This document shows, in pieces, positions 1-64,000 of a DNA stretch of 64,000 bases. Positions within the stretch are counted from its first letter, which is position 1; each line of letters starts with the position of its first letter. Below the pieces are notes generated by a model. The model had not been told where the DNA came from. It did no database searches and saw nothing but the letters and a program-made list of their open reading frames with translations. Source of the stretch: Ferruginibacter sp. (GTDB lineage Bacteria; Bacteroidota; Bacteroidia; Chitinophagales; Chitinophagaceae); the NCBI RefSeq assembly GCF_014377975.1, contig NZ_JACMOO010000171.1:1-64000 (forward strand). The letters run 5' to 3'. A program made the position numbers and the translations under genes.

Positions 1-36
1 ATGTAATATTTAATATAAAGATGGCTACCTTTAATT

Positions 37-450
37 ATGAAAATTAAATTATTGATTGTAACGCTTTTTTTTATTGTGTTGAATTCCTGCAATAATACCG
101 GCAATGTTCCTAATACAGATATTGATGTGGCCAGGGCGTTTATAAAGGACATCCTGGAAAATAATTTTAAAAAGGCCAAAAGTCTGGTGTTGGATGAAAA
201 CATCAATAACCAGTATTTTGATCTTGCAAAAAAGGAATTTGAAAGTAAAACCAAAGAAGATCTTAAAAAATATAAAGCGTCCGATATTATTATAAATGAA
301 CTAAAAAATCTAAATGATACTGTAACCATCGTTAACTATTCAAATTCCTTTAAAAGGGATATCAGGAATGAAGTAAAAGTGGTGAGGGTAAACGGGCAAT
401 GGCTTGTTGATTTAAAGCATACTTTCCAGGACTTCAATAAAGAAAAATAG
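37..450 (+). CDS. small lipoprotein, DUF4878-like hypothetical
   Basis: ORF with lipobox-like N-terminus (FIVLNSCNN); C-terminal VKVVRVNGQWLVDLK resembles DUF4878-type proteins. Confidence 0.6.
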   Translation: MKIKLLIVTLFFIVLNSCNNTGNVPNTDIDVARAFIKDILENNFKKAKSLVLDENINNQYFDLAKKEFESKTKEDLKKYKASDIIINELKNLNDTVTIVNYSNSFKRDIRNEVKVVRVNGQWLVDLKHTFQDFNKEK

Positions 451-568
451 TATGGTTGTTTTTAAAAGCAAACTTTTACAGGCTGTAAAATGGTGCTTTT
501 AAAAGTCAGTTGCCGGTACTGGCTAAGATAAAAATTAAGTCAATCCAATAAAATTTTAAATTATTTTT

Positions 569-1117
569 ATGTACGTTTTACATCCCTGGCATGGTGCCAC
601 TTATGGAGAAAATGCTCCTGATATTGTAAATGCTCTAATAGAAATACCTCAAGGATCCAGAGCAAAATATGAAATTGATAAAGCCACAGGACTCCTCAAA
701 TTAGACAGGGTAATTCATTCATCCTTTCACTACCCTGTTAATTATGGTTTTATTCCCCAAACCCTGGGAGATGATCATGATCCGCTTGATATATTGGTAA
801 TGTGCGGCGAAAGTATTCAACCGCTATGCCTGGTGGAAGCAACGGTAATTGGAAACATGCAAATGATTGATAATGGAGAAAGAGATGATAAAATTATAGC
901 GGTGGCTACACACGACCCTACAGTTAATCATTTTACCAGTGTACATGATTTGCCGAAGCATTTTATTGCTGTGCTTAAAAACTACTTCGAACAATATAAG
1001 GCACTCGAAAATAAGGTAGTTGAAATTGATGAGTTCCAGGATAAGAAAGCCGCATACGAGGTCATCACTCATGCAATTGCATTTTATAAAAGAAGTTACC
1101 CCAACGGTAATAAATGA
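569..1117 (+). CDS. ppa: inorganic pyrophosphatase
   Basis: EIPQGSRAKYEIDKATGLLKLDRV, YPVNYGFIPQTLGDDHDPLDILV motifs of family I soluble PPase. Confidence 0.95.
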   Translation: MYVLHPWHGATYGENAPDIVNALIEIPQGSRAKYEIDKATGLLKLDRVIHSSFHYPVNYGFIPQTLGDDHDPLDILVMCGESIQPLCLVEATVIGNMQMIDNGERDDKIIAVATHDPTVNHFTSVHDLPKHFIAVLKNYFEQYKALENKVVEIDEFQDKKAAYEVITHAIAFYKRSYPNGNK

Positions 1118-1557
1118 ACAAAAACAACAAAACCATGGATATACAAACACTCATCATTCTTATAATGATAGGTATCCTGGCGGGCACGCTGGGCGGAATG
1201 GTAGGCGTTGGCGGCGGAATTATTATTGTGCCTGCGCTGGTATTCTTCCTGGGGTTTTCGCAAAAAATGGCGCAAGGTACTTCCCTCGGAATATTACTTT
1301 TACCGGTAGGCCTGTTAGGCGTTATACAATATTACAAACTGGGCTTTGTTGACTTAAGGGTTGTATTTATAATTTCTGCCGGCTTTTTTTTGGGCAGCTT
1401 TTTAGGAAGTAAACTGGCACTTAGTTTATCACAGGAAAGTATGAAAAAAATATTTGCCATCATATTGATACTTGTAGCCGTAAAAATGTTATTTTTTGAA
1501 AAAGAAACTCCAAAAACGAATTCTTCCCTGGAAATAACAACCGAACCTACAAAATAA
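1114..1557 (+). CDS. single-repeat (half) TauE/SafE (TSUP) family permease
   Basis: GGMVGVGGGIIIVPALVFFLGFSQKMAQGTS signature; only about 147 aa; start overlaps ppa stop (ATGA). Confidence 0.85.
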   Translation: MNKNNKTMDIQTLIILIMIGILAGTLGGMVGVGGGIIIVPALVFFLGFSQKMAQGTSLGILLLPVGLLGVIQYYKLGFVDLRVVFIISAGFFLGSFLGSKLALSLSQESMKKIFAIILILVAVKMLFFEKETPKTNSSLEITTEPTK

Positions 1558-1589
1558 CATTTCTTTTAAAAATCATTGTTCGCAAATCA

Positions 1590-1616
1590 ATAAGTCCTGT
1601 TTAAGGGACTTATTTT
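1590..1616 (+). terminator. putative intrinsic terminator after TSUP gene
   Basis: aagtcc-tgtttaag-ggactt followed by T-rich run. Confidence 0.5.
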
Positions 1617-1804
1617 ATTTATATAACCTGGTATTTGGAAAATCTTTCATTAAATATTAACAAAACCCATCCATTCAGTCATCGCTAAAGTTAGTGTTAG
1701 AAACAGTTTTAGCCTGTAAATCTGATTAAATGCCTTTTTGTTTTAAAGTAAGAATTGTTTGAAGAAACAAGTATGTCAATCTGGCACATTTACATCGTAA
1801 ATGC

Positions 1805-1813
1805 CTATTTTTG
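1805..1813 (+). promoter_or_regulatory. putative Bacteroidetes -7 box (TAnnTTTG) for miaB
   Basis: TATTTTTGC about 17 bp upstream of ATG 1830, lying inside the longer track ORF. Confidence 0.35.
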
Positions 1814-1829
1814 CACCTTAAATTTACTG

Positions 1830-3275
1830 ATGGATACTTTAATAAATACCAACACAAAAGCGCACGACGAAAAAAGGCAGGGAGAAGCGTTTGCTCCTTT
1901 TGTGGCGGATAAAAACGAATACAGAAAATTATTTTATATAGAAAGCTATGGGTGTGCGATGAATTTTGCTGATAGTGAAGTGGTTGCTTCTATTTTGCAA
2001 CAGCATGGTTATGGCGCAACGTTAAATTTTGAATCTGCAGACCTCATCTTTGTAAATACCTGCTCCATCCGGGAAAAAGCAGAAGCAACGGTAAGTAAAA
2101 GACTTACGGAATTCCGTAAGTTGAAAAAATCTAATCCCGGATTACTGGTAGGTGTATTGGGTTGTATGGCCGAGCGGCTGAAAGAAAAATTCATTGAACA
2201 GGAAAGATTGGTTGACCTGGTAGTTGGCCCGGATGCCTATCGCAGTTTACCGGGGTTAATTGAAGAAGCAGAAACCGGACAGAAGGCTGTAAATGTTTTA
2301 TTAAGCCGCGATGAAACCTATGCTGATATTGCTCCTGTACGTTTAAACAGCAATGGAGTAAATGCTTTTGTAAGCATCATGCGGGGATGTAATAACATGT
2401 GTTCGTTTTGCGTGGTGCCATTTACAAGGGGCAGAGAAAGAAGCCGTGATGCGGATTCTATCATTAAAGAATGCACTTCTTTATTTGAAGACGGTTACAA
2501 AGAAGTAACTTTACTGGGACAAAATGTTGACAGCTATCATTGGGTAGCGACACAAAATTTTGGGCAAAATGAAGGCTATGAAAAGCCTGTAAATTTTGCA
2601 AACCTGCTGGAAAAAGTTGCCTTGATTTCTCCCTTGCTTCGGGTTCGTTTTTCTACGTCTCATCCTAAAGATATTACGGATGAAGTGTTGTTTACAATAG
2701 CAAAATATGATAACATCTGCAACTACATCCATTTGCCGGTGCAAAGTGGCAGCAGCAGGATATTGCAACTGATGAACAGAACTTATACCAGGGAATGGTA
2801 TATCGCCAAAGTAAACCGTATCAGGGAAATATTACCCGATGCAGGTTTATCAACCGATATGATCACAGGGTTTTGTACAGAAACAGAAGAAGATCACCAG
2901 CAATCGCTGAGCCTGATGGAATATTGTAAATACGACCTGGCTTACATGTATTTTTACAGCCAGCGGCCCGGAACACTTGCTGCACGGAGGTTTGAAGATG
3001 ATGTTCCCGAAGATATCAAAAAAAGAAGATTGCAGGAAATGGTAAACCTGCACCGTAAAAATACCCTGCAGAGTATGCAGCGGGATGTGGGTAAAACATG
3101 CAGGGTTTTGGTTGAAGGATTTTCTAAAAAAACGCCTGATGAATTACAAGGAAGAAATGACCAGAATAAAGTGGTGGTTTTTCCAAAACAAAATTTTAAA
3201 AAAGGGGAGTATGTTTTTATAAAAATTACTGCCTGTACAGCGGGCACGTTAATTGGTACTGCTGTGGATATATAA
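1830..3275 (+). CDS. miaB: tRNA-2-methylthio-N6-dimethylallyladenosine synthase
   Basis: [40 protein letters not shown] (radical SAM CxxxCxxC), TRAM-like C-term; ATG at 1830 preferred over the 1755 TTG. Confidence 0.95.
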
Positions 3276-3412
3276 AAAATACTTTTTTATGACGGGGAGT
3301 ATGAAAGCATTTTCTTAAAAATATTCCCTTCTGTTACAAGAAAAAAATTGAAACAACTTTATAAATTATTCCCGCTTTGCGGATACAAAATGCAGTTGCA
3401 TTTATTTTAATT

Positions 3413-4651
3413 ATGGACTTACAATCAATTAAAAACCGTTTTGCAATTATTGGCAACTCCACTGCCCTTAACCATGCTTTAAATATTGCAGCTCAGGTTG
3501 CCAATACGGATCTGAGTGTTTTAATTAATGGCGAGAGCGGTGTGGGTAAAGAGGTGTTCTCCCAAATCATTCATGCATTGAGTTCAAGAAAACACAATTC
3601 GTTTATAGCCGTTAACTGCGGGGCCATTCCGGAAGGAACCATTGATAGCGAATTATTCGGCCACGAAAAAGGTTCTTTTACGGGTGCGGTTGACAGTCGT
3701 AAAGGTTACTTTGAAACAGTGAATGGCGGCACTATTTTTTTGGATGAAATTGGTGAGTTGCCGTTGGGTACGCAGGCCAGGTTATTGCGGGTGCTGGAAG
3801 CGGGTGAATACATACGGGTGGGTAGCAGTAAAGTACAAAAAACAGATGTAAGGGTAATTGCAGCAACCAATAAAGAACTGATTGAGTTTACCCAAACGGG
3901 AAGGTTTAGAGAAGATTTATATTATCGTTTAAATACAGTACCCATAAGAGTTCCATCGTTAAGGGACCGCAAAGAGGATATCCCGTTATTGTTTAGAAAA
4001 TTTGCCGCAGATTTTTCAGACAGGTACAAGGGAGCACCTATTCAATTAGAAGAAGATGCAAAGAATTTATTGATGAATTATCCATGGCCGGGCAATGTAA
4101 GGGAACTAAAAAATATTGCCGAACAGATATCCGTATTATCCAAAGAAAAAAATGTTTCTGCAAAAGAATTACAAAGTTTTTTGCCAGATCATAATTACAA
4201 TCGTTTACCTGTTTTAGCAGGAGGCAAATCAGCAGTGAGCCAGCAGGAATTTGCCAATGAAAGAGAGATATTATACAAACTATTTTTTGACATGAAAAAA
4301 GATGTCAATGAACTGAAGAAAATGTTTTTTGATCTTTTGCAAAATCCAAATCTGACGTCTCACATGCCCATGTATAACAATAATGATAACTCGCTGCCGG
4401 ACTTAAAAAATAATGCAGGGCAAAATAATTATTCGTCGTCCAGCCTGCCGGTTTTTATCAATCAAAATGGCAATGAAATTCATCAGCATGAACAGATAGA
4501 AGAATCCTTGAGCATTATGGATAAAGAAAAAGAACTGATCATTAAAGCATTAAAAAAACATAAGGGAAAGCGAAAGGATGCCTCGTCTGACCTCGGCATC
4601 AGCGAAAGAACGCTGTACCGGAAACTGAAAGAATATGATATTGAAGAGTAA
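3413..4651 (+). CDS. sigma-54 interacting AAA+ transcriptional activator with Fis-type HTH, no receiver domain
   Basis: GESGVGKEVF, GSFTGAVDSRKGYFE (GAFTGA variant GSFTGA), C-term SSDLGISERTLYRKLKEY HTH. Confidence 0.92.
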   Translation: MDLQSIKNRFAIIGNSTALNHALNIAAQVANTDLSVLINGESGVGKEVFSQIIHALSSRKHNSFIAVNCGAIPEGTIDSELFGHEKGSFTGAVDSRKGYFETVNGGTIFLDEIGELPLGTQARLLRVLEAGEYIRVGSSKVQKTDVRVIAATNKELIEFTQTGRFREDLYYRLNTVPIRVPSLRDRKEDIPLLFRKFAADFSDRYKGAPIQLEEDAKNLLMNYPWPGNVRELKNIAEQISVLSKEKNVSAKELQSFLPDHNYNRLPVLAGGKSAVSQQEFANEREILYKLFFDMKKDVNELKKMFFDLLQNPNLTSHMPMYNNNDNSLPDLKNNAGQNNYSSSSLPVFINQNGNEIHQHEQIEESLSIMDKEKELIIKALKKHKGKRKDASSDLGISERTLYRKLKEYDIEE

Positions 4652-4667
4652 TAATTAACGCTGCTTT

Positions 4668-4707
4668 TATCGGGATTTTCTGTTTTTAAAAACAGAAAAT
4701 CCCGATA
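4668..4707 (+). terminator. 40-nt perfect palindrome, probable terminator
   Basis: TATCGGGATTTTCTGTTTTTAAAAACAGAAAATCCCGATA is its own reverse complement, directly after the sigma-54 activator stop. Confidence 0.65.
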
Positions 4708-4750
4708 GTTTTAACAATTATACATAAATAAAAACAGGTTAATTTGCAAT

Positions 4751-5311
4751 ATGATGCAAGCTTCATCTTTTAATAAAAAACTACATCCAGTTAATTGGGT
4801 TAACCGTGTTGGTTTGATGACAATCTGTTTTTTTGTAGTAATTGTTTTTAGTTTCAATACCTGTAAATATTCATTTAAGGATACCTCTCCTATTCCGGCT
4901 GAAATAAAAACCTTTCGGGTAAATTATCTTGAAAACAAGGCCAGGTACATCAATACACAATTAAGTCCGCAATTAACTGAAAAATTAAAAGATAAAATAC
5001 GCGGCAATACAAGGCTTCGCCAGGTGAATGAAGACAGTGCGCATTACGATATCAGCGGTTATGTATCTGATTATACGGTAAGCACCAGTGGCATTTCAGG
5101 TAATACTGCCAGTAGCAACAGATTGTCTGTTTCTTTTCACCTTATCTTTAAAAATAATTTAGATATTTCCAAAAATTTTGAAACTGATATATCCACCAAC
5201 TATGATTTCAGTGCATCTCAAAACCTGTCGCAGGCCGAGTCTACACTAACACCAGATATTATTAAAAATACCATTGACGGCATCTTTAATAAAATCTTTT
5301 CCAACTGGTAA
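4751..5311 (+). CDS. LptE-family LPS assembly lipoprotein
   Basis: YSFKDTSPIPAEIKTFRVNYLENKARY typical of Bacteroidetes LptE; position before secG. Confidence 0.8.
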   Translation: MMQASSFNKKLHPVNWVNRVGLMTICFFVVIVFSFNTCKYSFKDTSPIPAEIKTFRVNYLENKARYINTQLSPQLTEKLKDKIRGNTRLRQVNEDSAHYDISGYVSDYTVSTSGISGNTASSNRLSVSFHLIFKNNLDISKNFETDISTNYDFSASQNLSQAESTLTPDIIKNTIDGIFNKIFSNW

Positions 5312-5352
5312 ATGTCGGTTAATAATATTTATTTAAAAATCTGTTGTAAAAT

Positions 5353-6465
5353 ATGCAAAATACCGATCTTCTTTTTAAATCTTTATTTAAAAGAAACTTT
5401 CGTGCAGCTGACACAAAAGCTTTTCTGGCTGCCCTTACAAAAGAACATCCTTATTTTACTGCGGCTCAGTTTTATTTATTAAAACAAACCGAAAATACAG
5501 GTCGGGATTTTGTTAGTCAGGCAGCTAAAACATCGCTCCTTTTCAACAATCCTTTCTGGTTAAATTTTCAGTTAAATCAATTGGATACAATCATACCTGA
5601 GAAAGAACAGATTATTGAAAAAAGTAAAAATGATTTTGGAGGAGAAACAGAAGATTCCGAAAAATTACAACCATCAGCGGACGAAACTAAAATTATTGAT
5701 GAGGAAATTTTAATTGCAGTACAACATCAGCAAACACAAATCACCGATATTAAAAACGAAATAGAACCGATAGTTTTACAACAACAGTCCACATCCATTT
5801 TTTCACCCATCACAACAATAAACAATGCGGTAAATAACGGGAATAATTACGCGACTGGTGATGAAATTTTAATTGTAGAACCTTCTCATCCAACAGAAAT
5901 ACCAGATACCGAAAACAACATAGTACCAGTAGTTTTGCAAGAACATTCTGCATCTATTTTTACACCAGGTGTAGTAATAAATGAAACGTTAGATGAGGAA
6001 GAGGATTACGATAATGAGGAAGAAGAAGACAATGGAAAAGATATTCAGCCACTGAATATTAAATTAAATTTTGATGCTTCAGTTATTACCAAGGATGATA
6101 CCATTTCTTATCAGCCCTTGTACACTTCAGATTATTTTGCCAGCCTTGGCATTAAATTGGATGAAAACGGAAAGCCGGTTGATAAGCTGGGTAAACAATT
6201 GAAAAGCTTTACTGACTGGCTTAAAATTATGAAGAAAATACATCCGGATCAGTTATCCCAAGAGTCCGGCCAGTCAGACATTGAGATACAAAAAATGGCG
6301 GAAAAATCCAATACTAAAGGAGATATATTAACCGAAGCAATGGCAGAGGTATTAGCTCAGCAGGGCAAAATAACAAAAGCCATTGAAGTATATCAAAAAT
6401 TAAGTTTGCTCAATCCTTCTAAAAGCGCTTACTTTGTAGCCAAAATTAACAGCATCGAAAGATAG
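5353..6465 (+). CDS. hypothetical protein with internal repeat and acidic linker
   Basis: long ORF between lptE and secG; two related segments of about 45 aa. Confidence 0.7.
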   Translation: MQNTDLLFKSLFKRNFRAADTKAFLAALTKEHPYFTAAQFYLLKQTENTGRDFVSQAAKTSLLFNNPFWLNFQLNQLDTIIPEKEQIIEKSKNDFGGETEDSEKLQPSADETKIIDEEILIAVQHQQTQITDIKNEIEPIVLQQQSTSIFSPITTINNAVNNGNNYATGDEILIVEPSHPTEIPDTENNIVPVVLQEHSASIFTPGVVINETLDEEEDYDNEEEEDNGKDIQPLNIKLNFDASVITKDDTISYQPLYTSDYFASLGIKLDENGKPVDKLGKQLKSFTDWLKIMKKIHPDQLSQESGQSDIEIQKMAEKSNTKGDILTEAMAEVLAQQGKITKAIEVYQKLSLLNPSKSAYFVAKINSIER

Positions 6466-6516
6466 GTTAATTGGATAAAATCAATTCAAAAATAATTTTA
6501 ATTAAAGCATACCGTT

Positions 6517-6867
6517 ATGTTAATTGTATTCGGAATTTTAATCATACTGTCTTCAGTTATTTTAGGGTTAATCGTATTGGTTCAAAATCCAAAAGGCGGT
6601 GGATTATCTGGTAGTTTAGGTGGCTTCAGCAACCAATTGATGGGCGTTAAACAAACCACCGATGTACTGGAAAAAGGCACCTGGTTTTTTGCAGGCATTG
6701 TTGCTATTCTTTGCATAGCATCTTCCGCGTTTATCCCCTCCGCAACCGGTACTTCATCAAAAAATGATGAATTAATTAAAAATGCACCTGCTTCATTGCC
6801 TTCAACTAAACCAACCAATGCGGTGCCAATTACTACGCCAGGTGCGGATTCGCCCAAATCAAAATAA
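6517..6867 (+). CDS. secG: preprotein translocase subunit SecG
   Basis: LVQNPKGGGLSGSLGGFSNQLMGVKQTTDVLEKGTW. Confidence 0.93.
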   Translation: MLIVFGILIILSSVILGLIVLVQNPKGGGLSGSLGGFSNQLMGVKQTTDVLEKGTWFFAGIVAILCIASSAFIPSATGTSSKNDELIKNAPASLPSTKPTNAVPITTPGADSPKSK

Positions 6868-6886
6868 AATATTTTAAAAAATATCT

Positions 6887-6915
6887 AAACCCCGTCTGTT
6901 TATGACGGGGTTTTT
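6887..6915 (+). terminator. intrinsic terminator after secG
   Basis: AAACCCCGTC-TGTTTAT-GACGGGGTTTTT. Confidence 0.8.
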
Positions 6916-6954
6916 ATTTTACTTTTAGTATCCATTGAAAACAGGATTACGATT

Positions 6955-8001
6955 ATGGCTTCCGTTAAAAAAATTTCTTTTGTTATTTTTATTGTACTTG
7001 CTGTATTTACAACCTTTGTTGCCTGGCGGATATTTGGCAGCAATACTGATTTTGCTGAAAGCAGGAAAAGTTTTTACATTCAAACCGGTAGCAATTTTAA
7101 TGACGTTATCAGCCAGTTAGCCGAACAAAAAATTCTTAAAAACCCCGGCACTTTTAAATTACTTGCCCACCAGTTAAAGTACGATGCAAATATAAAAGCC
7201 GGCAGGTATGTAATTGAAAACGGCGCCAGTATTTTTAAAGTAATAAAAGTTTTAAAAGCCGGCAGGCAAACACCTGTGAATTTAGTAATTACCAAGCTTC
7301 GTACTAAAGAAGACCTGGCACAAAAAATAGGCAATAATTTTGAATGTGATTCTTCAGCAGTAATTGCTTTGCTCAACAACAACGATTCGTTGCTGCATTA
7401 TGGATTAGATACCAATACCGCCATGACAGCGGTTATACCCAACACCTACGCAATTTTATGGAATACTTCGGCCATAAAAATATTTAAAAAATTATTTACA
7501 GAACAGGAAAAATTCTGGACTACTGAAAGAAAGAAAAAAGCAGCCGCATTGAATCTATCTCCCAAACAATTATATATCCTGGCCAGTATTGTAGAAGAAG
7601 AAAGTAATAAGGAAGAAGATAAAGGAAAGATTGCAAGCGTGTACCTTAACCGCCTGCAAACAGGTATGCGGCTTTCTGCCGACCCAACAGTCATCTTTGC
7701 TTTAAAAGATTTTTCCATCAGGCGGGTGTATAGAAAATATACGGAGTTCCCTTCCCCATATAATACGTATCTCAACAACGGCTTACCGCCCGGGCCTGTT
7801 TGCACACCATCCATAAAAACAATTGATGCTGTACTGGATGCACCTAAGACCAATTATCTTTATTTTGTGGCGCAACCCAATTTAACCGGCTATTCAAATT
7901 TTGCTACTACCTACAAGGAGCATATGATGTTTGCAAAACAATACCAGCAATGGCTTACAGAATATTTAAAAGCTAAACAAACTACCGACAGTTTAAAGTG
8001 A
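6955..8001 (+). CDS. mltG: endolytic transglycosylase MltG
   Basis: YILASIVEEESNKEEDKGKIASVYLNRLQTGMRLSADPTVIFA, PPGPVCTPSIKTIDAVLDAPKTNYLYFV. Confidence 0.93.
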   Translation: MASVKKISFVIFIVLAVFTTFVAWRIFGSNTDFAESRKSFYIQTGSNFNDVISQLAEQKILKNPGTFKLLAHQLKYDANIKAGRYVIENGASIFKVIKVLKAGRQTPVNLVITKLRTKEDLAQKIGNNFECDSSAVIALLNNNDSLLHYGLDTNTAMTAVIPNTYAILWNTSAIKIFKKLFTEQEKFWTTERKKKAAALNLSPKQLYILASIVEEESNKEEDKGKIASVYLNRLQTGMRLSADPTVIFALKDFSIRRVYRKYTEFPSPYNTYLNNGLPPGPVCTPSIKTIDAVLDAPKTNYLYFVAQPNLTGYSNFATTYKEHMMFAKQYQQWLTEYLKAKQTTDSLK

Positions 8002-9041
8002 TTTGTTTTTTTAGCCGCTTAATCAGTAGGTTTGTTGCCTCAAAATTTTACTCATATTACATAACAAGACATTACGCATTGAATAAATTAGAACGGATTA
8101 TAGTAAATAAAACACCCATTGGCTATTTTTTTCGCAAGAGCAAAAAATGGCATTTGCCGGGCTTTGAGGGTGTGCCTTTATATGATGTTATTATTTTTTT
8201 TTACAAGCAGGTAAAAACGGTAGGGCTAACAGAAAGAGCCTCTGCTGTTGCGTACAATTTCATAATGGCAATACCACCGTCTTTTTTATTTTTATTTACG
8301 TTAATACCTAGTCTGCCATTTATATCCAAAAGAAGCATCAAGCTGCAGTTACATGGTTTAATAACCGATGTAATTCCTCTAAAAGTGCATAACGAAAATC
8401 TGATAAAATTTGTTGATAGTTTTATTGATGGTTCTAAAATTGGCCTTATCTCCTTTGGCTTTATTACCGCATTATTTTTTGCATCCAATGCCATGATGGG
8501 TATTATGCGTTCTTTCAATAAAAATTATATTGGCTTTGCAAAAAGAAAAGGTTTACACAACCGCTGGATGGCCATTAAATTAACGATCCTGCTGTTTTTG
8601 GTAGTGCTGGGCAGCTTGATACTTTTGATAACACAGGGTGCTGTTTTAAAATGGATCGGGATAGAAAGTGAAACCATCCGCAACATCATTTATTATGCAA
8701 GATGGATTTTGATTGTATCGATGATTTTTTATTCAATGGCATTCATTTACAAATATGCACCGGCTGTGCAAAAACGCTGGAAATTAGTAAGCCCCGGAGC
8801 TATACTGGCAACCACTTTAAGTATCTTGGCCTCCGTTGGGTTCTCTTATTTTGTAAATAATTTTGGCAGGTACAATGCCTTATATGGTTCCATCGGCACC
8901 ATCATTGTTTTAATGGCCCTCATCTATATAAATTCACTTGTGCTGATGATTGGCTTCGAGTTAAACGTAAGCATTAAAAGTCTTAAATCTATAGCTGAAA
9001 AAAGGGAGATAGTAGAAAAAGAAAGTCTGGAGACCAAATGA
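7998..9041 (+). CDS. YihY/BrkB family inner membrane protein
   Basis: LTERASAVAYNFIMAIPPSFLFLFTLIP; multi-TM; start codon uncertain (GTG at 7998 or further downstream). Confidence 0.85.
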   Translation: MICFFSRLISRFVASKFYSYYITRHYALNKLERIIVNKTPIGYFFRKSKKWHLPGFEGVPLYDVIIFFYKQVKTVGLTERASAVAYNFIMAIPPSFLFLFTLIPSLPFISKRSIKLQLHGLITDVIPLKVHNENLIKFVDSFIDGSKIGLISFGFITALFFASNAMMGIMRSFNKNYIGFAKRKGLHNRWMAIKLTILLFLVVLGSLILLITQGAVLKWIGIESETIRNIIYYARWILIVSMIFYSMAFIYKYAPAVQKRWKLVSPGAILATTLSILASVGFSYFVNNFGRYNALYGSIGTIIVLMALIYINSLVLMIGFELNVSIKSLKSIAEKREIVEKESLETK

Positions 9042-9334
9042 AATATAGGTTGGCTGACAGTGAATTTGAGATAACTCCTTTAAGATTAAATTTTAAAGTA
9101 AACTTTTACAATTTGAAATCCACCACTCGTACTTAATAAAAAGTTTCCAAAAATAAAATAAGCAATAACCTGAAAGAAATCAGCCATCCAATATCCAACC
9201 TAAAAAATCAGCCATCATACATCTAAAATTAGCTTTTGGCTAATCCCCTGTTTCAAAGTAATTTTACATCGTTAATCATTAAAAACCGGTTGACTTTTTA
9301 TACTAATTAAATCAACCAATAAAAATAATCAAGT

Positions 9335-10726
9335 ATGGCATACGATGTAATTGTTTTAGGCAGCGGCCCTGGTGGATACCCCGCAGCAATCAGGGCAAGT
9401 CAGTTAGGTAAAAAGGTTGCTATTATTGAAAAGGAAAGTCTGGGTGGTGTATGTCTTAACTGGGGATGTATTCCAACCAAAGCCTTATTAAAAAGTGCCA
9501 ATGTGTATGAGTATGCCAAGCATGCTGCAAACTATGGCATTAAAGTAGATAACCCGGGGCATGATTTTGACGCGGTTATCAAACGCAGCCGTGGTGTGGC
9601 TGACAAGATGAGTAAAGGGGTTCAGTTTTTAATGAAGAAAAATAAGATTGATGTGGTGATGGGATATGGTAAACTGGTATCGCCCACAAAAGTAGAAGTT
9701 ACAGCGGCAGACGGAACCAAACAAATAATTGAAGCAAAAAATATTGTGATTGCCACGGGTGCAAGAGTACGCCAGTTGCCCAGTATACCCATTGACGGTA
9801 AAAAAATACTCGGCTACCGGGAAGCAATGGTATTACCCTCTCCACAACCAAAAAGCATGATCATTTGCGGCAGCGGGGCTATTGGAAGTGAGTTTGCATA
9901 TTTCTACAATACCATGGGCACCAAGGTTACCATGGTTGAGTTTATGCCCCGCATTGTACCGGTTGAGGATGAAGATATCAGCAAAGAACTGGAGAAGCAA
10001 TTTAAACGTCAGGGCATTGAAATAATGACCAGCTGTGAAGTGTTGAGTGTTGACACAAGTGGTGAAGGAGTTAAGGCTAAAGTAAAAACACCTACGGGCG
10101 AAATTGAATTAACCGCCGACATTTTATTGAGTGCAATTGGTGTAACGGCCAACCTCGAAAACATTGGTTTGGAAGAACTGGGTATTAAAACAGAAAAAGG
10201 AAAAGTTGTAAGAGATATAAACGGCCTTACAAATGTACCTGGCATTTATGCCATTGGCGATTGTACTGCAGGGCAGGCATTGGCACACGTTGCAACCAAA
10301 GAAGGCATCAACGTGGCTGAACATATTGCCGGTCATCATCCGGAACCCATGGATTACAACAACATTCCTGGTTGTGTTTATTGTTCGCCTGAAGTTGCCT
10401 CTGTTGGCTATACAGAAAAAGCTGCTAAGGATGCAGGCTTTGAAATTAAAGTAGGTAAGTTTCCTTTTATGGCAAGTGGTAAAGCAAGTGCTGCCGGTGC
10501 TACCGAAGGTTTTGTAAAAGTAATTTACGATGCCAAATACGGCGAATTTTTAGGTTGCCACATGATAGGAATGAACGTTACCGAAATGATTGCCGAAGTA
10601 GTGGTAGCCCGTAAATTAGAAACTACGGGACTCGAAATACTAAACTCCGTTCACCCACATCCCACCATGAGCGAAGCGCTGAAAGAGGCTACCGCTATGG
10701 CTTATGGAGAAGCAACTGATATTTAA
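9335..10726 (+). CDS. lpdA: dihydrolipoyl dehydrogenase
   Basis: VLGSGPGGYPAAIRASQLG, GGVCLNWGCIPTKALL, HPHPTMSEALKEA. Confidence 0.95.
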   Translation: MAYDVIVLGSGPGGYPAAIRASQLGKKVAIIEKESLGGVCLNWGCIPTKALLKSANVYEYAKHAANYGIKVDNPGHDFDAVIKRSRGVADKMSKGVQFLMKKNKIDVVMGYGKLVSPTKVEVTAADGTKQIIEAKNIVIATGARVRQLPSIPIDGKKILGYREAMVLPSPQPKSMIICGSGAIGSEFAYFYNTMGTKVTMVEFMPRIVPVEDEDISKELEKQFKRQGIEIMTSCEVLSVDTSGEGVKAKVKTPTGEIELTADILLSAIGVTANLENIGLEELGIKTEKGKVVRDINGLTNVPGIYAIGDCTAGQALAHVATKEGINVAEHIAGHHPEPMDYNNIPGCVYCSPEVASVGYTEKAAKDAGFEIKVGKFPFMASGKASAAGATEGFVKVIYDAKYGEFLGCHMIGMNVTEMIAEVVVARKLETTGLEILNSVHPHPTMSEALKEATAMAYGEATDI

Positions 10727-10745
10727 GTGTTATTTTTAGAACTAT

Positions 10746-10779
10746 TAAAAAAGGAGAAAATTGCTTTTCTCCTTTTTTT
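10746..10779 (+). terminator. intrinsic terminator after lpdA
   Basis: AAAAAAGGAGAAAA-TTGC-TTTTCTCCTTTTTTT. Confidence 0.75.
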
Positions 10780-10821
10780 ATGTGTAGATAACATATAGTA
10801 AGTGCTCTATTAATTTTATGC

Positions 10822-11589
10822 CTACAATAAAGCAGCCCAAATCATTTGATTTATCCAGTTTTTTGTATCCTCTTCCATTTCCTGGTTAGCAAAATCATCT
10901 TTTATTCTTTTATTTATGATGGTATTTATATCCTTCGAAGTATAGTATTTTTTGGAGAGGGTAGGTTTTATAATGCTTTCTTTTACATCGTTTACCGTTA
11001 GTTTGGTGGCCATCATAGAAACATATAAACGAGGTATGGTAACGCCTAAAATCATTCCAGGTAATCCATTGATTGAGCATGGGCCACCACTAATGGTTAT
11101 TTCATCTGTATAAAAAGCAAATACATATACACTGTCTAATATTTTACCAATTGCTTTACGGCAGTTAAAGCCTGCAATCAGCCTGCTTTCATTGGTTATC
11201 TTCCAGTTAATAATTCCAATACTATCTTTTAAATTTAACAAAGTACCCATCATACTTTTTTGAATAATTGTTTGTCCGGTTGTAAAATCATTGTACCAAT
11301 CATTTTCATCTTCCCCTCTGCGTAAATTATCTGGTACCCTTGCCTTCTTTTCATCGTAATGGTCAAACTTATAAAGGCTTTTATTATCGGCAAAAGTAAA
11401 ATTGTAATAGGCCGTTTTAAAAGTAGGCATCTGGTCTTTCACCATTTCGGCCCAGCTACTGTTGCCCATTGTTTTCTTTACATTGGTTATTACCTCAAAT
11501 TCAATACTGCCCCTGGATATAAACTGTTGTGCGTTTGTTTTTATAGTAATAAACAACAAAGCAAAAAAACAAAAAATTGTATGTTTCAT
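10822..11589 (-). CDS. GLPGLI family protein
   Basis: ISGGPCSINGLPGMILGVTIPRLY: NGLPGMIL matches the GLPGLI motif. Confidence 0.88.
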   Translation of the reverse strand: MKHTIFCFFALLFITIKTNAQQFISRGSIEFEVITNVKKTMGNSSWAEMVKDQMPTFKTAYYNFTFADNKSLYKFDHYDEKKARVPDNLRRGEDENDWYNDFTTGQTIIQKSMMGTLLNLKDSIGIINWKITNESRLIAGFNCRKAIGKILDSVYVFAFYTDEITISGGPCSINGLPGMILGVTIPRLYVSMMATKLTVNDVKESIIKPTLSKKYYTSKDINTIINKRIKDDFANQEMEEDTKNWINQMIWAALL

Positions 11590-11608
11590 ATAATATTTTT
11601 AAAGATTA

Positions 11609-14401
11609 TTATTTTGATGGTGCAGGTGCCGCCGACTTGTTTTTAAAATTCCAGGTAAAGCCCAGCATCCAGTATCTTTTTAAACGATCGTTTCTAACTT
11701 CAGACAACGTATTGCTGTAAAAACTTCTATCTATACCAGTGTTCTGATTTAAAATGTCTCTTACGGTGAAATAAAAAGTATACTCATCCTTTTTAAAAGT
11801 GCGCTGCAGCCTTGCATTCCAAAGCTGGTTACTTAAATTGTTTTGAAACTGCGGTGTTTTTTGGCGAACAAAATAATTGAAATCGCTTTGTAAAGACCAA
11901 ACTTTTTTCAGATAGAATGTACCATCAAAACGGGTTTCGTTGGTATTGTATTTTATTTTAGTATTGTATTGTTGGGTAGAATTGCTGTTGTAATTAAAAT
12001 TATTACTTACAGAAACATCAAATACCTTGTCTTTTGATTTGTATAATCCAATACCTAACCCTGTACTCAGGTTCTTTGTAACATTATCCTGTCCGTTGAT
12101 GATTTCTGTACTGTGATTGTAGCCAACATTTGGATTAAAATTAACCCGGATATTTAGCTTCTTTAATTTGAAACCACCGCCACCGTAAAAATTTAAACTA
12201 AAATTACCATCGGTATTTACGGGCTGGCTGATTGTTTTGCCAGTTGCAGCATTTATTACACGGCTGTTGGTAATGGCGTTACTGGTTTGGGTAAAACTAA
12301 TATCCTGGTACAGATAAAAATCTTTAATAAAATCGTAGGTCTGACGGGACAGGTTGAAGTTGTTGCTAAAGGCAGGCTTCAATAATGGATTACCAAGATA
12401 CTGGTTAAAATAATCATTGTTGTCCCGCAATAACTGCAACTGATCAATACGTGGTTGGGTTGTATTACCAGTGTAATTAAACCGAAGGTTGCTGCCACCT
12501 TTTGGACTATACGTAAGATTTGCATTCGGAAAAAAATTGGTGTAACTGCGTACATAGTCTTTCCCAAATGTTTTGTCCATCAAATCAAACCGGGTAAATC
12601 CTATACCAGATCCAATATTAAACTTTAGTTTTTTATAATTATAGTTAATTTTAAATCCTGGCTTGTTTACCGTAATCTTCTGATTAAACAAGTTGGTGAG
12701 CGAATCAACCTGTTCATCATATTTACCTGAAACCGGGGAATACGAATGAGTTGTTTGATTATTTTTACCGGTGCCTATACTTGCTTCATAATCTAATAGC
12801 AGCGAATATTTTTTACTCAACGGTTCTGTGTATATAGCTTTTGCTAAAAACTGTTTGGTATTTTTATCATAATCCTTTTGCTGATCAAATTTTTGACTAA
12901 AGGAAGGTATGCCATCCGTATAGATTTCATTGTCAGATTTTAAAAAACTTGTTCCGTTTGTGTTTAGGGTATTCCAGTCTACGCTTAAAGAAAATGTTCT
13001 CCTTATCTTTTTTAATTTATGTTTAAATAAAACATTGCCGCTTAATACCTGCTTATCGGAATTGGTATTTAAATCTCTAAGGCTTGTATTATTTAATTTG
13101 CCAGACTCATTGGTATTTTGCGAGGTTCTGTAAGACTGGCTTACTGTATTATATGCATTCAGTTTTCCTGTAAATTTTAGCGAATTGGACGAATCAATTT
13201 TAATATCATATACACCTTTCAGTTTAAAGGTTTCTTTTTTTACATGCATGTTCTCAACGGTATTATCGTTAAAAAAAGAATTAGCCACCTGTGTTTGTTG
13301 AAAGGTTTTTTTTGTATTTATGTAATCCTGGTAACTGTATTTGGGAGAAACAGAAAGTGACTGCCTGTCTTCGTTAAACTTATTGCTGTATTGTAGCCCG
13401 ACATTATTATTTTTAAAAAATCCGTTTTGTGTATCTACATACGGTTCATCATCTGAACTACCCTGCCAGTTAAAATTTAAACCTCCGTCCTCATCTGCAC
13501 TTACAGAGAAGTTATCGTTTTCTCCCCCAAACTTATCATTATCCTGCCAGTTTAGCATATCCTGCCCTGTATTGCCATTTAAAAAATAACCCGCTATTTT
13601 TCTTTTTCCTTTAAATGAACTTAGTAAAATATTGTTGTTGTACCGATTGCCCTGGTTGTTATTTAAACCACCTGATAAATCTATTTTTCCGAAATAACCT
13701 TTCTTGCGGTCATCCTTTAATTTAAGGTTGATTGTTTTTTTTGTTTTGCCATCATCAATACCCGTAAATTCAGCCTGGTCACTTTTTTTATCATACACCT
13801 GCACTTCCTTTACCGCATCGGCTCTTATATTTTTTACTGCCATGCCAGGGTCATCTCCAAAAAATTCTTCGCCATCTACCAGTACTTTCTCCACGGTTTC
13901 GCCCATAGCTTTTATTTTGCCATTTTTATCAACCTGTATGCCCGGCAACTTTTTCAGCAATTCTTCCACGTTGGCATTGGCACTTACTTTAAAACTATCG
14001 GCTGTAAAAATTACGGTATCGCCTTTTATCCGCATGGGGCTGCCGCTTTTAATAATCAATTCCTGTAACAATTTACTTTTGGGGATAACGGAAACATCAT
14101 TCAGCTCAAGTCCTGCACCAGTAACAGTTACGTCATCCAGCAAATCTGCGTAAGATGGATGAGTGATCAACAGGATATACTTTCCCGCAGGAATATTTTT
14201 TAATATAAATTTTCCGTCTTTATCAGTTCGGGTAAATTTGTACAGGATAGAATCTACCGGCGTTAAAATAGCTACCACCACATTACTTACCTGCTTTTTA
14301 TTAGTGGTGTCGGCAATGGTACCATTAATGTTCTGGGCCGAAGCAATGTAGCTGATCAGGCAGAAAAAAAGACAAAATAAAATTGAACGGAAAGGATGCA
14401 T
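11609..14401 (-). CDS. outer membrane beta-barrel / TonB-dependent receptor-like protein with carboxypeptidase-regulatory-like N-terminus
   Basis: signal peptide, CarboxypepD_reg-like start, plug-like VEELLKKLPGIQVDKNGKIKAMGETVEKVLVDGEEFFGDDP, C-terminal aromatic-rich strands. Confidence 0.9.
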   Translation of the reverse strand: MHPFRSILFCLFFCLISYIASAQNINGTIADTTNKKQVSNVVVAILTPVDSILYKFTRTDKDGKFILKNIPAGKYILLITHPSYADLLDDVTVTGAGLELNDVSVIPKSKLLQELIIKSGSPMRIKGDTVIFTADSFKVSANANVEELLKKLPGIQVDKNGKIKAMGETVEKVLVDGEEFFGDDPGMAVKNIRADAVKEVQVYDKKSDQAEFTGIDDGKTKKTINLKLKDDRKKGYFGKIDLSGGLNNNQGNRYNNNILLSSFKGKRKIAGYFLNGNTGQDMLNWQDNDKFGGENDNFSVSADEDGGLNFNWQGSSDDEPYVDTQNGFFKNNNVGLQYSNKFNEDRQSLSVSPKYSYQDYINTKKTFQQTQVANSFFNDNTVENMHVKKETFKLKGVYDIKIDSSNSLKFTGKLNAYNTVSQSYRTSQNTNESGKLNNTSLRDLNTNSDKQVLSGNVLFKHKLKKIRRTFSLSVDWNTLNTNGTSFLKSDNEIYTDGIPSFSQKFDQQKDYDKNTKQFLAKAIYTEPLSKKYSLLLDYEASIGTGKNNQTTHSYSPVSGKYDEQVDSLTNLFNQKITVNKPGFKINYNYKKLKFNIGSGIGFTRFDLMDKTFGKDYVRSYTNFFPNANLTYSPKGGSNLRFNYTGNTTQPRIDQLQLLRDNNDYFNQYLGNPLLKPAFSNNFNLSRQTYDFIKDFYLYQDISFTQTSNAITNSRVINAATGKTISQPVNTDGNFSLNFYGGGGFKLKKLNIRVNFNPNVGYNHSTEIINGQDNVTKNLSTGLGIGLYKSKDKVFDVSVSNNFNYNSNSTQQYNTKIKYNTNETRFDGTFYLKKVWSLQSDFNYFVRQKTPQFQNNLSNQLWNARLQRTFKKDEYTFYFTVRDILNQNTGIDRSFYSNTLSEVRNDRLKRYWMLGFTWNFKNKSAAPAPSK

Positions 14402-14879
14402 CGTAAGGGAGTTAGTAATGGGAAAAGAAAATACTTATTAAAAGTCTTTAAATATATTCAAATTGTCTAAACACGCTGTTTCAATTTACGTTAAGTAAAT
14501 CTTAAAGTTATTTTTGTAATATAAAAACTTATTCCATCAATGGAGCTATTACATCACAGGTGGCAAAACGTTAACAAAATTCTATGATGCAGCATGATAT
14601 ATCTTTCCATAAAAAAAATATGAAGATGCATATTTTGTAAACTGTATATGGTGGTAAAACAAAACAACAGCCGTACGTGATACCCGGTATCAGCGGATGG
14701 AAAGAAATTTTTAACCGCAACAAGTTTGCATTTTAGGCAACAAGTGATATATCCGGTCACGCTGTAAAAGTAAAATCAGTTGATAAAGATGCCGGGGTAT
14801 ATGAAATAAATATCCAGATCACTGCGTTAGCGGGGGTAGTTTTCCGGTAATACGGAATGCTTTTTGTTAAACATTCACT

Positions 14880-15902
14880 ATGAAAAATTATACTTTATTA
14901 TTCGCACTGGTGGCTAATGCCCACACTATATTTGCTCAAAATATGGACAGTGCAAAAATTTATTATCAAAAAGGCATTGATCAAAAAGAGGTAAAACACT
15001 TTCTTGTTGCAGCCGGCTATTTTGATAAAGCTATTCAATTCGATTCAAAATATGCTGCCGCTTACCAGGAAAATGGGTATGCTAATTTAGCCATGCATAA
15101 GCCTGATATAGCGATTAGAAATTTTTCTGCATTATATGAACTGGACCCCACCAGTAAAGCTGCCATCAAAGAACTGACAGACCTTTATTACAGTTATCAT
15201 CAATACGAAAAAGCCATTGAGTTTGCAAACAAATGTATTGGCTGTGCCAATGCAGAAAGAGTACTCGCCATGAGCAGTTACAAAAAAGAAGACTATGCTG
15301 CTGCCATTAAAGGACTAACAAATGTTATTGCAAAAGATGTAACCGATGCCGAAGCAACTTATACCATTGGCCGCAGTTATCTTGACATGGAACAATACAC
15401 AAAGGCAGTTCCATTTTACACAAAAGCGATTGAACTGGATACTACCAAAAATAGCTGGATGAATGAATTGGGATTACTGTATTATAACCTAAATGATTTT
15501 CAACATTCAAAAACTTATTTTCTTACAGCCGTAGAACATGGTTATGTGGCAAACAATGACTTTAATGAAAACCTTGGCTACGCCTATATCTACAGCGGAG
15601 AATTTGAAAAAGGTGAAAAAATACTACTGGATATTTTAGCAAAAAAACCTGGCAATAAAGATATTTTAAGAGATATAGCAGAAGCATCTTATAAACAAAA
15701 ACTCTACGATAAATCTCTGGATTATTGCCAGCAGTTATTGGCGTTAAATGATAAAGATGGCAAAGCCTTATACCAGGCAGGATTGTGTTTTATAAAAAAA
15801 GGAGCAAAAGAAAAAGGTCAGAATATGTGTGATACCGCAATTAAAATAGATCCATCTTTAGCAGGCATGCGGACAAAGCAGGACGGTGGAATGGGATTGT
15901 GA
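14880..15902 (+). CDS. tetratricopeptide repeat protein
   Basis: repeated TPR-like units (AAGYFDKAIQFDSKYAAAYQENGYANLAM; AVPFYTKAIELDTTKNSWMNELGLLYYNLND); signal peptide. Confidence 0.9.
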   Translation: MKNYTLLFALVANAHTIFAQNMDSAKIYYQKGIDQKEVKHFLVAAGYFDKAIQFDSKYAAAYQENGYANLAMHKPDIAIRNFSALYELDPTSKAAIKELTDLYYSYHQYEKAIEFANKCIGCANAERVLAMSSYKKEDYAAAIKGLTNVIAKDVTDAEATYTIGRSYLDMEQYTKAVPFYTKAIELDTTKNSWMNELGLLYYNLNDFQHSKTYFLTAVEHGYVANNDFNENLGYAYIYSGEFEKGEKILLDILAKKPGNKDILRDIAEASYKQKLYDKSLDYCQQLLALNDKDGKALYQAGLCFIKKGAKEKGQNMCDTAIKIDPSLAGMRTKQDGGMGL

Positions 15903-15940
15903 TAACTAATTTTTCAATATTTGAAATGTTTTAACAGTAG

Positions 15941-15971
15941 AAAAGCATACCTGACTCAGGTATGCTTTTTT
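15941..15971 (+). terminator. intrinsic terminator after TPR gene
   Basis: AAAAGCATACCTGA-C-TCAGGTATGCTTTTTTT. Confidence 0.75.
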
Positions 15972-16209
15972 TATTTAATAAGCCTTTTGCCGGATTTTGT
16001 TATCCGGTATGATAACATGGCTGAATAAATTAATAATGACTGACTCCAGATATTCGCCTATGGCTGTTGTTATAGTATTTCCGATAGTTGAATCCCGGCG
16101 GTTTATAGTAGGTTGAAACCTGATTGATACAAGACCTCCTCCATAATAAACCTAGCTTAGTTATTTTGATTATACCTCTTTGTATGCCTCAGATATTCAA
16201 TGGTATAAT

Positions 16210-16241
16210 AAATCCCGTTCATTATTGGTGAACGGGATTTA
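16210..16241 (-). terminator. terminator downstream of secDF
   Basis: AAATCCCGTTCA-TTATTGG-TGAACGGGATTT. Confidence 0.7.
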
Positions 16242-16259
16242 TTATAAAAAATAATTTCA

Positions 16260-19208
16260 TTAAGCTCCCTTGGTAACAGCAGCTTTATCAGTATTGATTA
16301 CTAAAGGTTCAGTTAAAGCTTTGCTTTTTCCAAGATCAACCAAAACAGGTGAGGCTACAAAAATAGAAGAATAAGTACCCGTAATAACACCAATCAACAT
16401 AGCAAATGCAAAACCTCTTGTTACTTCACCGCCAAAGATGAACAATATCAAAATGGTTAAGAAAACCGTGAGTGAGGTCATGATGGTACGGCTTAACGTA
16501 TCGTTGATTGCACGGTTAATGATAGAACCTTTGCTTTCTCCTTTTTTAGCAGTACCACTGTATTCCCTTATACGGTCAAACACAATTACAGTATCATTCA
16601 TACTAAAACCAATTACGGTTAAAACTGCCGCAATAAAATGCTGATCAATTTCTAAAGGAAATGGCACAATGTTTTTAAAGAAAGAAAAAACAGCCAGCGT
16701 AACAAACACATCATGCAGCAGGGCAACAATTGTTCCTACAGAATATCTCCAGTCGCGGAAACGTACAAAAATATAGAGGAAGATAATCAGCATTGCAAAC
16801 AGTGTTGCCTTAATTGCACCCTTCTTTAATTCTTCAGAAATGGTAGGCTGCACTGTTTGAGAACTTAGGATATTATTTTTGGCAAAATCAGCATAGCTAA
16901 TACCTGGCAATACTTTTTGTAATCCCTGATATAGTCTGGTTTGTACAAGGCTATCCGCATTATCAACCCCTTTTTTGTAGGAAGTAGTAATATTTAAATG
17001 CCTGCTGTCGCCCACAGTTTTAATTATCGGAAAATCTCCGTCAAAAGCATTTTTGAGATCATCTCTTACGGCATCATTTTTTACACTTTGTGGAAAAGCT
17101 ACCGTGTAACTACGACCACCTTTAAACTCAACCCCTTCATGAAAACCGTTAAAATAAGAACCTATGCCCAGCAACAATACCACCACTGAAATACCATACG
17201 CAACTTTTCTGTATTCAATAAATTTAAAGCTGGCATGTTTAAATACTCTTTTTGATATGCCGGTAAAATAATTAAAGTGACGGTTTTTATTAGTCCAGAA
17301 ATCAGTGATGAGTCTTGAAACTAAAATACCGCAGAACAAAGACAAAACGATACCCAGCATTTGCGTAGTAGCAAACCCTAAAACAGGTCCTAAGCCAAAT
17401 ACAAACAAAATAGCGGCTGTTAAAAAGGTGGTAACGTGCGCATCAATAACCGGTGCCAGTGAACGTCTGTAGCCATCGTTTATAGCCTGTGGATAAGCTT
17501 TACCTTTTGTAAGTTCCTCTTTTATTCTTTCAAAAATAATTACATTGGTATCTACTGCTAAGCCGATGGTTAAAACCAAACCTGCAATACCAGCAGCTGT
17601 TAAAGTAAAGCCCATGGCGCTTAACACGCCAATGGTAAACAACAAGTTTAGTACAAGCGAAATATTGGCAACCCAGCCACCGGAATTATAGTATAAAAAC
17701 ATTAAACTAAAAATTACTAAAAAGGCGATACCAAACGCCATCATACCACCATTTACTGACGCTTCTCCTAACGTAGGACCAACAACCTGTTCTGCAACAA
17801 TTTTTGCCGGAGCATTTGTTTTACCGGATTTTAAGATGTTGGAAAGATCCTGCGCTTCTTCTGTGGTAAATTTTCCGGAAATTTCTGTCTGGCCGCCTTC
17901 GATTGCGCCTACTACATTTGGTGCAGTATAAACAATGTCATCCAATGCAATGGCAACAGGACGATTCACATTGTTCTTAGTAAGATCAAACCATTTTTTT
18001 GCGCCGGTACTGGTCATATTCATTTTAATGGAAGGAGCTCCTTTGTCATCATATCCCTGGAAAGCCTCTTCCACACTTTCTCCATCCATGGGTGCTTTTT
18101 CACCAGCCAATGTTTTAACCACATACACATTCATGTATTTAGCACCCTTTTCTGCAACTTCTTCTGTGCCTAATAAAATCTTTGAATCTGTGGGGAAACT
18201 ATTTCTTACCACGTCTAAAGACAGGTAATAGTTTAACATGGCCGTATCCTTTGCATGGGTAATGAAACTATATTGCCTGTTGTACGGAATTTTTTCCTGG
18301 CGGATATCCAGCGGAGTCATTACTTCAAATAAAGCGCTTGCATATTTTGCTTTTTTTGCTGAATCCGCTATACCACTTGAATCGGTTGTACCACTTAAAA
18401 AAGCAGCTAAAGAAGTTGCTGCATTTTCGTATCCCTTACCAATTTCATCCAGATTGTAAACAGCCCAAAACTGCAGGTTGGCACTTGCCTGTAAATATTT
18501 TCTTACTCTTTCTTTATCAGTTACCCCGGCCAGTTCAACCTGGATTATCCCTTTGTTTTCATCAAGGTTAATGTTGGGTTGTGCCACGCCGAACTTATCG
18601 ATACGTTTTAATAATATTTTGTAGGTTTCGTTGATAGCACCTTTGGCAATTGTACGTATATCGCTGGTTACCTTATCATCACTGTCAGTAATTTTGATGG
18701 CTTTACCGGCACCGGCAAATTTAGACGCCAGGGAAATACCAGGATTTTGTTGTGTAAAAGCTTTGCTGAACAGAGTAATGTAATCGGAATTGCTGGCAAT
18801 TTTTTGTGCAGTAGCAGTTTGAATTGCTTTTATAAGGGCAGGGTCTTTCGGGTTATTACTGATTGATTTTAACAGCCCTTCCAGTCCTACTTCCATAGTA
18901 ACACTCATTCCTCCCTGCAAATCCAAACCAAGATTCAGTTCATTCTCTTTACACTTCTGGTAACTGGTACCAATCACAGGATAAATACTTTTTTCTTTTG
19001 TGCTGTCAAGGATATGTCTCATCCTAGTTTTCACCAAAGCATTTTTGTCTTCGCCTGTTGCTTCGGGATACTGAGATTTCACAATTCTTTCTGCCTGCGT
19101 TTTAACCTTTGCTTCGTAACTGCGTACCACCACCGTGTACGATAATTCCCAGATAGAAATTAATATTAGTGCAATCGCAAAAAACCAGATTAAGCCTTTT
19201 AATTTCAT
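16260..19208 (-). CDS. secDF: fused protein translocase subunit SecDF
   Basis: LGLDLQGGMSVTMEV (SecD), DTNVIIFERIKEEL, then SecF half FKGGRSYTV, GFSMNDTVIVFDRIRE. Confidence 0.96.
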   Translation of the reverse strand: MKLKGLIWFFAIALILISIWELSYTVVVRSYEAKVKTQAERIVKSQYPEATGEDKNALVKTRMRHILDSTKEKSIYPVIGTSYQKCKENELNLGLDLQGGMSVTMEVGLEGLLKSISNNPKDPALIKAIQTATAQKIASNSDYITLFSKAFTQQNPGISLASKFAGAGKAIKITDSDDKVTSDIRTIAKGAINETYKILLKRIDKFGVAQPNINLDENKGIIQVELAGVTDKERVRKYLQASANLQFWAVYNLDEIGKGYENAATSLAAFLSGTTDSSGIADSAKKAKYASALFEVMTPLDIRQEKIPYNRQYSFITHAKDTAMLNYYLSLDVVRNSFPTDSKILLGTEEVAEKGAKYMNVYVVKTLAGEKAPMDGESVEEAFQGYDDKGAPSIKMNMTSTGAKKWFDLTKNNVNRPVAIALDDIVYTAPNVVGAIEGGQTEISGKFTTEEAQDLSNILKSGKTNAPAKIVAEQVVGPTLGEASVNGGMMAFGIAFLVIFSLMFLYYNSGGWVANISLVLNLLFTIGVLSAMGFTLTAAGIAGLVLTIGLAVDTNVIIFERIKEELTKGKAYPQAINDGYRRSLAPVIDAHVTTFLTAAILFVFGLGPVLGFATTQMLGIVLSLFCGILVSRLITDFWTNKNRHFNYFTGISKRVFKHASFKFIEYRKVAYGISVVVLLLGIGSYFNGFHEGVEFKGGRSYTVAFPQSVKNDAVRDDLKNAFDGDFPIIKTVGDSRHLNITTSYKKGVDNADSLVQTRLYQGLQKVLPGISYADFAKNNILSSQTVQPTISEELKKGAIKATLFAMLIIFLYIFVRFRDWRYSVGTIVALLHDVFVTLAVFSFFKNIVPFPLEIDQHFIAAVLTVIGFSMNDTVIVFDRIREYSGTAKKGESKGSIINRAINDTLSRTIMTSLTVFLTILILFIFGGEVTRGFAFAMLIGVITGTYSSIFVASPVLVDLGKSKALTEPLVINTDKAAVTKGA

Positions 19209-19251
19209 ATTTGGTTACTTTTAGTAGCTACTTTGTTAATTTTTAGAAGTT

Positions 19252-19261
19252 GGCAAAGATA
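19252..19261 (-). promoter_or_regulatory. putative TAnnTTTG -7 box for secDF
   Basis: reverse strand TATCTTTGCC about 45 bp upstream of ATG. Confidence 0.35.
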
Positions 19262-19333
19262 GGGGAAAAACTGTTTGAAGTCTGTTAGCGGTTTATTTTA
19301 GATTTTTCATCAATTTGCACTTAAATAACCTGT

Positions 19334-20677
19334 ATGCTTTTAAAATTTCCATCCCTTTTGTCCGCTTGTTTTTTTACCTTTTTTTTGTTTTGCAATATTG
19401 CGGATGCACAAATACCGGCAAAACGGTTCATCCCCCCGGCAGGTTCTTTAAAAGCCGCTGTGGTTGTGCCTGTTACGGATAGCAGTAAAACAGATAGTAT
19501 GTTGGTGCAATTGCTGCAACAGTATCCTCAATACTTTAATACGGTACTCAAAAACACCCAACAATGGAATGTCCAATTTATTTATACACAAATAGACAAA
19601 GGGGTAAACGGCATACCTGCTTTAAAAAACTATTTTTTTAATGTTGATCCAGCACAATATTTTTACCCTGCATCTACTGTTAAGTTGCCCATCTGTTTGC
19701 TTGCCCTGCAGCGGTTAAATGAATTAAAGCAGCAAGGTATTGACAGAAACACTACCATGATAACAGAAGCTAACGAAGATGGACAAACTGTTGTTTATAA
19801 TGATCCAACTACACCTGATGGAAGACCATCCATTGCCCAATACATAAAAAAAATATTATTGGTTAGCGATAATGACGCTTTTAACAGGCTATATGAATTT
19901 TTAGGAAGAAAATACATCAATGAACAATTGCACCAAAAAGGATATGGTGATGTACAGATTCTGCATCGCCTAAGTATTCCATTATCACTACAACAAAACC
20001 GGGCTACCAATCCTATCAACTTTTTCGGACCTGATAAAAAGATTATTTATCGTCAGCCGATGCGGTACGATTCTTCCATCTATGAACAGCGCAATGATTC
20101 GATTGGCAAAGGCTATTACAAAGGCGATTCTTTAATCAAAATGCCAATGAACTTTTCTGAAAAAAACAGGATTAGTCTGCAGGATCTGCACAATATTTTA
20201 TTGAGCCTGGTTTTTCCGGAAAAAGTTATGGCTTCGCAACGGTTTAATATTACAGAGGATGACAGAAATTTTATATTGAAATATATGAGCGAATTACCCA
20301 CTGAAAGCCACTACCCTCCTTATGCTGCAGACACTGCAAATTATTGGCCTGCCTACTGTAAGTTTTTATTATTTGGTTCAGAAAAAGGAGCCCTTCCAAA
20401 AAATATCCGAGTTTTCAATAAAGTGGGAGATGCTTATGGGCAGTTAACTGACGTTGCTTACATTGTTGACTTTGATAAAAAAATTGAATTCTTTTTATCA
20501 GCCATTATTTATTGCAACAATGACGGTATTTTAAATGATGACAAGTATGATTATGATAACATTGGTTTACCATTTATGAAACATCTGGGCGAAGTATTGT
20601 ATGAGTATGAACTAAAACGTACAAAGAAAAATGTACCAGATCTTTCTCCTTTACTATTTAATTATGATGGTCGTTAA
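19334..20677 (+). CDS. secreted serine hydrolase (beta-lactamase/transpeptidase fold)
   Basis: STVK (SxxK), VSDNDAF (SDN) motifs; signal peptide. Confidence 0.8.
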   Translation: MLLKFPSLLSACFFTFFLFCNIADAQIPAKRFIPPAGSLKAAVVVPVTDSSKTDSMLVQLLQQYPQYFNTVLKNTQQWNVQFIYTQIDKGVNGIPALKNYFFNVDPAQYFYPASTVKLPICLLALQRLNELKQQGIDRNTTMITEANEDGQTVVYNDPTTPDGRPSIAQYIKKILLVSDNDAFNRLYEFLGRKYINEQLHQKGYGDVQILHRLSIPLSLQQNRATNPINFFGPDKKIIYRQPMRYDSSIYEQRNDSIGKGYYKGDSLIKMPMNFSEKNRISLQDLHNILLSLVFPEKVMASQRFNITEDDRNFILKYMSELPTESHYPPYAADTANYWPAYCKFLLFGSEKGALPKNIRVFNKVGDAYGQLTDVAYIVDFDKKIEFFLSAIIYCNNDGILNDDKYDYDNIGLPFMKHLGEVLYEYELKRTKKNVPDLSPLLFNYDGR

Positions 20678-20750
20678 CTACAAGCTTGCCTAAGAATTGA
20701 CAAGCCCTATCCTGATTTGACAAACAAATTTTAAATGATTTCTTTATAGT

Positions 20751-21641
20751 TTATGGCAAGTTGGAAGTCCACCTGGAAGATGGGCTATAATATTTCCACA
20801 ACAGCGCAGAAAGCCTGCGGGTAAGCACCCAGGCTTTATTGTCGTTTGTCCAGCTCTGGTCTTTATTATTTTTTGTAAACACACTTAAAATATATGGGTT
20901 CTTTCCATTGTTTACATACATCACTTCACTCCGGCTTTCATCCACTGCTCCATTTTTATCCGCTGTAAAAACACCTGGCGGTACCTGGCTCATCGCCTGC
21001 TCATCCCAATACTGACGGGCTAGTAAACGGAGCATTTTTTCGCTGCTGGAAGTATCTAAAATTTCGTTGTTTACAATCCGCTGCATAAAAATATTTATCT
21101 CACGGGGCGTAGTTTGTCCCCATCCGTAATTGTTGCTGTTTTGTTCCCTGCCTGCAGTTCTGCTATTTACCCTGGTAGCTTTAAACCCAATACTGTCGAG
21201 TATTTCATTGATCCTTACTCCTCCTCCTGCCAAGGCCTGTAGCCATAGACTTGCTGTGTTATCACTGGTTGTAAGCATCAGCATTAGTACTTTACTTAGC
21301 TTAATTTTTTCACCATCTTTAAATGACCCTAAAATATCTTCGCCCGCATATAATAAAGAGTCTTTGTACACCAGTTGCTGATGATAGTCCATTTCATTTT
21401 TCTTAATCTTGTCCATGATACCAGTGAGAATAGAAATCTTAACAATACTTGCAGTAGGAAAAATAGTATCGGCATTTACTGCAGCAAAAGTATTGTGTTT
21501 CAGATCATGTATATAAACACCTATATCCCCGTTAAAGCCTTTTATCAGGTGCTCAATTTGCAGCTGTAATTTTTTATCTTTTTTTTGTGCCTGTATGACA
21601 CAAGGCAATAAAAAAAATAGCAGTATTATTGAGAGTTTCAT
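20751..21641 (-). CDS. class A beta-lactamase-like serine hydrolase
   Basis: TASIVKISIL (SxxK), TTSDNTASLWL (SDN), REQNSNN (ExxxN-like), DKNGAVDE (KxG-like). Confidence 0.82.
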   Translation of the reverse strand: MKLSIILLFFLLPCVIQAQKKDKKLQLQIEHLIKGFNGDIGVYIHDLKHNTFAAVNADTIFPTASIVKISILTGIMDKIKKNEMDYHQQLVYKDSLLYAGEDILGSFKDGEKIKLSKVLMLMLTTSDNTASLWLQALAGGGVRINEILDSIGFKATRVNSRTAGREQNSNNYGWGQTTPREINIFMQRIVNNEILDTSSSEKMLRLLARQYWDEQAMSQVPPGVFTADKNGAVDESRSEVMYVNNGKNPYILSVFTKNNKDQSWTNDNKAWVLTRRLSALLWKYYSPSSRWTSNLP

Positions 21642-21689
21642 ATAATTTAATTTATGCTTTTTTAAAATTTTTCTACATCAAAAAACCTC

Positions 21690-23543
21690 CTATTTTGTTA
21701 ATTCAAGTATCACTGCTTTATCGGCACCAAGGGTAAAATCTTTTAATTCCGTTTTTGTTTTTGTAATCACATCAGTTGATTTTGTAAAGCCTTTTGTTCT
21801 TTCAGCATATTTGCCAAAGGATATTATTTTATCCGTTTTAGCCGTATTCATCACCACCATTACAGTTTGTTTATCATCATATCGAAAGTAAGTGTACACG
21901 CCATCTTCCGGAAAATATTGCATCATTTTTCCAAATCGGATGGCAGAGGAATTTTTTCTGAAATTTGCCAGGTCATAAACGTGTCTCCATATTTCATGGT
22001 CTTTAACAGTTCTGCCACTAAGTTCAAATTTATTTAGTTTGTCGCCGGGAAAGCCTCCGGGAAAATCAAGCCGTACATAACCATCGTTGGGAGAAGTAGT
22101 GCCAGTAGTAGCCAGTTCATCCCCATAATATATTTCCGGTATACCCCGGCAGGTAAACAACCAGCACAAAGCAGATTTATATTTGTCCATATTCTCTCCT
22201 ACTACTGAATAAAACCTTGCCATATCATGGTTATCTAAAAAAATCACATTGCGCATGGGATCTTTGTAAACAAAATCCTGGGCCAGTGTAGTGTAGAGAT
22301 TATTAACGCCGTCGCTCCATCCAAAATCTTTTGTCATCGCATCGGTAATACCCCACAAAGTTTGAAAATCGGTAGCCGCCTGCAGGTTACTTTTAAAAGG
22401 AATGTTATAATTGTTTTGTACAAAATAACTTTGATTGGGAACACCGTGCACCCATGTTTCACCAAACAGGGTTATGCGGGGATATTCATCCGTCAATGCT
22501 TTATTACAACGGTTCATAAAGTCGAGATCGTTGTAAGCATAGGTATCTATGCGCCATCCATCGATTCCAAATTCTTCCACCGTCCACAAAGCATGCTGAA
22601 TTAAAAAATTTGCCACAAAGGAGTTATTTTCATTTAGATCAGGCATTTGAGGGGTAAACCATCCATCAGACATTTTTTTCTTCTCCAGGGGGGATGCATA
22701 GGGATCAAACAAAACCTGGTCTTTAAAATTAGTATTGGTATAAGATGCCCATTGGTGTAACCAGTCTTTCATTGGCAAATCCTGCACCGTAAAATGGAAG
22801 AGGCCTACATGATTGTACACTGCATCCTGTATAATTTTTAATCCTCTCTGGTGGGCCGAATCTATCAGTTGATGATAAGCCTTTTCGCCACCTAACCTCG
22901 GATCAATTTTATAATGATTGGTAAATGCATAGCCATGCTCGGTGCGGTTGGGCATATCATTTTCCACCACGGGGTTAAGCCACAGCGTGGTAACCCCTAA
23001 CTCCAGCAAATATTGTAAATGATTGGTGATGCCCTGTAAGTCGCCCCCATGGCGATTAAACACCGTATCCCTGTTCAGCGACTGGTCACGCATTCCTGCA
23101 ACACGATCGTTGGAGGTATCACCATTGCTGAACCGGTCGGGCAAAATCAGGTACATAAAATCATCCGATCTTACCCCTTGTGCAAAATGTACACCCCTAC
23201 CCTCCCGTTTTGTTTTAATTTCAAAATCAATGGTGAACGGTTTATTTTCCCGGTTCACTTTTATCTTTACAATACCTGGTTTTGTGGTGGAGGCAATTAC
23301 AATATCTAAAAATACATAATTGATATTTTCAACTTTATTGATCTTTTCTATTTTAACTCCGGGATATAAAATACTAAAACCACCTTTGGCATTTGCAATG
23401 CTATCTCCATGAATCATTATCTGCACTTTATTCCACTTCATACCCGTCCACCAGTTGGTAGGGTAACATTGATAACTGCTTTGCTGCCCATTTACAAAAA
23501 TTACAAAGCACAAAAAAATGAACAATCCGAAACCCTTTTTCAT
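21690..23543 (-). CDS. GH13 alpha-amylase / cyclomaltodextrinase-like (SusA-type)
   Basis: GGDLQGITNHLQYLLELGVTTLWLNPV, DAVYNHVG, GIDGWRIDTYAYN, FGETWVHG, VIFLDNHDMARF. Confidence 0.93.
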   Translation of the reverse strand: MKKGFGLFIFLCFVIFVNGQQSSYQCYPTNWWTGMKWNKVQIMIHGDSIANAKGGFSILYPGVKIEKINKVENINYVFLDIVIASTTKPGIVKIKVNRENKPFTIDFEIKTKREGRGVHFAQGVRSDDFMYLILPDRFSNGDTSNDRVAGMRDQSLNRDTVFNRHGGDLQGITNHLQYLLELGVTTLWLNPVVENDMPNRTEHGYAFTNHYKIDPRLGGEKAYHQLIDSAHQRGLKIIQDAVYNHVGLFHFTVQDLPMKDWLHQWASYTNTNFKDQVLFDPYASPLEKKKMSDGWFTPQMPDLNENNSFVANFLIQHALWTVEEFGIDGWRIDTYAYNDLDFMNRCNKALTDEYPRITLFGETWVHGVPNQSYFVQNNYNIPFKSNLQAATDFQTLWGITDAMTKDFGWSDGVNNLYTTLAQDFVYKDPMRNVIFLDNHDMARFYSVVGENMDKYKSALCWLFTCRGIPEIYYGDELATTGTTSPNDGYVRLDFPGGFPGDKLNKFELSGRTVKDHEIWRHVYDLANFRKNSSAIRFGKMMQYFPEDGVYTYFRYDDKQTVMVVMNTAKTDKIISFGKYAERTKGFTKSTDVITKTKTELKDFTLGADKAVILELTK

Positions 23544-23548
23544 AGTTA

Positions 23549-25069
23549 TTATTTTATTTTTATTCGCAGGGTTAACAGGGCCGCAACAATCATCAAACAC
23601 CCACCCAGCACCAGTGTATAAATAGCATTGCCATTAAAAAAATGTTTGGTAAAAACCCCTAAAAGTGTAGCGGCAAGAATTTGTGGTATTACAATAAAAA
23701 AATTAAAAATGCCCATATAAACACCCATTTTATTAGAAGGTAACGCTGCGGTTAACATAGAATAAGGCATCGATAAAATACTTGACCATGCAAGCCCGAT
23801 ACCCGCCATGCTTAGGATGAGCAGGTATTTATCTGTAAATATAAAAAAAGAAATCATTCCGATTCCGCCAGCTACCAGGCAAATTAAATGCGTCATTGGG
23901 CGGCCGGTTTTCTTTGCAAGCACGGGCAATAAAAATGCAAAAAGAGCAGAGAAGCCATTGTAAAATCCAAATAGTACGCCTACCCAGTTTCCTATTTCAT
24001 TGTATGCTTTTGAAGAAGTATCCGTAGTATTTGCAATGTTTTGAGCCAAAGCTGGTGTGGCATAAATCCACATGGCGAATAGTGCAAACCAGGTAAAAAA
24101 TTGTACTACGGCCAATTGCTTCATGGTGTCGGGCATTTTGTATAAATCATTCACAACCTCTACCAGTCCGTTTTTCTTTTTACCAGACCAAAACATACCT
24201 GCTATCAATTGAATAATACCAAAGCTTGCAATACCCAGGGTTAGTACGTACAATTCTTTCTCCAGTGGCATTTCCAAATGCATTGCATTGTAGTAATACA
24301 ATAAAAAACTTACAATGGTCCCGGTTATTAACCATATCAAACCTTTGCTGTAAAATGATTTTACCGGAGTGGTAATAATGGAATGATCTACCTGCTGTTG
24401 TTCAACAGATTCAAAACTTTTAAGCTCTGCAGGTGAATATTCTTTTGTGGTAAAAACGGTGTAGGCAACGGATAAAAAAAATACAACTGCCCCAATATAA
24501 AAAGAGAATTTTACTGAGTTGGGTATGATGCCCGGCGCTGCCTCATTGGCAACACCCAACGTTGTTAATAAGTAAGGTAATATGGATGAAACCACTGCAC
24601 CAATGCCTATAAAAAAACTTTGCATCGCAAAACCCGCAGTGCGTTGGTCATCGGGCAGCATATCACCTACAAATGCACGAAATGGTTCCATCGAAATATT
24701 GATGGATGCATCCAGCAACCACAACATAACGGCGGCCATCCACAAAGCATATACATTTGGAAAAACAAGCAGGGCAACGGAAGCCAGTATTGCACCAATT
24801 AAGAAGAACGGCCTTCTTCTTCCCCATGCTGGCGACCAGGTTTTATCACTTAGATGACCAATAACAGGTTGTATAATAAGACCTGTTAAAGGAGCAGCAA
24901 TCCAAAGAATCGGTATGTCATCAATCTTTGCACCCAATGACTGAAAAATGCGGCTGACATTGGCATTTTGCAACCCAAAGCCAAACTGAATACCTAAAAA
25001 TCCCACACTCATATTAATGATCTGGCGAAGAGTTAGTATTGGCTTTTTAGCAGTAATGAAGGAAGACAT
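23549..25069 (-). CDS. MFS sugar (maltose-type, SLC45-like) transporter
   Basis: GFLGIQFGFGLQNANVSRIFQSLGA, PVIGHLSDKTWSPAWGRRRPF; clustered with GH13/glgC/glgA. Confidence 0.88.
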   Translation of the reverse strand: MSSFITAKKPILTLRQIINMSVGFLGIQFGFGLQNANVSRIFQSLGAKIDDIPILWIAAPLTGLIIQPVIGHLSDKTWSPAWGRRRPFFLIGAILASVALLVFPNVYALWMAAVMLWLLDASINISMEPFRAFVGDMLPDDQRTAGFAMQSFFIGIGAVVSSILPYLLTTLGVANEAAPGIIPNSVKFSFYIGAVVFFLSVAYTVFTTKEYSPAELKSFESVEQQQVDHSIITTPVKSFYSKGLIWLITGTIVSFLLYYYNAMHLEMPLEKELYVLTLGIASFGIIQLIAGMFWSGKKKNGLVEVVNDLYKMPDTMKQLAVVQFFTWFALFAMWIYATPALAQNIANTTDTSSKAYNEIGNWVGVLFGFYNGFSALFAFLLPVLAKKTGRPMTHLICLVAGGIGMISFFIFTDKYLLILSMAGIGLAWSSILSMPYSMLTAALPSNKMGVYMGIFNFFIVIPQILAATLLGVFTKHFFNGNAIYTLVLGGCLMIVAALLTLRIKIK

Positions 25070-25126
25070 AGCAAGAGTTTAAAGTATATATTTTTACAAA
25101 AAAATACACATGGGTTGCGTTGAAAT

Positions 25127-25158
25127 AAAAAAACATCCTGCTGAGCAGGATGTTTTTT
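25127..25158 (-). terminator. terminator between glgC and the MFS gene
   Basis: AAAAAAACATCCTGC-TGA-GCAGGATGTTTTTTT. Confidence 0.75.
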
Positions 25159-25170
25159 TATTTTGGTTTC

Positions 25171-26448
25171 TTAAATAACAAAACCATCTGGCAAAACAGC
25201 ACGTTTCTTTACTACAACAATGCCGTCTTTTACTGTATACAATTCATGATCTGAATCCTGGAGATGACTTCCTCCATTGATGCGCACATCATTACCGATG
25301 CGGCAGTTTTTATCAACTATGGTATTTTTAATATAGCACCTGTCGCCGATACCGCATTGTGGAATCCCCTTCTGCTGGTTGTCGGTAATTTCTTTAATGG
25401 TTTGGTAATAATCGTTGCCCATAATATAACTGCTAACAATGGTAGAACCATGGCCAATACGGCTTCTTACCCCTATTACACTGTTTTCAATTCGGCTGGC
25501 ATTGATGATGGAACCTTCTGCAATGATGGTTTTTTCTAAAGTTGTACCGCTTATTTTTGCCGGCGGCAACATCCTTGCCCTTGTGTATACCACTTTTTGG
25601 TTATCAAATAAATTAAAGAGTGGCAGGTCGAGCGTTAATGCAAGATTTGCTTCAAAGAAGGAATAAATATTTCCAATGTCTGTCCAGTATCCATCATATT
25701 GATAACTGATCACTTTGTATTTTTCAATCGAAGTGGGAATGATTTCTTTACCAAAATCGGTGGCATCTTTTTTCTCATCTTCCAGCAAATCAAATAAAAG
25801 CTTTCTGTTAAAAATATAAATACCCATGGAAGCCAGGTAATTTCTTCCCTGCTTTTTCATATCTGCCCCGGTATCACTCACCCAATCCGGCAGCAATTCG
25901 GCTTTGGGCTTTTCTATAAAGCTTGTAATTACATTTTCTTCATTGGCTTTTAATATGCCAAACTCCGGCGCTTCCCTATCCCCCACCGGTATGGTGGCAA
26001 TAGAAATATCCGCCCCGCTGGCAGCATGATTGTTAATCATTTCCTCAAAATCCATCTGGTACAACTGGTCGCCGCTTAATATTAAAACATACTCAAAATC
26101 GTAGGTGTTAATGTGCCGTAGCGACTGACGTACCGCATCTGCTGTACCCTGAAACCATCCGGCGTTATCCGGCGTTTGCTCTGCGGCAAGAATATCTACA
26201 AATCCCTTGCTGAAGATGCTGAACTGGTAGGTATTTTTTATATGCTTGTTGAGGGAGGCAGAGTTAAACTGTGTAAGTACCAATATCCGGTTAAGGCTCG
26301 AATTAATACAATTGGAAATGGGGATATCCACCAGGCGATACTTACCTGCAATAGGTACTGCAGGCTTACTGCGACTGGCTGTAAGCGGGTATAACCTTGA
26401 TCCTGCTCCTCCTCCTAATACTATTGAAATAACTGAATTACTATCCAT
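25171..26448 (-). CDS. glgC: glucose-1-phosphate adenylyltransferase
   Basis: VLGGGAGSRLYPLTASRSKPAVPIAGKYRLVDIPISNCINS. Confidence 0.96.
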   Translation of the reverse strand: MDSNSVISIVLGGGAGSRLYPLTASRSKPAVPIAGKYRLVDIPISNCINSSLNRILVLTQFNSASLNKHIKNTYQFSIFSKGFVDILAAEQTPDNAGWFQGTADAVRQSLRHINTYDFEYVLILSGDQLYQMDFEEMINNHAASGADISIATIPVGDREAPEFGILKANEENVITSFIEKPKAELLPDWVSDTGADMKKQGRNYLASMGIYIFNRKLLFDLLEDEKKDATDFGKEIIPTSIEKYKVISYQYDGYWTDIGNIYSFFEANLALTLDLPLFNLFDNQKVVYTRARMLPPAKISGTTLEKTIIAEGSIINASRIENSVIGVRSRIGHGSTIVSSYIMGNDYYQTIKEITDNQQKGIPQCGIGDRCYIKNTIVDKNCRIGNDVRINGGSHLQDSDHELYTVKDGIVVVKKRAVLPDGFVI

Positions 26449-26519
26449 ATATGGCTGGTTAAATGTTTACTGAATTAAAATGCAATGCTTTATTAAATAT
26501 ATTACAATTCCCGAAACTA

Positions 26520-27935
26520 CTATAGTAAACTGCTGTATAAATTAATATAACTCTCAGCGCTCTTTTGCCAGCTGTTATCTATCTTCATAATTGTTGTTCG
26601 TATTTTATGCAGGCGTTTGGTTTTTTTATATAATTCCAACGCCCGGTGAATTGAGTAAGTGATATCCCAAACGGTAGCATCATTAAAAACAATTCCATAT
26701 CCTCCTGGTTCGCCGTAATCAATTACGGTGTCCCTTAAACCTCCGGTATTTCTTACAATAGGGATGGTGCCATACCGCATGGCATACATCTGATTTAATC
26801 CACAAGGCTCTACCCTGCTGGGCATTAATAAAAAATCAGCCCCTGCATACATCTGGTGACTTAGTTTTTCATTGTAACCAATTTTTGAATTGTAATAACC
26901 TGCCAATGGTGTCTTCATATTTTCCAGTTCCTGTTCCACAATGGCATCACCACTGCCAAGAATTAAAAAATTCATAGTGCCCTGCAAGTGGTATACCGCA
27001 TCATAAATAGCCTGCGGTAATAAATCAGCGGCCTTTTCATGCACCAGCCTTCCGATAAAAATAAACAACGGCTTTTCAATGTCTAAACTAAACTGTTCGC
27101 ACAATATTTGTTTACTGGCCAGTTTACCTTCCGCTACATTTTCTACACTAAAATTATTATCAATGTAACTGTCAGCAGCAGGGTTCCATACGGCATCATC
27201 AATGCCATTTAATATGCCGGTACATTTGCCCTTCTCGTATTCAAATAAATTTTCCAAACCATTTGCGTTGGAACGCATTTCCTCCAGATAACTCTGACTA
27301 ACGGTGGTAACTTTTGTAGCGCATTTTACCGCACTGGCCAATGGATTGATATTTTTATTCCAATCAAGTTTCCCCCACTCCCAAGAGTTCCATTCAGGAA
27401 GATAAATGGCTTTATCCCAGCCCATCCATCCCTGGTATTGCGCATTGTGAATGGTAAGCACTGTAGGTATGGCGGCCAGGTGCTGGTAGGCATAACAGTA
27501 CTGCATCATAAAAGGGATAAGCCCGGTATGATGATCATGCACATGCACAACATCCGGCTTATGATTCCATTTACTAACCCAGTCAACTACAGCAATCTGA
27601 AAGGCAGTGAACCTTTCGGCATCATCATAATATCCATAAACGGCTTCCCGGTCAAGTAAGCCATTAATATCCACCAGGTAAAGATCAAAACCAAGTTTGT
27701 TGGTTCTTTCTTTTATAATGGTGTAATTAAACCAGTATGGCCCCATCCCAAAAGATCCCTTATGAGCAATATCAAATTCATTTTCGTACAAAAATTTTGT
27801 TTTGTACATAGGCATCACCACTTTGGCGATGTGCCCAAGCTGGTGCTGGTATTTCGGCAAAGCCCCCACCACATCACCCAATCCACCAGCCTTTGCTACG
27901 GGATAACATTCTGCGCTTACATGTAGTATTTCCAT
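26520..27935 (-). CDS. glgA: glycogen synthase
   Basis: HVSAECYPVAKAGGLGDVVGALPK (KxGGL), PSRVEPCGLNQMYAMRYGTIPIVRNTGGLRDTV. Confidence 0.96.
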   Translation of the reverse strand: MEILHVSAECYPVAKAGGLGDVVGALPKYQHQLGHIAKVVMPMYKTKFLYENEFDIAHKGSFGMGPYWFNYTIIKERTNKLGFDLYLVDINGLLDREAVYGYYDDAERFTAFQIAVVDWVSKWNHKPDVVHVHDHHTGLIPFMMQYCYAYQHLAAIPTVLTIHNAQYQGWMGWDKAIYLPEWNSWEWGKLDWNKNINPLASAVKCATKVTTVSQSYLEEMRSNANGLENLFEYEKGKCTGILNGIDDAVWNPAADSYIDNNFSVENVAEGKLASKQILCEQFSLDIEKPLFIFIGRLVHEKAADLLPQAIYDAVYHLQGTMNFLILGSGDAIVEQELENMKTPLAGYYNSKIGYNEKLSHQMYAGADFLLMPSRVEPCGLNQMYAMRYGTIPIVRNTGGLRDTVIDYGEPGGYGIVFNDATVWDITYSIHRALELYKKTKRLHKIRTTIMKIDNSWQKSAESYINLYSSLL

Positions 27936-28245
27936 TCTTTAAAGATTATCTTAAAATCCTTTCAATTTATGAATGTTTTTTCTTTGAACAATCAATGTCT
28001 GAAAATAAAATACCGGGCTGTTGTATTGCTACAGATTGTTTTTTAATTTGATTACTGAAAGATATAAATGAACGTTTACAAATTATAATAATCTTTTTAA
28101 ATTACAGGAGCTGGAAATATTATAAAAAAAATTTACTGCAGAAAATAGTCATTCACTTTTAGTAAGAACACACACTGTTTATTTTTTCAAGTAAACAAAA
28201 AAAATGATAACTTTCCTCATTCTTAATAAAACTCAACGATTCAAT

Positions 28246-29691
28246 ATGAGCCAACAAACCAAATGGTCGCAATTCGGAACCCTTGTAACAGTATTTTTTT
28301 TCTGGGGATTTGTAGCTGCAAGTAATGACATTTTAATACCCGTATTTCGAAAGGCATTTAATTTATCACAATTTCAAAGTCAGTTGGTATCGGTAGCGTT
28401 TTATGTGGCATATACAGTCGGGTCAATTATTTATTACATAGTTTCTAAACTAATTGGTAGCGACCTTTTGAATAAAATGGGTTACAAAAATGGAATTGCT
28501 TTAGGATTAATTATTTCCGCCATCGGTACTTTATTGTTTTATCCTGCTGCTAATACGGCCTCTTTTACCTTAATGCTAACCGGCCTGTTTGTAGTGGGTC
28601 TTGGGTTTTCATTGCAGCAAATTGCAGCAAACCCATTAGCGATAATAATGGGGGATCCTAAAACAGGTTCACAGCGTTTAATCATGGCGGGCGGTGTAAA
28701 TAATTTTGGCACTACCATCGGTCCATTACTGGTAAGCTTTGCCATTTTTGGAAGTGTGGCCTCAGGCCGTACAGTTGCCAGCATTGAAAGCGTCAAAACT
28801 CCTTATTTGATAGTTGGACTTGCTTTTTTATTAGTTGCACTGTTCATAAAGTTTTCCTCTGTTCCTAACAAAATAGATCTGGAACATGTTGCAGAAGAAG
28901 AAGCGGTTACAGGAGATAAATTAATTCACAGAAATTCTGCCTTTCAATACCCGCAATTGTGGCTGGGCATGATTGCCATTTTTGTTTATGTAGGTGTGGA
29001 AGTTTCAACTGCCAGTAATTTACCAGCATACATGGAGCAGCATTTGGGTGTTCCAACAGATAAAGTAGCTCCTTATATTTCATTGTATTGGGCTAGTTTA
29101 ATGATTGGCCGCTGGACAGGTGCGGTGGGTGCCTTTGATGTAAGTAAAGGGGCCAAACAGATACTTAATTTTTTAATGCCCTACCTGGCGTTTGGCGTTT
29201 TTTTACTGGTAAATACCATTGCACAGCATGACGTTACACAGTTTTTTGTATATGCGTTTGTGATAGCTATAATGATTGCAGGTGATATTTTAAGCAAGGG
29301 TAATCCAGCAAGAATGTTGCTGATTTTTGCTGCAATGGGAATCACTGCTTTATGTATCGGTATGTTGACAACAGGTATGGTAAGTGCCTATGCGTTCATA
29401 AGTGTAGGTCTTTTTTGCAGTACCTTATGGCCGTGCATCTTTACATTGGCTGTTGCCGGCCTGGGCAAAAATACAGGACAAGGAAGCAGCTTGTTAATTA
29501 TGATGATTATGGGAGGAGGTTTAATAAGTGCCTTGCAGGGATGGCTGGCAGATAAAACAGGTATTCAGTTTAGTTACATCGTTGGTGTTGCCTGTTTTGC
29601 GTATCTTGCATTCTATGCTATACGTGCTAAATCTGTTTTAAAATCGCAGGGAATAGATTACGATGCATTGAATGCAGAAGGCGGCCATTAA
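28246..29691 (+). CDS. sugar MFS transporter (FucP/GluP family)
   Basis: FFFWGFVAASNDILIPVFRKAFNLSQFQSQLV; ATG 28246 preferred. Confidence 0.9.
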   Translation: MSQQTKWSQFGTLVTVFFFWGFVAASNDILIPVFRKAFNLSQFQSQLVSVAFYVAYTVGSIIYYIVSKLIGSDLLNKMGYKNGIALGLIISAIGTLLFYPAANTASFTLMLTGLFVVGLGFSLQQIAANPLAIIMGDPKTGSQRLIMAGGVNNFGTTIGPLLVSFAIFGSVASGRTVASIESVKTPYLIVGLAFLLVALFIKFSSVPNKIDLEHVAEEEAVTGDKLIHRNSAFQYPQLWLGMIAIFVYVGVEVSTASNLPAYMEQHLGVPTDKVAPYISLYWASLMIGRWTGAVGAFDVSKGAKQILNFLMPYLAFGVFLLVNTIAQHDVTQFFVYAFVIAIMIAGDILSKGNPARMLLIFAAMGITALCIGMLTTGMVSAYAFISVGLFCSTLWPCIFTLAVAGLGKNTGQGSSLLIMMIMGGGLISALQGWLADKTGIQFSYIVGVACFAYLAFYAIRAKSVLKSQGIDYDALNAEGGH

Positions 29692-29757
29692 TGGAAGCGA
29701 ATTAAGTTACAGCAGCATGCGCTGCTATTTTTCATCTTTAATAATTTAGAATCCGTT

Positions 29758-30741
29758 ATGCGCAAACCATACGCCATAGGTATTGACGTGGGGGGAACAA
29801 CCACCAAATTTGGTATTGTAAACCGCCATGGAGAAATTTTAGAACAGGATCGTATCCCGAGCAATGCACACGAAGTGGTGGAAGAATTTATAGACGACCT
29901 GTGTGCCAAGTTGCTACCAATGGTGAAAAGAGCTGGTGGCATTGAAAAATTTGTTGGCATTGGTATGGGCGCCCCCAACGGAAATTTATATACCGGCACC
30001 ATTGAATATGCGCCTAATTTAAGATGGAAAGGCATTATTCCGATTGCTGATTTAATGCAAAAAAAATTCGGCCTTAAAACGATATTGACCAATGATGCCA
30101 ATGCAGCGGCAGTAGGAGAAATGATGTATGGTATTACTAAAGACATTAAACATTTTATAACCATTACTTTGGGAACCGGTGTTGGTAGCGGCATTGTGAT
30201 TGACGGAAAAATTGTAGTGGGATATGATGGCTTTGCGGGCGAGCTTGGGCATACTATTATCCGCCCTGGTGGCCGCTTGCATAAAAGTACCGGCGCTCAT
30301 GGAAGTCTTGAAGCGTACGCCTCTGCAACCGGTGTCAGGCAAACAGCTATTGAAATGCTTACAGAACATCCTGAAGTACCGAGCCTGTTGCGTAACTACA
30401 CTATCAACGAATTAACAAGCGAAACAGTATATGATTGTGCCATGCAGGGGGATGGCATTGCTAACCGGATTTTTGAATTTACGGGACAGATACTGGGTGA
30501 ATCACTGGCTAATTTTATTATGTTCTCTTCACCAGAAGCCATCGTATTCTTTGGTGGCCTCACCAAGGCGGGTCCGTTATTGCTAAACCCAACCAGGAAA
30601 CACATGGAAGCTAATCTGCTTCCGATTTTTCAAAACAAAGTAAAGCTTTTGTTTAGCGAATTGAAAGAAGCGGATGCAGCTATATTGGGCGCCAGTGCCC
30701 TGATATGGGATACGGTACGGGATGAAAAGGGCGTATTTTAA
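29758..30741 (+). CDS. ROK family sugar kinase (glucokinase-like)
   Basis: YAIGIDVGGTTTKFGIVNRHGEIL, TLGTGVGSGIVIDGKI, GELGHTIIRPGGR. Confidence 0.92.
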   Translation: MRKPYAIGIDVGGTTTKFGIVNRHGEILEQDRIPSNAHEVVEEFIDDLCAKLLPMVKRAGGIEKFVGIGMGAPNGNLYTGTIEYAPNLRWKGIIPIADLMQKKFGLKTILTNDANAAAVGEMMYGITKDIKHFITITLGTGVGSGIVIDGKIVVGYDGFAGELGHTIIRPGGRLHKSTGAHGSLEAYASATGVRQTAIEMLTEHPEVPSLLRNYTINELTSETVYDCAMQGDGIANRIFEFTGQILGESLANFIMFSSPEAIVFFGGLTKAGPLLLNPTRKHMEANLLPIFQNKVKLLFSELKEADAAILGASALIWDTVRDEKGVF

Positions 30742-30772
30742 AAAAGGAAAATCAATACTATATAATTTTATT

Positions 30773-30813
30773 ACAACAAAAAGCCAGGCGGTATGCACTG
30801 GCTTTTTGTTGTA
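30773..30813 (+). terminator. terminator, possibly bidirectional, between ROK kinase and lipA
   Basis: ACAACAAAAAGCCAG...CTGGCTTTTTGTTGT. Confidence 0.75.
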
Positions 30814-30837
30814 ATTTATTCTTTGATAAATGCAATA

Positions 30838-31761
30838 TTATAACATGGCTTTTTCCTGCATCCAGTTATTTCTGCCCCATCCTTCAATAACATGTTTATC
30901 GCTATGATAAGATGACCTTACCAGTGGCCCGCTTTCCACATAATCAAATCCCATCTGGTAACCAATTTCCCTCAGTTCTTTAAACTCGTCCGGGTGCACA
31001 AAACGTTGTACCTGTAAATGTTTTTTGCTGGGCTGCAGGTATTGACCAATTGTAATTACATCTACCTTACTGTCACGCAAATTCTGCATGGTTTGCACCA
31101 CTTCTTCCTTTACTTCGCCAAGGCCCAGCATGATACCACTTTTAGTGCGCATGCCGCCTTGTTTTAAAATGCGCAAAGTTTCCATACTGCGCCAGTATTT
31201 GGCTTGTATGCGTACCTGCCGTGTTAGCCTTTCTACCGTTTCTATATTGTGCGATACAACTTGTGGTGCAGCATCAATTATTCGTTGAATATTTTCTGCT
31301 TCCGCTTTAAAATCGGGTATCAGCGTTTCCAGCGTGGTATGAGGGTTTAATGCTTTGATGGCTTTGATGGTGTTATACCAGATGATGGAACCTCCATCCC
31401 GTATTTCATCCCTGTCAACCGACGTAACTACGGCATGTTTTACCTTCATTAAATGGATGGCTTCAGCTACCCGCTGAGGTTCATCCCAATCTACCGCTTC
31501 CGGCCTTCCTGTTGCTACCGCACAAAAACCACAGCTTCTTGTGCAAATATTACCCAGTATCATAAAAGTGGCCGTACCCTCTCCCCAGCATTCGCCCATG
31601 TTGGGGCAATTGCCACTTTCGCAAATAGTATGAAGTTTATGGGTGTCCACCAAATTTCTTACATGGCGGTAATCTTCACCAATGGGTAACTTAACTCTTA
31701 GCCAATCCGGCTTTTTTATTGTAGGGATTACTGGTTCTTCTAACATAGGTAATTCTATCAT
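30838..31761 (-). CDS. lipA: lipoyl synthase
   Basis: [36 protein letters not shown]. Confidence 0.96.
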
Positions 31762-31966
31762 TCAAATATTTTATAATTTAAAATAATTAATTTATGCTCA
31801 GCCTGGTTAAGTTCAATATTGCAAGAACAGGCTTTATTTTTTGCTCCTGAACCAACTTAGTGTAATCCGGCTTTTGCTGGTATACCTTCATGTTGAGGCA
31901 GGTGGGAAAATGACCCCTTGGCAGAAGAAAATAAAAAGAGCCAGCTTGCTTCTTAAAGAAGGCATT

Positions 31967-32773
31967 CTATTTTCTTTTACCAAACATAATTGTTACGTAT
32001 AAGTTCACAAATAAGTTTTTAGGCGTAGAGAATACCAGTTGTGGTATTTTCTTAGCATACAATTCGGCAGTTACACCAACTTCTATTGCACTCAAAACTT
32101 CATTATACCTGCCATAATCAAAACGCAATGCTGCTTTGGCATAGGCGCCGGGTGTAACTTTTAAATTACCCCATCCTTTACCAAAAGTGGGTCCTGTAGC
32201 CTGCAGATAATAAAGCAGGGAACTGGAACTGAATGTATTGCTGTCGGCACTTTCGTATCGGATAGATTTTCTTGCTGCCGGTGATTTGGTGGTATCGAAA
32301 ACATCCAAATAATACGGCCTTAATAATCCAAGCGAAATGCCGCCGCCAAAATTAGCTGTAATACTCACCCCATTTTTATTGCTTTTATTACCCAATAAAA
32401 TTTGCTGTTGCACACCAAGTTTTACCGGATAGAAAAAATTTATTTTACCAAAAATCAGCGAAGGTCCTGCATAGAAAGAATTAGTTTGTTTGTCTTCTTT
32501 GGAATTTTTGCGTTCTGCAATATCCAGTTGAAATAACAGGGATTTTTTAATAGATTGTGCCCTTCCAATTTCCATAAAACCACCATACCCGTCGTTGGTT
32601 AATTTAAATCCAAATGCGGTGTGTTTGGTATAAGTAATTACGCCCTCTTCCTCCTGCCGGATGAGTGCATTTATTTTTTGGCGATGTTCTTCTTTTTTGT
32701 CTTTTTTAGTTTGCTGTCCAAATACCTGGGATGTTGCCGTTATTGCCAGGATAATAAAAAATATTTTGCGCAT
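31967..32773 (-). CDS. hypothetical secreted / outer-membrane protein
   Basis: signal peptide (IILAITATSQVFGQ) and beta-rich sequence. Confidence 0.65.
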   Translation of the reverse strand: MRKIFFIILAITATSQVFGQQTKKDKKEEHRQKINALIRQEEEGVITYTKHTAFGFKLTNDGYGGFMEIGRAQSIKKSLLFQLDIAERKNSKEDKQTNSFYAGPSLIFGKINFFYPVKLGVQQQILLGNKSNKNGVSITANFGGGISLGLLRPYYLDVFDTTKSPAARKSIRYESADSNTFSSSSLLYYLQATGPTFGKGWGNLKVTPGAYAKAALRFDYGRYNEVLSAIEVGVTAELYAKKIPQLVFSTPKNLFVNLYVTIMFGKRK

Positions 32774-32801
32774 GGTAATTTTTTACTTCAGTAAATTTAT
32801 A

Positions 32802-32809
32802 CAAAAATA
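32802..32809 (-). promoter_or_regulatory. putative TAnnTTTG -7 box
   Basis: reverse-strand TATTTTTG 28 bp upstream of start of 31967..32773. Confidence 0.35.
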
Positions 32810-32814
32810 GTACA

Positions 32815-33222
32815 ATGACAGCAACCATTCAATACCAAGGTAATTTAAGGTGCAGTGCCCTGCACCTGCAAAGTAATTCACAGATAGAAACCGATGCCCC
32901 GACCGATAACCGGGGAAAGGGGGAAAGATTTTCTCCTACCGACCTGGTTTGCACGGCCCTTGCAACCTGTATGATAACCACCATGGCGCTAAAGGCTACC
33001 GATATGGGAATTGAATTGAAAGACACCACTGTTGCAGTAAAAAAACACATGGCCGGCGACCCGAGAAGAATTGCAAAAATTGATGTCGAGCTCACATTTC
33101 CTGCAACGTTGAAACTGGAAGATAAGGATAAAATTATTTTACAAAGAATAGGCGATAATTGCCCGGTTATAAAAAGTTTACATCCGGATGTGATGATTAA
33201 TGCCCGCTATAACTGGCTATAA
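32815..33222 (+). CDS. OsmC family protein
   Basis: FSPTDLVCTALATCMITTMALKATDMGIEL; NCPVIKSLHPDV redox Cys pair. Confidence 0.93.
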   Translation: MTATIQYQGNLRCSALHLQSNSQIETDAPTDNRGKGERFSPTDLVCTALATCMITTMALKATDMGIELKDTTVAVKKHMAGDPRRIAKIDVELTFPATLKLEDKDKIILQRIGDNCPVIKSLHPDVMINARYNWL

Positions 33223-34518
33223 TTTTTTAAGCAAACTATTACCCACCGCACATTCCAGGCAACGCTTTCTATTACAGTATTCATTTTTTAACTGAATGAG
33301 TGCCTGCGAATTGAAAGCGTTTTTATTTTGTATGCCTAACAGGCTATACGCATTGGTGATGTTATTTTTTTCAGCTGCAGTTTGCTCCAGCCATTGCATC
33401 GCTTTTTCTTTATACCCCTCTTCCTTATTATACAAACCATACGCAAACACAATGGGAATAATAGTATTAATGAGAATATTATTGATCATTTGCGTGCCCA
33501 GATGCTTTTCTTTAAATGCAGTGGCTTCGTCAAAAACATAGTGGTAATGCCAGTAATCGTTGGCAGTAACATTTAACAAATCTTTTATTTCTTTCAGCGT
33601 TTCTGCTTCTCTTAACACCGAAAATAAATGAAGGCTCCTGTTAATCAACATGGCCAGCTGCGCCAGTCTTACAGAGGGAAAATTTGCAGGCCGCATCCGC
33701 AAAAAAAACAACGGTGCCTGTATAGGTTGAAGTTTGTATTTACTTTTATAAAAACGATACTCTTTTTGAAGCATTAATGGATAAGTCTCCGTAAAATTAT
33801 TTTGCAGTAATCCTGCCTGTCCAAACAACAATGCCTCCAGCTGATGAATTTGATTTTTATGTTTTGTAAGGAGATTAACCGGCAACGACCGGGCAATTTT
33901 TTCAAATGCATCGCTGTTTACTTTTATGCCGAAATTACTGGCCAGCAGCCACCAGAATGTTTCTTCCCAGTGATTATTGTTGGCAGCAAGGTGCTTAAAA
34001 ATAATGGTAGATTTATGCTGCAGCCGCTCTGCCAGCAAACGGTCAATCCAGCTTTTCCAGGTAAGCCCGTTTACCTGTTTAATATTTTTTTCGCATGGAA
34101 TAAAGGCAGTGGTATTCATCAGTTCATCGTACCTGCCCAGTAAAAATTTCGACACCCTGTTTTGAAGTTCAAGTACCGGAAAGGATAATTCTGCAGCGCC
34201 ATCATCCTGCCATACCACATGTAAAATGATATTGCTGTAATTTTTATCTTTACTATGCTGGTGGCTTATCCAGCCGGATGATTTTAAATGCAATTCGATA
34301 TTGCCCGCCCAGGTGGTATTGCCTACTTTAATATTGGCGTTTAAAAAATCCGGCCCCTGGTTGGTGTTTAAAATACCCGGGGTATTTATTTGTAAAATCT
34401 CGTTATCGACAGTAGTTAATAAAGCATGATTAAAATACTGAAACTGCCAGATGTATTGAAGCAACTTTTCCGTCATGGTGCTGATTTTATAATGAGGGCA
34501 AACAGAAATGTTTACCAA
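33217..34518 (-). CDS. DUF2851 family protein
   Basis: LLQYIWQFQYFN..., NTNQGPDFLNANIKVGNTTWAGNIELHLKSSGW; C-term CNRKRCLECAVGNSLLK. Confidence 0.88.
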   Translation of the reverse strand: MVNISVCPHYKISTMTEKLLQYIWQFQYFNHALLTTVDNEILQINTPGILNTNQGPDFLNANIKVGNTTWAGNIELHLKSSGWISHQHSKDKNYSNIILHVVWQDDGAAELSFPVLELQNRVSKFLLGRYDELMNTTAFIPCEKNIKQVNGLTWKSWIDRLLAERLQHKSTIIFKHLAANNNHWEETFWWLLASNFGIKVNSDAFEKIARSLPVNLLTKHKNQIHQLEALLFGQAGLLQNNFTETYPLMLQKEYRFYKSKYKLQPIQAPLFFLRMRPANFPSVRLAQLAMLINRSLHLFSVLREAETLKEIKDLLNVTANDYWHYHYVFDEATAFKEKHLGTQMINNILINTIIPIVFAYGLYNKEEGYKEKAMQWLEQTAAEKNNITNAYSLLGIQNKNAFNSQALIQLKNEYCNRKRCLECAVGNSLLKKL

Positions 34519-34533
34519 TCTACAAAATCAAAT

Positions 34534-35094
34534 TCAACATTGCAACAGTGCCTGCACCACCCTGCTCACCGGCAGCCCCATCACGTTATAAAAATCGCCC
34601 TTCACCGATTTTATTCCCACTACGCCAATCCATTCCTGTATGGCATAGGCGCCCGCCTTATCATAGGGCTGGTATTTATCTACATAAAATTCTATCTGCT
34701 TATTAGTCAAAGCATGAAACTCAACTTCTGTTATATCTGCAAAGGCAATTTCTGTATGATTATTTAAAATAACAACGCCGGTTATCACCTGGTGTTTTTG
34801 GCCAGATAACTTTCCTAAAATTATCATCGCATCTGCCCTGTTGGCCGGCTTGCCAATTATTTCACCGTTTAATACAACAATAGTATCGGCGGCCAGTACC
34901 GGCAAAGCTGGCTGAACCATTTGCACAATAGCCAACGCCTTATTGCGTGCAATATGGATGGCAATTTCATCTGCCGGTAAATGCGCTGGATACGATTCAT
35001 CTGTTGGATGAATGATAATATCAAAAGGCACTTCAGCCCATTCCAGCAACTGTTTTCGGCGGGGCGACTGAGAAGCTAAAATTATTTTTTGCAT
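34534..35094 (-). CDS. maf: Maf-like nucleotide pyrophosphatase
   Basis: MQKIILASQSPRRKQLLE, ADTIVVLNGEIIGKP; start probably 35094 rather than 35139. Confidence 0.92.
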   Translation of the reverse strand: MQKIILASQSPRRKQLLEWAEVPFDIIIHPTDESYPAHLPADEIAIHIARNKALAIVQMVQPALPVLAADTIVVLNGEIIGKPANRADAMIILGKLSGQKHQVITGVVILNNHTEIAFADITEVEFHALTNKQIEFYVDKYQPYDKAGAYAIQEWIGVVGIKSVKGDFYNVMGLPVSRVVQALLQC

Positions 35095-35186
35095 GGCCGA
35101 AGCAGCCGGATGAAATTTGCCTGCGGGTAAAGTGTTCATTGTACAAACTTGTTTTTTAAATTAAATATTCTGCCATTCCATAATTT

Positions 35187-36134
35187 TTAAAGATACCATT
35201 TAAAAAAAAGCATCGATAAAATACCACTCAACATCACCAGTTTAATAAGACTGCTCAACTGATGGTATTGCCGGGTGTTTTGCGCTATATATAATTTTAG
35301 CAGTATCCACACAAGTGGCAATAGTACCATCAAAAAACAATAAAAACCTGTTACCCACCAACCCAGTTGAAAAGCATAAAACTGCAAAATAATTAAGGCT
35401 CCGATTAATACAACCAGCCAAACCCCAACAAATACTTTAGAGGACGGTACACCCCATACGATGGGCATTGTTTTACAATTGTATTTTGCGTCGCCTTCCA
35501 TGTCTTCAATATCCTTTACCACTTCTCTTATCAGCGAAATTATAAATGCAAAACCGGCATACAATACGGCGAATTTAAAAATATGGTTCATGGCTTTTGA
35601 CAGACCCGGCACAGGTGGAGAAAGAAAATGGAATGTGTTGCCCGTTGCAAAATAAAGTACCATAATCGTCCAGGCAGTGAGAAGGGAAATAATAATATTT
35701 CCTGCCAGTAATTTTTTTTTAAAAGTGGTGGAATAAAACCATAGTAACAGCGTACACAACACATTTACAATAATAACTATGTAGCTGGTTTTAAAAGAAA
35801 CATACAGGCTTATCATTAATCCAACGGTGGTAATTACCCAATGCAACACCATTGCCCACCGACGTTTAATTATTTTTTCTACCACCATTTTTTCAGGCTT
35901 ATTCACCTGGTCGATATTGATATCAAAATAATCATTGATGATGTATCCTGCCGCAGCAATAAAAATGGAGGCGAACATCAATAAAAAAAATAGCGGTTGT
36001 GTAAGGTGTAATAAAAGGTGATTATCGTTGAAAGAGGAAACAATGATGTCGTAGTAAAACAGTGATTGGCTTAATGCAATAAAAAAAAGATTCCGCCAGC
36101 GGATTAAACGAAAAAAGGCAAATAATAATTTCAT
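35187..36134 (-). CDS. UbiA-family prenyltransferase (geranylgeranylglycerol-phosphate geranylgeranyltransferase-like)
   Basis: AAGYIINDYFDINIDQVNKPEK (NDxxD), REVVKDIEDMEGD. Confidence 0.88.
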   Translation of the reverse strand: MKLLFAFFRLIRWRNLFFIALSQSLFYYDIIVSSFNDNHLLLHLTQPLFFLLMFASIFIAAAGYIINDYFDINIDQVNKPEKMVVEKIIKRRWAMVLHWVITTVGLMISLYVSFKTSYIVIIVNVLCTLLLWFYSTTFKKKLLAGNIIISLLTAWTIMVLYFATGNTFHFLSPPVPGLSKAMNHIFKFAVLYAGFAFIISLIREVVKDIEDMEGDAKYNCKTMPIVWGVPSSKVFVGVWLVVLIGALIILQFYAFQLGWWVTGFYCFLMVLLPLVWILLKLYIAQNTRQYHQLSSLIKLVMLSGILSMLFFKWYL

Positions 36135-36370
36135 GCTTTACTGCTGTTATGAATAAGTATGCAAGATATGCGGGATAAAATAGAAACACGCCAGCTCTAA
36201 AGATTCATTCGGGCGGCGATGATACTGATTTCCACTGATCTAGTTGATAGTAATTCAAAGACAAGACATCTGCTGATGAATTTTCTCAAACCGTAAAAAT
36301 AAATCCATTTTACTCAGGTGGATAAGCGCCAGCTGCATTTTTATTTTATGTTGCGTAAGCAATGTAAAAT

Positions 36371-36889
36371 TTATTCTGAAGCGATGACGGTATCAAGCTC
36401 CCAGTGCCCGTTTAATTTTAATACTTTTTCAATTACATCCCTGCCGCAGCCACATCCTCCATTTACAGGAGAAATATACCGGGCTATTTGCTTTATTTCA
36501 TTTACTGCATCGGCCGGGCAACAAGGTAAACCAACCAATTGCATGGCAGTATAATCTGGTATATCGTCGCCCATGAATAAAATTTCTTCCCACTTTAAAT
36601 CATGCTGCTGAACATATTTCAGCAATTTCTCTTTTTTATGGTGTGTGCCTAAAAAAATATCTTTTATCCCAAGCCCTGTTAAACGTTCCCTCACCGCTTC
36701 TGACTTTCCGCCAGAAATGATCACCACACGGTATCCTTTTTTTACAGCAAGTTGTAAAGCAAACCCATCTTTAATATTCATGCTCCGGGCCATTTCACCC
36801 TGTAAAACAAGCACCATGCTTGAAGCCAATACGCCATCTACATCAAATACAAAAGTTTTAACGGGTTTAAACAATGATAAAATATTCAT
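36371..36889 (-). CDS. HAD phosphatase, KdsC-like
   Basis: VKTFVFDVDGVLASS, GDDIPDYTAMQLVGLPCCPADAV. Confidence 0.9.
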   Translation of the reverse strand: MNILSLFKPVKTFVFDVDGVLASSMVLVLQGEMARSMNIKDGFALQLAVKKGYRVVIISGGKSEAVRERLTGLGIKDIFLGTHHKKEKLLKYVQQHDLKWEEILFMGDDIPDYTAMQLVGLPCCPADAVNEIKQIARYISPVNGGCGCGRDVIEKVLKLNGHWELDTVIASE

Positions 36890-36945
36890 GGTAGTGAAGT
36901 AGCTGGTTTATTATAATCAGTTTTAATAAACAACAATAAGTGGCG

Positions 36946-37185
36946 TTATTTTTTGTGACTGTCCCGCCATTCATATACCCAACTGCTTTGTATCATTTCC
37001 AGATGGCCTTCATTGCTTTGCTCGGAGGTACCGGAAAAATTAGGAATTTCCATCACCCATTTGTGTAGTTCTGTAAAACGGATGCGGTATATTTTACCTT
37101 CTGTAAATTCATCGCCAAAACGTTCATGCAGCTTCATGGCGATGTCTTCATAATCGTTCCAGTGTATAGGAGGTTCAAAGGTCAT
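36946..37185 (-). CDS. iscX: Fe-S assembly protein IscX
   Basis: IHWNDYEDIAMKLHERF..., RFTELHKWVMEIPNF. Confidence 0.88.
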   Translation of the reverse strand: MTFEPPIHWNDYEDIAMKLHERFGDEFTEGKIYRIRFTELHKWVMEIPNFSGTSEQSNEGHLEMIQSSWVYEWRDSHKK

Positions 37186-37196
37186 TGTTAATAATT

Positions 37197-37228
37197 TGAA
37201 AATGTGAAAATGTGAAAATTCGAAAATG
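37197..37228. repeat. 4 x 8-bp tandem repeat (TGAAAATG)
   Basis: tgaaaatg tgaaaatg tgaaaatt cgaaaatg, 12 bp upstream of the iscX start. Confidence 0.8.
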
Positions 37229-37297
37229 AAGGAAACTTCAATATAAATATTGTTTTTATTTTCAAATCGGGCAATTGACTAATTGAGTAATTTGTTT

Positions 37298-37633
37298 TCA
37301 TTCTCCCAAAAACTGGCTCTGATCGGGTAAAGTAACTACAATATTTCCTTCACCTTCATTTAAAAGGCATTGGCAACCTAACCTGGAATTGATGCGGGGG
37401 CTTACAGCCCTGTCGATAAAATCTTCCTCGCGGTCGTTTAACTCTTCCAGGAATTCATCGCCCCGTTCCACATAAACATGGCAGGTACTACAGGCGCATA
37501 CCCCCCCACAATTGTGATGAAGATTGATATTGTTTTTTAAAGCAACTTCCAAAAGGGATTGTCCTTCTTCCACACCTGAAAAAGTGATTGACTCAAGGTC
37601 TTTTTGTTGAAAATTATAAGTGATTGTATACAT
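37298..37633 (-). CDS. 2Fe-2S ferredoxin
   Basis: NCGGVCACSTCHVYVERG, RLGCQCLL. Confidence 0.92.
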   Translation of the reverse strand: MYTITYNFQQKDLESITFSGVEEGQSLLEVALKNNINLHHNCGGVCACSTCHVYVERGDEFLEELNDREEDFIDRAVSPRINSRLGCQCLLNEGEGNIVVTLPDQSQFLGE

Positions 37634-37880
37634 AATTTTTGCAAATATCGGGATATAAAACTACGGTAGAATTACCAATTCAGGAAAACTTATAACTATG
37701 CCTGTTCATTAATTACCTGAAAGTTGTTTAAATGCAGGTGTGGTATGTGTTGTATCTATCCCGTCATTTATATACTATTTGTTAAATGAGGGTTTCCGTG
37801 AAATTGACCCGGTTGAAAATATTTGCTTATAAAAAAGCATTTCGCTATTTTTCGCTTCTTATAAAATTAAAAATTTCTTT

Positions 37881-38528
37881 ATGAATTACAAAAGGATACC
37901 GTACGCAAAATTTTTAATCCTGCCATTAATTATTACAATAAGTGCCTGTAATAATGCGGGCGATATTAAAACAAACGGTAAAATAAAAAGTGACACCGTG
38001 GTAAAAACTGCTATTAAAAGAGAAGAACCAGCCATAACAAAAAAAGCTCCTGTAATCAATATTACCGATACCATTTCCATAAAACAAATAGTGCTTTGTA
38101 TAAAGGACAGTGCCAAAACCAGTGACCGCATTGCCAATAAACTAGGTCAAATTTATGGAGTGAAACTGGCCGCTATCATTAAAAAAAATAAGTTAAAAAT
38201 CACCGGCGTCCCGATGGCCTGGTACAAAAGCCAGAAGGCTCCTTTCTTTTTTGAAGCGGGCTTACCAATAGATAAAAAACCGGCCAGATTACCTTCGGGT
38301 ACCAGTATTAAGCAAATAGGCCAGGACAGTGTAGTGGTGGCTCATTTTTATGGCCCGTATGATTTAACAGGTCAGGCTTACACAGCCCTGCAGGACTGGA
38401 TGAAAGATCATAAGAAGAAAGCAATACAGCCACCGTATGAAGTATATGTTGACGATCCAATGGATAAAAATGGCAAACTAAAAGATCCCTATAAAGTGCG
38501 GACAGATATCATATTTACCTGGCGGTAA
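37881..38528 (+). CDS. lipoprotein with GyrI-like small-molecule-binding domain
   Basis: lipobox ITISACNN; PFFFEAGLPIDKKP...VVVAHFYGPYDLTGQAYTALQDWM...PPYEVYVDDP. Confidence 0.78.
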   Translation: MNYKRIPYAKFLILPLIITISACNNAGDIKTNGKIKSDTVVKTAIKREEPAITKKAPVINITDTISIKQIVLCIKDSAKTSDRIANKLGQIYGVKLAAIIKKNKLKITGVPMAWYKSQKAPFFFEAGLPIDKKPARLPSGTSIKQIGQDSVVVAHFYGPYDLTGQAYTALQDWMKDHKKKAIQPPYEVYVDDPMDKNGKLKDPYKVRTDIIFTWR

Positions 38529-38534
38529 CTGGTA

Positions 38535-39293
38535 TTAAGAGTTCATAATGCTATCGGTAATTTTAAGATACATATTATATATGGCGGGATATGGGGCCAG
38601 CAGTTGCAAATGTTTTTGCAGAGTTTCAATATCTTTTCTAATTGCAGGTCCTGTTCTCATTTCAATGGGTGGATAATGACGCAGCCGCAAAGCCGTTTCT
38701 TCTATTAAGGGCTGCAGTAATTTAAAATCAACTTCTTCTTTACTGCAATAATCTGCCGCCATTGCGTACAGGTGATTGGTAAAATTACTAACCAATACAG
38801 CGGCAACATGCAGTTTAAGGCGTTGTTCATCGTTGGCTGTGGTAACGTTGGCGGATAAGGTATCTGCAAAATTTTTTAATGCGGTAAAACCCTCTTCTGT
38901 ATTGGCATCTATCAGTAACGGGATATTCTGCTGCAACTCCATATTTTGTTTGCGCAGGCTTTGCAGGGGATACAAAACACCGTAATGATGGGTGATATTT
39001 TTTAACACTTCCTTTGATACAGACCCCGCAGTATGTATTACCAGCTTATCACCTAAATGGTATCGGTCATCCAGTTGGCCCATAGCCGTATCTGTTAAAG
39101 CTACCAGGTACAAATCAGCCGATTTATCAATTACGCCGCTGTTATCAGTAAAAGCACAATTCAATTCTTCTGCCAATATTGCTGCGTTGTTGGCCGTTCT
39201 GCTAACTATTTGTAAAATATCATGTCCGTTATTTTTAATGAGGCGTCCTAAAACTGTTGCAACATTACCCGCTCCTACAATTACTACCTTCAT
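38535..39293 (-). CDS. Rossmann-like / DUF2520 protein
   Basis: MKVVIVGAGNVATVLGRLIKNNGHDI, HTAGSVSKEVL, C-terminal DUF2520-like helices. Confidence 0.88.
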   Translation of the reverse strand: MKVVIVGAGNVATVLGRLIKNNGHDILQIVSRTANNAAILAEELNCAFTDNSGVIDKSADLYLVALTDTAMGQLDDRYHLGDKLVIHTAGSVSKEVLKNITHHYGVLYPLQSLRKQNMELQQNIPLLIDANTEEGFTALKNFADTLSANVTTANDEQRLKLHVAAVLVSNFTNHLYAMAADYCSKEEVDFKLLQPLIEETALRLRHYPPIEMRTGPAIRKDIETLQKHLQLLAPYPAIYNMYLKITDSIMNS

Positions 39294-39312
39294 ATTATTA
39301 TCTTTGTTAACG

Positions 39313-40158
39313 ATGAAATTAAAGCAAAAATTAGCAATAAGTTATATAAGAACAAAATTTAAACTGCTGTCGCATGTGTCAAAAAGAAAAACGGCTGAGC
39401 AGGCTTTTGAATTATTTTGTACTCCGTTACTAAAAACGCACATTAAAAACAGGACAGTTTTTGAAAGGGCAGAACCGGTATATTTTATTTTAAACGGATT
39501 AAAAGTGAATGGTTTCCGGTGGAATAAAGACAAGCCTCACAAGGTTTTGATACTACATGGCTTTGGTTCTTCTGCAAATAATTTTCACAGCTATATTATT
39601 GCATTGCTGCAAAAAAATTACCAGGTACTGGCCTTTGATGCACCAGCACATGGCAAAAGTGAAGGCCGCACTGTTAACGCCATGCAATACTGCCAGATGA
39701 TTGAAAAGGTGATTGAATTATATGGCCCCATTGATGGGTTTTTGGCCCATTCATTTGGAGGCATCGCTCTGAGCCTTGCGATGGAAAAAACACCGCATGA
39801 TGAAAACACCCGGATAGTTTTTATTGCACCTGCTACAGAAACAACCACAGCTATTGACAGTGCTTTTAAATTATTACAAATAAATGATGAAGAAATCAGA
39901 ACAGCGTTTGACAGCATCATCTTTGAAAAAGGCGGATACCCTACAAACTGGTATTCTATTAAAAGAGCCATGAAAAATATAAAAGCTTCCATACTCTGGA
40001 TTCATGATGAAAACGATGATATTACTCCGCTTGCAGATGCACTAAAAGTGAAGGAGGCAGGTTTTAAAAATATAGAATTTATAATTACCACAGGATTGGG
40101 ACACCGTAATATTTACAGGGATCAGGCTGTACAAAGAAGGGTAGAATCGTTTCTTTAA
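39313..40158 (+). CDS. alpha/beta hydrolase
   Basis: ILHGFGSSANNF, GFLAHSFGGIALSLAM (GxSxG variant), ILWIHDENDDITP; ATG 39313 preferred over track start. Confidence 0.88.
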   Translation: MKLKQKLAISYIRTKFKLLSHVSKRKTAEQAFELFCTPLLKTHIKNRTVFERAEPVYFILNGLKVNGFRWNKDKPHKVLILHGFGSSANNFHSYIIALLQKNYQVLAFDAPAHGKSEGRTVNAMQYCQMIEKVIELYGPIDGFLAHSFGGIALSLAMEKTPHDENTRIVFIAPATETTTAIDSAFKLLQINDEEIRTAFDSIIFEKGGYPTNWYSIKRAMKNIKASILWIHDENDDITPLADALKVKEAGFKNIEFIITTGLGHRNIYRDQAVQRRVESFL

Positions 40159-40479
40159 CCCTACCCTGTTCCCTGCTTTATTTTAGAGAAAAATTTTGAT
40201 TTTTTAATTTTAAACTAATATTGCACTTGGATTTGTTTTAAGTTGCATACTTTTTATCATGCAAATAACTTGTGAAAAAGTGTATTATTTTTTATAAAAG
40301 TCCGTCAATACAATACCATAAAGTACAATAACCGGCATTTGCATTGCACACAGGGTTGTATAGTATTATACTGCAGGAAAAATAAACAATTAATTTTCTT
40401 CGTACGCTCACAGTTGTTGGTACGAATACTAAGAAAAAAACCCGGAGCAGGTTGAAAAGCACCGGTCAAAAAAATAATT

Positions 40480-43038
40480 ATGGCGAAGAATCTGTTAATA
40501 GTAGAATCCCCGGCGAAAGCAAAAACCATCGAAGCAATTTTAGGAAAAGATTTTCAGGTAAAAAGTTGTTTTGGACATATCCGCGACCTTGAAAAAAATG
40601 ATATGGGCATTGATATCAATAATAATTTTAAGCCCAAATACATTGTACCTGCGGATAAAGAACGGGTGGTAAAAGAATTAAAAAGTCTGGCCAAAAGCAG
40701 TGGCGAAGTCTGGCTGGCATCGGATGAAGACCGCGAAGGAGAAAGTATTAGCTGGCACCTGGCAGAAGTTTTACATCTTGACCCTAAAACAACCAAGCGC
40801 ATTGTCTTTCATGAAATTACCAAACCTGCTATTGAAAAAGCGGTTAAAAATCCACGCACCATCAATATGGATTTGGTAAATGCCCAGCAGGCAAGAAGGG
40901 TTGTTGACAGGCTGGTGGGGTTTGAACTGAGCCCGGTTTTATGGAGAAAAATAGGTATGAGCGGTGGCCTTAGTGCCGGCCGTGTGCAAAGCGTAGCAGT
41001 AAAATTAATTGCCGAAAAAGAAAGAGAGATTAACCAGTTTGCAGCCGTTGGCAGTTTTAAAATTGAAGCTTTGCTGGCAGCAACAGACTTGAATAACAAA
41101 ACAGTTTCCTTTAAAGCAGAAGGTGGAAAATATACTGTAGAAGCAGCCGCAGAAAAGTTTTTGCAAAGTTGTATCGGCGCTAAATACACGGTGAAGGATA
41201 TACAGGTTCGTCCCGGTAAACGCACGCCTGCCGCACCTTTTACTACCAGTACACTGCAACAGGAAGCCAGTAGAAAATTGGGATATGGTGTTAGCAGAAC
41301 CATGTTACTGGCTCAAAAATTATACGAAAGCGGAAAGATAACTTACATGCGTACCGATAGCGTTAACCTGGGCGAAACAGCGATGGATGCCATTAAAGCC
41401 GAGATTAATACAAGCTATGGCGCCAGGTATTTACAAATTCGCAAATACAAAACTAAAAACGAAAGTGCACAGGAAGCCCATGAAGCCATTCGCCCAACGT
41501 ACATGGAAAACCATACGGTGAATGATGCTGAAACTGGCCGCTTGTATGAACTGATCTGGAAACGTACCATTGCTTCTCAAATGAGTGATGCTGAATTGGA
41601 AAAAACAACGGCCAAAATAAATATCAGCAGCAATAAAGAAGATCTAACGGCTACAGGTGAGGTATTAAAATTTGATGGTTTTTTAAAAGTATACATGGAA
41701 AGTACGGATGATGAGGAGGAGGAAGAAAATGAAAAAGAAGGTGAAAGCCGATTGCCAAATTTAACGGTTGGGCAGGTACTGGATTTTAACCAGATGACGG
41801 CCACCGAAAGATTTACCAAACATTCTGCAAGATACTCAGAAGCCTCGCTGGTAAAGAAGATGGAAGAATTGGGTATCGGCAGACCAAGTACCTACGCCCC
41901 TACTATTTCTACAATTATTAAAAGAACTTATGTAGAAAAAAAAGATAAGGAGGGTGTGAAAAGAAGTTTCAGAATTTTAAGGTTAAAAAATGATACCATC
42001 GAAAAAATGATGGAGCAGGAAAACACCGGTGCCGAAAAATCAAAGTTGTTTCCAACTGATTTAGGTTTAGTGGTAACCGATTTTTTAAACCAGCATTTTA
42101 CCAAAGTGATGGACTATTCTTTTACGGCTAACATCGAAAAAGAGTTTGATGAAATTGCGGATGGAAAAATGCAGTGGAATAAAATGGTAGAAGATTTTTA
42201 CACTCCTTTTCACACCGGTGTGGCGCATACCCTTGAAACCGCAGAACGTGCCGTGGGTGAAAGAATGCTGGGTGTTGCTGAAGACGGAAAACCAATCATA
42301 GCAAGGATGGGACGTTATGGCCCGATGGTGCAGGTAGGCAGCCAGGGGGATGAAGAAAAACCACGTTTTGCGAAACTAAAAGCCGGGCAAAGTATTGAAA
42401 CCATTACGCTGGAAGAAGCACAGGAATTATTTAAATTACCAATTAGCTTAGGTGAATACGAGAATGCAGAAATAAGTGTAAACATCGGACGTTTTGGGCC
42501 TTATGTAAAATTTGGGGAGCAATTTGTTTCTATTCCTAAAGGAGAAGACTTATGGTCGGTTACGCTTGACAGGGCCATTGAAATTATCAATGCCAAACAA
42601 AAAGAAGATGCACCGATTGGTTTTTATGATGAAAAGCCCATTACCAAAGGCAAGGGCCGTTTTGGGCCGTTTATTAAATGGAACGATTTGTTCATCAACA
42701 TACCTAGGGCGTACAATTTTGATATTCTTACGCAGCAGGATTGTAATGAACTGATAGAGAAAAAAATGGAAAAAGAAGCCAATCGTTTTATCAGGCAATG
42801 GCCCGAAGAAAAGATTGCAATAGAGAATGGCCGCTGGGGTGCATTTATACGCTTTGGCAAAAAAATGCTCAAACTTGGTTTCAACAAAAACAATACAAAA
42901 TATACGCCGGAAGAATTGGCAGTGATTGAACTGGATGAAGTAAAGAAAATGATTCTGACACAGGAACCAAAAGCATTCGATAAAAAAGCCCCTGCTAAAA
43001 AGAGGGCTGCACCAAAGAAAGCTGCAAAGAAGAAATAA
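40480..43038 (+). CDS. topA: DNA topoisomerase I
   Basis: LLIVESPAKAKTIEAILGKDF, ASDEDREGESISWHL, YMRTDSVNL, Lys/Ala-rich tail. Confidence 0.97.
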   Translation: MAKNLLIVESPAKAKTIEAILGKDFQVKSCFGHIRDLEKNDMGIDINNNFKPKYIVPADKERVVKELKSLAKSSGEVWLASDEDREGESISWHLAEVLHLDPKTTKRIVFHEITKPAIEKAVKNPRTINMDLVNAQQARRVVDRLVGFELSPVLWRKIGMSGGLSAGRVQSVAVKLIAEKEREINQFAAVGSFKIEALLAATDLNNKTVSFKAEGGKYTVEAAAEKFLQSCIGAKYTVKDIQVRPGKRTPAAPFTTSTLQQEASRKLGYGVSRTMLLAQKLYESGKITYMRTDSVNLGETAMDAIKAEINTSYGARYLQIRKYKTKNESAQEAHEAIRPTYMENHTVNDAETGRLYELIWKRTIASQMSDAELEKTTAKINISSNKEDLTATGEVLKFDGFLKVYMESTDDEEEEENEKEGESRLPNLTVGQVLDFNQMTATERFTKHSARYSEASLVKKMEELGIGRPSTYAPTISTIIKRTYVEKKDKEGVKRSFRILRLKNDTIEKMMEQENTGAEKSKLFPTDLGLVVTDFLNQHFTKVMDYSFTANIEKEFDEIADGKMQWNKMVEDFYTPFHTGVAHTLETAERAVGERMLGVAEDGKPIIARMGRYGPMVQVGSQGDEEKPRFAKLKAGQSIETITLEEAQELFKLPISLGEYENAEISVNIGRFGPYVKFGEQFVSIPKGEDLWSVTLDRAIEIINAKQKEDAPIGFYDEKPITKGKGRFGPFIKWNDLFINIPRAYNFDILTQQDCNELIEKKMEKEANRFIRQWPEEKIAIENGRWGAFIRFGKKMLKLGFNKNNTKYTPEELAVIELDEVKKMILTQEPKAFDKKAPAKKRAAPKKAAKKK

Positions 43039-43250
43039 TTCCGGACCTTCAACCGACCCGGATTTTATTCGATTGAAAGAGACTTCCATTATTTGAAAGC
43101 ATACATGTGATCACTAAATGTTTGAGGGATGAGCAGAATATTTATCGCTTTGATCTCGTTGCTTTTGTTTGTTTATTCAATGACAATAAATATTTTTTAA
43201 TCCCAACCACCAATAAACTTTCTAAAGTAAAATAGCAAGCGCAAACAAAA

Positions 43251-43293
43251 TGATGCTATATAAATGGCTCATCAGCCATTTATATAGCTATCA
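43251..43293. other. strong hairpin / inverted repeat without U-tract
   Basis: GCTATATAAATGGCT-CATC-AGCCATTTATATAGC (15-bp perfect stem), extended by TGAT/ATCA across one bulge. Confidence 0.75.
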
Positions 43294-43412
43294 TAAAATA
43301 CCAGAAGATCCCCCGTCCGAAATCCTGCACCCGGAATATAAACACATAATGTGGAAAATTTAACTTCTTTATTTACCTGCATTGAACGAAATTCATTTTT
43401 AAATAAAATGCC

Positions 43413-44282
43413 TTGGTAGAAAACAAAGAAATATCAGCACTTTTCCATTTAATAGATGACCCGGATACTGAAGTATACAGCCAGGTAAGTGATAAAATAA
43501 TCTCGTTTGGAAAAGCAATTATTCCTAACCTGGAAGACCTTTGGGAAAATACCATCAGAGAAGAACTACAGGAACGGATTGAATCGCTGATTCATAAATT
43601 ACACTTTCGCGACCTTACCAATGATTTTATAAATTGGAAGAACGGGAGCTGCGAATTATTGCAGGGAGCCTTGTTAACTGCACGGTATCATTACCCCGAA
43701 ATGCAGTCGCTGCAAGCTTTACAGGAGATTGAAAAAATGCGCCGCAACATCTGGCTTGAGTTAAATAATTACCTTACACCGCTTGAACAAATCAATGTAC
43801 TTACAAGCATTGTATACAATTATTATAAACACAAGGGCATAAAAATTACTTATAACCAGCCCGACGATTTCCTGATTAATAAAACACTGGAAACAAAAAA
43901 AGGTAATGGAATCAGCAACGGTATTGTTTACCTGGTGTTGTGCGAATTGCTGGATATTCCCGTAAAAGCAATCAATCTTCCGCGGCAGTTTATATTGGCT
44001 TACTTTGATCAGCAGTATGAATTTATGAACCCGATCGGGCATGCATCACAAAAAATAATTTTTTATATTGATCCTTTAAACGGACAAATATATTCTCATA
44101 AAGATGTGGAAAATTATTTTAAACGCATCAACGTACCGCTCACTACTACTTATTTTAAACAAAGAGATAATAAAAAAATTATCCAGTTTTTGCTGCAGGA
44201 ACTAAGCAAATGTTTTGATGATGAGCGCAACAGGTACAAAATGGAAGAGCTGTTAAGCCTGGTTAAATTATTAGACGAATAA
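43413..44282 (+). CDS. SirB1/transglutaminase-like family protein
   Basis: LNNYLTPLEQINVLTSIVYNYYKHKGI..., ISNGIVYLVLCELLDIPVKAINLPRQFILAY; TTG start likely. Confidence 0.8.
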   Translation: MVENKEISALFHLIDDPDTEVYSQVSDKIISFGKAIIPNLEDLWENTIREELQERIESLIHKLHFRDLTNDFINWKNGSCELLQGALLTARYHYPEMQSLQALQEIEKMRRNIWLELNNYLTPLEQINVLTSIVYNYYKHKGIKITYNQPDDFLINKTLETKKGNGISNGIVYLVLCELLDIPVKAINLPRQFILAYFDQQYEFMNPIGHASQKIIFYIDPLNGQIYSHKDVENYFKRINVPLTTTYFKQRDNKKIIQFLLQELSKCFDDERNRYKMEELLSLVKLLDE

Positions 44283-44423
44283 TTTAACCAGGAGATAAAA
44301 ATGGGATGTATAATTGCGCCGCAGTATAATTTTACAAGTATATTTTTAGCATCGAAAAGTATATGAATGTTTTCTATGCAACAATATGAACCCATTTTTG
44401 TTAAAATTTAAACTACATAAAAC

Positions 44424-44894
44424 ATGAAAGCAAATATTGGATTATCCGATAAAAATTCGAAGGAAATTGCCGGTGTACTAAATAAAATTTTAGCAGATGA
44501 ATACCTGCTTTATACCAAAACAAGAAATTACCACTGGAATATAGAAGGAAGTAATTTTACGGAAATGCACCTGTTTTACGAAAGTCAATATAACACTATT
44601 GATGAGGCCATTGACGAAGTAGCAGAAAGAGTAAGGCAGATTGGCCATTATGCACAGGGCAGATTAAAGGATTTTATAAAACAAAGCCAACTGGTTGAAC
44701 AGGAATATTCAACAGATCAAAAAACCCAGATACAAAATTTATTGGATGACCATGAAGCTATCATTCGGTTTTTAAGATTACACATTGATGTTTTTACCAG
44801 TAAATATAAAGATGCAGGCAATGCAGATTTTGTTACCGGGCTGATGGAAAGGCACGAAAAAATGGCTTGGTTTTTACGTTCTTACCTTAAATAA
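44424..44894 (+). CDS. dps: Dps family DNA-binding ferritin-like protein
   Basis: LLYTKTRNYHWNIEGSNFTEMHLFYESQYNTIDEAIDEVAERVRQIG. Confidence 0.93.
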   Translation: MKANIGLSDKNSKEIAGVLNKILADEYLLYTKTRNYHWNIEGSNFTEMHLFYESQYNTIDEAIDEVAERVRQIGHYAQGRLKDFIKQSQLVEQEYSTDQKTQIQNLLDDHEAIIRFLRLHIDVFTSKYKDAGNADFVTGLMERHEKMAWFLRSYLK

Positions 44895-45345
44895 TTGAGG
44901 GGGATAAAGCAAACTGGTAGAATAAATCTGTTTGTTTTATCCAGCCGTTTTGTTCATACAAAGCTTGTGCGTTGTAGTTATCAAAAGCTGTTTCCAGCAA
45001 TAACCATTTGGCATTTTTTTCAATACCGAATTCTTTTGCCTTATTGAGCAAAGCGTTTGCAACGCCTTGTTTACGTGCTTTCTCAGCTACATACAAATCG
45101 TTTAATAACCAGGCTGGCTTTAAGGATACCGAAGAAAAGACGGGACACAGTTGCGTAAAACCCACGGCGGTTTCATTTATAAACGCAATAAAAATAGTTG
45201 ATTCATTTTTTGACAACCGTTCAGACAAAAAAGACGCAGCTGCTTCAATATCAGTTTTCTGTTGGTAGAAAACCCTGTAAGCGTCAAATAAAGGAGCTAT
45301 TATTTTTACATCCTCAATGCCTGCTGTTTTTATTATTGGTTGCAT
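44887..45345 (-). CDS. GNAT family N-acetyltransferase
   Basis: LNDLYVAEKARKQGVANALLNKAKEFG, LETAFDNYNAQALYEQNGW. Confidence 0.92.
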   Translation of the reverse strand: MQPIIKTAGIEDVKIIAPLFDAYRVFYQQKTDIEAAASFLSERLSKNESTIFIAFINETAVGFTQLCPVFSSVSLKPAWLLNDLYVAEKARKQGVANALLNKAKEFGIEKNAKWLLLETAFDNYNAQALYEQNGWIKQTDLFYQFALSPSII

Positions 45346-45375
45346 AAAAATATTTTAATTATCAATAGTACAAAA

Positions 45376-45383
45376 TACTTTTG
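45376..45383 (+). promoter_or_regulatory. putative TAnnTTTG -7 box
   Basis: TACTTTTG 15 bp upstream of ATG 45398. Confidence 0.35.
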
Positions 45384-45397
45384 CGGTAAAAAAATCA

Positions 45398-45727
45398 ATG
45401 ATTACCTGGAAAGATTTTGAAAAAATAGAGATGCGTACCGGCACTATCACGGCAGTTGCCAATTTCCCCGATGCTAAAAAACCTGCTTACCAGCTCACCA
45501 TCGATTTTGGTGAATCTGGAATCAAAAAATCATCTGCCCAAATAACCCAGCTTTATACCAGGGAGGCATTAATAGGTAAACAGGTGGTGGCAGTTGTAAA
45601 TTTGCCCACCAAACAAATAGGTAAATTCTTTAGTGAATGCCTGGTAATGGGTGTTTATAATCTGCAAAATGACGTGGTACTGCTGCAACCTTCCCTGCCT
45701 GTAACAAATGGTTGCCGTATTGGCTAA
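45398..45727 (+). CDS. CsaA-like tRNA-binding domain protein
   Basis: ITWKDFEKIEMRTGTITAVANFPDAKKPAYQLTIDFGE. Confidence 0.9.
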   Translation: MITWKDFEKIEMRTGTITAVANFPDAKKPAYQLTIDFGESGIKKSSAQITQLYTREALIGKQVVAVVNLPTKQIGKFFSECLVMGVYNLQNDVVLLQPSLPVTNGCRIG

Positions 45728-46014
45728 ACCTCGCAAAAGCGTTCTAAAAAAATGCTTACTTTTTTAAAGTTATTTTTATTAAGGGTAAAAAAATGATTGC
45801 GGCCATCTTTGCGGCATACCACCAGTTCGCTATCTGCCAATAATTTAATATGGTGAGAACAGGTGGGCTGAGAAAGTCCTGTAAGCTGCTGCACATCGCC
45901 ACAACACATTTCACCCTTACGGAATATTTCCTGCAAAATAGATAACCTGCAGGGGTCAGCAATTGCATTCATTGCCTTCTCAATAAACTTCGTTTCAGCT
46001 TTTACGGTACTCAT
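45724..46014 (-). CDS. ArsR-family HTH regulator
   Basis: MNAIADPCRLSILQEIFRKGEMCCGDVQQLTGLSQPTCSHHIKLL. Confidence 0.92.
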   Translation of the reverse strand: MSTVKAETKFIEKAMNAIADPCRLSILQEIFRKGEMCCGDVQQLTGLSQPTCSHHIKLLADSELVVCRKDGRNHFFTLNKNNFKKVSIFLERFCEV

Positions 46015-46100
46015 AGTTTTTATTCATTTCCTAATCAAAGAAATTGTATTTTTTATTGCTTTGGCAATATTAATTCATTTAAATTTATCAATATATTTTT

Positions 46101-46613
46101 ATGCCTGAAACAGCTACATTTTATCCTTCCCCTGTTGGAACTATTTTAATACAATCTACCGGTGAATTTATTTCAGGATTGTTATTTATAAATGAGGATG
46201 AACTTCAAAAAGTTGAAGATAAGCTTTCAATAACTCCAGCAGACAATGATGTGTTGCTTCATAAATGCCGCCAGCAATTAAGCGAATATTTTGAAGGTAC
46301 AAGAAGAACATTCGATTTACCCCTTCAACAAAACGGCACTGGCTTTCAACAAAAAGTATGGTGGGCGCTTACACAAATTCCTTTTGGCCAAACCATTAAT
46401 TATATGGAATTATCCAAACGAACCGGCAATACAAAAGCTATCCGTGCAGTGGGTACTACCAATGGTAAAAATCAACTGAGTATTGTAGTGCCCTGCCACC
46501 GCGTAATTGGCAGCAATGGTACGTTAACGGGCTATAGTGGCGGCTTGTGGCGCAAGCAATGGTTATTGGAACATGAAGCAAAAATTGCTCATGGATTACA
46601 AATGCTTTTTTAA
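46101..46613 (+). CDS. ogt: methylated-DNA-[protein]-cysteine S-methyltransferase
   Basis: FQQKVWWALTQIPFGQTINYMELSKRTG, IVVPCHRVIGSNGTLTGYSGGLWRKQWLLEHE. Confidence 0.95.
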   Translation: MPETATFYPSPVGTILIQSTGEFISGLLFINEDELQKVEDKLSITPADNDVLLHKCRQQLSEYFEGTRRTFDLPLQQNGTGFQQKVWWALTQIPFGQTINYMELSKRTGNTKAIRAVGTTNGKNQLSIVVPCHRVIGSNGTLTGYSGGLWRKQWLLEHEAKIAHGLQMLF

Positions 46614-46624
46614 AATGTCAGTAG

Positions 46625-47110
46625 CTATTTCATACTAACTGCTGAAAAAGTTAAGGGCAATAATTGCTGCGCTTTTTCAATGATGTACACTTCTCCTAGC
46701 ATACCACTTAAAATTAACCGGATAGACTGGTGTGTACGTTCCCCGTATTCTGCCAGGCTTTGTCTGCAGATACCACAGGGAGAGATGGGCGTATTACTCT
46801 CGCCATTGATATTGTGATAACTGATGGCCATAGTAATAATTCCCCGACCCGAAAACTGAGACGCTACTGCTGACAACAATACCCTTTCTGCACAAATACC
46901 CACGGGGTAAGAAGCATTTTCCTGGTTGGTAGCAGTTACCGTTGTACCATCGGTAAGCATCGCTGCGGCTCCAACATTAAAGTGACTATATGGTGCATAC
47001 GCCTGTGTAGTAATGGCCCTTGCCTTTGCCAGTAAAGTGGCATCACTGTCATTCAATTCTTCTGCTGAAGCATATATTTCCACGGCAAAAGGAATCTCTT
47101 TCTTTATCAT
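46625..47110 (-). CDS. cdd: cytidine deaminase
   Basis: AYAPYSHFNVGAA, NQENASYPVGICAERVLLS, PISPCGICRQSLAEY. Confidence 0.94.
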   Translation of the reverse strand: MIKKEIPFAVEIYASAEELNDSDATLLAKARAITTQAYAPYSHFNVGAAAMLTDGTTVTATNQENASYPVGICAERVLLSAVASQFSGRGIITMAISYHNINGESNTPISPCGICRQSLAEYGERTHQSIRLILSGMLGEVYIIEKAQQLLPLTFSAVSMK

Positions 47111-47216
47111 TTATTCTTTTTTTTGCGCCTACTTTTTTTGTAAAAAATCCTTCTTACATTGCTATAAGAAGGACGATCTTTTTCAGAATTATAAATTAAC
47201 TGCTATGATACTTCAA

Positions 47217-48779
47217 TTATTTTATCCATTTAAAAAGGCGTTTCCACCTTGGCCCGTTCTCCCAGCTAAACCATATCAGCGAAGCTTTACCCACCACATG
47301 ATCTTCGGGTACAAAACCCCAATACCGGCTATCCAGTGAGTTGTGGCGGTTATCCCCCATCAGCCAGTAGTAATTCATTTTAAAAGTATAGCTGGTTGCT
47401 TCCTTTCCATTTACAAAAAATTTGTTTCCTTTATTTTCCAGTTCGTTGTTTTCAAAGGTTCTGATGCAACGTTCATAGCGAATGTAATTATCCGCCGTTA
47501 ATTCAATAGTGGCGCCTTTTTTGGGAACATACAACGGCCCATAGTTATCTGAACTCCATTGCCTGACCGTATCGTAGTACGGAAACAATTTATTTTCTAC
47601 AGGATATATAAAGTCTGTAAGCGTATAACCAGCTGGAATTTTTAAATGTAACTTTTCTTCATTGGTAATATTTACAAGATACGTGTTGTTGCCAAACTGT
47701 TGAACATCCCTTTGTTCAAAACGAACATGAATGCCCATAGGTATAAGAATCTCTTCTGCATTTTCTTTATTGTCGAGTGCAGGCGAATTGGAGGGAGTAG
47801 TCATTTTATAAAACCGTTCCGATTGTGGAAAAAAATCCTGCGGTTTACCATTGATCATTAAAGCCCCGTTGATAACCTGTATCGTATCGCCTGCAATACC
47901 CACACAACGTTTTATAAAATTTTCTCTTTTATCTACCGGTCTTGTTATGATCATATCGCCGTATTTACTCCATACCTCCTCCCTTGCTTTTTGTTCTGTA
48001 ATATGGCCCTGGTTCATCTCATCCCGTATCTCCTGGTAGTAGGTAAGTTGCGAACCAAACTGTTGCTGCCCGTCTACAACAGGATCGTTAATGAGTGTAT
48101 CGTTTGCAGGAAAATTAAATACTACGGCATCATTGCGCTGCACGGGGCTTGCAAACCAGCGTGTGTACGGAATATGTATCCACTCCACATAACTTTTGGC
48201 ATTACCAAAAGGCATGGTATGGTGTACAAATGGCATCGCAAGCGGTGTGTTGGGAATTCGGGGGCCGTAGGTCCATTTGCTTACAAATAAAAAATCGCTT
48301 ACCAGCAAAGTTTTTTCTTCAGAAGGTGTGGGAATGGTATACGCTTCAAAAACGAAAGTGCGTATGATAGTTGCTGCTACCACCGCAAAAGCTGCTGCAT
48401 CAATCCATTCTCTTGCAGCGGTTTTTTTATAATTTTTTACCACCAGTTCCCCCGCATATTTTTCATTTTTGCTAAAGCCGAGATATGGAAAATATATGAA
48501 CGGAAGCAATACTGTAGCACCATGTTGCCAAAATCCAAAGCGGCCAAAATGCTCTACAAATTTGATAGTAATCCAGATGGTAATGAACTGACCGGCGATA
48601 GGAATAAACTGTAAAAAAAACCACACTTTATGCAGCTTCATTTTTTGTACCAGGCACCAGGTATTGTAAAATGGCACCAATGCTTTCCATGGTTCGATAC
48701 CCGCTTTTTTAAACATGCCATATAAACCAATATGCCATCCAAGGGCGGAAACAATAAAAATAATCCAGCCAATACTCAT
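47217..48779 (-). CDS. lepB: signal peptidase I, Bacteroidetes long form
   Basis: [70 protein letters not shown]. Confidence 0.93.
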
Positions 48780-48798
48780 AAGTAAAATTTTAATAGGG

Positions 48799-48807
48799 CC
48801 AAAAATA
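48799..48807 (-). promoter_or_regulatory. putative TAnnTTTG -7 box for lepB
   Basis: reverse-strand TATTTTTGG about 20 bp upstream of ATG. Confidence 0.35.
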
Positions 48808-49054
48808 CCATATTTAATTTTGCATTACAGTTATATATAAAAAATGTTTTCAAATGTTTAACAGTAAAATAAATTATTTAATAAACCAATATCCTTAACA
48901 AAATATAAAAGTAAAATAAATATTGTCCGGGCTAAGAAGCATTGTGGAACTTCATGGGCGTCGCACACTTCATCTGCATAATATAGATCAGCTTTGGCTT
49001 TCTGCGCCAGGTTACCCCTATATTTAAAAAGTATATAAATCGTACAACCCGTTT

Positions 49055-49693
49055 CTAAATAATATCATTAATGGCGGCACTTACCTGGGCAGCTTTGTTC
49101 ATTATCATAAAATGACCCCCACCTTTTACAACATGTGTTGGAGAAACATATTTAATAGGAAACATCCTATCGTTATCGCCATGGATGTGAAACAACGTGG
49201 GCGGCTGCCAGGTATTGCGCCAGTTAAGCACTTCATTGATGGCCCAATCTGTGTATTGCTGCGGGGCATTTTTCCGGTAAGATCTTGCCATATCTTTTTC
49301 ATCTTTACCAATGGCACCCAAAAAAATATTTTGTACAGGTTCCATAATTTTAAAAGAACGCATGGGGAACAGCCTGTTTAAACGTAACTGGCCCGAGCGC
49401 TTTAACCAGGCAGGTAATTCATCCCCCGATTTTATGCTGGAAATAAGAATTACCTTCGGGGCATTGATTATTTTGGCTATTTCAATACTCATCATCCCCC
49501 CAAATGAAAGCCCCATCAGTATTGGATTTTCATCTTTTATACCCGCACTCATCCGTTTTGCATATTGCCCAATGGTTTCATGCGGGTTGGGCATTAACCA
49601 GGGAAGTGCAGCCATGGTATGACCTTTAATTTGCAAACGGCCAAAAGCCCTTTCATCTGCGCCCAGGCCACTGATGCAATATATTTTTTTCAT
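49055..49693 (-). CDS. alpha/beta hydrolase
   Basis: CISGLGADERAFGRL, LMGLSFGGMMSIEIAKI (GxSxG), HIHGDNDRMFP. Confidence 0.85.
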   Translation of the reverse strand: MKKIYCISGLGADERAFGRLQIKGHTMAALPWLMPNPHETIGQYAKRMSAGIKDENPILMGLSFGGMMSIEIAKIINAPKVILISSIKSGDELPAWLKRSGQLRLNRLFPMRSFKIMEPVQNIFLGAIGKDEKDMARSYRKNAPQQYTDWAINEVLNWRNTWQPPTLFHIHGDNDRMFPIKYVSPTHVVKGGGHFMIMNKAAQVSAAINDII

Positions 49694-49702
49694 AGGTGAT
49701 TC

Positions 49703-50863
49703 TTATTTGGGTAACACATAGCTGGTTACATCGTCTGCTGTAATATTTTTACCAGATAAAATAATCAGTCGCTCCACCACATTTCTTAACTCCCGTATAT
49801 TACCCGTCCAGTTATAACTGGTTAACATATCCAGCGCATTTTTATCCATTATTTTTTTAGGCTGGCCGTATTCATCCGCAATCTTTTCAAGATAATAGTC
49901 CACTAAAAACGGCACATCTTCCCGCCGCTCATTCAGGGAGGGCACATGAACAATGATTACGCTCAGCCTGTGGTACAAATCAAGACGAAAACATTTATCT
50001 TCCACTTCCTTTAACAAATTCTTATTGGTGGCAGCAATCACCCTTACATCTACATTGATATCTTTATCTGCACCCACCCTGGTAATTTTTCCTTCCTGCA
50101 AGGCACGCAACACTTTGGCCTGCGCACTTAAACTCATATCACCAATTTCATCTAAAAACAACGTGCCCCCATTGGCCTGCTCAAACTTACCAATTCGCTG
50201 TTTAATGGCAGACGTAAAAGAACCTTTTTCATGCCCAAACAATTCACTTTCTATTAATTCGCTGGGTATGGCCGCACAATTCACTTCCACCATGGGCCCG
50301 GTACTGCGGTTACTTTTTTCATGTATCCATCTTGCCACCAGTTCTTTTCCCACACCATTTTCTCCCGTAACCAATACCCTTGCTTCTGTAGGAGCAACCT
50401 TTTCAATGGTTTCTTTTATCAGTTTAATTCCAGGGCCATTACCCACCATTTCCTGCACCCTGGCAACTTTTCGTTTTAACACTTTGGTTTCTATAACCAG
50501 TGTTTGTTTATCCAATGCATTGCGTAAAGTAATCAGCAGGCGGTTTAGGTCCGGTGGCTTACTTATATAATCAAACGCACCTTTCTTTACAGCTTCTACC
50601 GCGGTTTCAATATTACCATGGCCACTGATAACGATGATGGGCACATCACTATTAATTTCCCGGGCTCTTTCTAAAAATTCCAATCCATCCACTTTAGGCA
50701 TTTTAATATCACACAACACTACATCATAAGTAATAGTACTAAACTTTTTTATTCCCTCTTCACCGTCTGCTGCTTCATCAATTTTGTATCCTTCATAACT
50801 CAAAATTTCCGATAAAGTTTTACGGATTGCTTTTTCATCGTCAATGATTAAAATACTGGCCAT
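49703..50863 (-). CDS. NtrC-type sigma-54 response regulator (REC-AAA+)
   Basis: ILIIDDEKAIRKTLSEIL, DVVLCDIKMPKVDG, GENGVGKELVARWIHEKS, GSFTSAIKQRIGKFE. Confidence 0.94.
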   Translation of the reverse strand: MASILIIDDEKAIRKTLSEILSYEGYKIDEAADGEEGIKKFSTITYDVVLCDIKMPKVDGLEFLERAREINSDVPIIVISGHGNIETAVEAVKKGAFDYISKPPDLNRLLITLRNALDKQTLVIETKVLKRKVARVQEMVGNGPGIKLIKETIEKVAPTEARVLVTGENGVGKELVARWIHEKSNRSTGPMVEVNCAAIPSELIESELFGHEKGSFTSAIKQRIGKFEQANGGTLFLDEIGDMSLSAQAKVLRALQEGKITRVGADKDINVDVRVIAATNKNLLKEVEDKCFRLDLYHRLSVIIVHVPSLNERREDVPFLVDYYLEKIADEYGQPKKIMDKNALDMLTSYNWTGNIRELRNVVERLIILSGKNITADDVTSYVLPK

Positions 50864-51139
50864 ACTGTGTTTCTATTTTAAATTGGGTTAGATGCAAATC
50901 TGCATTTAAAAAAAATATAGTTAAAATTAACGATTTATGAATCAATGTCATTTAGTTAAAGCAATATAAAAAGCCTTCGGTATTTACTTTAAACACTAAA
51001 TCACTATAAAGAATAAAATTTTGCAAGTGTTAAAAATCAGGCAAAAATATTCTAAACCCTGAATCTTTTATGGGAATGGCTTTTTGAGAAATTGTAGAAA
51101 TAAATGTGCCAATCAAAGAAGCGTTAAATAATCTAATTT

Positions 51140-51650
51140 AAAGTTCCCCGTAAAAACGAAGCGATAGTTTTTTACAAACGCCGGTTAGCGGTACAATCAA
51201 CAATAAAAAGTTCTTTAACTGTTAACCCATGCATGCGGCTGTACGGCAAAAAACTGGAGTAACATTGAATTAGTTGATAATATAACGCGTCAAAAACTCC
51301 ATATTACCATTACGTAGCCCATCTTCTTTGCAACGCTTTGCGAAAGACTTTTGTAAGTATACATGGTTAAGCTTGCCCCTTATACCCCAAGCCCCTTGCA
51401 GGTTTCAGCCTTTAAATCGCAACAGTTATATATACCATACATGATTGTGACAAAGTGAGGCTAATTCTTAAAAGTCTTATAATAGTGGTCGCTTTTCTTT
51501 TCTGCAATCAATTCCTCAAAGGTCAACTTATCTACCAATTGTAATAGCTGATTTAAAATCGGCTGACTATCTAATTTTACCTACAAATATTTGCTCAGAT
51601 TGTTTTGTTTTCGCAAACTCAAATTACAAAATGGATAGGTAGTTTTGGCT
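51140..51650 (-). pseudogene. decayed IS4-like (DUF4372-type) transposase, N-terminal part
   Basis: reverse-strand translation NLSKYL*VKLDSQPILNQLLQLVDKLTFEELIAEKKSDHYYKTFKN*PHFVTIMYGIYNCCDLKAETCKGLGV*... then frame-shifted HVYLQKSFAKRCKEDGLRNGNMEFLTRYIIN and TVKELFIVDCTANRRL; multiple stops and shifts. Confidence 0.7.
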
Positions 51651-51701
51651 ACCTACTTTTTTAAGACTTTTTCTTAACTTTTTTTTGTCGTCTAGAGGTG
51701 A

Positions 51702-51903
51702 AAAACTTTATTAATAATCCAGGTAGATATTGAAAGTAAAGAAGGAATAAAGATTGTAAAAAACTATGAAGTTACTTGAACTCCACCCTTAGTTTTTTTA
51801 CCCCTGATGGAAAGGTTATTAATAAATTAGGGGGTTACCAAACAAGGCAGAATTAAGAGCCCTGTCAAACGCAATTTTATTAGTAAGCGAGTCAATAAAC
51901 AGT
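51702..51903 (+). pseudogene. possible decayed thioredoxin-like gene
   Basis: shifting frames read KNFIN / IQVDIESKEGIKIVKNYEVT / STLSFFTPDGKVINKLGGYQT / KAELRALSNAILLVSESINS, a thioredoxin-like middle/C-terminal pattern. Confidence 0.5.
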
Positions 51904-51946
51904 TGAGTGATCATTTTTGATTAATTTTATTTAAATATTAAAACGT

Positions 51947-52468
51947 ATGCGATTACTTTTCATTGTGTTTTCTTTATTGGTTATAAATACGCTAACTGCC
52001 CAAAAAGCTGATTCTTTATTTTTAGATGCTGCCATTACCAAATTACAAAATTCAAAAGAATACACATTGAAAGTGGCTACGGAGATGCCAGAAGAAAAAT
52101 ATGGCTTTAAGCCTGTGCCAGGAGAAATGAGCTTTGGTGAACAACTGCTGCATATTGCAGCAAATTTGCGTTGGTTAACTTCATCTTATATTACCAACAG
52201 CAAAAGCCCTGTAATAAAACCGGCAACACCCATTCAGAAAAAAGAAGAAATCATACAGGTATTAAACAAAACGTATGATTTTGCAATTAGCGCATTAAAA
52301 TCGTTTGATGCAGCGCATTTAGCGGATACAGTTTCTTTTTTTGCAGGTACCAAAACCAAACTCCAGATAATTAATCTTATCAGCGATCACCAGACACATC
52401 ACCGGGCGCAGCTGATTGTGTATTTAAGATTGAACGGCATTAAACCACCGGAATATATAGGATGGTAA
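51947..52468 (+). CDS. DinB family protein, secreted
   Basis: signal peptide; MSFGEQLLHIAANLRWLTSSYI, LISDHQTHHRAQLIVYLRLNGIKPPEY. Confidence 0.9.
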   Translation: MRLLFIVFSLLVINTLTAQKADSLFLDAAITKLQNSKEYTLKVATEMPEEKYGFKPVPGEMSFGEQLLHIAANLRWLTSSYITNSKSPVIKPATPIQKKEEIIQVLNKTYDFAISALKSFDAAHLADTVSFFAGTKTKLQIINLISDHQTHHRAQLIVYLRLNGIKPPEYIGW

Positions 52469-52740
52469 TAAAATTGCACCCTAGCTAAATTTGAACACAG
52501 CTTTTAAAAAATCTGATTCAACTTTTTATTTGCTTTGCCTGCCACTTCAATTAATGCACCAATATTTTCCGGCTGCTGGGTATCAATTAAATAACGTTTT
52601 CCGCTGTCAATAATTTACTTTTAATGATGTGAAGTTATTAGGAAAAACAAGAATTTTTTATTTTATGAATACCGCTTATCAAAATCCAATCATGTAAAAG
52701 AATGATAAAAAAAATGCAGAAAATTTGGCGGAGAGATTAA

Positions 52741-53067
52741 TTAAGCAGTCTTTGATTTGTCCTTTATTTTTTTTACTGTTGAATACACACCATAGACAAC
52801 CATAGCCGCTATAAAAATATACACCCATACCGGAATATTTTTACCAACAATAATCAGGTATAGATAGGCGGATACAAAACATAATCCGGTTAGCAATACG
52901 GGTATTACAAAAGGCTTTTTATTCCGTATATTTTTCACCGTCCAGCCAAGGCAAAGAAAAAAAAACGGGATAGCCGCAATATAAATTCCACCAAATATGT
53001 ATGGATTAACACAATACTTTGTACCAAGGCTTAAAAACCATTCTTTAAAAATCTCCCACCATCCCAT
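52741..53067 (-). CDS. small membrane protein, hypothetical
   Basis: 108 aa, about 3 TM segments; co-oriented with the FAD oxidoreductase gene. Confidence 0.65.
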   Translation of the reverse strand: MGWWEIFKEWFLSLGTKYCVNPYIFGGIYIAAIPFFFLCLGWTVKNIRNKKPFVIPVLLTGLCFVSAYLYLIIVGKNIPVWVYIFIAAMVVYGVYSTVKKIKDKSKTA

Positions 53068-53091
53068 AACATTATTTTTTAGAGTACGATA

Positions 53092-54525
53092 TTATACAAA
53101 TCGAAAAAGGAATTTCAACAATTTCTTTAAAGCGCCGGTTAACTGCTTTTCTTTATGTTTTACGATGATCATTTGATTTACACGGGATGCAACCGGGTAT
53201 GGGTAAATTTTATTGAAAATATCATTAATACTAAGGCCCTTTACATTTGCAAGAATTAATTCCTGTACCAGTTCGCCGGCATTTGGTGCAACCATACTGC
53301 CACCTAATATTTTTTCTTTTTTAAATAATCCTCCCTTGCTTATGTAAAGCACTAATTTACTATATTGATAACTGTCAACAATAGCCCGGTCATCTTCATC
53401 AAAGTTCATCGCCAGTTTTTCAAAGGAAATATTTCTTTTCAATAATACTTTTTCGCTTAATCCAAATGTAGCCACTTCGGGGTCGGTAAAGGTTACCCAC
53501 GACATGTAATCGTTATTCAATTTCTTTTTTAATGGCGAAAAGAAATTATTCAGCAACAACCTTGCTTGTTGCTCGGCAGCATGGGAAAACATCAGCGAGC
53601 CTGAAACATCTCCACATGTATATACGTGCTTATTGGTAGTTTGTAAATATTTATTAACTACAATTTTATCATCCTTTACCTGTATTCCTGCCTGTTCAAG
53701 CCCTAAATCTTTTAAAACAATTTTTCTTCCTACAGCAACAAAAACCGCATCAAAACTTTGTTTAAAATTGGTTCCGTCTTTTTGTTGAATGATGGCCTCA
53801 TTGGCATTTGTAAATTCTTTTACTTCAGCATTAAGATGGAAGGTAATTCCTTCTTCTATTAGTTGCTCCATTAGTATGCTGCCCATTTCATTTGCATCGT
53901 GTGGAAGAATAACTTCACCGCTATGAATGATGGTGACCTGTATGCCTAAACGATTTAGAGCTTGACCAATTTCAATACCGATAGGGCCACCACCTGCAAC
54001 CAGCATCCTTGCAGGCATATCGTTGAGGGCAAAAATAGTTTCATTATTGAACTGTCTTACTTTTTCAATTCCCGGCACAGTTAAAGCTGCAGGCCTTGAG
54101 CCTGTGGCCAATACTATTTTTTTTGCAGTATATATTTCTTCTCCCACCTTAACAGCCGAGGACGAACTAAAATAAGCCTTGCCTAAAACAACATCAAGCC
54201 CTTCCTTTCGCAAATAATCAGCATTCTCATGTCTGCGTATAATGGCTTGCTTAGACAATACATATTCAATGGCTTTATTAAAATCAGGTTTGCCGGAAAT
54301 GGTATAACCAAAAAGCTTGGCCTGTTTGGCCTTGTGCATCAGCCGGGATACATGAATCAATGCTTTGCTGGGTACACATCCATAATTCAGGCAATCACCG
54401 CCAATATGTTCATCGGTTTTATCAATCAAAAGAGTTTTAAGACCAACCCTGGCCATAAAAAGTGAAATGCCAAGGCCGCCGGAACCTGCGCCTATCACAA
54501 TAATATCGTACTTATTTTCTTTCAT
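53092..54525 (-). CDS. NAD(P)/FAD-dependent disulfide oxidoreductase, mercuric reductase-like (no HMA domain)
   Basis: IVIGAGSGGLGISLFMARVG, GGDCLNYGCVPSKALIHVS (CxxxxC), ATGSRPAALTVPG, NKHVYTCGDVSG. Confidence 0.9.
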   Translation of the reverse strand: MKENKYDIIVIGAGSGGLGISLFMARVGLKTLLIDKTDEHIGGDCLNYGCVPSKALIHVSRLMHKAKQAKLFGYTISGKPDFNKAIEYVLSKQAIIRRHENADYLRKEGLDVVLGKAYFSSSSAVKVGEEIYTAKKIVLATGSRPAALTVPGIEKVRQFNNETIFALNDMPARMLVAGGGPIGIEIGQALNRLGIQVTIIHSGEVILPHDANEMGSILMEQLIEEGITFHLNAEVKEFTNANEAIIQQKDGTNFKQSFDAVFVAVGRKIVLKDLGLEQAGIQVKDDKIVVNKYLQTTNKHVYTCGDVSGSLMFSHAAEQQARLLLNNFFSPLKKKLNNDYMSWVTFTDPEVATFGLSEKVLLKRNISFEKLAMNFDEDDRAIVDSYQYSKLVLYISKGGLFKKEKILGGSMVAPNAGELVQELILANVKGLSINDIFNKIYPYPVASRVNQMIIVKHKEKQLTGALKKLLKFLFRFV

Positions 54526-54687
54526 GCTTGTTTTTATTTAGCAACATTTTTACTATTCCCAATGGGCTGGTGATTTTTTTAAAGCTGTTAACGGCTTTTG
54601 TTAGGAAGTAGCAGACACACCAGCAAAATTGATGCAGAAAAATTACCTGTGTTTTGTAAACCCCATTCACCTCCAGGCTTTTTGATT

Positions 54688-54880
54688 TAAATAGCCTTTG
54701 CTTTAAAAAACGCTGCTATTGCAATCGTATCATCGCTACTGCCTCCATCACAAACAATAATTTCAGCAATCTGCTTACAGTCGGGTACGGTACTAAAAAA
54801 GAAAGTAAGGTCGGTAAAGTAGTTGGCTCATTAAGTACAGGAATAATGATACTGATAGTACAAGGCTCAATTCATTTTTT
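54688..54880 (-). pseudogene. decayed glycosyltransferase family 2 N-terminal fragment (resembles the TIGR04283 arsenosugar-type family)
   Basis: reverse strand: IEPCTISIIIPVLNEPTTLPTLLSF then (one T short in a T-run) FSTVPDCKQIAEIIVCDGGSSDDTIAIAAFFKAKAI*. Confidence 0.68.
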
Positions 54881-54901
54881 TAAGTTATTATTGCGGGTAT
54901 T

Positions 54902-55714
54902 TTATTCCTCAAATTTAGCCAGTTCGGCAGCCCAGTCGTACATCTTAAATTTAACAGAATAACCTTCCACATCCTTTTGAAGTTTTTCTTTAATGATTTT
55001 TCTAATTCCTTTTTTACCACCAAAGCCGGCAATAAACCAGCTCATTATTTTTGTAACCCTTACTTGTTTTTTAGTATCATCAAATTCAGTTTCTGAATGA
55101 AGGAATGATTTTGTAGCTTTATCTAACTGTTTATTAATATTTTCATACGTATAAAAAGCAATAGGCGGACAGCTTTTTGCTCCGCAGTTCAATGCAAAAT
55201 GTATACGGTAATCAATTTTTGAAACGGCTAATTGCTTTATCAATTTACCGGGAAAGAATTTTGGCAGGTATCCTCTACTTAATTTTTAACGGTATCTTCT
55301 TAAAATACCATGTTCAATATCGTCCAAACTAAATTTAGTTTTCGCAATGGTTATAAGTTTCCCTGTAAATATTTCAGGCATTGTTTTTTTCTCCCTGGTG
55401 GCTAAAATCTGAAACCAGGCGTTGTACATATTTATCCAGAAGGTTTTAATAGCCTCATCATTATTTAATCCTTCAATCAAATGTTTCGGATCGGCAGTTG
55501 CCAATACTGCTTCAATTTCTTTTGTGTCTGCGTCGGTTTTAACATTGTATAACAACTTTTCGGAGAGCTTTTATCAATGCAGTATTAGGCATAGCTTCAG
55601 TAATTTTTTTTTGAATGGGCAATGCGTAAATAAACCCTGTCGAAAGACAAATCATCGCAATTATGCACAAACATTTTGTTATTTGTAAAAATCTTTTCCT
55701 AAAAGAAATTATCA
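54902..55714 (-). pseudogene. DUF547-family secreted protein, disrupted by a frameshift near 55565 and an in-frame TAA at 55286-55288
   Basis: Three pieces: MIISFRKRFLQITKCLCIIAMICLSTGFIYALPIQKKITEAMPNTALIKAL / EKLLYNVKTDAD...SLDDIEHGILRRYR* / KLSRGYLPKFFPGKLIKQLAVSKIDYRIHFALNCGAKSCPPIAFY...; pieces 2 and 3 share a frame across the TAA. Confidence 0.82.
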
Positions 55715-55990
55715 TTTTTGTAGATTGGAGAAGTTATAATAATTAATGGTGACAAAAATACCTGCCATTCCTTACACAATAGCTTGTATAATTTTAAAAA
55801 TGATTGAATGTTTTAGATTTTGCTTGATTTGCCCGGCTTTAAAATTAGTACAGATCTTGTAAATTTTGAAGTTGTATATACTAATTTTAAAAGGGCTGTC
55901 ACGTTGTGTAATCCCTGATTTTTACTGTGGCCGCAAAAGAGTTTTGCTTAAATTTACCACCTTACAATAATACTTTTTAGTTTAATAGAT

Positions 55991-57301
55991 ATGGCTGAAA
56001 ATTTTTTTGATAAATTCAGGTTGCTGACTGAAAAAGAGGACTATCAAACCGTTAACACAAATATTGAAAATGGTGTAGTTTTCCGTGGCACAAATTTATG
56101 GGTTTTAATTTTTGCCATCTTTGTCGCATCGCTCGGATTAAATGTTAATTCTACAGCCGTTATCATCGGCGCCATGTTAATTTCTCCGCTGATGGGTCCA
56201 ATAATGGGTATTGGCTTCGGTATGGGTATCAACGATATTTCATTACTGCGAAAAGCCATTTATAATTTTCTTGTGGCTACTGGTGTTGCATTAGCTACTT
56301 CTACCATTTTCTTTCTGCTGTCGCCTATAAGCGATGCCCATTCTGAAATTCTTGCAAGAACATCTCCTAATATTTATGATGTACTGATTGCTTTTTTTGG
56401 TGGCCTCGCCGGAATACTGGCTACATCAAGCAGACATAAGGGAAATGTAATACCCGGTGTAGCCATTGCAACTGCCTTAATGCCGCCGCTTTGCACCGCA
56501 GGATATGGATTGGCAACTTTACAACTGAGTTTCTTCTTTGGAGCATTTTATCTTTTCATTATCAATACAGTATTTATAGCCCTGGCAACATTTATTTTTG
56601 TTCGGCTATTACATTTTCCACTAAAAGACTTGCATAGTGTACAATCTGAAAAAAGAGCCCGGCGGATAGTTTGGGTAATTGTTTTACTTACATTATTACC
56701 GAGTATTTATTTTGGATTTGACATCGTACAACAAAGCAAGTTTACTAAAAACGCCAATCATTTTATAAATAATGAAGCTCATTTTACCAATGATTATTTA
56801 TTGAACAAAAAAATTGATGCTAAAAACAAAAGTATTTCTTTGGTTTTTGGCGGTAAGGAAATTTTGCCAGCAGAAATACAACAACTTAAACTTCGGTTAA
56901 AGAATTATCAGTTAGACAGTTCGGCTCTGGAAGTAAAACAAGGATTTGCTTATTTAGCTGATAATAAAAATAATGAATCGAATGAGCAATTTAATCAGTT
57001 GACAAATGCTTTGGGGATGAAGGAAAAACAATTAAATCTGGTTCAATTGAAGTTTGACAGCATCCTTAACCAGCAAAAATTAAGTGTACAGATTTATTCT
57101 GAATTAAAAATTCAATATCCTCAATTAAAAAGAGCAATTATAGAACCATCCATAACCATTAATGATAGTTTGATGCAAACTAATACTTATTTAGTATTGC
57201 TAAACATGTCTGCAGGCCTGCCAAAAGCAGAAAAAAATAAATTAGAAAAGTGGTTAAAAGTAAGGCTTAACCAGGCTAACCTTAAACTAATATTTCAATA
57301 G
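55991..57301 (+). CDS. DUF389 family membrane protein
   Basis: NVNSTAVIIGAMLISPLMGPIMGIGFGMGINDISLL, GVAIATALMPPLCTAGYGLA. Confidence 0.92.
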   Translation: MAENFFDKFRLLTEKEDYQTVNTNIENGVVFRGTNLWVLIFAIFVASLGLNVNSTAVIIGAMLISPLMGPIMGIGFGMGINDISLLRKAIYNFLVATGVALATSTIFFLLSPISDAHSEILARTSPNIYDVLIAFFGGLAGILATSSRHKGNVIPGVAIATALMPPLCTAGYGLATLQLSFFFGAFYLFIINTVFIALATFIFVRLLHFPLKDLHSVQSEKRARRIVWVIVLLTLLPSIYFGFDIVQQSKFTKNANHFINNEAHFTNDYLLNKKIDAKNKSISLVFGGKEILPAEIQQLKLRLKNYQLDSSALEVKQGFAYLADNKNNESNEQFNQLTNALGMKEKQLNLVQLKFDSILNQQKLSVQIYSELKIQYPQLKRAIIEPSITINDSLMQTNTYLVLLNMSAGLPKAEKNKLEKWLKVRLNQANLKLIFQ

Positions 57302-57427
57302 TGATTACACTACTGTCCGGTAGATTTTTTATAAAAGTGGTAAAACGTAGTAATATCACACTTTTTGGCGGTTTTAATTATTTGACGATTTGAATTAAAA
57401 GTCGATTTTTTGCTATTAGATTTAGCA

Positions 57428-57640
57428 ATGAATTAAGGTAAATATATTTTCGCACAGTTATTTGAAACGGTTTATTGGTATGAATTTGATTTATGTGTCA
57501 GCCGCTACCAAGGTAACTTAGGTATAAAAACTTTTACCTGCTGGGAGCAATTTCTAGTAATGAGCTTTGCTCAATTCTGTTATCGGGAAAGTCTGAGAGA
57601 CATTGAATATTGCCTGGAAAGTATAGGGTCTAAATTATTA
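57428..57640 (+). pseudogene. IS4-like transposase N-terminal fragment (stop at codon 3)
   Basis: ATG at 57428: MN*GKYIFAQLFETVYWYEFDLCVSRYQGNLGIKTFTCWEQFLVMSFAQFCYRESLRDIEYCLESIGSKL; similarity appears to end about 57640. Confidence 0.75.
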
Positions 57641-57843
57641 CTCCTGGAACCTAAACAGCGCATGGAATATTTTCGCAGGCTATCGTATTTTATTGTCTTT
57701 TTAAATTCAGTCGCTACAAAGTTCAAAAGCTCCACATATCCCCGAAAGCCGTTTTTGGAATCATTCAATTTCTTCTCAATCAACAAATATTCTTCTGCAG
57801 TAATAACCGAAGGACTGCTCTGTTTTTTATACTTCTGTATCAT
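57640..57843 (-). pseudogene. helix-turn-helix transposase orfA fragment (IS630-type)
   Basis: reverse-strand SPSVITAEEYLLIEKKLNDSKNGFRGYVELLNFVATEFKKTIKYDSLRKYSMRCLGSRS; recognizable pattern ends near 57640. Confidence 0.6.
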
Positions 57844-57931
57844 TTTTAAACCGTCCTATTGGTAAATCGTACGCCATGTTTGTTCGTTACGGTGGTTTGC
57901 TGCCACTGCACAAATAATCTCTATTTTAGAA

Positions 57932-58114
57932 ATGCCAGCTGAAATTATTAATGATGTGCCGAAATTGAATGAGCAACTAAGCTGGTTTAAAGACATTCCG
58001 GTGGTATCCAATTTTACCCAACCGCAGTGTCTGGATAATTACTATCAGATGAAGATGGAAGTGACCCGGTTGATTATTGAGGAGGTGAAGAGCTTAAAGG
58101 CGGAGATAAATTGA
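57932..58114 (+). CDS. short ORF, hypothetical
   Basis: 60 aa ORF MPAEIINDVPKLNEQLSWFKDIPVV...; no recognised family. Confidence 0.3.
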   Translation: MPAEIINDVPKLNEQLSWFKDIPVVSNFTQPQCLDNYYQMKMEVTRLIIEEVKSLKAEIN

Positions 58115-58225
58115 AAGGTAGAATTCTGTTATTCAGATGGTAATTAGAAAGACAAAAGGGTTGTTAATACTCTATTAGACGCTTTTAGGATTATTGTTTT
58201 TTAATTGATACTTTATAAGTAATCT

Positions 58226-59254
58226 TCATTTTACAACAGGCCATCCATTTTTATAAATAATTCGTTTTATCAGCATCACTCGCCTGCTGCTGCCATTTTT
58301 ATTACCTGGATTTTTTCTACTTATCGCATGATAAGCAATCCATTTATTTCCTTTGCGGTCTTTAAAAATCGAATTGTGTCCCGGTGCCAGACAGGCGGTG
58401 TCTTGCTGCAGAATAACACTGCTGCCGGTTTTGTTGGTTTCGCCTAATCTTTGATATGGCCCCATGGCATTGTCAGACCTTGCAACCATTACGGCATAAT
58501 GTGCTTTTTCACCGCAACAATTATCACCGGAATAATAGAGATAATATTTACCAGCCTGGCAGTCTACCCATACTCCTTCCAACAATATGTTGTAGTCTTT
58601 TTCTTTGCCGGGCCAAACAAGATTTAATGCGGTTGTTCCGGTCCTGAAATTTTTCCAGTCGTTGGTAAGTTCCTGTACCTTGATGGGCTTAAAACCAGAC
58701 GCCCAGAACAATAATTTTTTCTTCGTTGCCGGATCTATCATTGCCATGGGATCTATATTTACAAAACCTTCTCCGCAAATAAGTGGACTGCCTTTATCAA
58801 TAAAAGGCCCTGCCGGCAAATCGGCAAAAGCAATACCAATACATTTACCCAGCAATGTATCATTGGTGGCAGATGAAAAAAACAATACATACTTTTTTAT
58901 GGATGCATCATACAAAACATGCGGCGCCCAAAAGCTGGAAGTGCTTTTGGCCCAGGTTGGTTTTTGTGAAAGTGCATCCCCTTCTGTTTTCCAGTTAAAC
59001 ATATCCGTAGAAGAAGCAACCTGGATGTTTAACAATTTGCCGTCCGGGGTTCCCTGTGTTGCATACGCATAAGATTTACCATTTGTTTTAATCACTGTGG
59101 GATCTGCAAAGTCACGATTTAAAACCGGATTCTACCAATTATTTTCAGTTGGCTTTTTGATTAACTGCTGCTGTTGCGCATCCAAAAACTGCATGTAAAT
59201 ATTTGCAATAATCAACCCGAAAAAATATTTATAACCCAAATATTTTAAAACCAT
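58226..59254 (-). pseudogene. GH43-family glycosidase interrupted by an in-frame TAG at codon 41 (59132-59134)
   Basis: ATG 59254: MVLKYLGYKYFFGLIIANIYMQFLDAQQQQLIKKPTENNW*NPVLNRDFADPTVIKTNGKSYAYAT...; same frame before and after the stop. Confidence 0.8.
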
Positions 59255-59259
59255 TTATC

Positions 59260-60345
59260 TTAAAAATCAATTTCTAATTTGACACACACTTTATTACCGG
59301 TACCCGATGGCAGTGTTAATATTTCTCCTTCTTTTACAGGAACACCAAAATTGGGCGAGCCATCTTTGTTCCAGGTAAACAGTTGGGCACGGGGAGAGCG
59401 AAAACCGCCACAACCCTGACCAGGCTTTGAATTTGCGTGATATAATATATAATCCTCTTTAGCATCCGGCGACTTGAAGAATGAATTATGACCAGGTGCA
59501 TACACCCTGTTTTCGATTGATTGTTTGAATACCGGCTGCAGTGACTTTTTCCAGGAGGCCGGATTCAACGGATCGCTTTTGGCACTTGCTGTAAGCATAC
59601 CCAGGGCATAAGAATCTGTCCAGCACCCACTGGCTGAATAGATGAGAAAAAGCTGATTTGCATGTGCCAGTACTTCGGGTCCTTCGTTTACATTTACCTG
59701 CGGTGGGTTATTAGCATCATGCAATGCGCCGATGGTTTCCCAAGGCAATTCAGGGCTTGATAATTTTACCCTTACACCAATAACCGTCCAGGGATTTTTC
59801 ATTTTGGCGATGTATATATTTTGCTGGCCGTTTACATCTGCTTCCCAACCCGACCAGATAAAATACAATTGCTTGTTGTGTTGAAACAAAGAACCATCAA
59901 TACTCCATTTATCATCCGGCGTAGCCAGTTTGCCTTTCAGTATCCACTTCCCTTTTAACGGATCAGCCGAACTGTTTTGCAATACCCAAAGCCGGTGATT
60001 TATATTTTTACCACTGTCTGCCGCAAAATAAATATACCATTTGCCTTGTAAAAAATGAATTTCAGGTGCCCACAATTCTTTGGAATATGGCCCGGTTGCC
60101 GGCGGGGTAAATACCACTTTTTTCTCCGCAGTTTTTAACCGGGCAATATTATCGGTTTTCCAAATGGTAATATTGCGGCCTGTTGTGTTGGTGTAATAAT
60201 AAAAGCCATCTTTATAAATGCACCATGGGTCGGCACCGCCGGGCAGTAGCGGATTGCTAAAAGTTTTTTGTGTCTGTGCAAAAACAATGGTTAACAAACA
60301 ACAAAAAAGTATCGTACTAAATATAAGGTGCTTTATTATTTTCAT
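59260..60345 (-). CDS. GH43-family glycosidase (arabinan-type)
   Basis: signal peptide; NPLLPGGADPWCIYKDGFYYYTNT, ELWAPEIHFLQGKWYIYFA, NEGPEVLAHANQLFLIYSASG, YAPGHNSFF. Confidence 0.88.
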   Translation of the reverse strand: MKIIKHLIFSTILFCCLLTIVFAQTQKTFSNPLLPGGADPWCIYKDGFYYYTNTTGRNITIWKTDNIARLKTAEKKVVFTPPATGPYSKELWAPEIHFLQGKWYIYFAADSGKNINHRLWVLQNSSADPLKGKWILKGKLATPDDKWSIDGSLFQHNKQLYFIWSGWEADVNGQQNIYIAKMKNPWTVIGVRVKLSSPELPWETIGALHDANNPPQVNVNEGPEVLAHANQLFLIYSASGCWTDSYALGMLTASAKSDPLNPASWKKSLQPVFKQSIENRVYAPGHNSFFKSPDAKEDYILYHANSKPGQGCGGFRSPRAQLFTWNKDGSPNFGVPVKEGEILTLPSGTGNKVCVKLEIDF

Positions 60346-60478
60346 ACCTGTAATATTATAATTAGCAATCCATTATTTTTTCTGAATTTTTATACAGATT
60401 GGTTGTATAAACTTTCCGTTGTTGCCGTACAGTAGATGGAAAAGATAACTAATTGTATGAATAAGGAAAATATTGCGT

Positions 60479-60765
60479 TTTTACCGCCGTAGCAGGTGTC
60501 CACATTGGACAATTCTTCATAACAGGCAATAACATTTTACCGCCGTGGCCGGTGTCCCCACCGGACACTTCTTATTACCAGGCCACTTAATTTTACCGGA
60601 AAAAATAATTGATTTTTTATTATTCACTCCATTCTCCCTGCAATATCTACCGCCGTGGCCGGTGTCCCTACCGGACACTTCTTATTACCAGGCCACTTAA
60701 TTTTACCGGAAAAAATAATTGATTTTTTTAACACGACTATCCCAGCAATATTCACCATTGGCCAT
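60479..60765. repeat. intergenic repeat array, unit about 56 bp, with nested inverted repeats
   Basis: TTTTACCG (or close variant) at 60479, 60535, 60591, 60645, 60701; 60538-60619 nearly identical to 60648-60729 (mismatch at 60559/60669). Confidence 0.85.
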
Positions 60766-60769
60766 TTAG

Positions 60770-62866
60770 TTAGTTCACCACCGGAAACGAAGATATTCTT
60801 AACCTCGCTGCTCCCATGGGCACCAGTTCTATCGGCTGCTCTTTTGTTGAAACCGATACCGGACTTTGCGGCAACACATCACACAAACCATATTTATCCA
60901 GCACCCATTCCGGAATAATTTTTCCAGTTGCTTTTAATACAAATGGCACGGCATCCTGGGTAAAAGGAAAATCATCGGCAGGCCATGGTTTTTTAATCAA
61001 TTTAAACTGGCTTTCCAGTGGCTGATCATTTAGTACCAGTCCATAGTTCCACATAGTGGTTGGATAAATTTCGTAAGCAGGCCATTGGGTCTGATCTACA
61101 TTTTCCTGCCATTTGGAATCACCGATGGCAGATTTTTTACTGTCCATCTGTTTATACGATTCTCCAATTTTTAAAGAAAAAGTGAGTGGTCCATAATTGA
61201 TGCTTACACTGTTCCTGTTATTACTCCAGTCTTCTTTTTTTAACAGCATTGGCAATACCAGTTCTACCACATCGCCCTGTTTCCATTTTGTTTCAAGCCT
61301 TGCATAAGAACCTGGCACCAATTCAGTTTTTTGATCAACACCATTAATTTTAATAGTAGCTCCGTTGCACCAGTTTGGTATGCGTAAATACAATGGAAAA
61401 TTTATTGCAGTACCGGTATTGATTTCAATTTTTATATTTTCATCAAACGGATAATGGGTGGTTTGTTTAAGGCCAACGGCATTGCCTTTGCCACTGCCAA
61501 CTTTAACGGATACTTCACTGCTATTGTACAGGATAGCAGCGACGCCATTATCAGGTGTGGCCATCCATAAATGTTCTGCATAATAAGGCCAGCCCTGTGA
61601 ATGATTGTGCTGGCAACAGCGGCTGCTAAAAGGATTCATCATTAAAAACGGACCTTCATTTTGTAATCCCGGTGCATGGTTGCGGCTATCACTCACTACC
61701 ATGTTAGGGGCTGTTAAATAACGGAGGCCTTTAAAGTCGGCCATTACTGCCGCAGGATATGTATTGAAAGCAACATTCTCGCAATTGTCCGCCCACATGG
61801 GGTCTCCGGTGATGCCGGTTAATATTTCATCCGAAGCCATCTGCTCTACCATGCCACAGGTTTCCACTGCCTGCCTGGGATCATCATATCCCTTTCTGGC
61901 ATTTTCATCCGCACCAAACATGCCACCCGGCACCTGGCCATACAATGTTCTTACCAGGTAAAAATCTTTGTAAGTATCTCTTAAAAAGCTGCTGTCTTTG
62001 GTCTGCATAAAATAAGTTGCCGGCTCCCTGAAACATTGGGCAATATTTACATTGTGCCAATTGGGTAAATTATTTTTCTGTGACCAGTCTGCGGTATTGC
62101 GATGAATTTTATCTGCCAGGGATAACAACCAGTTTTCGCCGGTGCGGTTATACAACCAGTAAATGCTGTACAAATTATCGCCGCCCCGGCTGTTTTCCCA
62201 ATAAATTTTAAGTAATTTATTATCGGGTATGGTTGTTTGCCACTTAAAATAGTGAGTCATAAAAGGAATAACACGGGCATCGTTACTGTATTCATAATAA
62301 GATTGCATACACCAAAGCATCAGCATATTGGGCCAAAGGTCGGGTGTTTGACCTTTGTTATCCTGGTGTTCATTTTCAACAACACGTGGACCAAAATATC
62401 CGTCGGGCTGCTGGCTTTCAAATACTTTGTTTAACCACAATTTTGTTTCGCTGATAATTTTTTCATCTTTCAACACATACCCAAGATTGCCGTATCCTTT
62501 CAACCAGTAAGGCACTTCTTCCCAGCCATGTCCGCCTTTACCGTTGCCGCTAAACCAGGCATTGTCTTTTTTATCAAGCCAGGCGCTGATCTCTCCCAGC
62601 TTTCCCGTGAGGCCATTTTTTTGCAACTCCAGGTATTTCTTTATCCAGCCTTCTGGCTTAATAGAACCTACCGGCAGCTTTATAAAGCTAAGTGGCTGCA
62701 GCGGCAATCTGTTACTGGTGTAAAATTTATTTACGGCAACCGTAGACGGACGTTTAACATTGGTAACCTTAGCCTGACCATTGGCTGAAACGGCAGCCAA
62801 CACAATCATTGCTGTTAAGCAAACGCTATAACCAACAGCCTTTTTTATTTTATTCATAGCCTCCAT
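60770..62866 (-). CDS. GH127-like (DUF1680) beta-L-arabinofuranosidase-type protein
   Basis: VPYWLKGYGNLGYVLKDEK, YGQVPGGMFGADENARKGYDDPRQAVETCGMVEQMASDEILTGITGDPMWAD, NPFSSRCCQHNHSQGWP. Confidence 0.85.
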   Translation of the reverse strand: MEAMNKIKKAVGYSVCLTAMIVLAAVSANGQAKVTNVKRPSTVAVNKFYTSNRLPLQPLSFIKLPVGSIKPEGWIKKYLELQKNGLTGKLGEISAWLDKKDNAWFSGNGKGGHGWEEVPYWLKGYGNLGYVLKDEKIISETKLWLNKVFESQQPDGYFGPRVVENEHQDNKGQTPDLWPNMLMLWCMQSYYEYSNDARVIPFMTHYFKWQTTIPDNKLLKIYWENSRGGDNLYSIYWLYNRTGENWLLSLADKIHRNTADWSQKNNLPNWHNVNIAQCFREPATYFMQTKDSSFLRDTYKDFYLVRTLYGQVPGGMFGADENARKGYDDPRQAVETCGMVEQMASDEILTGITGDPMWADNCENVAFNTYPAAVMADFKGLRYLTAPNMVVSDSRNHAPGLQNEGPFLMMNPFSSRCCQHNHSQGWPYYAEHLWMATPDNGVAAILYNSSEVSVKVGSGKGNAVGLKQTTHYPFDENIKIEINTGTAINFPLYLRIPNWCNGATIKINGVDQKTELVPGSYARLETKWKQGDVVELVLPMLLKKEDWSNNRNSVSINYGPLTFSLKIGESYKQMDSKKSAIGDSKWQENVDQTQWPAYEIYPTTMWNYGLVLNDQPLESQFKLIKKPWPADDFPFTQDAVPFVLKATGKIIPEWVLDKYGLCDVLPQSPVSVSTKEQPIELVPMGAARLRISSFPVVN

Positions 62867-62871
62867 ACATT

Positions 62872-64000
62872 TTATTTTTTATCTATTTTAATATGCCCTT
62901 TAATCATCCACACTTCAGTTGCACCCAAAGCAAAAGCATTGGTAGAAGTCAATGCTATAATGGTATTATCGTCCAGTATACACAATGAATTCCACAAGCC
63001 ACTTTTGTCTACCGGCACATCAAAGGGAATAGTTTTGCCTGCAAAGTTTTTTCCTTTTGCATCCCCCACCACCACATTCATACAGGCATTCGTCCAGTTT
63101 TTATTTCTGCCTTCCGTTGACTGATACGATAAAATAGTTTCACCCGTTGTTAATTGCCTTAAATACGGAGCGCCTGCATAAATATCATTGCTCAACTTTT
63201 CTTTGAGTGCACGGTTGCGGTTATCGCCTTTGCCGTTATTCAATGTACGCCAATTATCCTTTAATGAAGCTCTTATGATGGAAGGTTTAAACTGGCCCAC
63301 AACATTGTCCTCGATTGAGCAAAGAATTTCATTTTTATCTATTGATAAAACAGGTACCGGCATGCCGTCTCTTTTACCAGAACGAAAGCTAACAATCTGA
63401 GGTTGTGTTGTCCATGTTAACCCGTTATCGTGTGAACGGAAAATTGAAATATTTTGCTCATTACTGTTGGTATAAACACCTTCGTTGCTAAAAAATAATT
63501 GTACCTCACCGCCAGGTAATTGTATTTGTGCAGGTTCCCAGCATCCATCTTCAAATTTAGAACCTGCCTCATACAATAAACGTTCATCCGTCCAGGTTAA
63601 TCCGCCGTTATAACTTTTTTTTGTGCGGATACCAAAATACCGGGTACTGTCAATGGGCGATGGACGTGGATTGTAGGACACCAGTAAAGAATGGTCATTT
63701 AATTCTAAAATTTCAGGAACTGCCATATTGATTCCGTTTTGACGGGTGGCAATAATTACCGGAGCCGACCATGTATTTCCTTTGTCGCCACTTTTTATAC
63801 ATTCTATACTACCGCCACTAACTTCATATACACAAATCAATGTTTTATCGTACAACTGAATCATCCGGGGATAACCACAGTAACCAATGCCACGGCCATT
63901 TTGAGGTGCCAGGCGTTGTTTGGAAGAAGCTTCCCAAACAATTGTAATTCCAGGTAACGATTCAACCCTTTTTACGGTTCTTTTATAAGTGCTTTTAACA
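62872..64000 (-). CDS. sialidase/BNR-fold exo-glycosidase (GH33/GH93-like), 5' end beyond window
   Basis: three Asp-box-like motifs SGDKGNTWS, SYNGGLTWT, SHDNGLTWT; frame stays open to 64000 (VKSTYKRTVKRVESLPGITIVWEASSKQRLAPQNGRGIGYCGYPRM...) so the 63864 start is internal. Confidence 0.8.
   Translation of the reverse strand, partial: VKSTYKRTVKRVESLPGITIVWEASSKQRLAPQNGRGIGYCGYPRMIQLYDKTLICVYEVSGGSIECIKSGDKGNTWSAPVIIATRQNGINMAVPEILELNDHSLLVSYNPRPSPIDSTRYFGIRTKKSYNGGLTWTDERLLYEAGSKFEDGCWEPAQIQLPGGEVQLFFSNEGVYTNSNEQNISIFRSHDNGLTWTTQPQIVSFRSGKRDGMPVPVLSIDKNEILCSIEDNVVGQFKPSIIRASLKDNWRTLNNGKGDNRNRALKEKLSNDIYAGAPYLRQLTTGETILSYQSTEGRNKNWTNACMNVVVGDAKGKNFAGKTIPFDVPVDKSGLWNSLCILDDNTIIALTSTNAFALGATEVWMIKGHIKIDKK

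Follow-up and report, generated by a model that had tools for sequence, protein, structure and literature searches.

A probable small cluster of REP-like palindromes of a RAYT-tied class in the GH127-GH43 gap of a Ferruginibacter genome

The closest described systems are the REP, BIME and REPIN palindromes with their TnpAREP (RAYT) transposases. These palindromes are short, intergenic and multicopy, they occur singly, in inverted pairs or in clusters, and the gene of the Y1/HUH transposase is bracketed by hairpins of its own class whose stems on the two sides match at each locus. In the canonical GTAG REP the guide is a GT[AG]G tetranucleotide that stays unpaired and lies 5' of the foot of the hairpin. 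For Bacteroidetes hosts, the main text of PMC6006769 describes two TnpAY1 subclasses: subclass 2.4, with double-foot GT[AG]G REPs and a median HuH-Y spacing of 88, and subclass 2.6 (Bertels group 5), with a median spacing of 82, in which 'atypical secondary structures' flank the RAYTs and have copies elsewhere in the genome. The hairpins analysed here share the general features of the REP/RAYT systems. They differ in the tag at the foot, which in the RAYT-flanking copies is an unpaired GCC and not GT[AG]G, in the loop (TCYY) and, at the locus under study, in the direct tandem arrangement of the copies.

The window, i.e. the whole stretch of 64,000 nucleotides that was analysed, contains this locus in the 424-bp gap (60346-60769) between two co-oriented genes for glycoside hydrolase families GH127 and GH43. 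The following features were annotated:

59260..60345, minus strand: GH43 family protein, 361 aa, downstream of GH127
60482..60518, plus strand: hairpin copy 1, diverged and with a weak stem; CCGCC tag, then GTAGCAGGTG-TCCA-CATTGGACAA
60478-60521, plus strand: covariance-model match of copy 1 (E 2.1e-9; the copy is a training-set member)
60538..60574, plus strand: hairpin copy 2; CCGCC tag, then GTGGCCGGTG-TCCC-CACCGGACAC
60534-60577, plus strand: covariance-model match of copy 2 (training member)
60538..60618, plus strand: left copy of an 81-bp direct duplication (hairpin and AT-rich spacer)
60648..60684, plus strand: hairpin copy 3, with one base changed in the loop-closing region; inside the 110-bp duplicate
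60644-60687, plus strand: covariance-model match of copy 3 (training member)
60648..60728, plus strand: right copy of the 81-bp duplication, 99% identical to the left and 110 bp apart from it
60770..62866, minus strand: GH127 beta-L-arabinofuranosidase family protein, 698 aa, upstream in transcription order

Three copies of one hairpin were found between 60482 and 60708, all in the same orientation (direct tandem) and with starts that lie 56 and 110 bp apart (60482, 60538 and 60648). The unit reads CCGCC followed by GTGGCCGGTG-TCCC-CACCGG(A/C)CAC. The top-scoring tandem arrays reported by TRF for the window are those with periods of 56 (score 147) and 110 (score 299), and the core hairpin pattern GTGTCCNNNNCGGACAC, with two mismatches allowed, has six matches in the 64 kb, all of them in the array (0.25 expected). 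An earlier, preliminary description of this DNA had placed repeat anchors at 60479, 60535, 60591 and 60701 (TTTTACCG) and at 60645 (ATCTACCG), and all five positions were confirmed. Its reading of them as five 56-bp units holds only in part, as a hairpin starts at just three of the five anchors (those before 60482, 60538 and 60648). The anchors at 60591 and 60701 precede AT-rich DNA with no hairpin unit, and the array is therefore a 56-bp repeat to which a later 110-bp duplication was added. The older 56-bp copies are 75-77% alike while the recent 110-bp copies are 99% alike. The duplicated stretch had been given as 82 bp; its existence and the distance of 110 bp stand, with a corrected length of 81 bp at 99% identity. 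The array had also been said to occupy almost the whole gap, of which it fills about 60%.

Nested inverted repeats had been proposed for the unit, and their arms are present at the positions given (GTGGCC at 60545, GGCCAC at 60581, GTGTCC at 60552 and GGACAC at 60563). However, the outer GGCCAC arm at 60581 was not found in the dispersed copies that were read; it is a local feature, able to pair when one 56-nt unit is folded by itself. The pairing CCGGTG...CACCGG, regarded earlier as an alternative, proved to be the helix that the family supports, extended to GTGGCCGGTG/CACCGG(C/A)CAC. In an alignment of 13 copies of this genome, 83% of the cells in the helix GTGGCCGGTG/CACCGGCCAC are paired, and its covariation score is higher than those of all 500 shuffles and of every slid version, within the limits that apply to related sequences and to a structure derived from the consensus. 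Copy 2, folded as single-stranded DNA, gives -10.2 kcal/mol, a stability reached by none of 200 shuffles, and the diverged copy 1 has a shifted helix as its own best fold. The minus-strand transcript, for which tandem hairpins had been foreseen, has a predicted fold better than that of its shuffles, with a z of -3.05.

The hairpin is a repeated, mostly intergenic element in this genome. The repeat recurs elsewhere: the 81-bp query gives short matches on other contigs, and the pattern GGTGTCCNCACC has 11 matches in the genome against none for the reversed control. A covariance model, R1, gave 43 matches at E<=1, of which 30, at E<=0.01 save for weak ones, are listed as loci. The 13 training copies necessarily fit the model, roughly half of the matches are weaker and less certain, and several of 23-30 bits may be chance; the copy number is modest. 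All but two of the 30 hairpin loci (28/30) lie outside open reading frames of at least 120 aa, which cover 72% of these stretches, and the hairpin is found beside many unrelated genes. Matches were found in 18 of 60 genomes, this genome counted, with an uneven distribution (18 in G029, a genome of the same genus, and 12 in G050). The element is thus a REP in the broad sense, namely a multicopy, mostly intergenic palindrome of about 20-65 nt. Elsewhere in this genome and in G029 the hairpins often form inverted pairs.

A search of hairpin-rich relatives with PF01797 recovered two genes (in G050 and G054) that are adjoined by class hairpins, both belonging to one group. With their alignment as the query, 148 of the 299 genomes searched in the order proved to contain this RAYT group. 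For the 30 top-ranked loci of the clade, a class hairpin lies within 400 bp of the RAYT gene on at least one side in 25 and on both sides in 21. Under identical criteria, none of 24 other IS200-like/Y1_Tnp loci has one; the contrast is wide, for criteria (closure by GTG/CAC, length of the stem, a limit of 400 bp) that were fixed after some of the scored loci had been inspected. A background of 91 kb around GH127 genes contains no class hairpin either. Class hairpins are also present at the clade loci L171-L178, and clade members without a hairpin by these criteria include, for example, L155, L160, L161, L169 and L170. The proteins of the clade match PF01797 and NF047646 and carry the NHxH and YIHxNP motifs of RAYT/TnpAREP; against NCBIfam REP_Tyr_transpos, one lies over the cut-off and one just under. 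Class hairpins bracket one Bacteroidota/Chitinophagales RAYT clade of the HUH/Y1 family. A PDB sequence search with the RAYT gave no match, and on plasmids the search yielded no RAYTs other than distant ones, from Bernardetia and Persicobacter.

The class is defined by a GTG-TCYY-CAC top, a 5' GCC tag and a lower stem that is variable yet paired. At the RAYT loci the bracketing hairpins are inverted, with their tags pointing outward. The GCC tag was found at 32 of the 56 RAYT-flanking hairpins and on the mirror side at only one of 56, and it counts as independent evidence because hairpin orientation was set by the loop. Between the left and right stems of one RAYT locus, 12.2 of 14 positions agree, compared with 8.5 after shuffling (0/10000 as high, p < 1e-4), in a set of 15 loci with one hairpin per side picked by hand. 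On the RAYT tree the hairpin label changes three times against 13.3 times when shuffled, the labels having been given after the loci were seen and proteins missed by the motif filter having been left out.

GT[AG]G stands at the foot in five of the 56 hairpins that flank RAYTs, and in the aligned copies of this genome it occurs at the stem start of 11 of 13, mostly as paired bases; we therefore class the hairpins as a REP-like, RAYT-linked variant and do not term them canonical GTAG REPs. Compared with subclass 2.4 as described in the main text of PMC6006769, several copies have GTGG and, at their opposite end, the complementary CCAC, which recalls double-foot REPs, and the hosts are Bacteroidetes in both cases, whereas the end bases of the RAYT-flanking relatives vary with compensation (GAGG, GTTG, TCGG, AAGG etc.). 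The motifs given there for subclass 2.6 (NH[LIV]H, WQ, YIH[QN]NP) fit most of the clade proteins and the flanking structures are atypical, although about 77 residues separate HuH from Y in the clade, compared with the median of 82. By motif and flanks the clade fits subclass 2.6 best and is likely identical with it, the main text of PMC6006769 presenting the published structures without their sequences.

In this genome the RAYT association is represented by fragments only. The search that had been proposed for a RAYT returned pieces accompanied by hairpins but no intact RAYT of the clade, in an assembly that is 94% complete, consists of 437 contigs and has one fragment running off a contig end. 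The pieces and their hairpins are as follows:

C201:8808-9059: RAYT C-terminal piece, 76% identical to the intact RAYT of G029
C201:8758-8800: hairpin directly after this C-terminal piece
C201:10620-11056 (L188): tandem array with a unit of 107-127 bp made of the last RAYT codons and a hairpin; reaches the contig end
C370: RAYT N-terminal piece, HUH motif lost
C314: RAYT end piece

The tandem array of RAYT tail and hairpin on C201 means that tandem growth of a hairpin with its flank is not specific to the window. The RAYT pieces on C201 adjoin hairpins with a TTCG stem, whereas the copies in the window are of a subfamily with CCGG stems; among the loci listed from 399 family genomes searched, none had a RAYT alongside hairpins of that subfamily.

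Several other observations were made at transposase genes. In this genome, L028-L031 (IS200-like Y1 genes) and L032 (RAYT-like) were considered as partners and set aside, no class hairpin lying near them. One of these, L030 (G000:C398:3718-4020), is an IS200-like Y1 transposase situated between umuD-like and umuC-like open reading frames, with a perfect hairpin CTCCGGGCTTTAGCCCGGAG downstream. On contig C25 of G050 (L142/L130), a near-identical direct repeat, AAGCTTCA..CATCTTT, some 44 bp long, occurs at about 240-330 and 900-970, where it flanks the RAYT and its two hairpins and is possibly a trace of the origin of that RAYT.

We consider it probable that a few REP-like palindromes of this RAYT-tied class, presumably spread by a RAYT and enlarged in number by tandem duplication, make up the array. 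Its earlier description as REP/BIME-like is borne out insofar as the class is dispersed, mostly intergenic and, in related genomes, RAYT-bracketing, but the window copies are all direct and lack the inverted pair that makes a BIME or REPIN unit. A RAYT acting in trans would have cut and spread the hairpin as single-stranded DNA, and one copy would have inserted 3' of GH127. The array would then have been built by two tandem duplications, an older one of 56 bp and a recent one of 110 bp, which may have arisen through slippage or recombination between copies.

A MITE-like origin had also been put forward. This genome does contain a separate element of 135-180 bp with AAGCTGTCTAAAAAT inverted ends, in about two dozen copies or partial copies, which encloses an inverted pair of class hairpins and is a MITE/REPIN-like composite. 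The array could accordingly be internal sequence of this element and so the remnant of a MITE that a DDE transposase mobilised, as the 26 or so matching places and the inverted ends at many hairpin loci would suggest. The same hairpins are shared, but the window array has no AAGCTGTCTAAAAAT ends and none of the terminal sequence of this element, and no inverted pair of at least 12 nt was found around it. Hairpins without those ends also occur at C201, C141 and C70, beside RAYT genes and in further genomes, and we regard a MITE relic as unlikely. The AAGCTGTCTAAAAAT-ended element was seen at G000:C424:4691-4848 and at about 25 other places (e.g. L057, L067, L070, L074, L075, L080). Inverted hairpin pairs were in addition observed in a second kind of element in G029 (L112, L104), with ends AATGCCGTTTAGT.. 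/ ..ACTAAACGGCATT, and ends resembling these also occur at G000:C141. Literature searches on Chitinophagaceae MITEs and on RAYT in Flavobacterium found nothing.

The preliminary description had further proposed that the array governs the GH127:GH43 ratio by way of attenuation or mRNA stability. Such a dedicated cis-regulatory RNA, acting as an attenuator or in processing or stability, would agree with the co-orientation of the two genes and with the hairpins that the minus-strand transcript would form, and effects of REPs on mRNA stability and termination have been reported for other bacteria (PMC6006769). In G029, however, GH127 and GH43 are adjacent with a gap of 250 bp that contains no class hairpin, a comparison resting on one genome. 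The array is hence not required for the GH127-GH43 arrangement, and the hairpin-free gap speaks against a conserved control element. A GH127 gene was found in only four of 60 relatives, this genome included, and GH43 lies near GH127 in the named genomes only at L044, where one gene stands between them, which leaves G029 as the sole empty site. The base-by-base alignment of its gap with that of the window is poor, so the edges of the insertion are not defined. Nor did an insertion junction or a target-site signature emerge in the window. Terminator-like matches were found only on the plus strand, opposite to both genes, and together with the hairpin-free gap in G029 they leave a regulatory role unsupported. 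Moreover, the hairpin also stands beside many unrelated genes, and an Rfam search of the array gave only two sub-threshold, chance-level matches. A dedicated regulatory RNA is therefore quite improbable. A passive effect of the array on mRNA stability is possible; for GH127 and GH43 the array is probably near-neutral, its role on the GH127 transcript being at most that of a passive hairpin at the 3' end.

A chance hairpin with no mobile ancestry, duplicated locally in tandem, would account for the shared orientation of the copies and for the 99% identity of the last two, a pattern that slippage or unequal recombination produces, but this reading is hardly credible for a tagged hairpin that recurs at unlinked intergenic sites and beside RAYT genes in other genera.

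Beyond the array itself, the hairpins and their transposases may, as a tentative proposal, form a distinct Chitinophagales REP class, marked by GCC as the outside tag and by a GTG-TCYY-CAC top in place of GTAG. This class would co-evolve with a RAYT clade of its own and would tend to expand through tandem duplications that take in the RAYT tail or flank together with the hairpin. If this is true, these RAYT enzymes would read a different guide and loop. The tag, the loop and the variable yet paired stem provide a sequence definition for palindromes which the published work consulted describes as no more than 'atypical secondary structures' next to the RAYTs of Bacteroidetes. For this GH127-GH43 locus the finding calls for caution, as tandem hairpins in such gaps are more simply seen as mobile DNA than as a regulator. 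For the RAYT family, at least 30 matched enzyme-hairpin loci with different stems offer material with which non-GTAG RAYT recognition could be tested.
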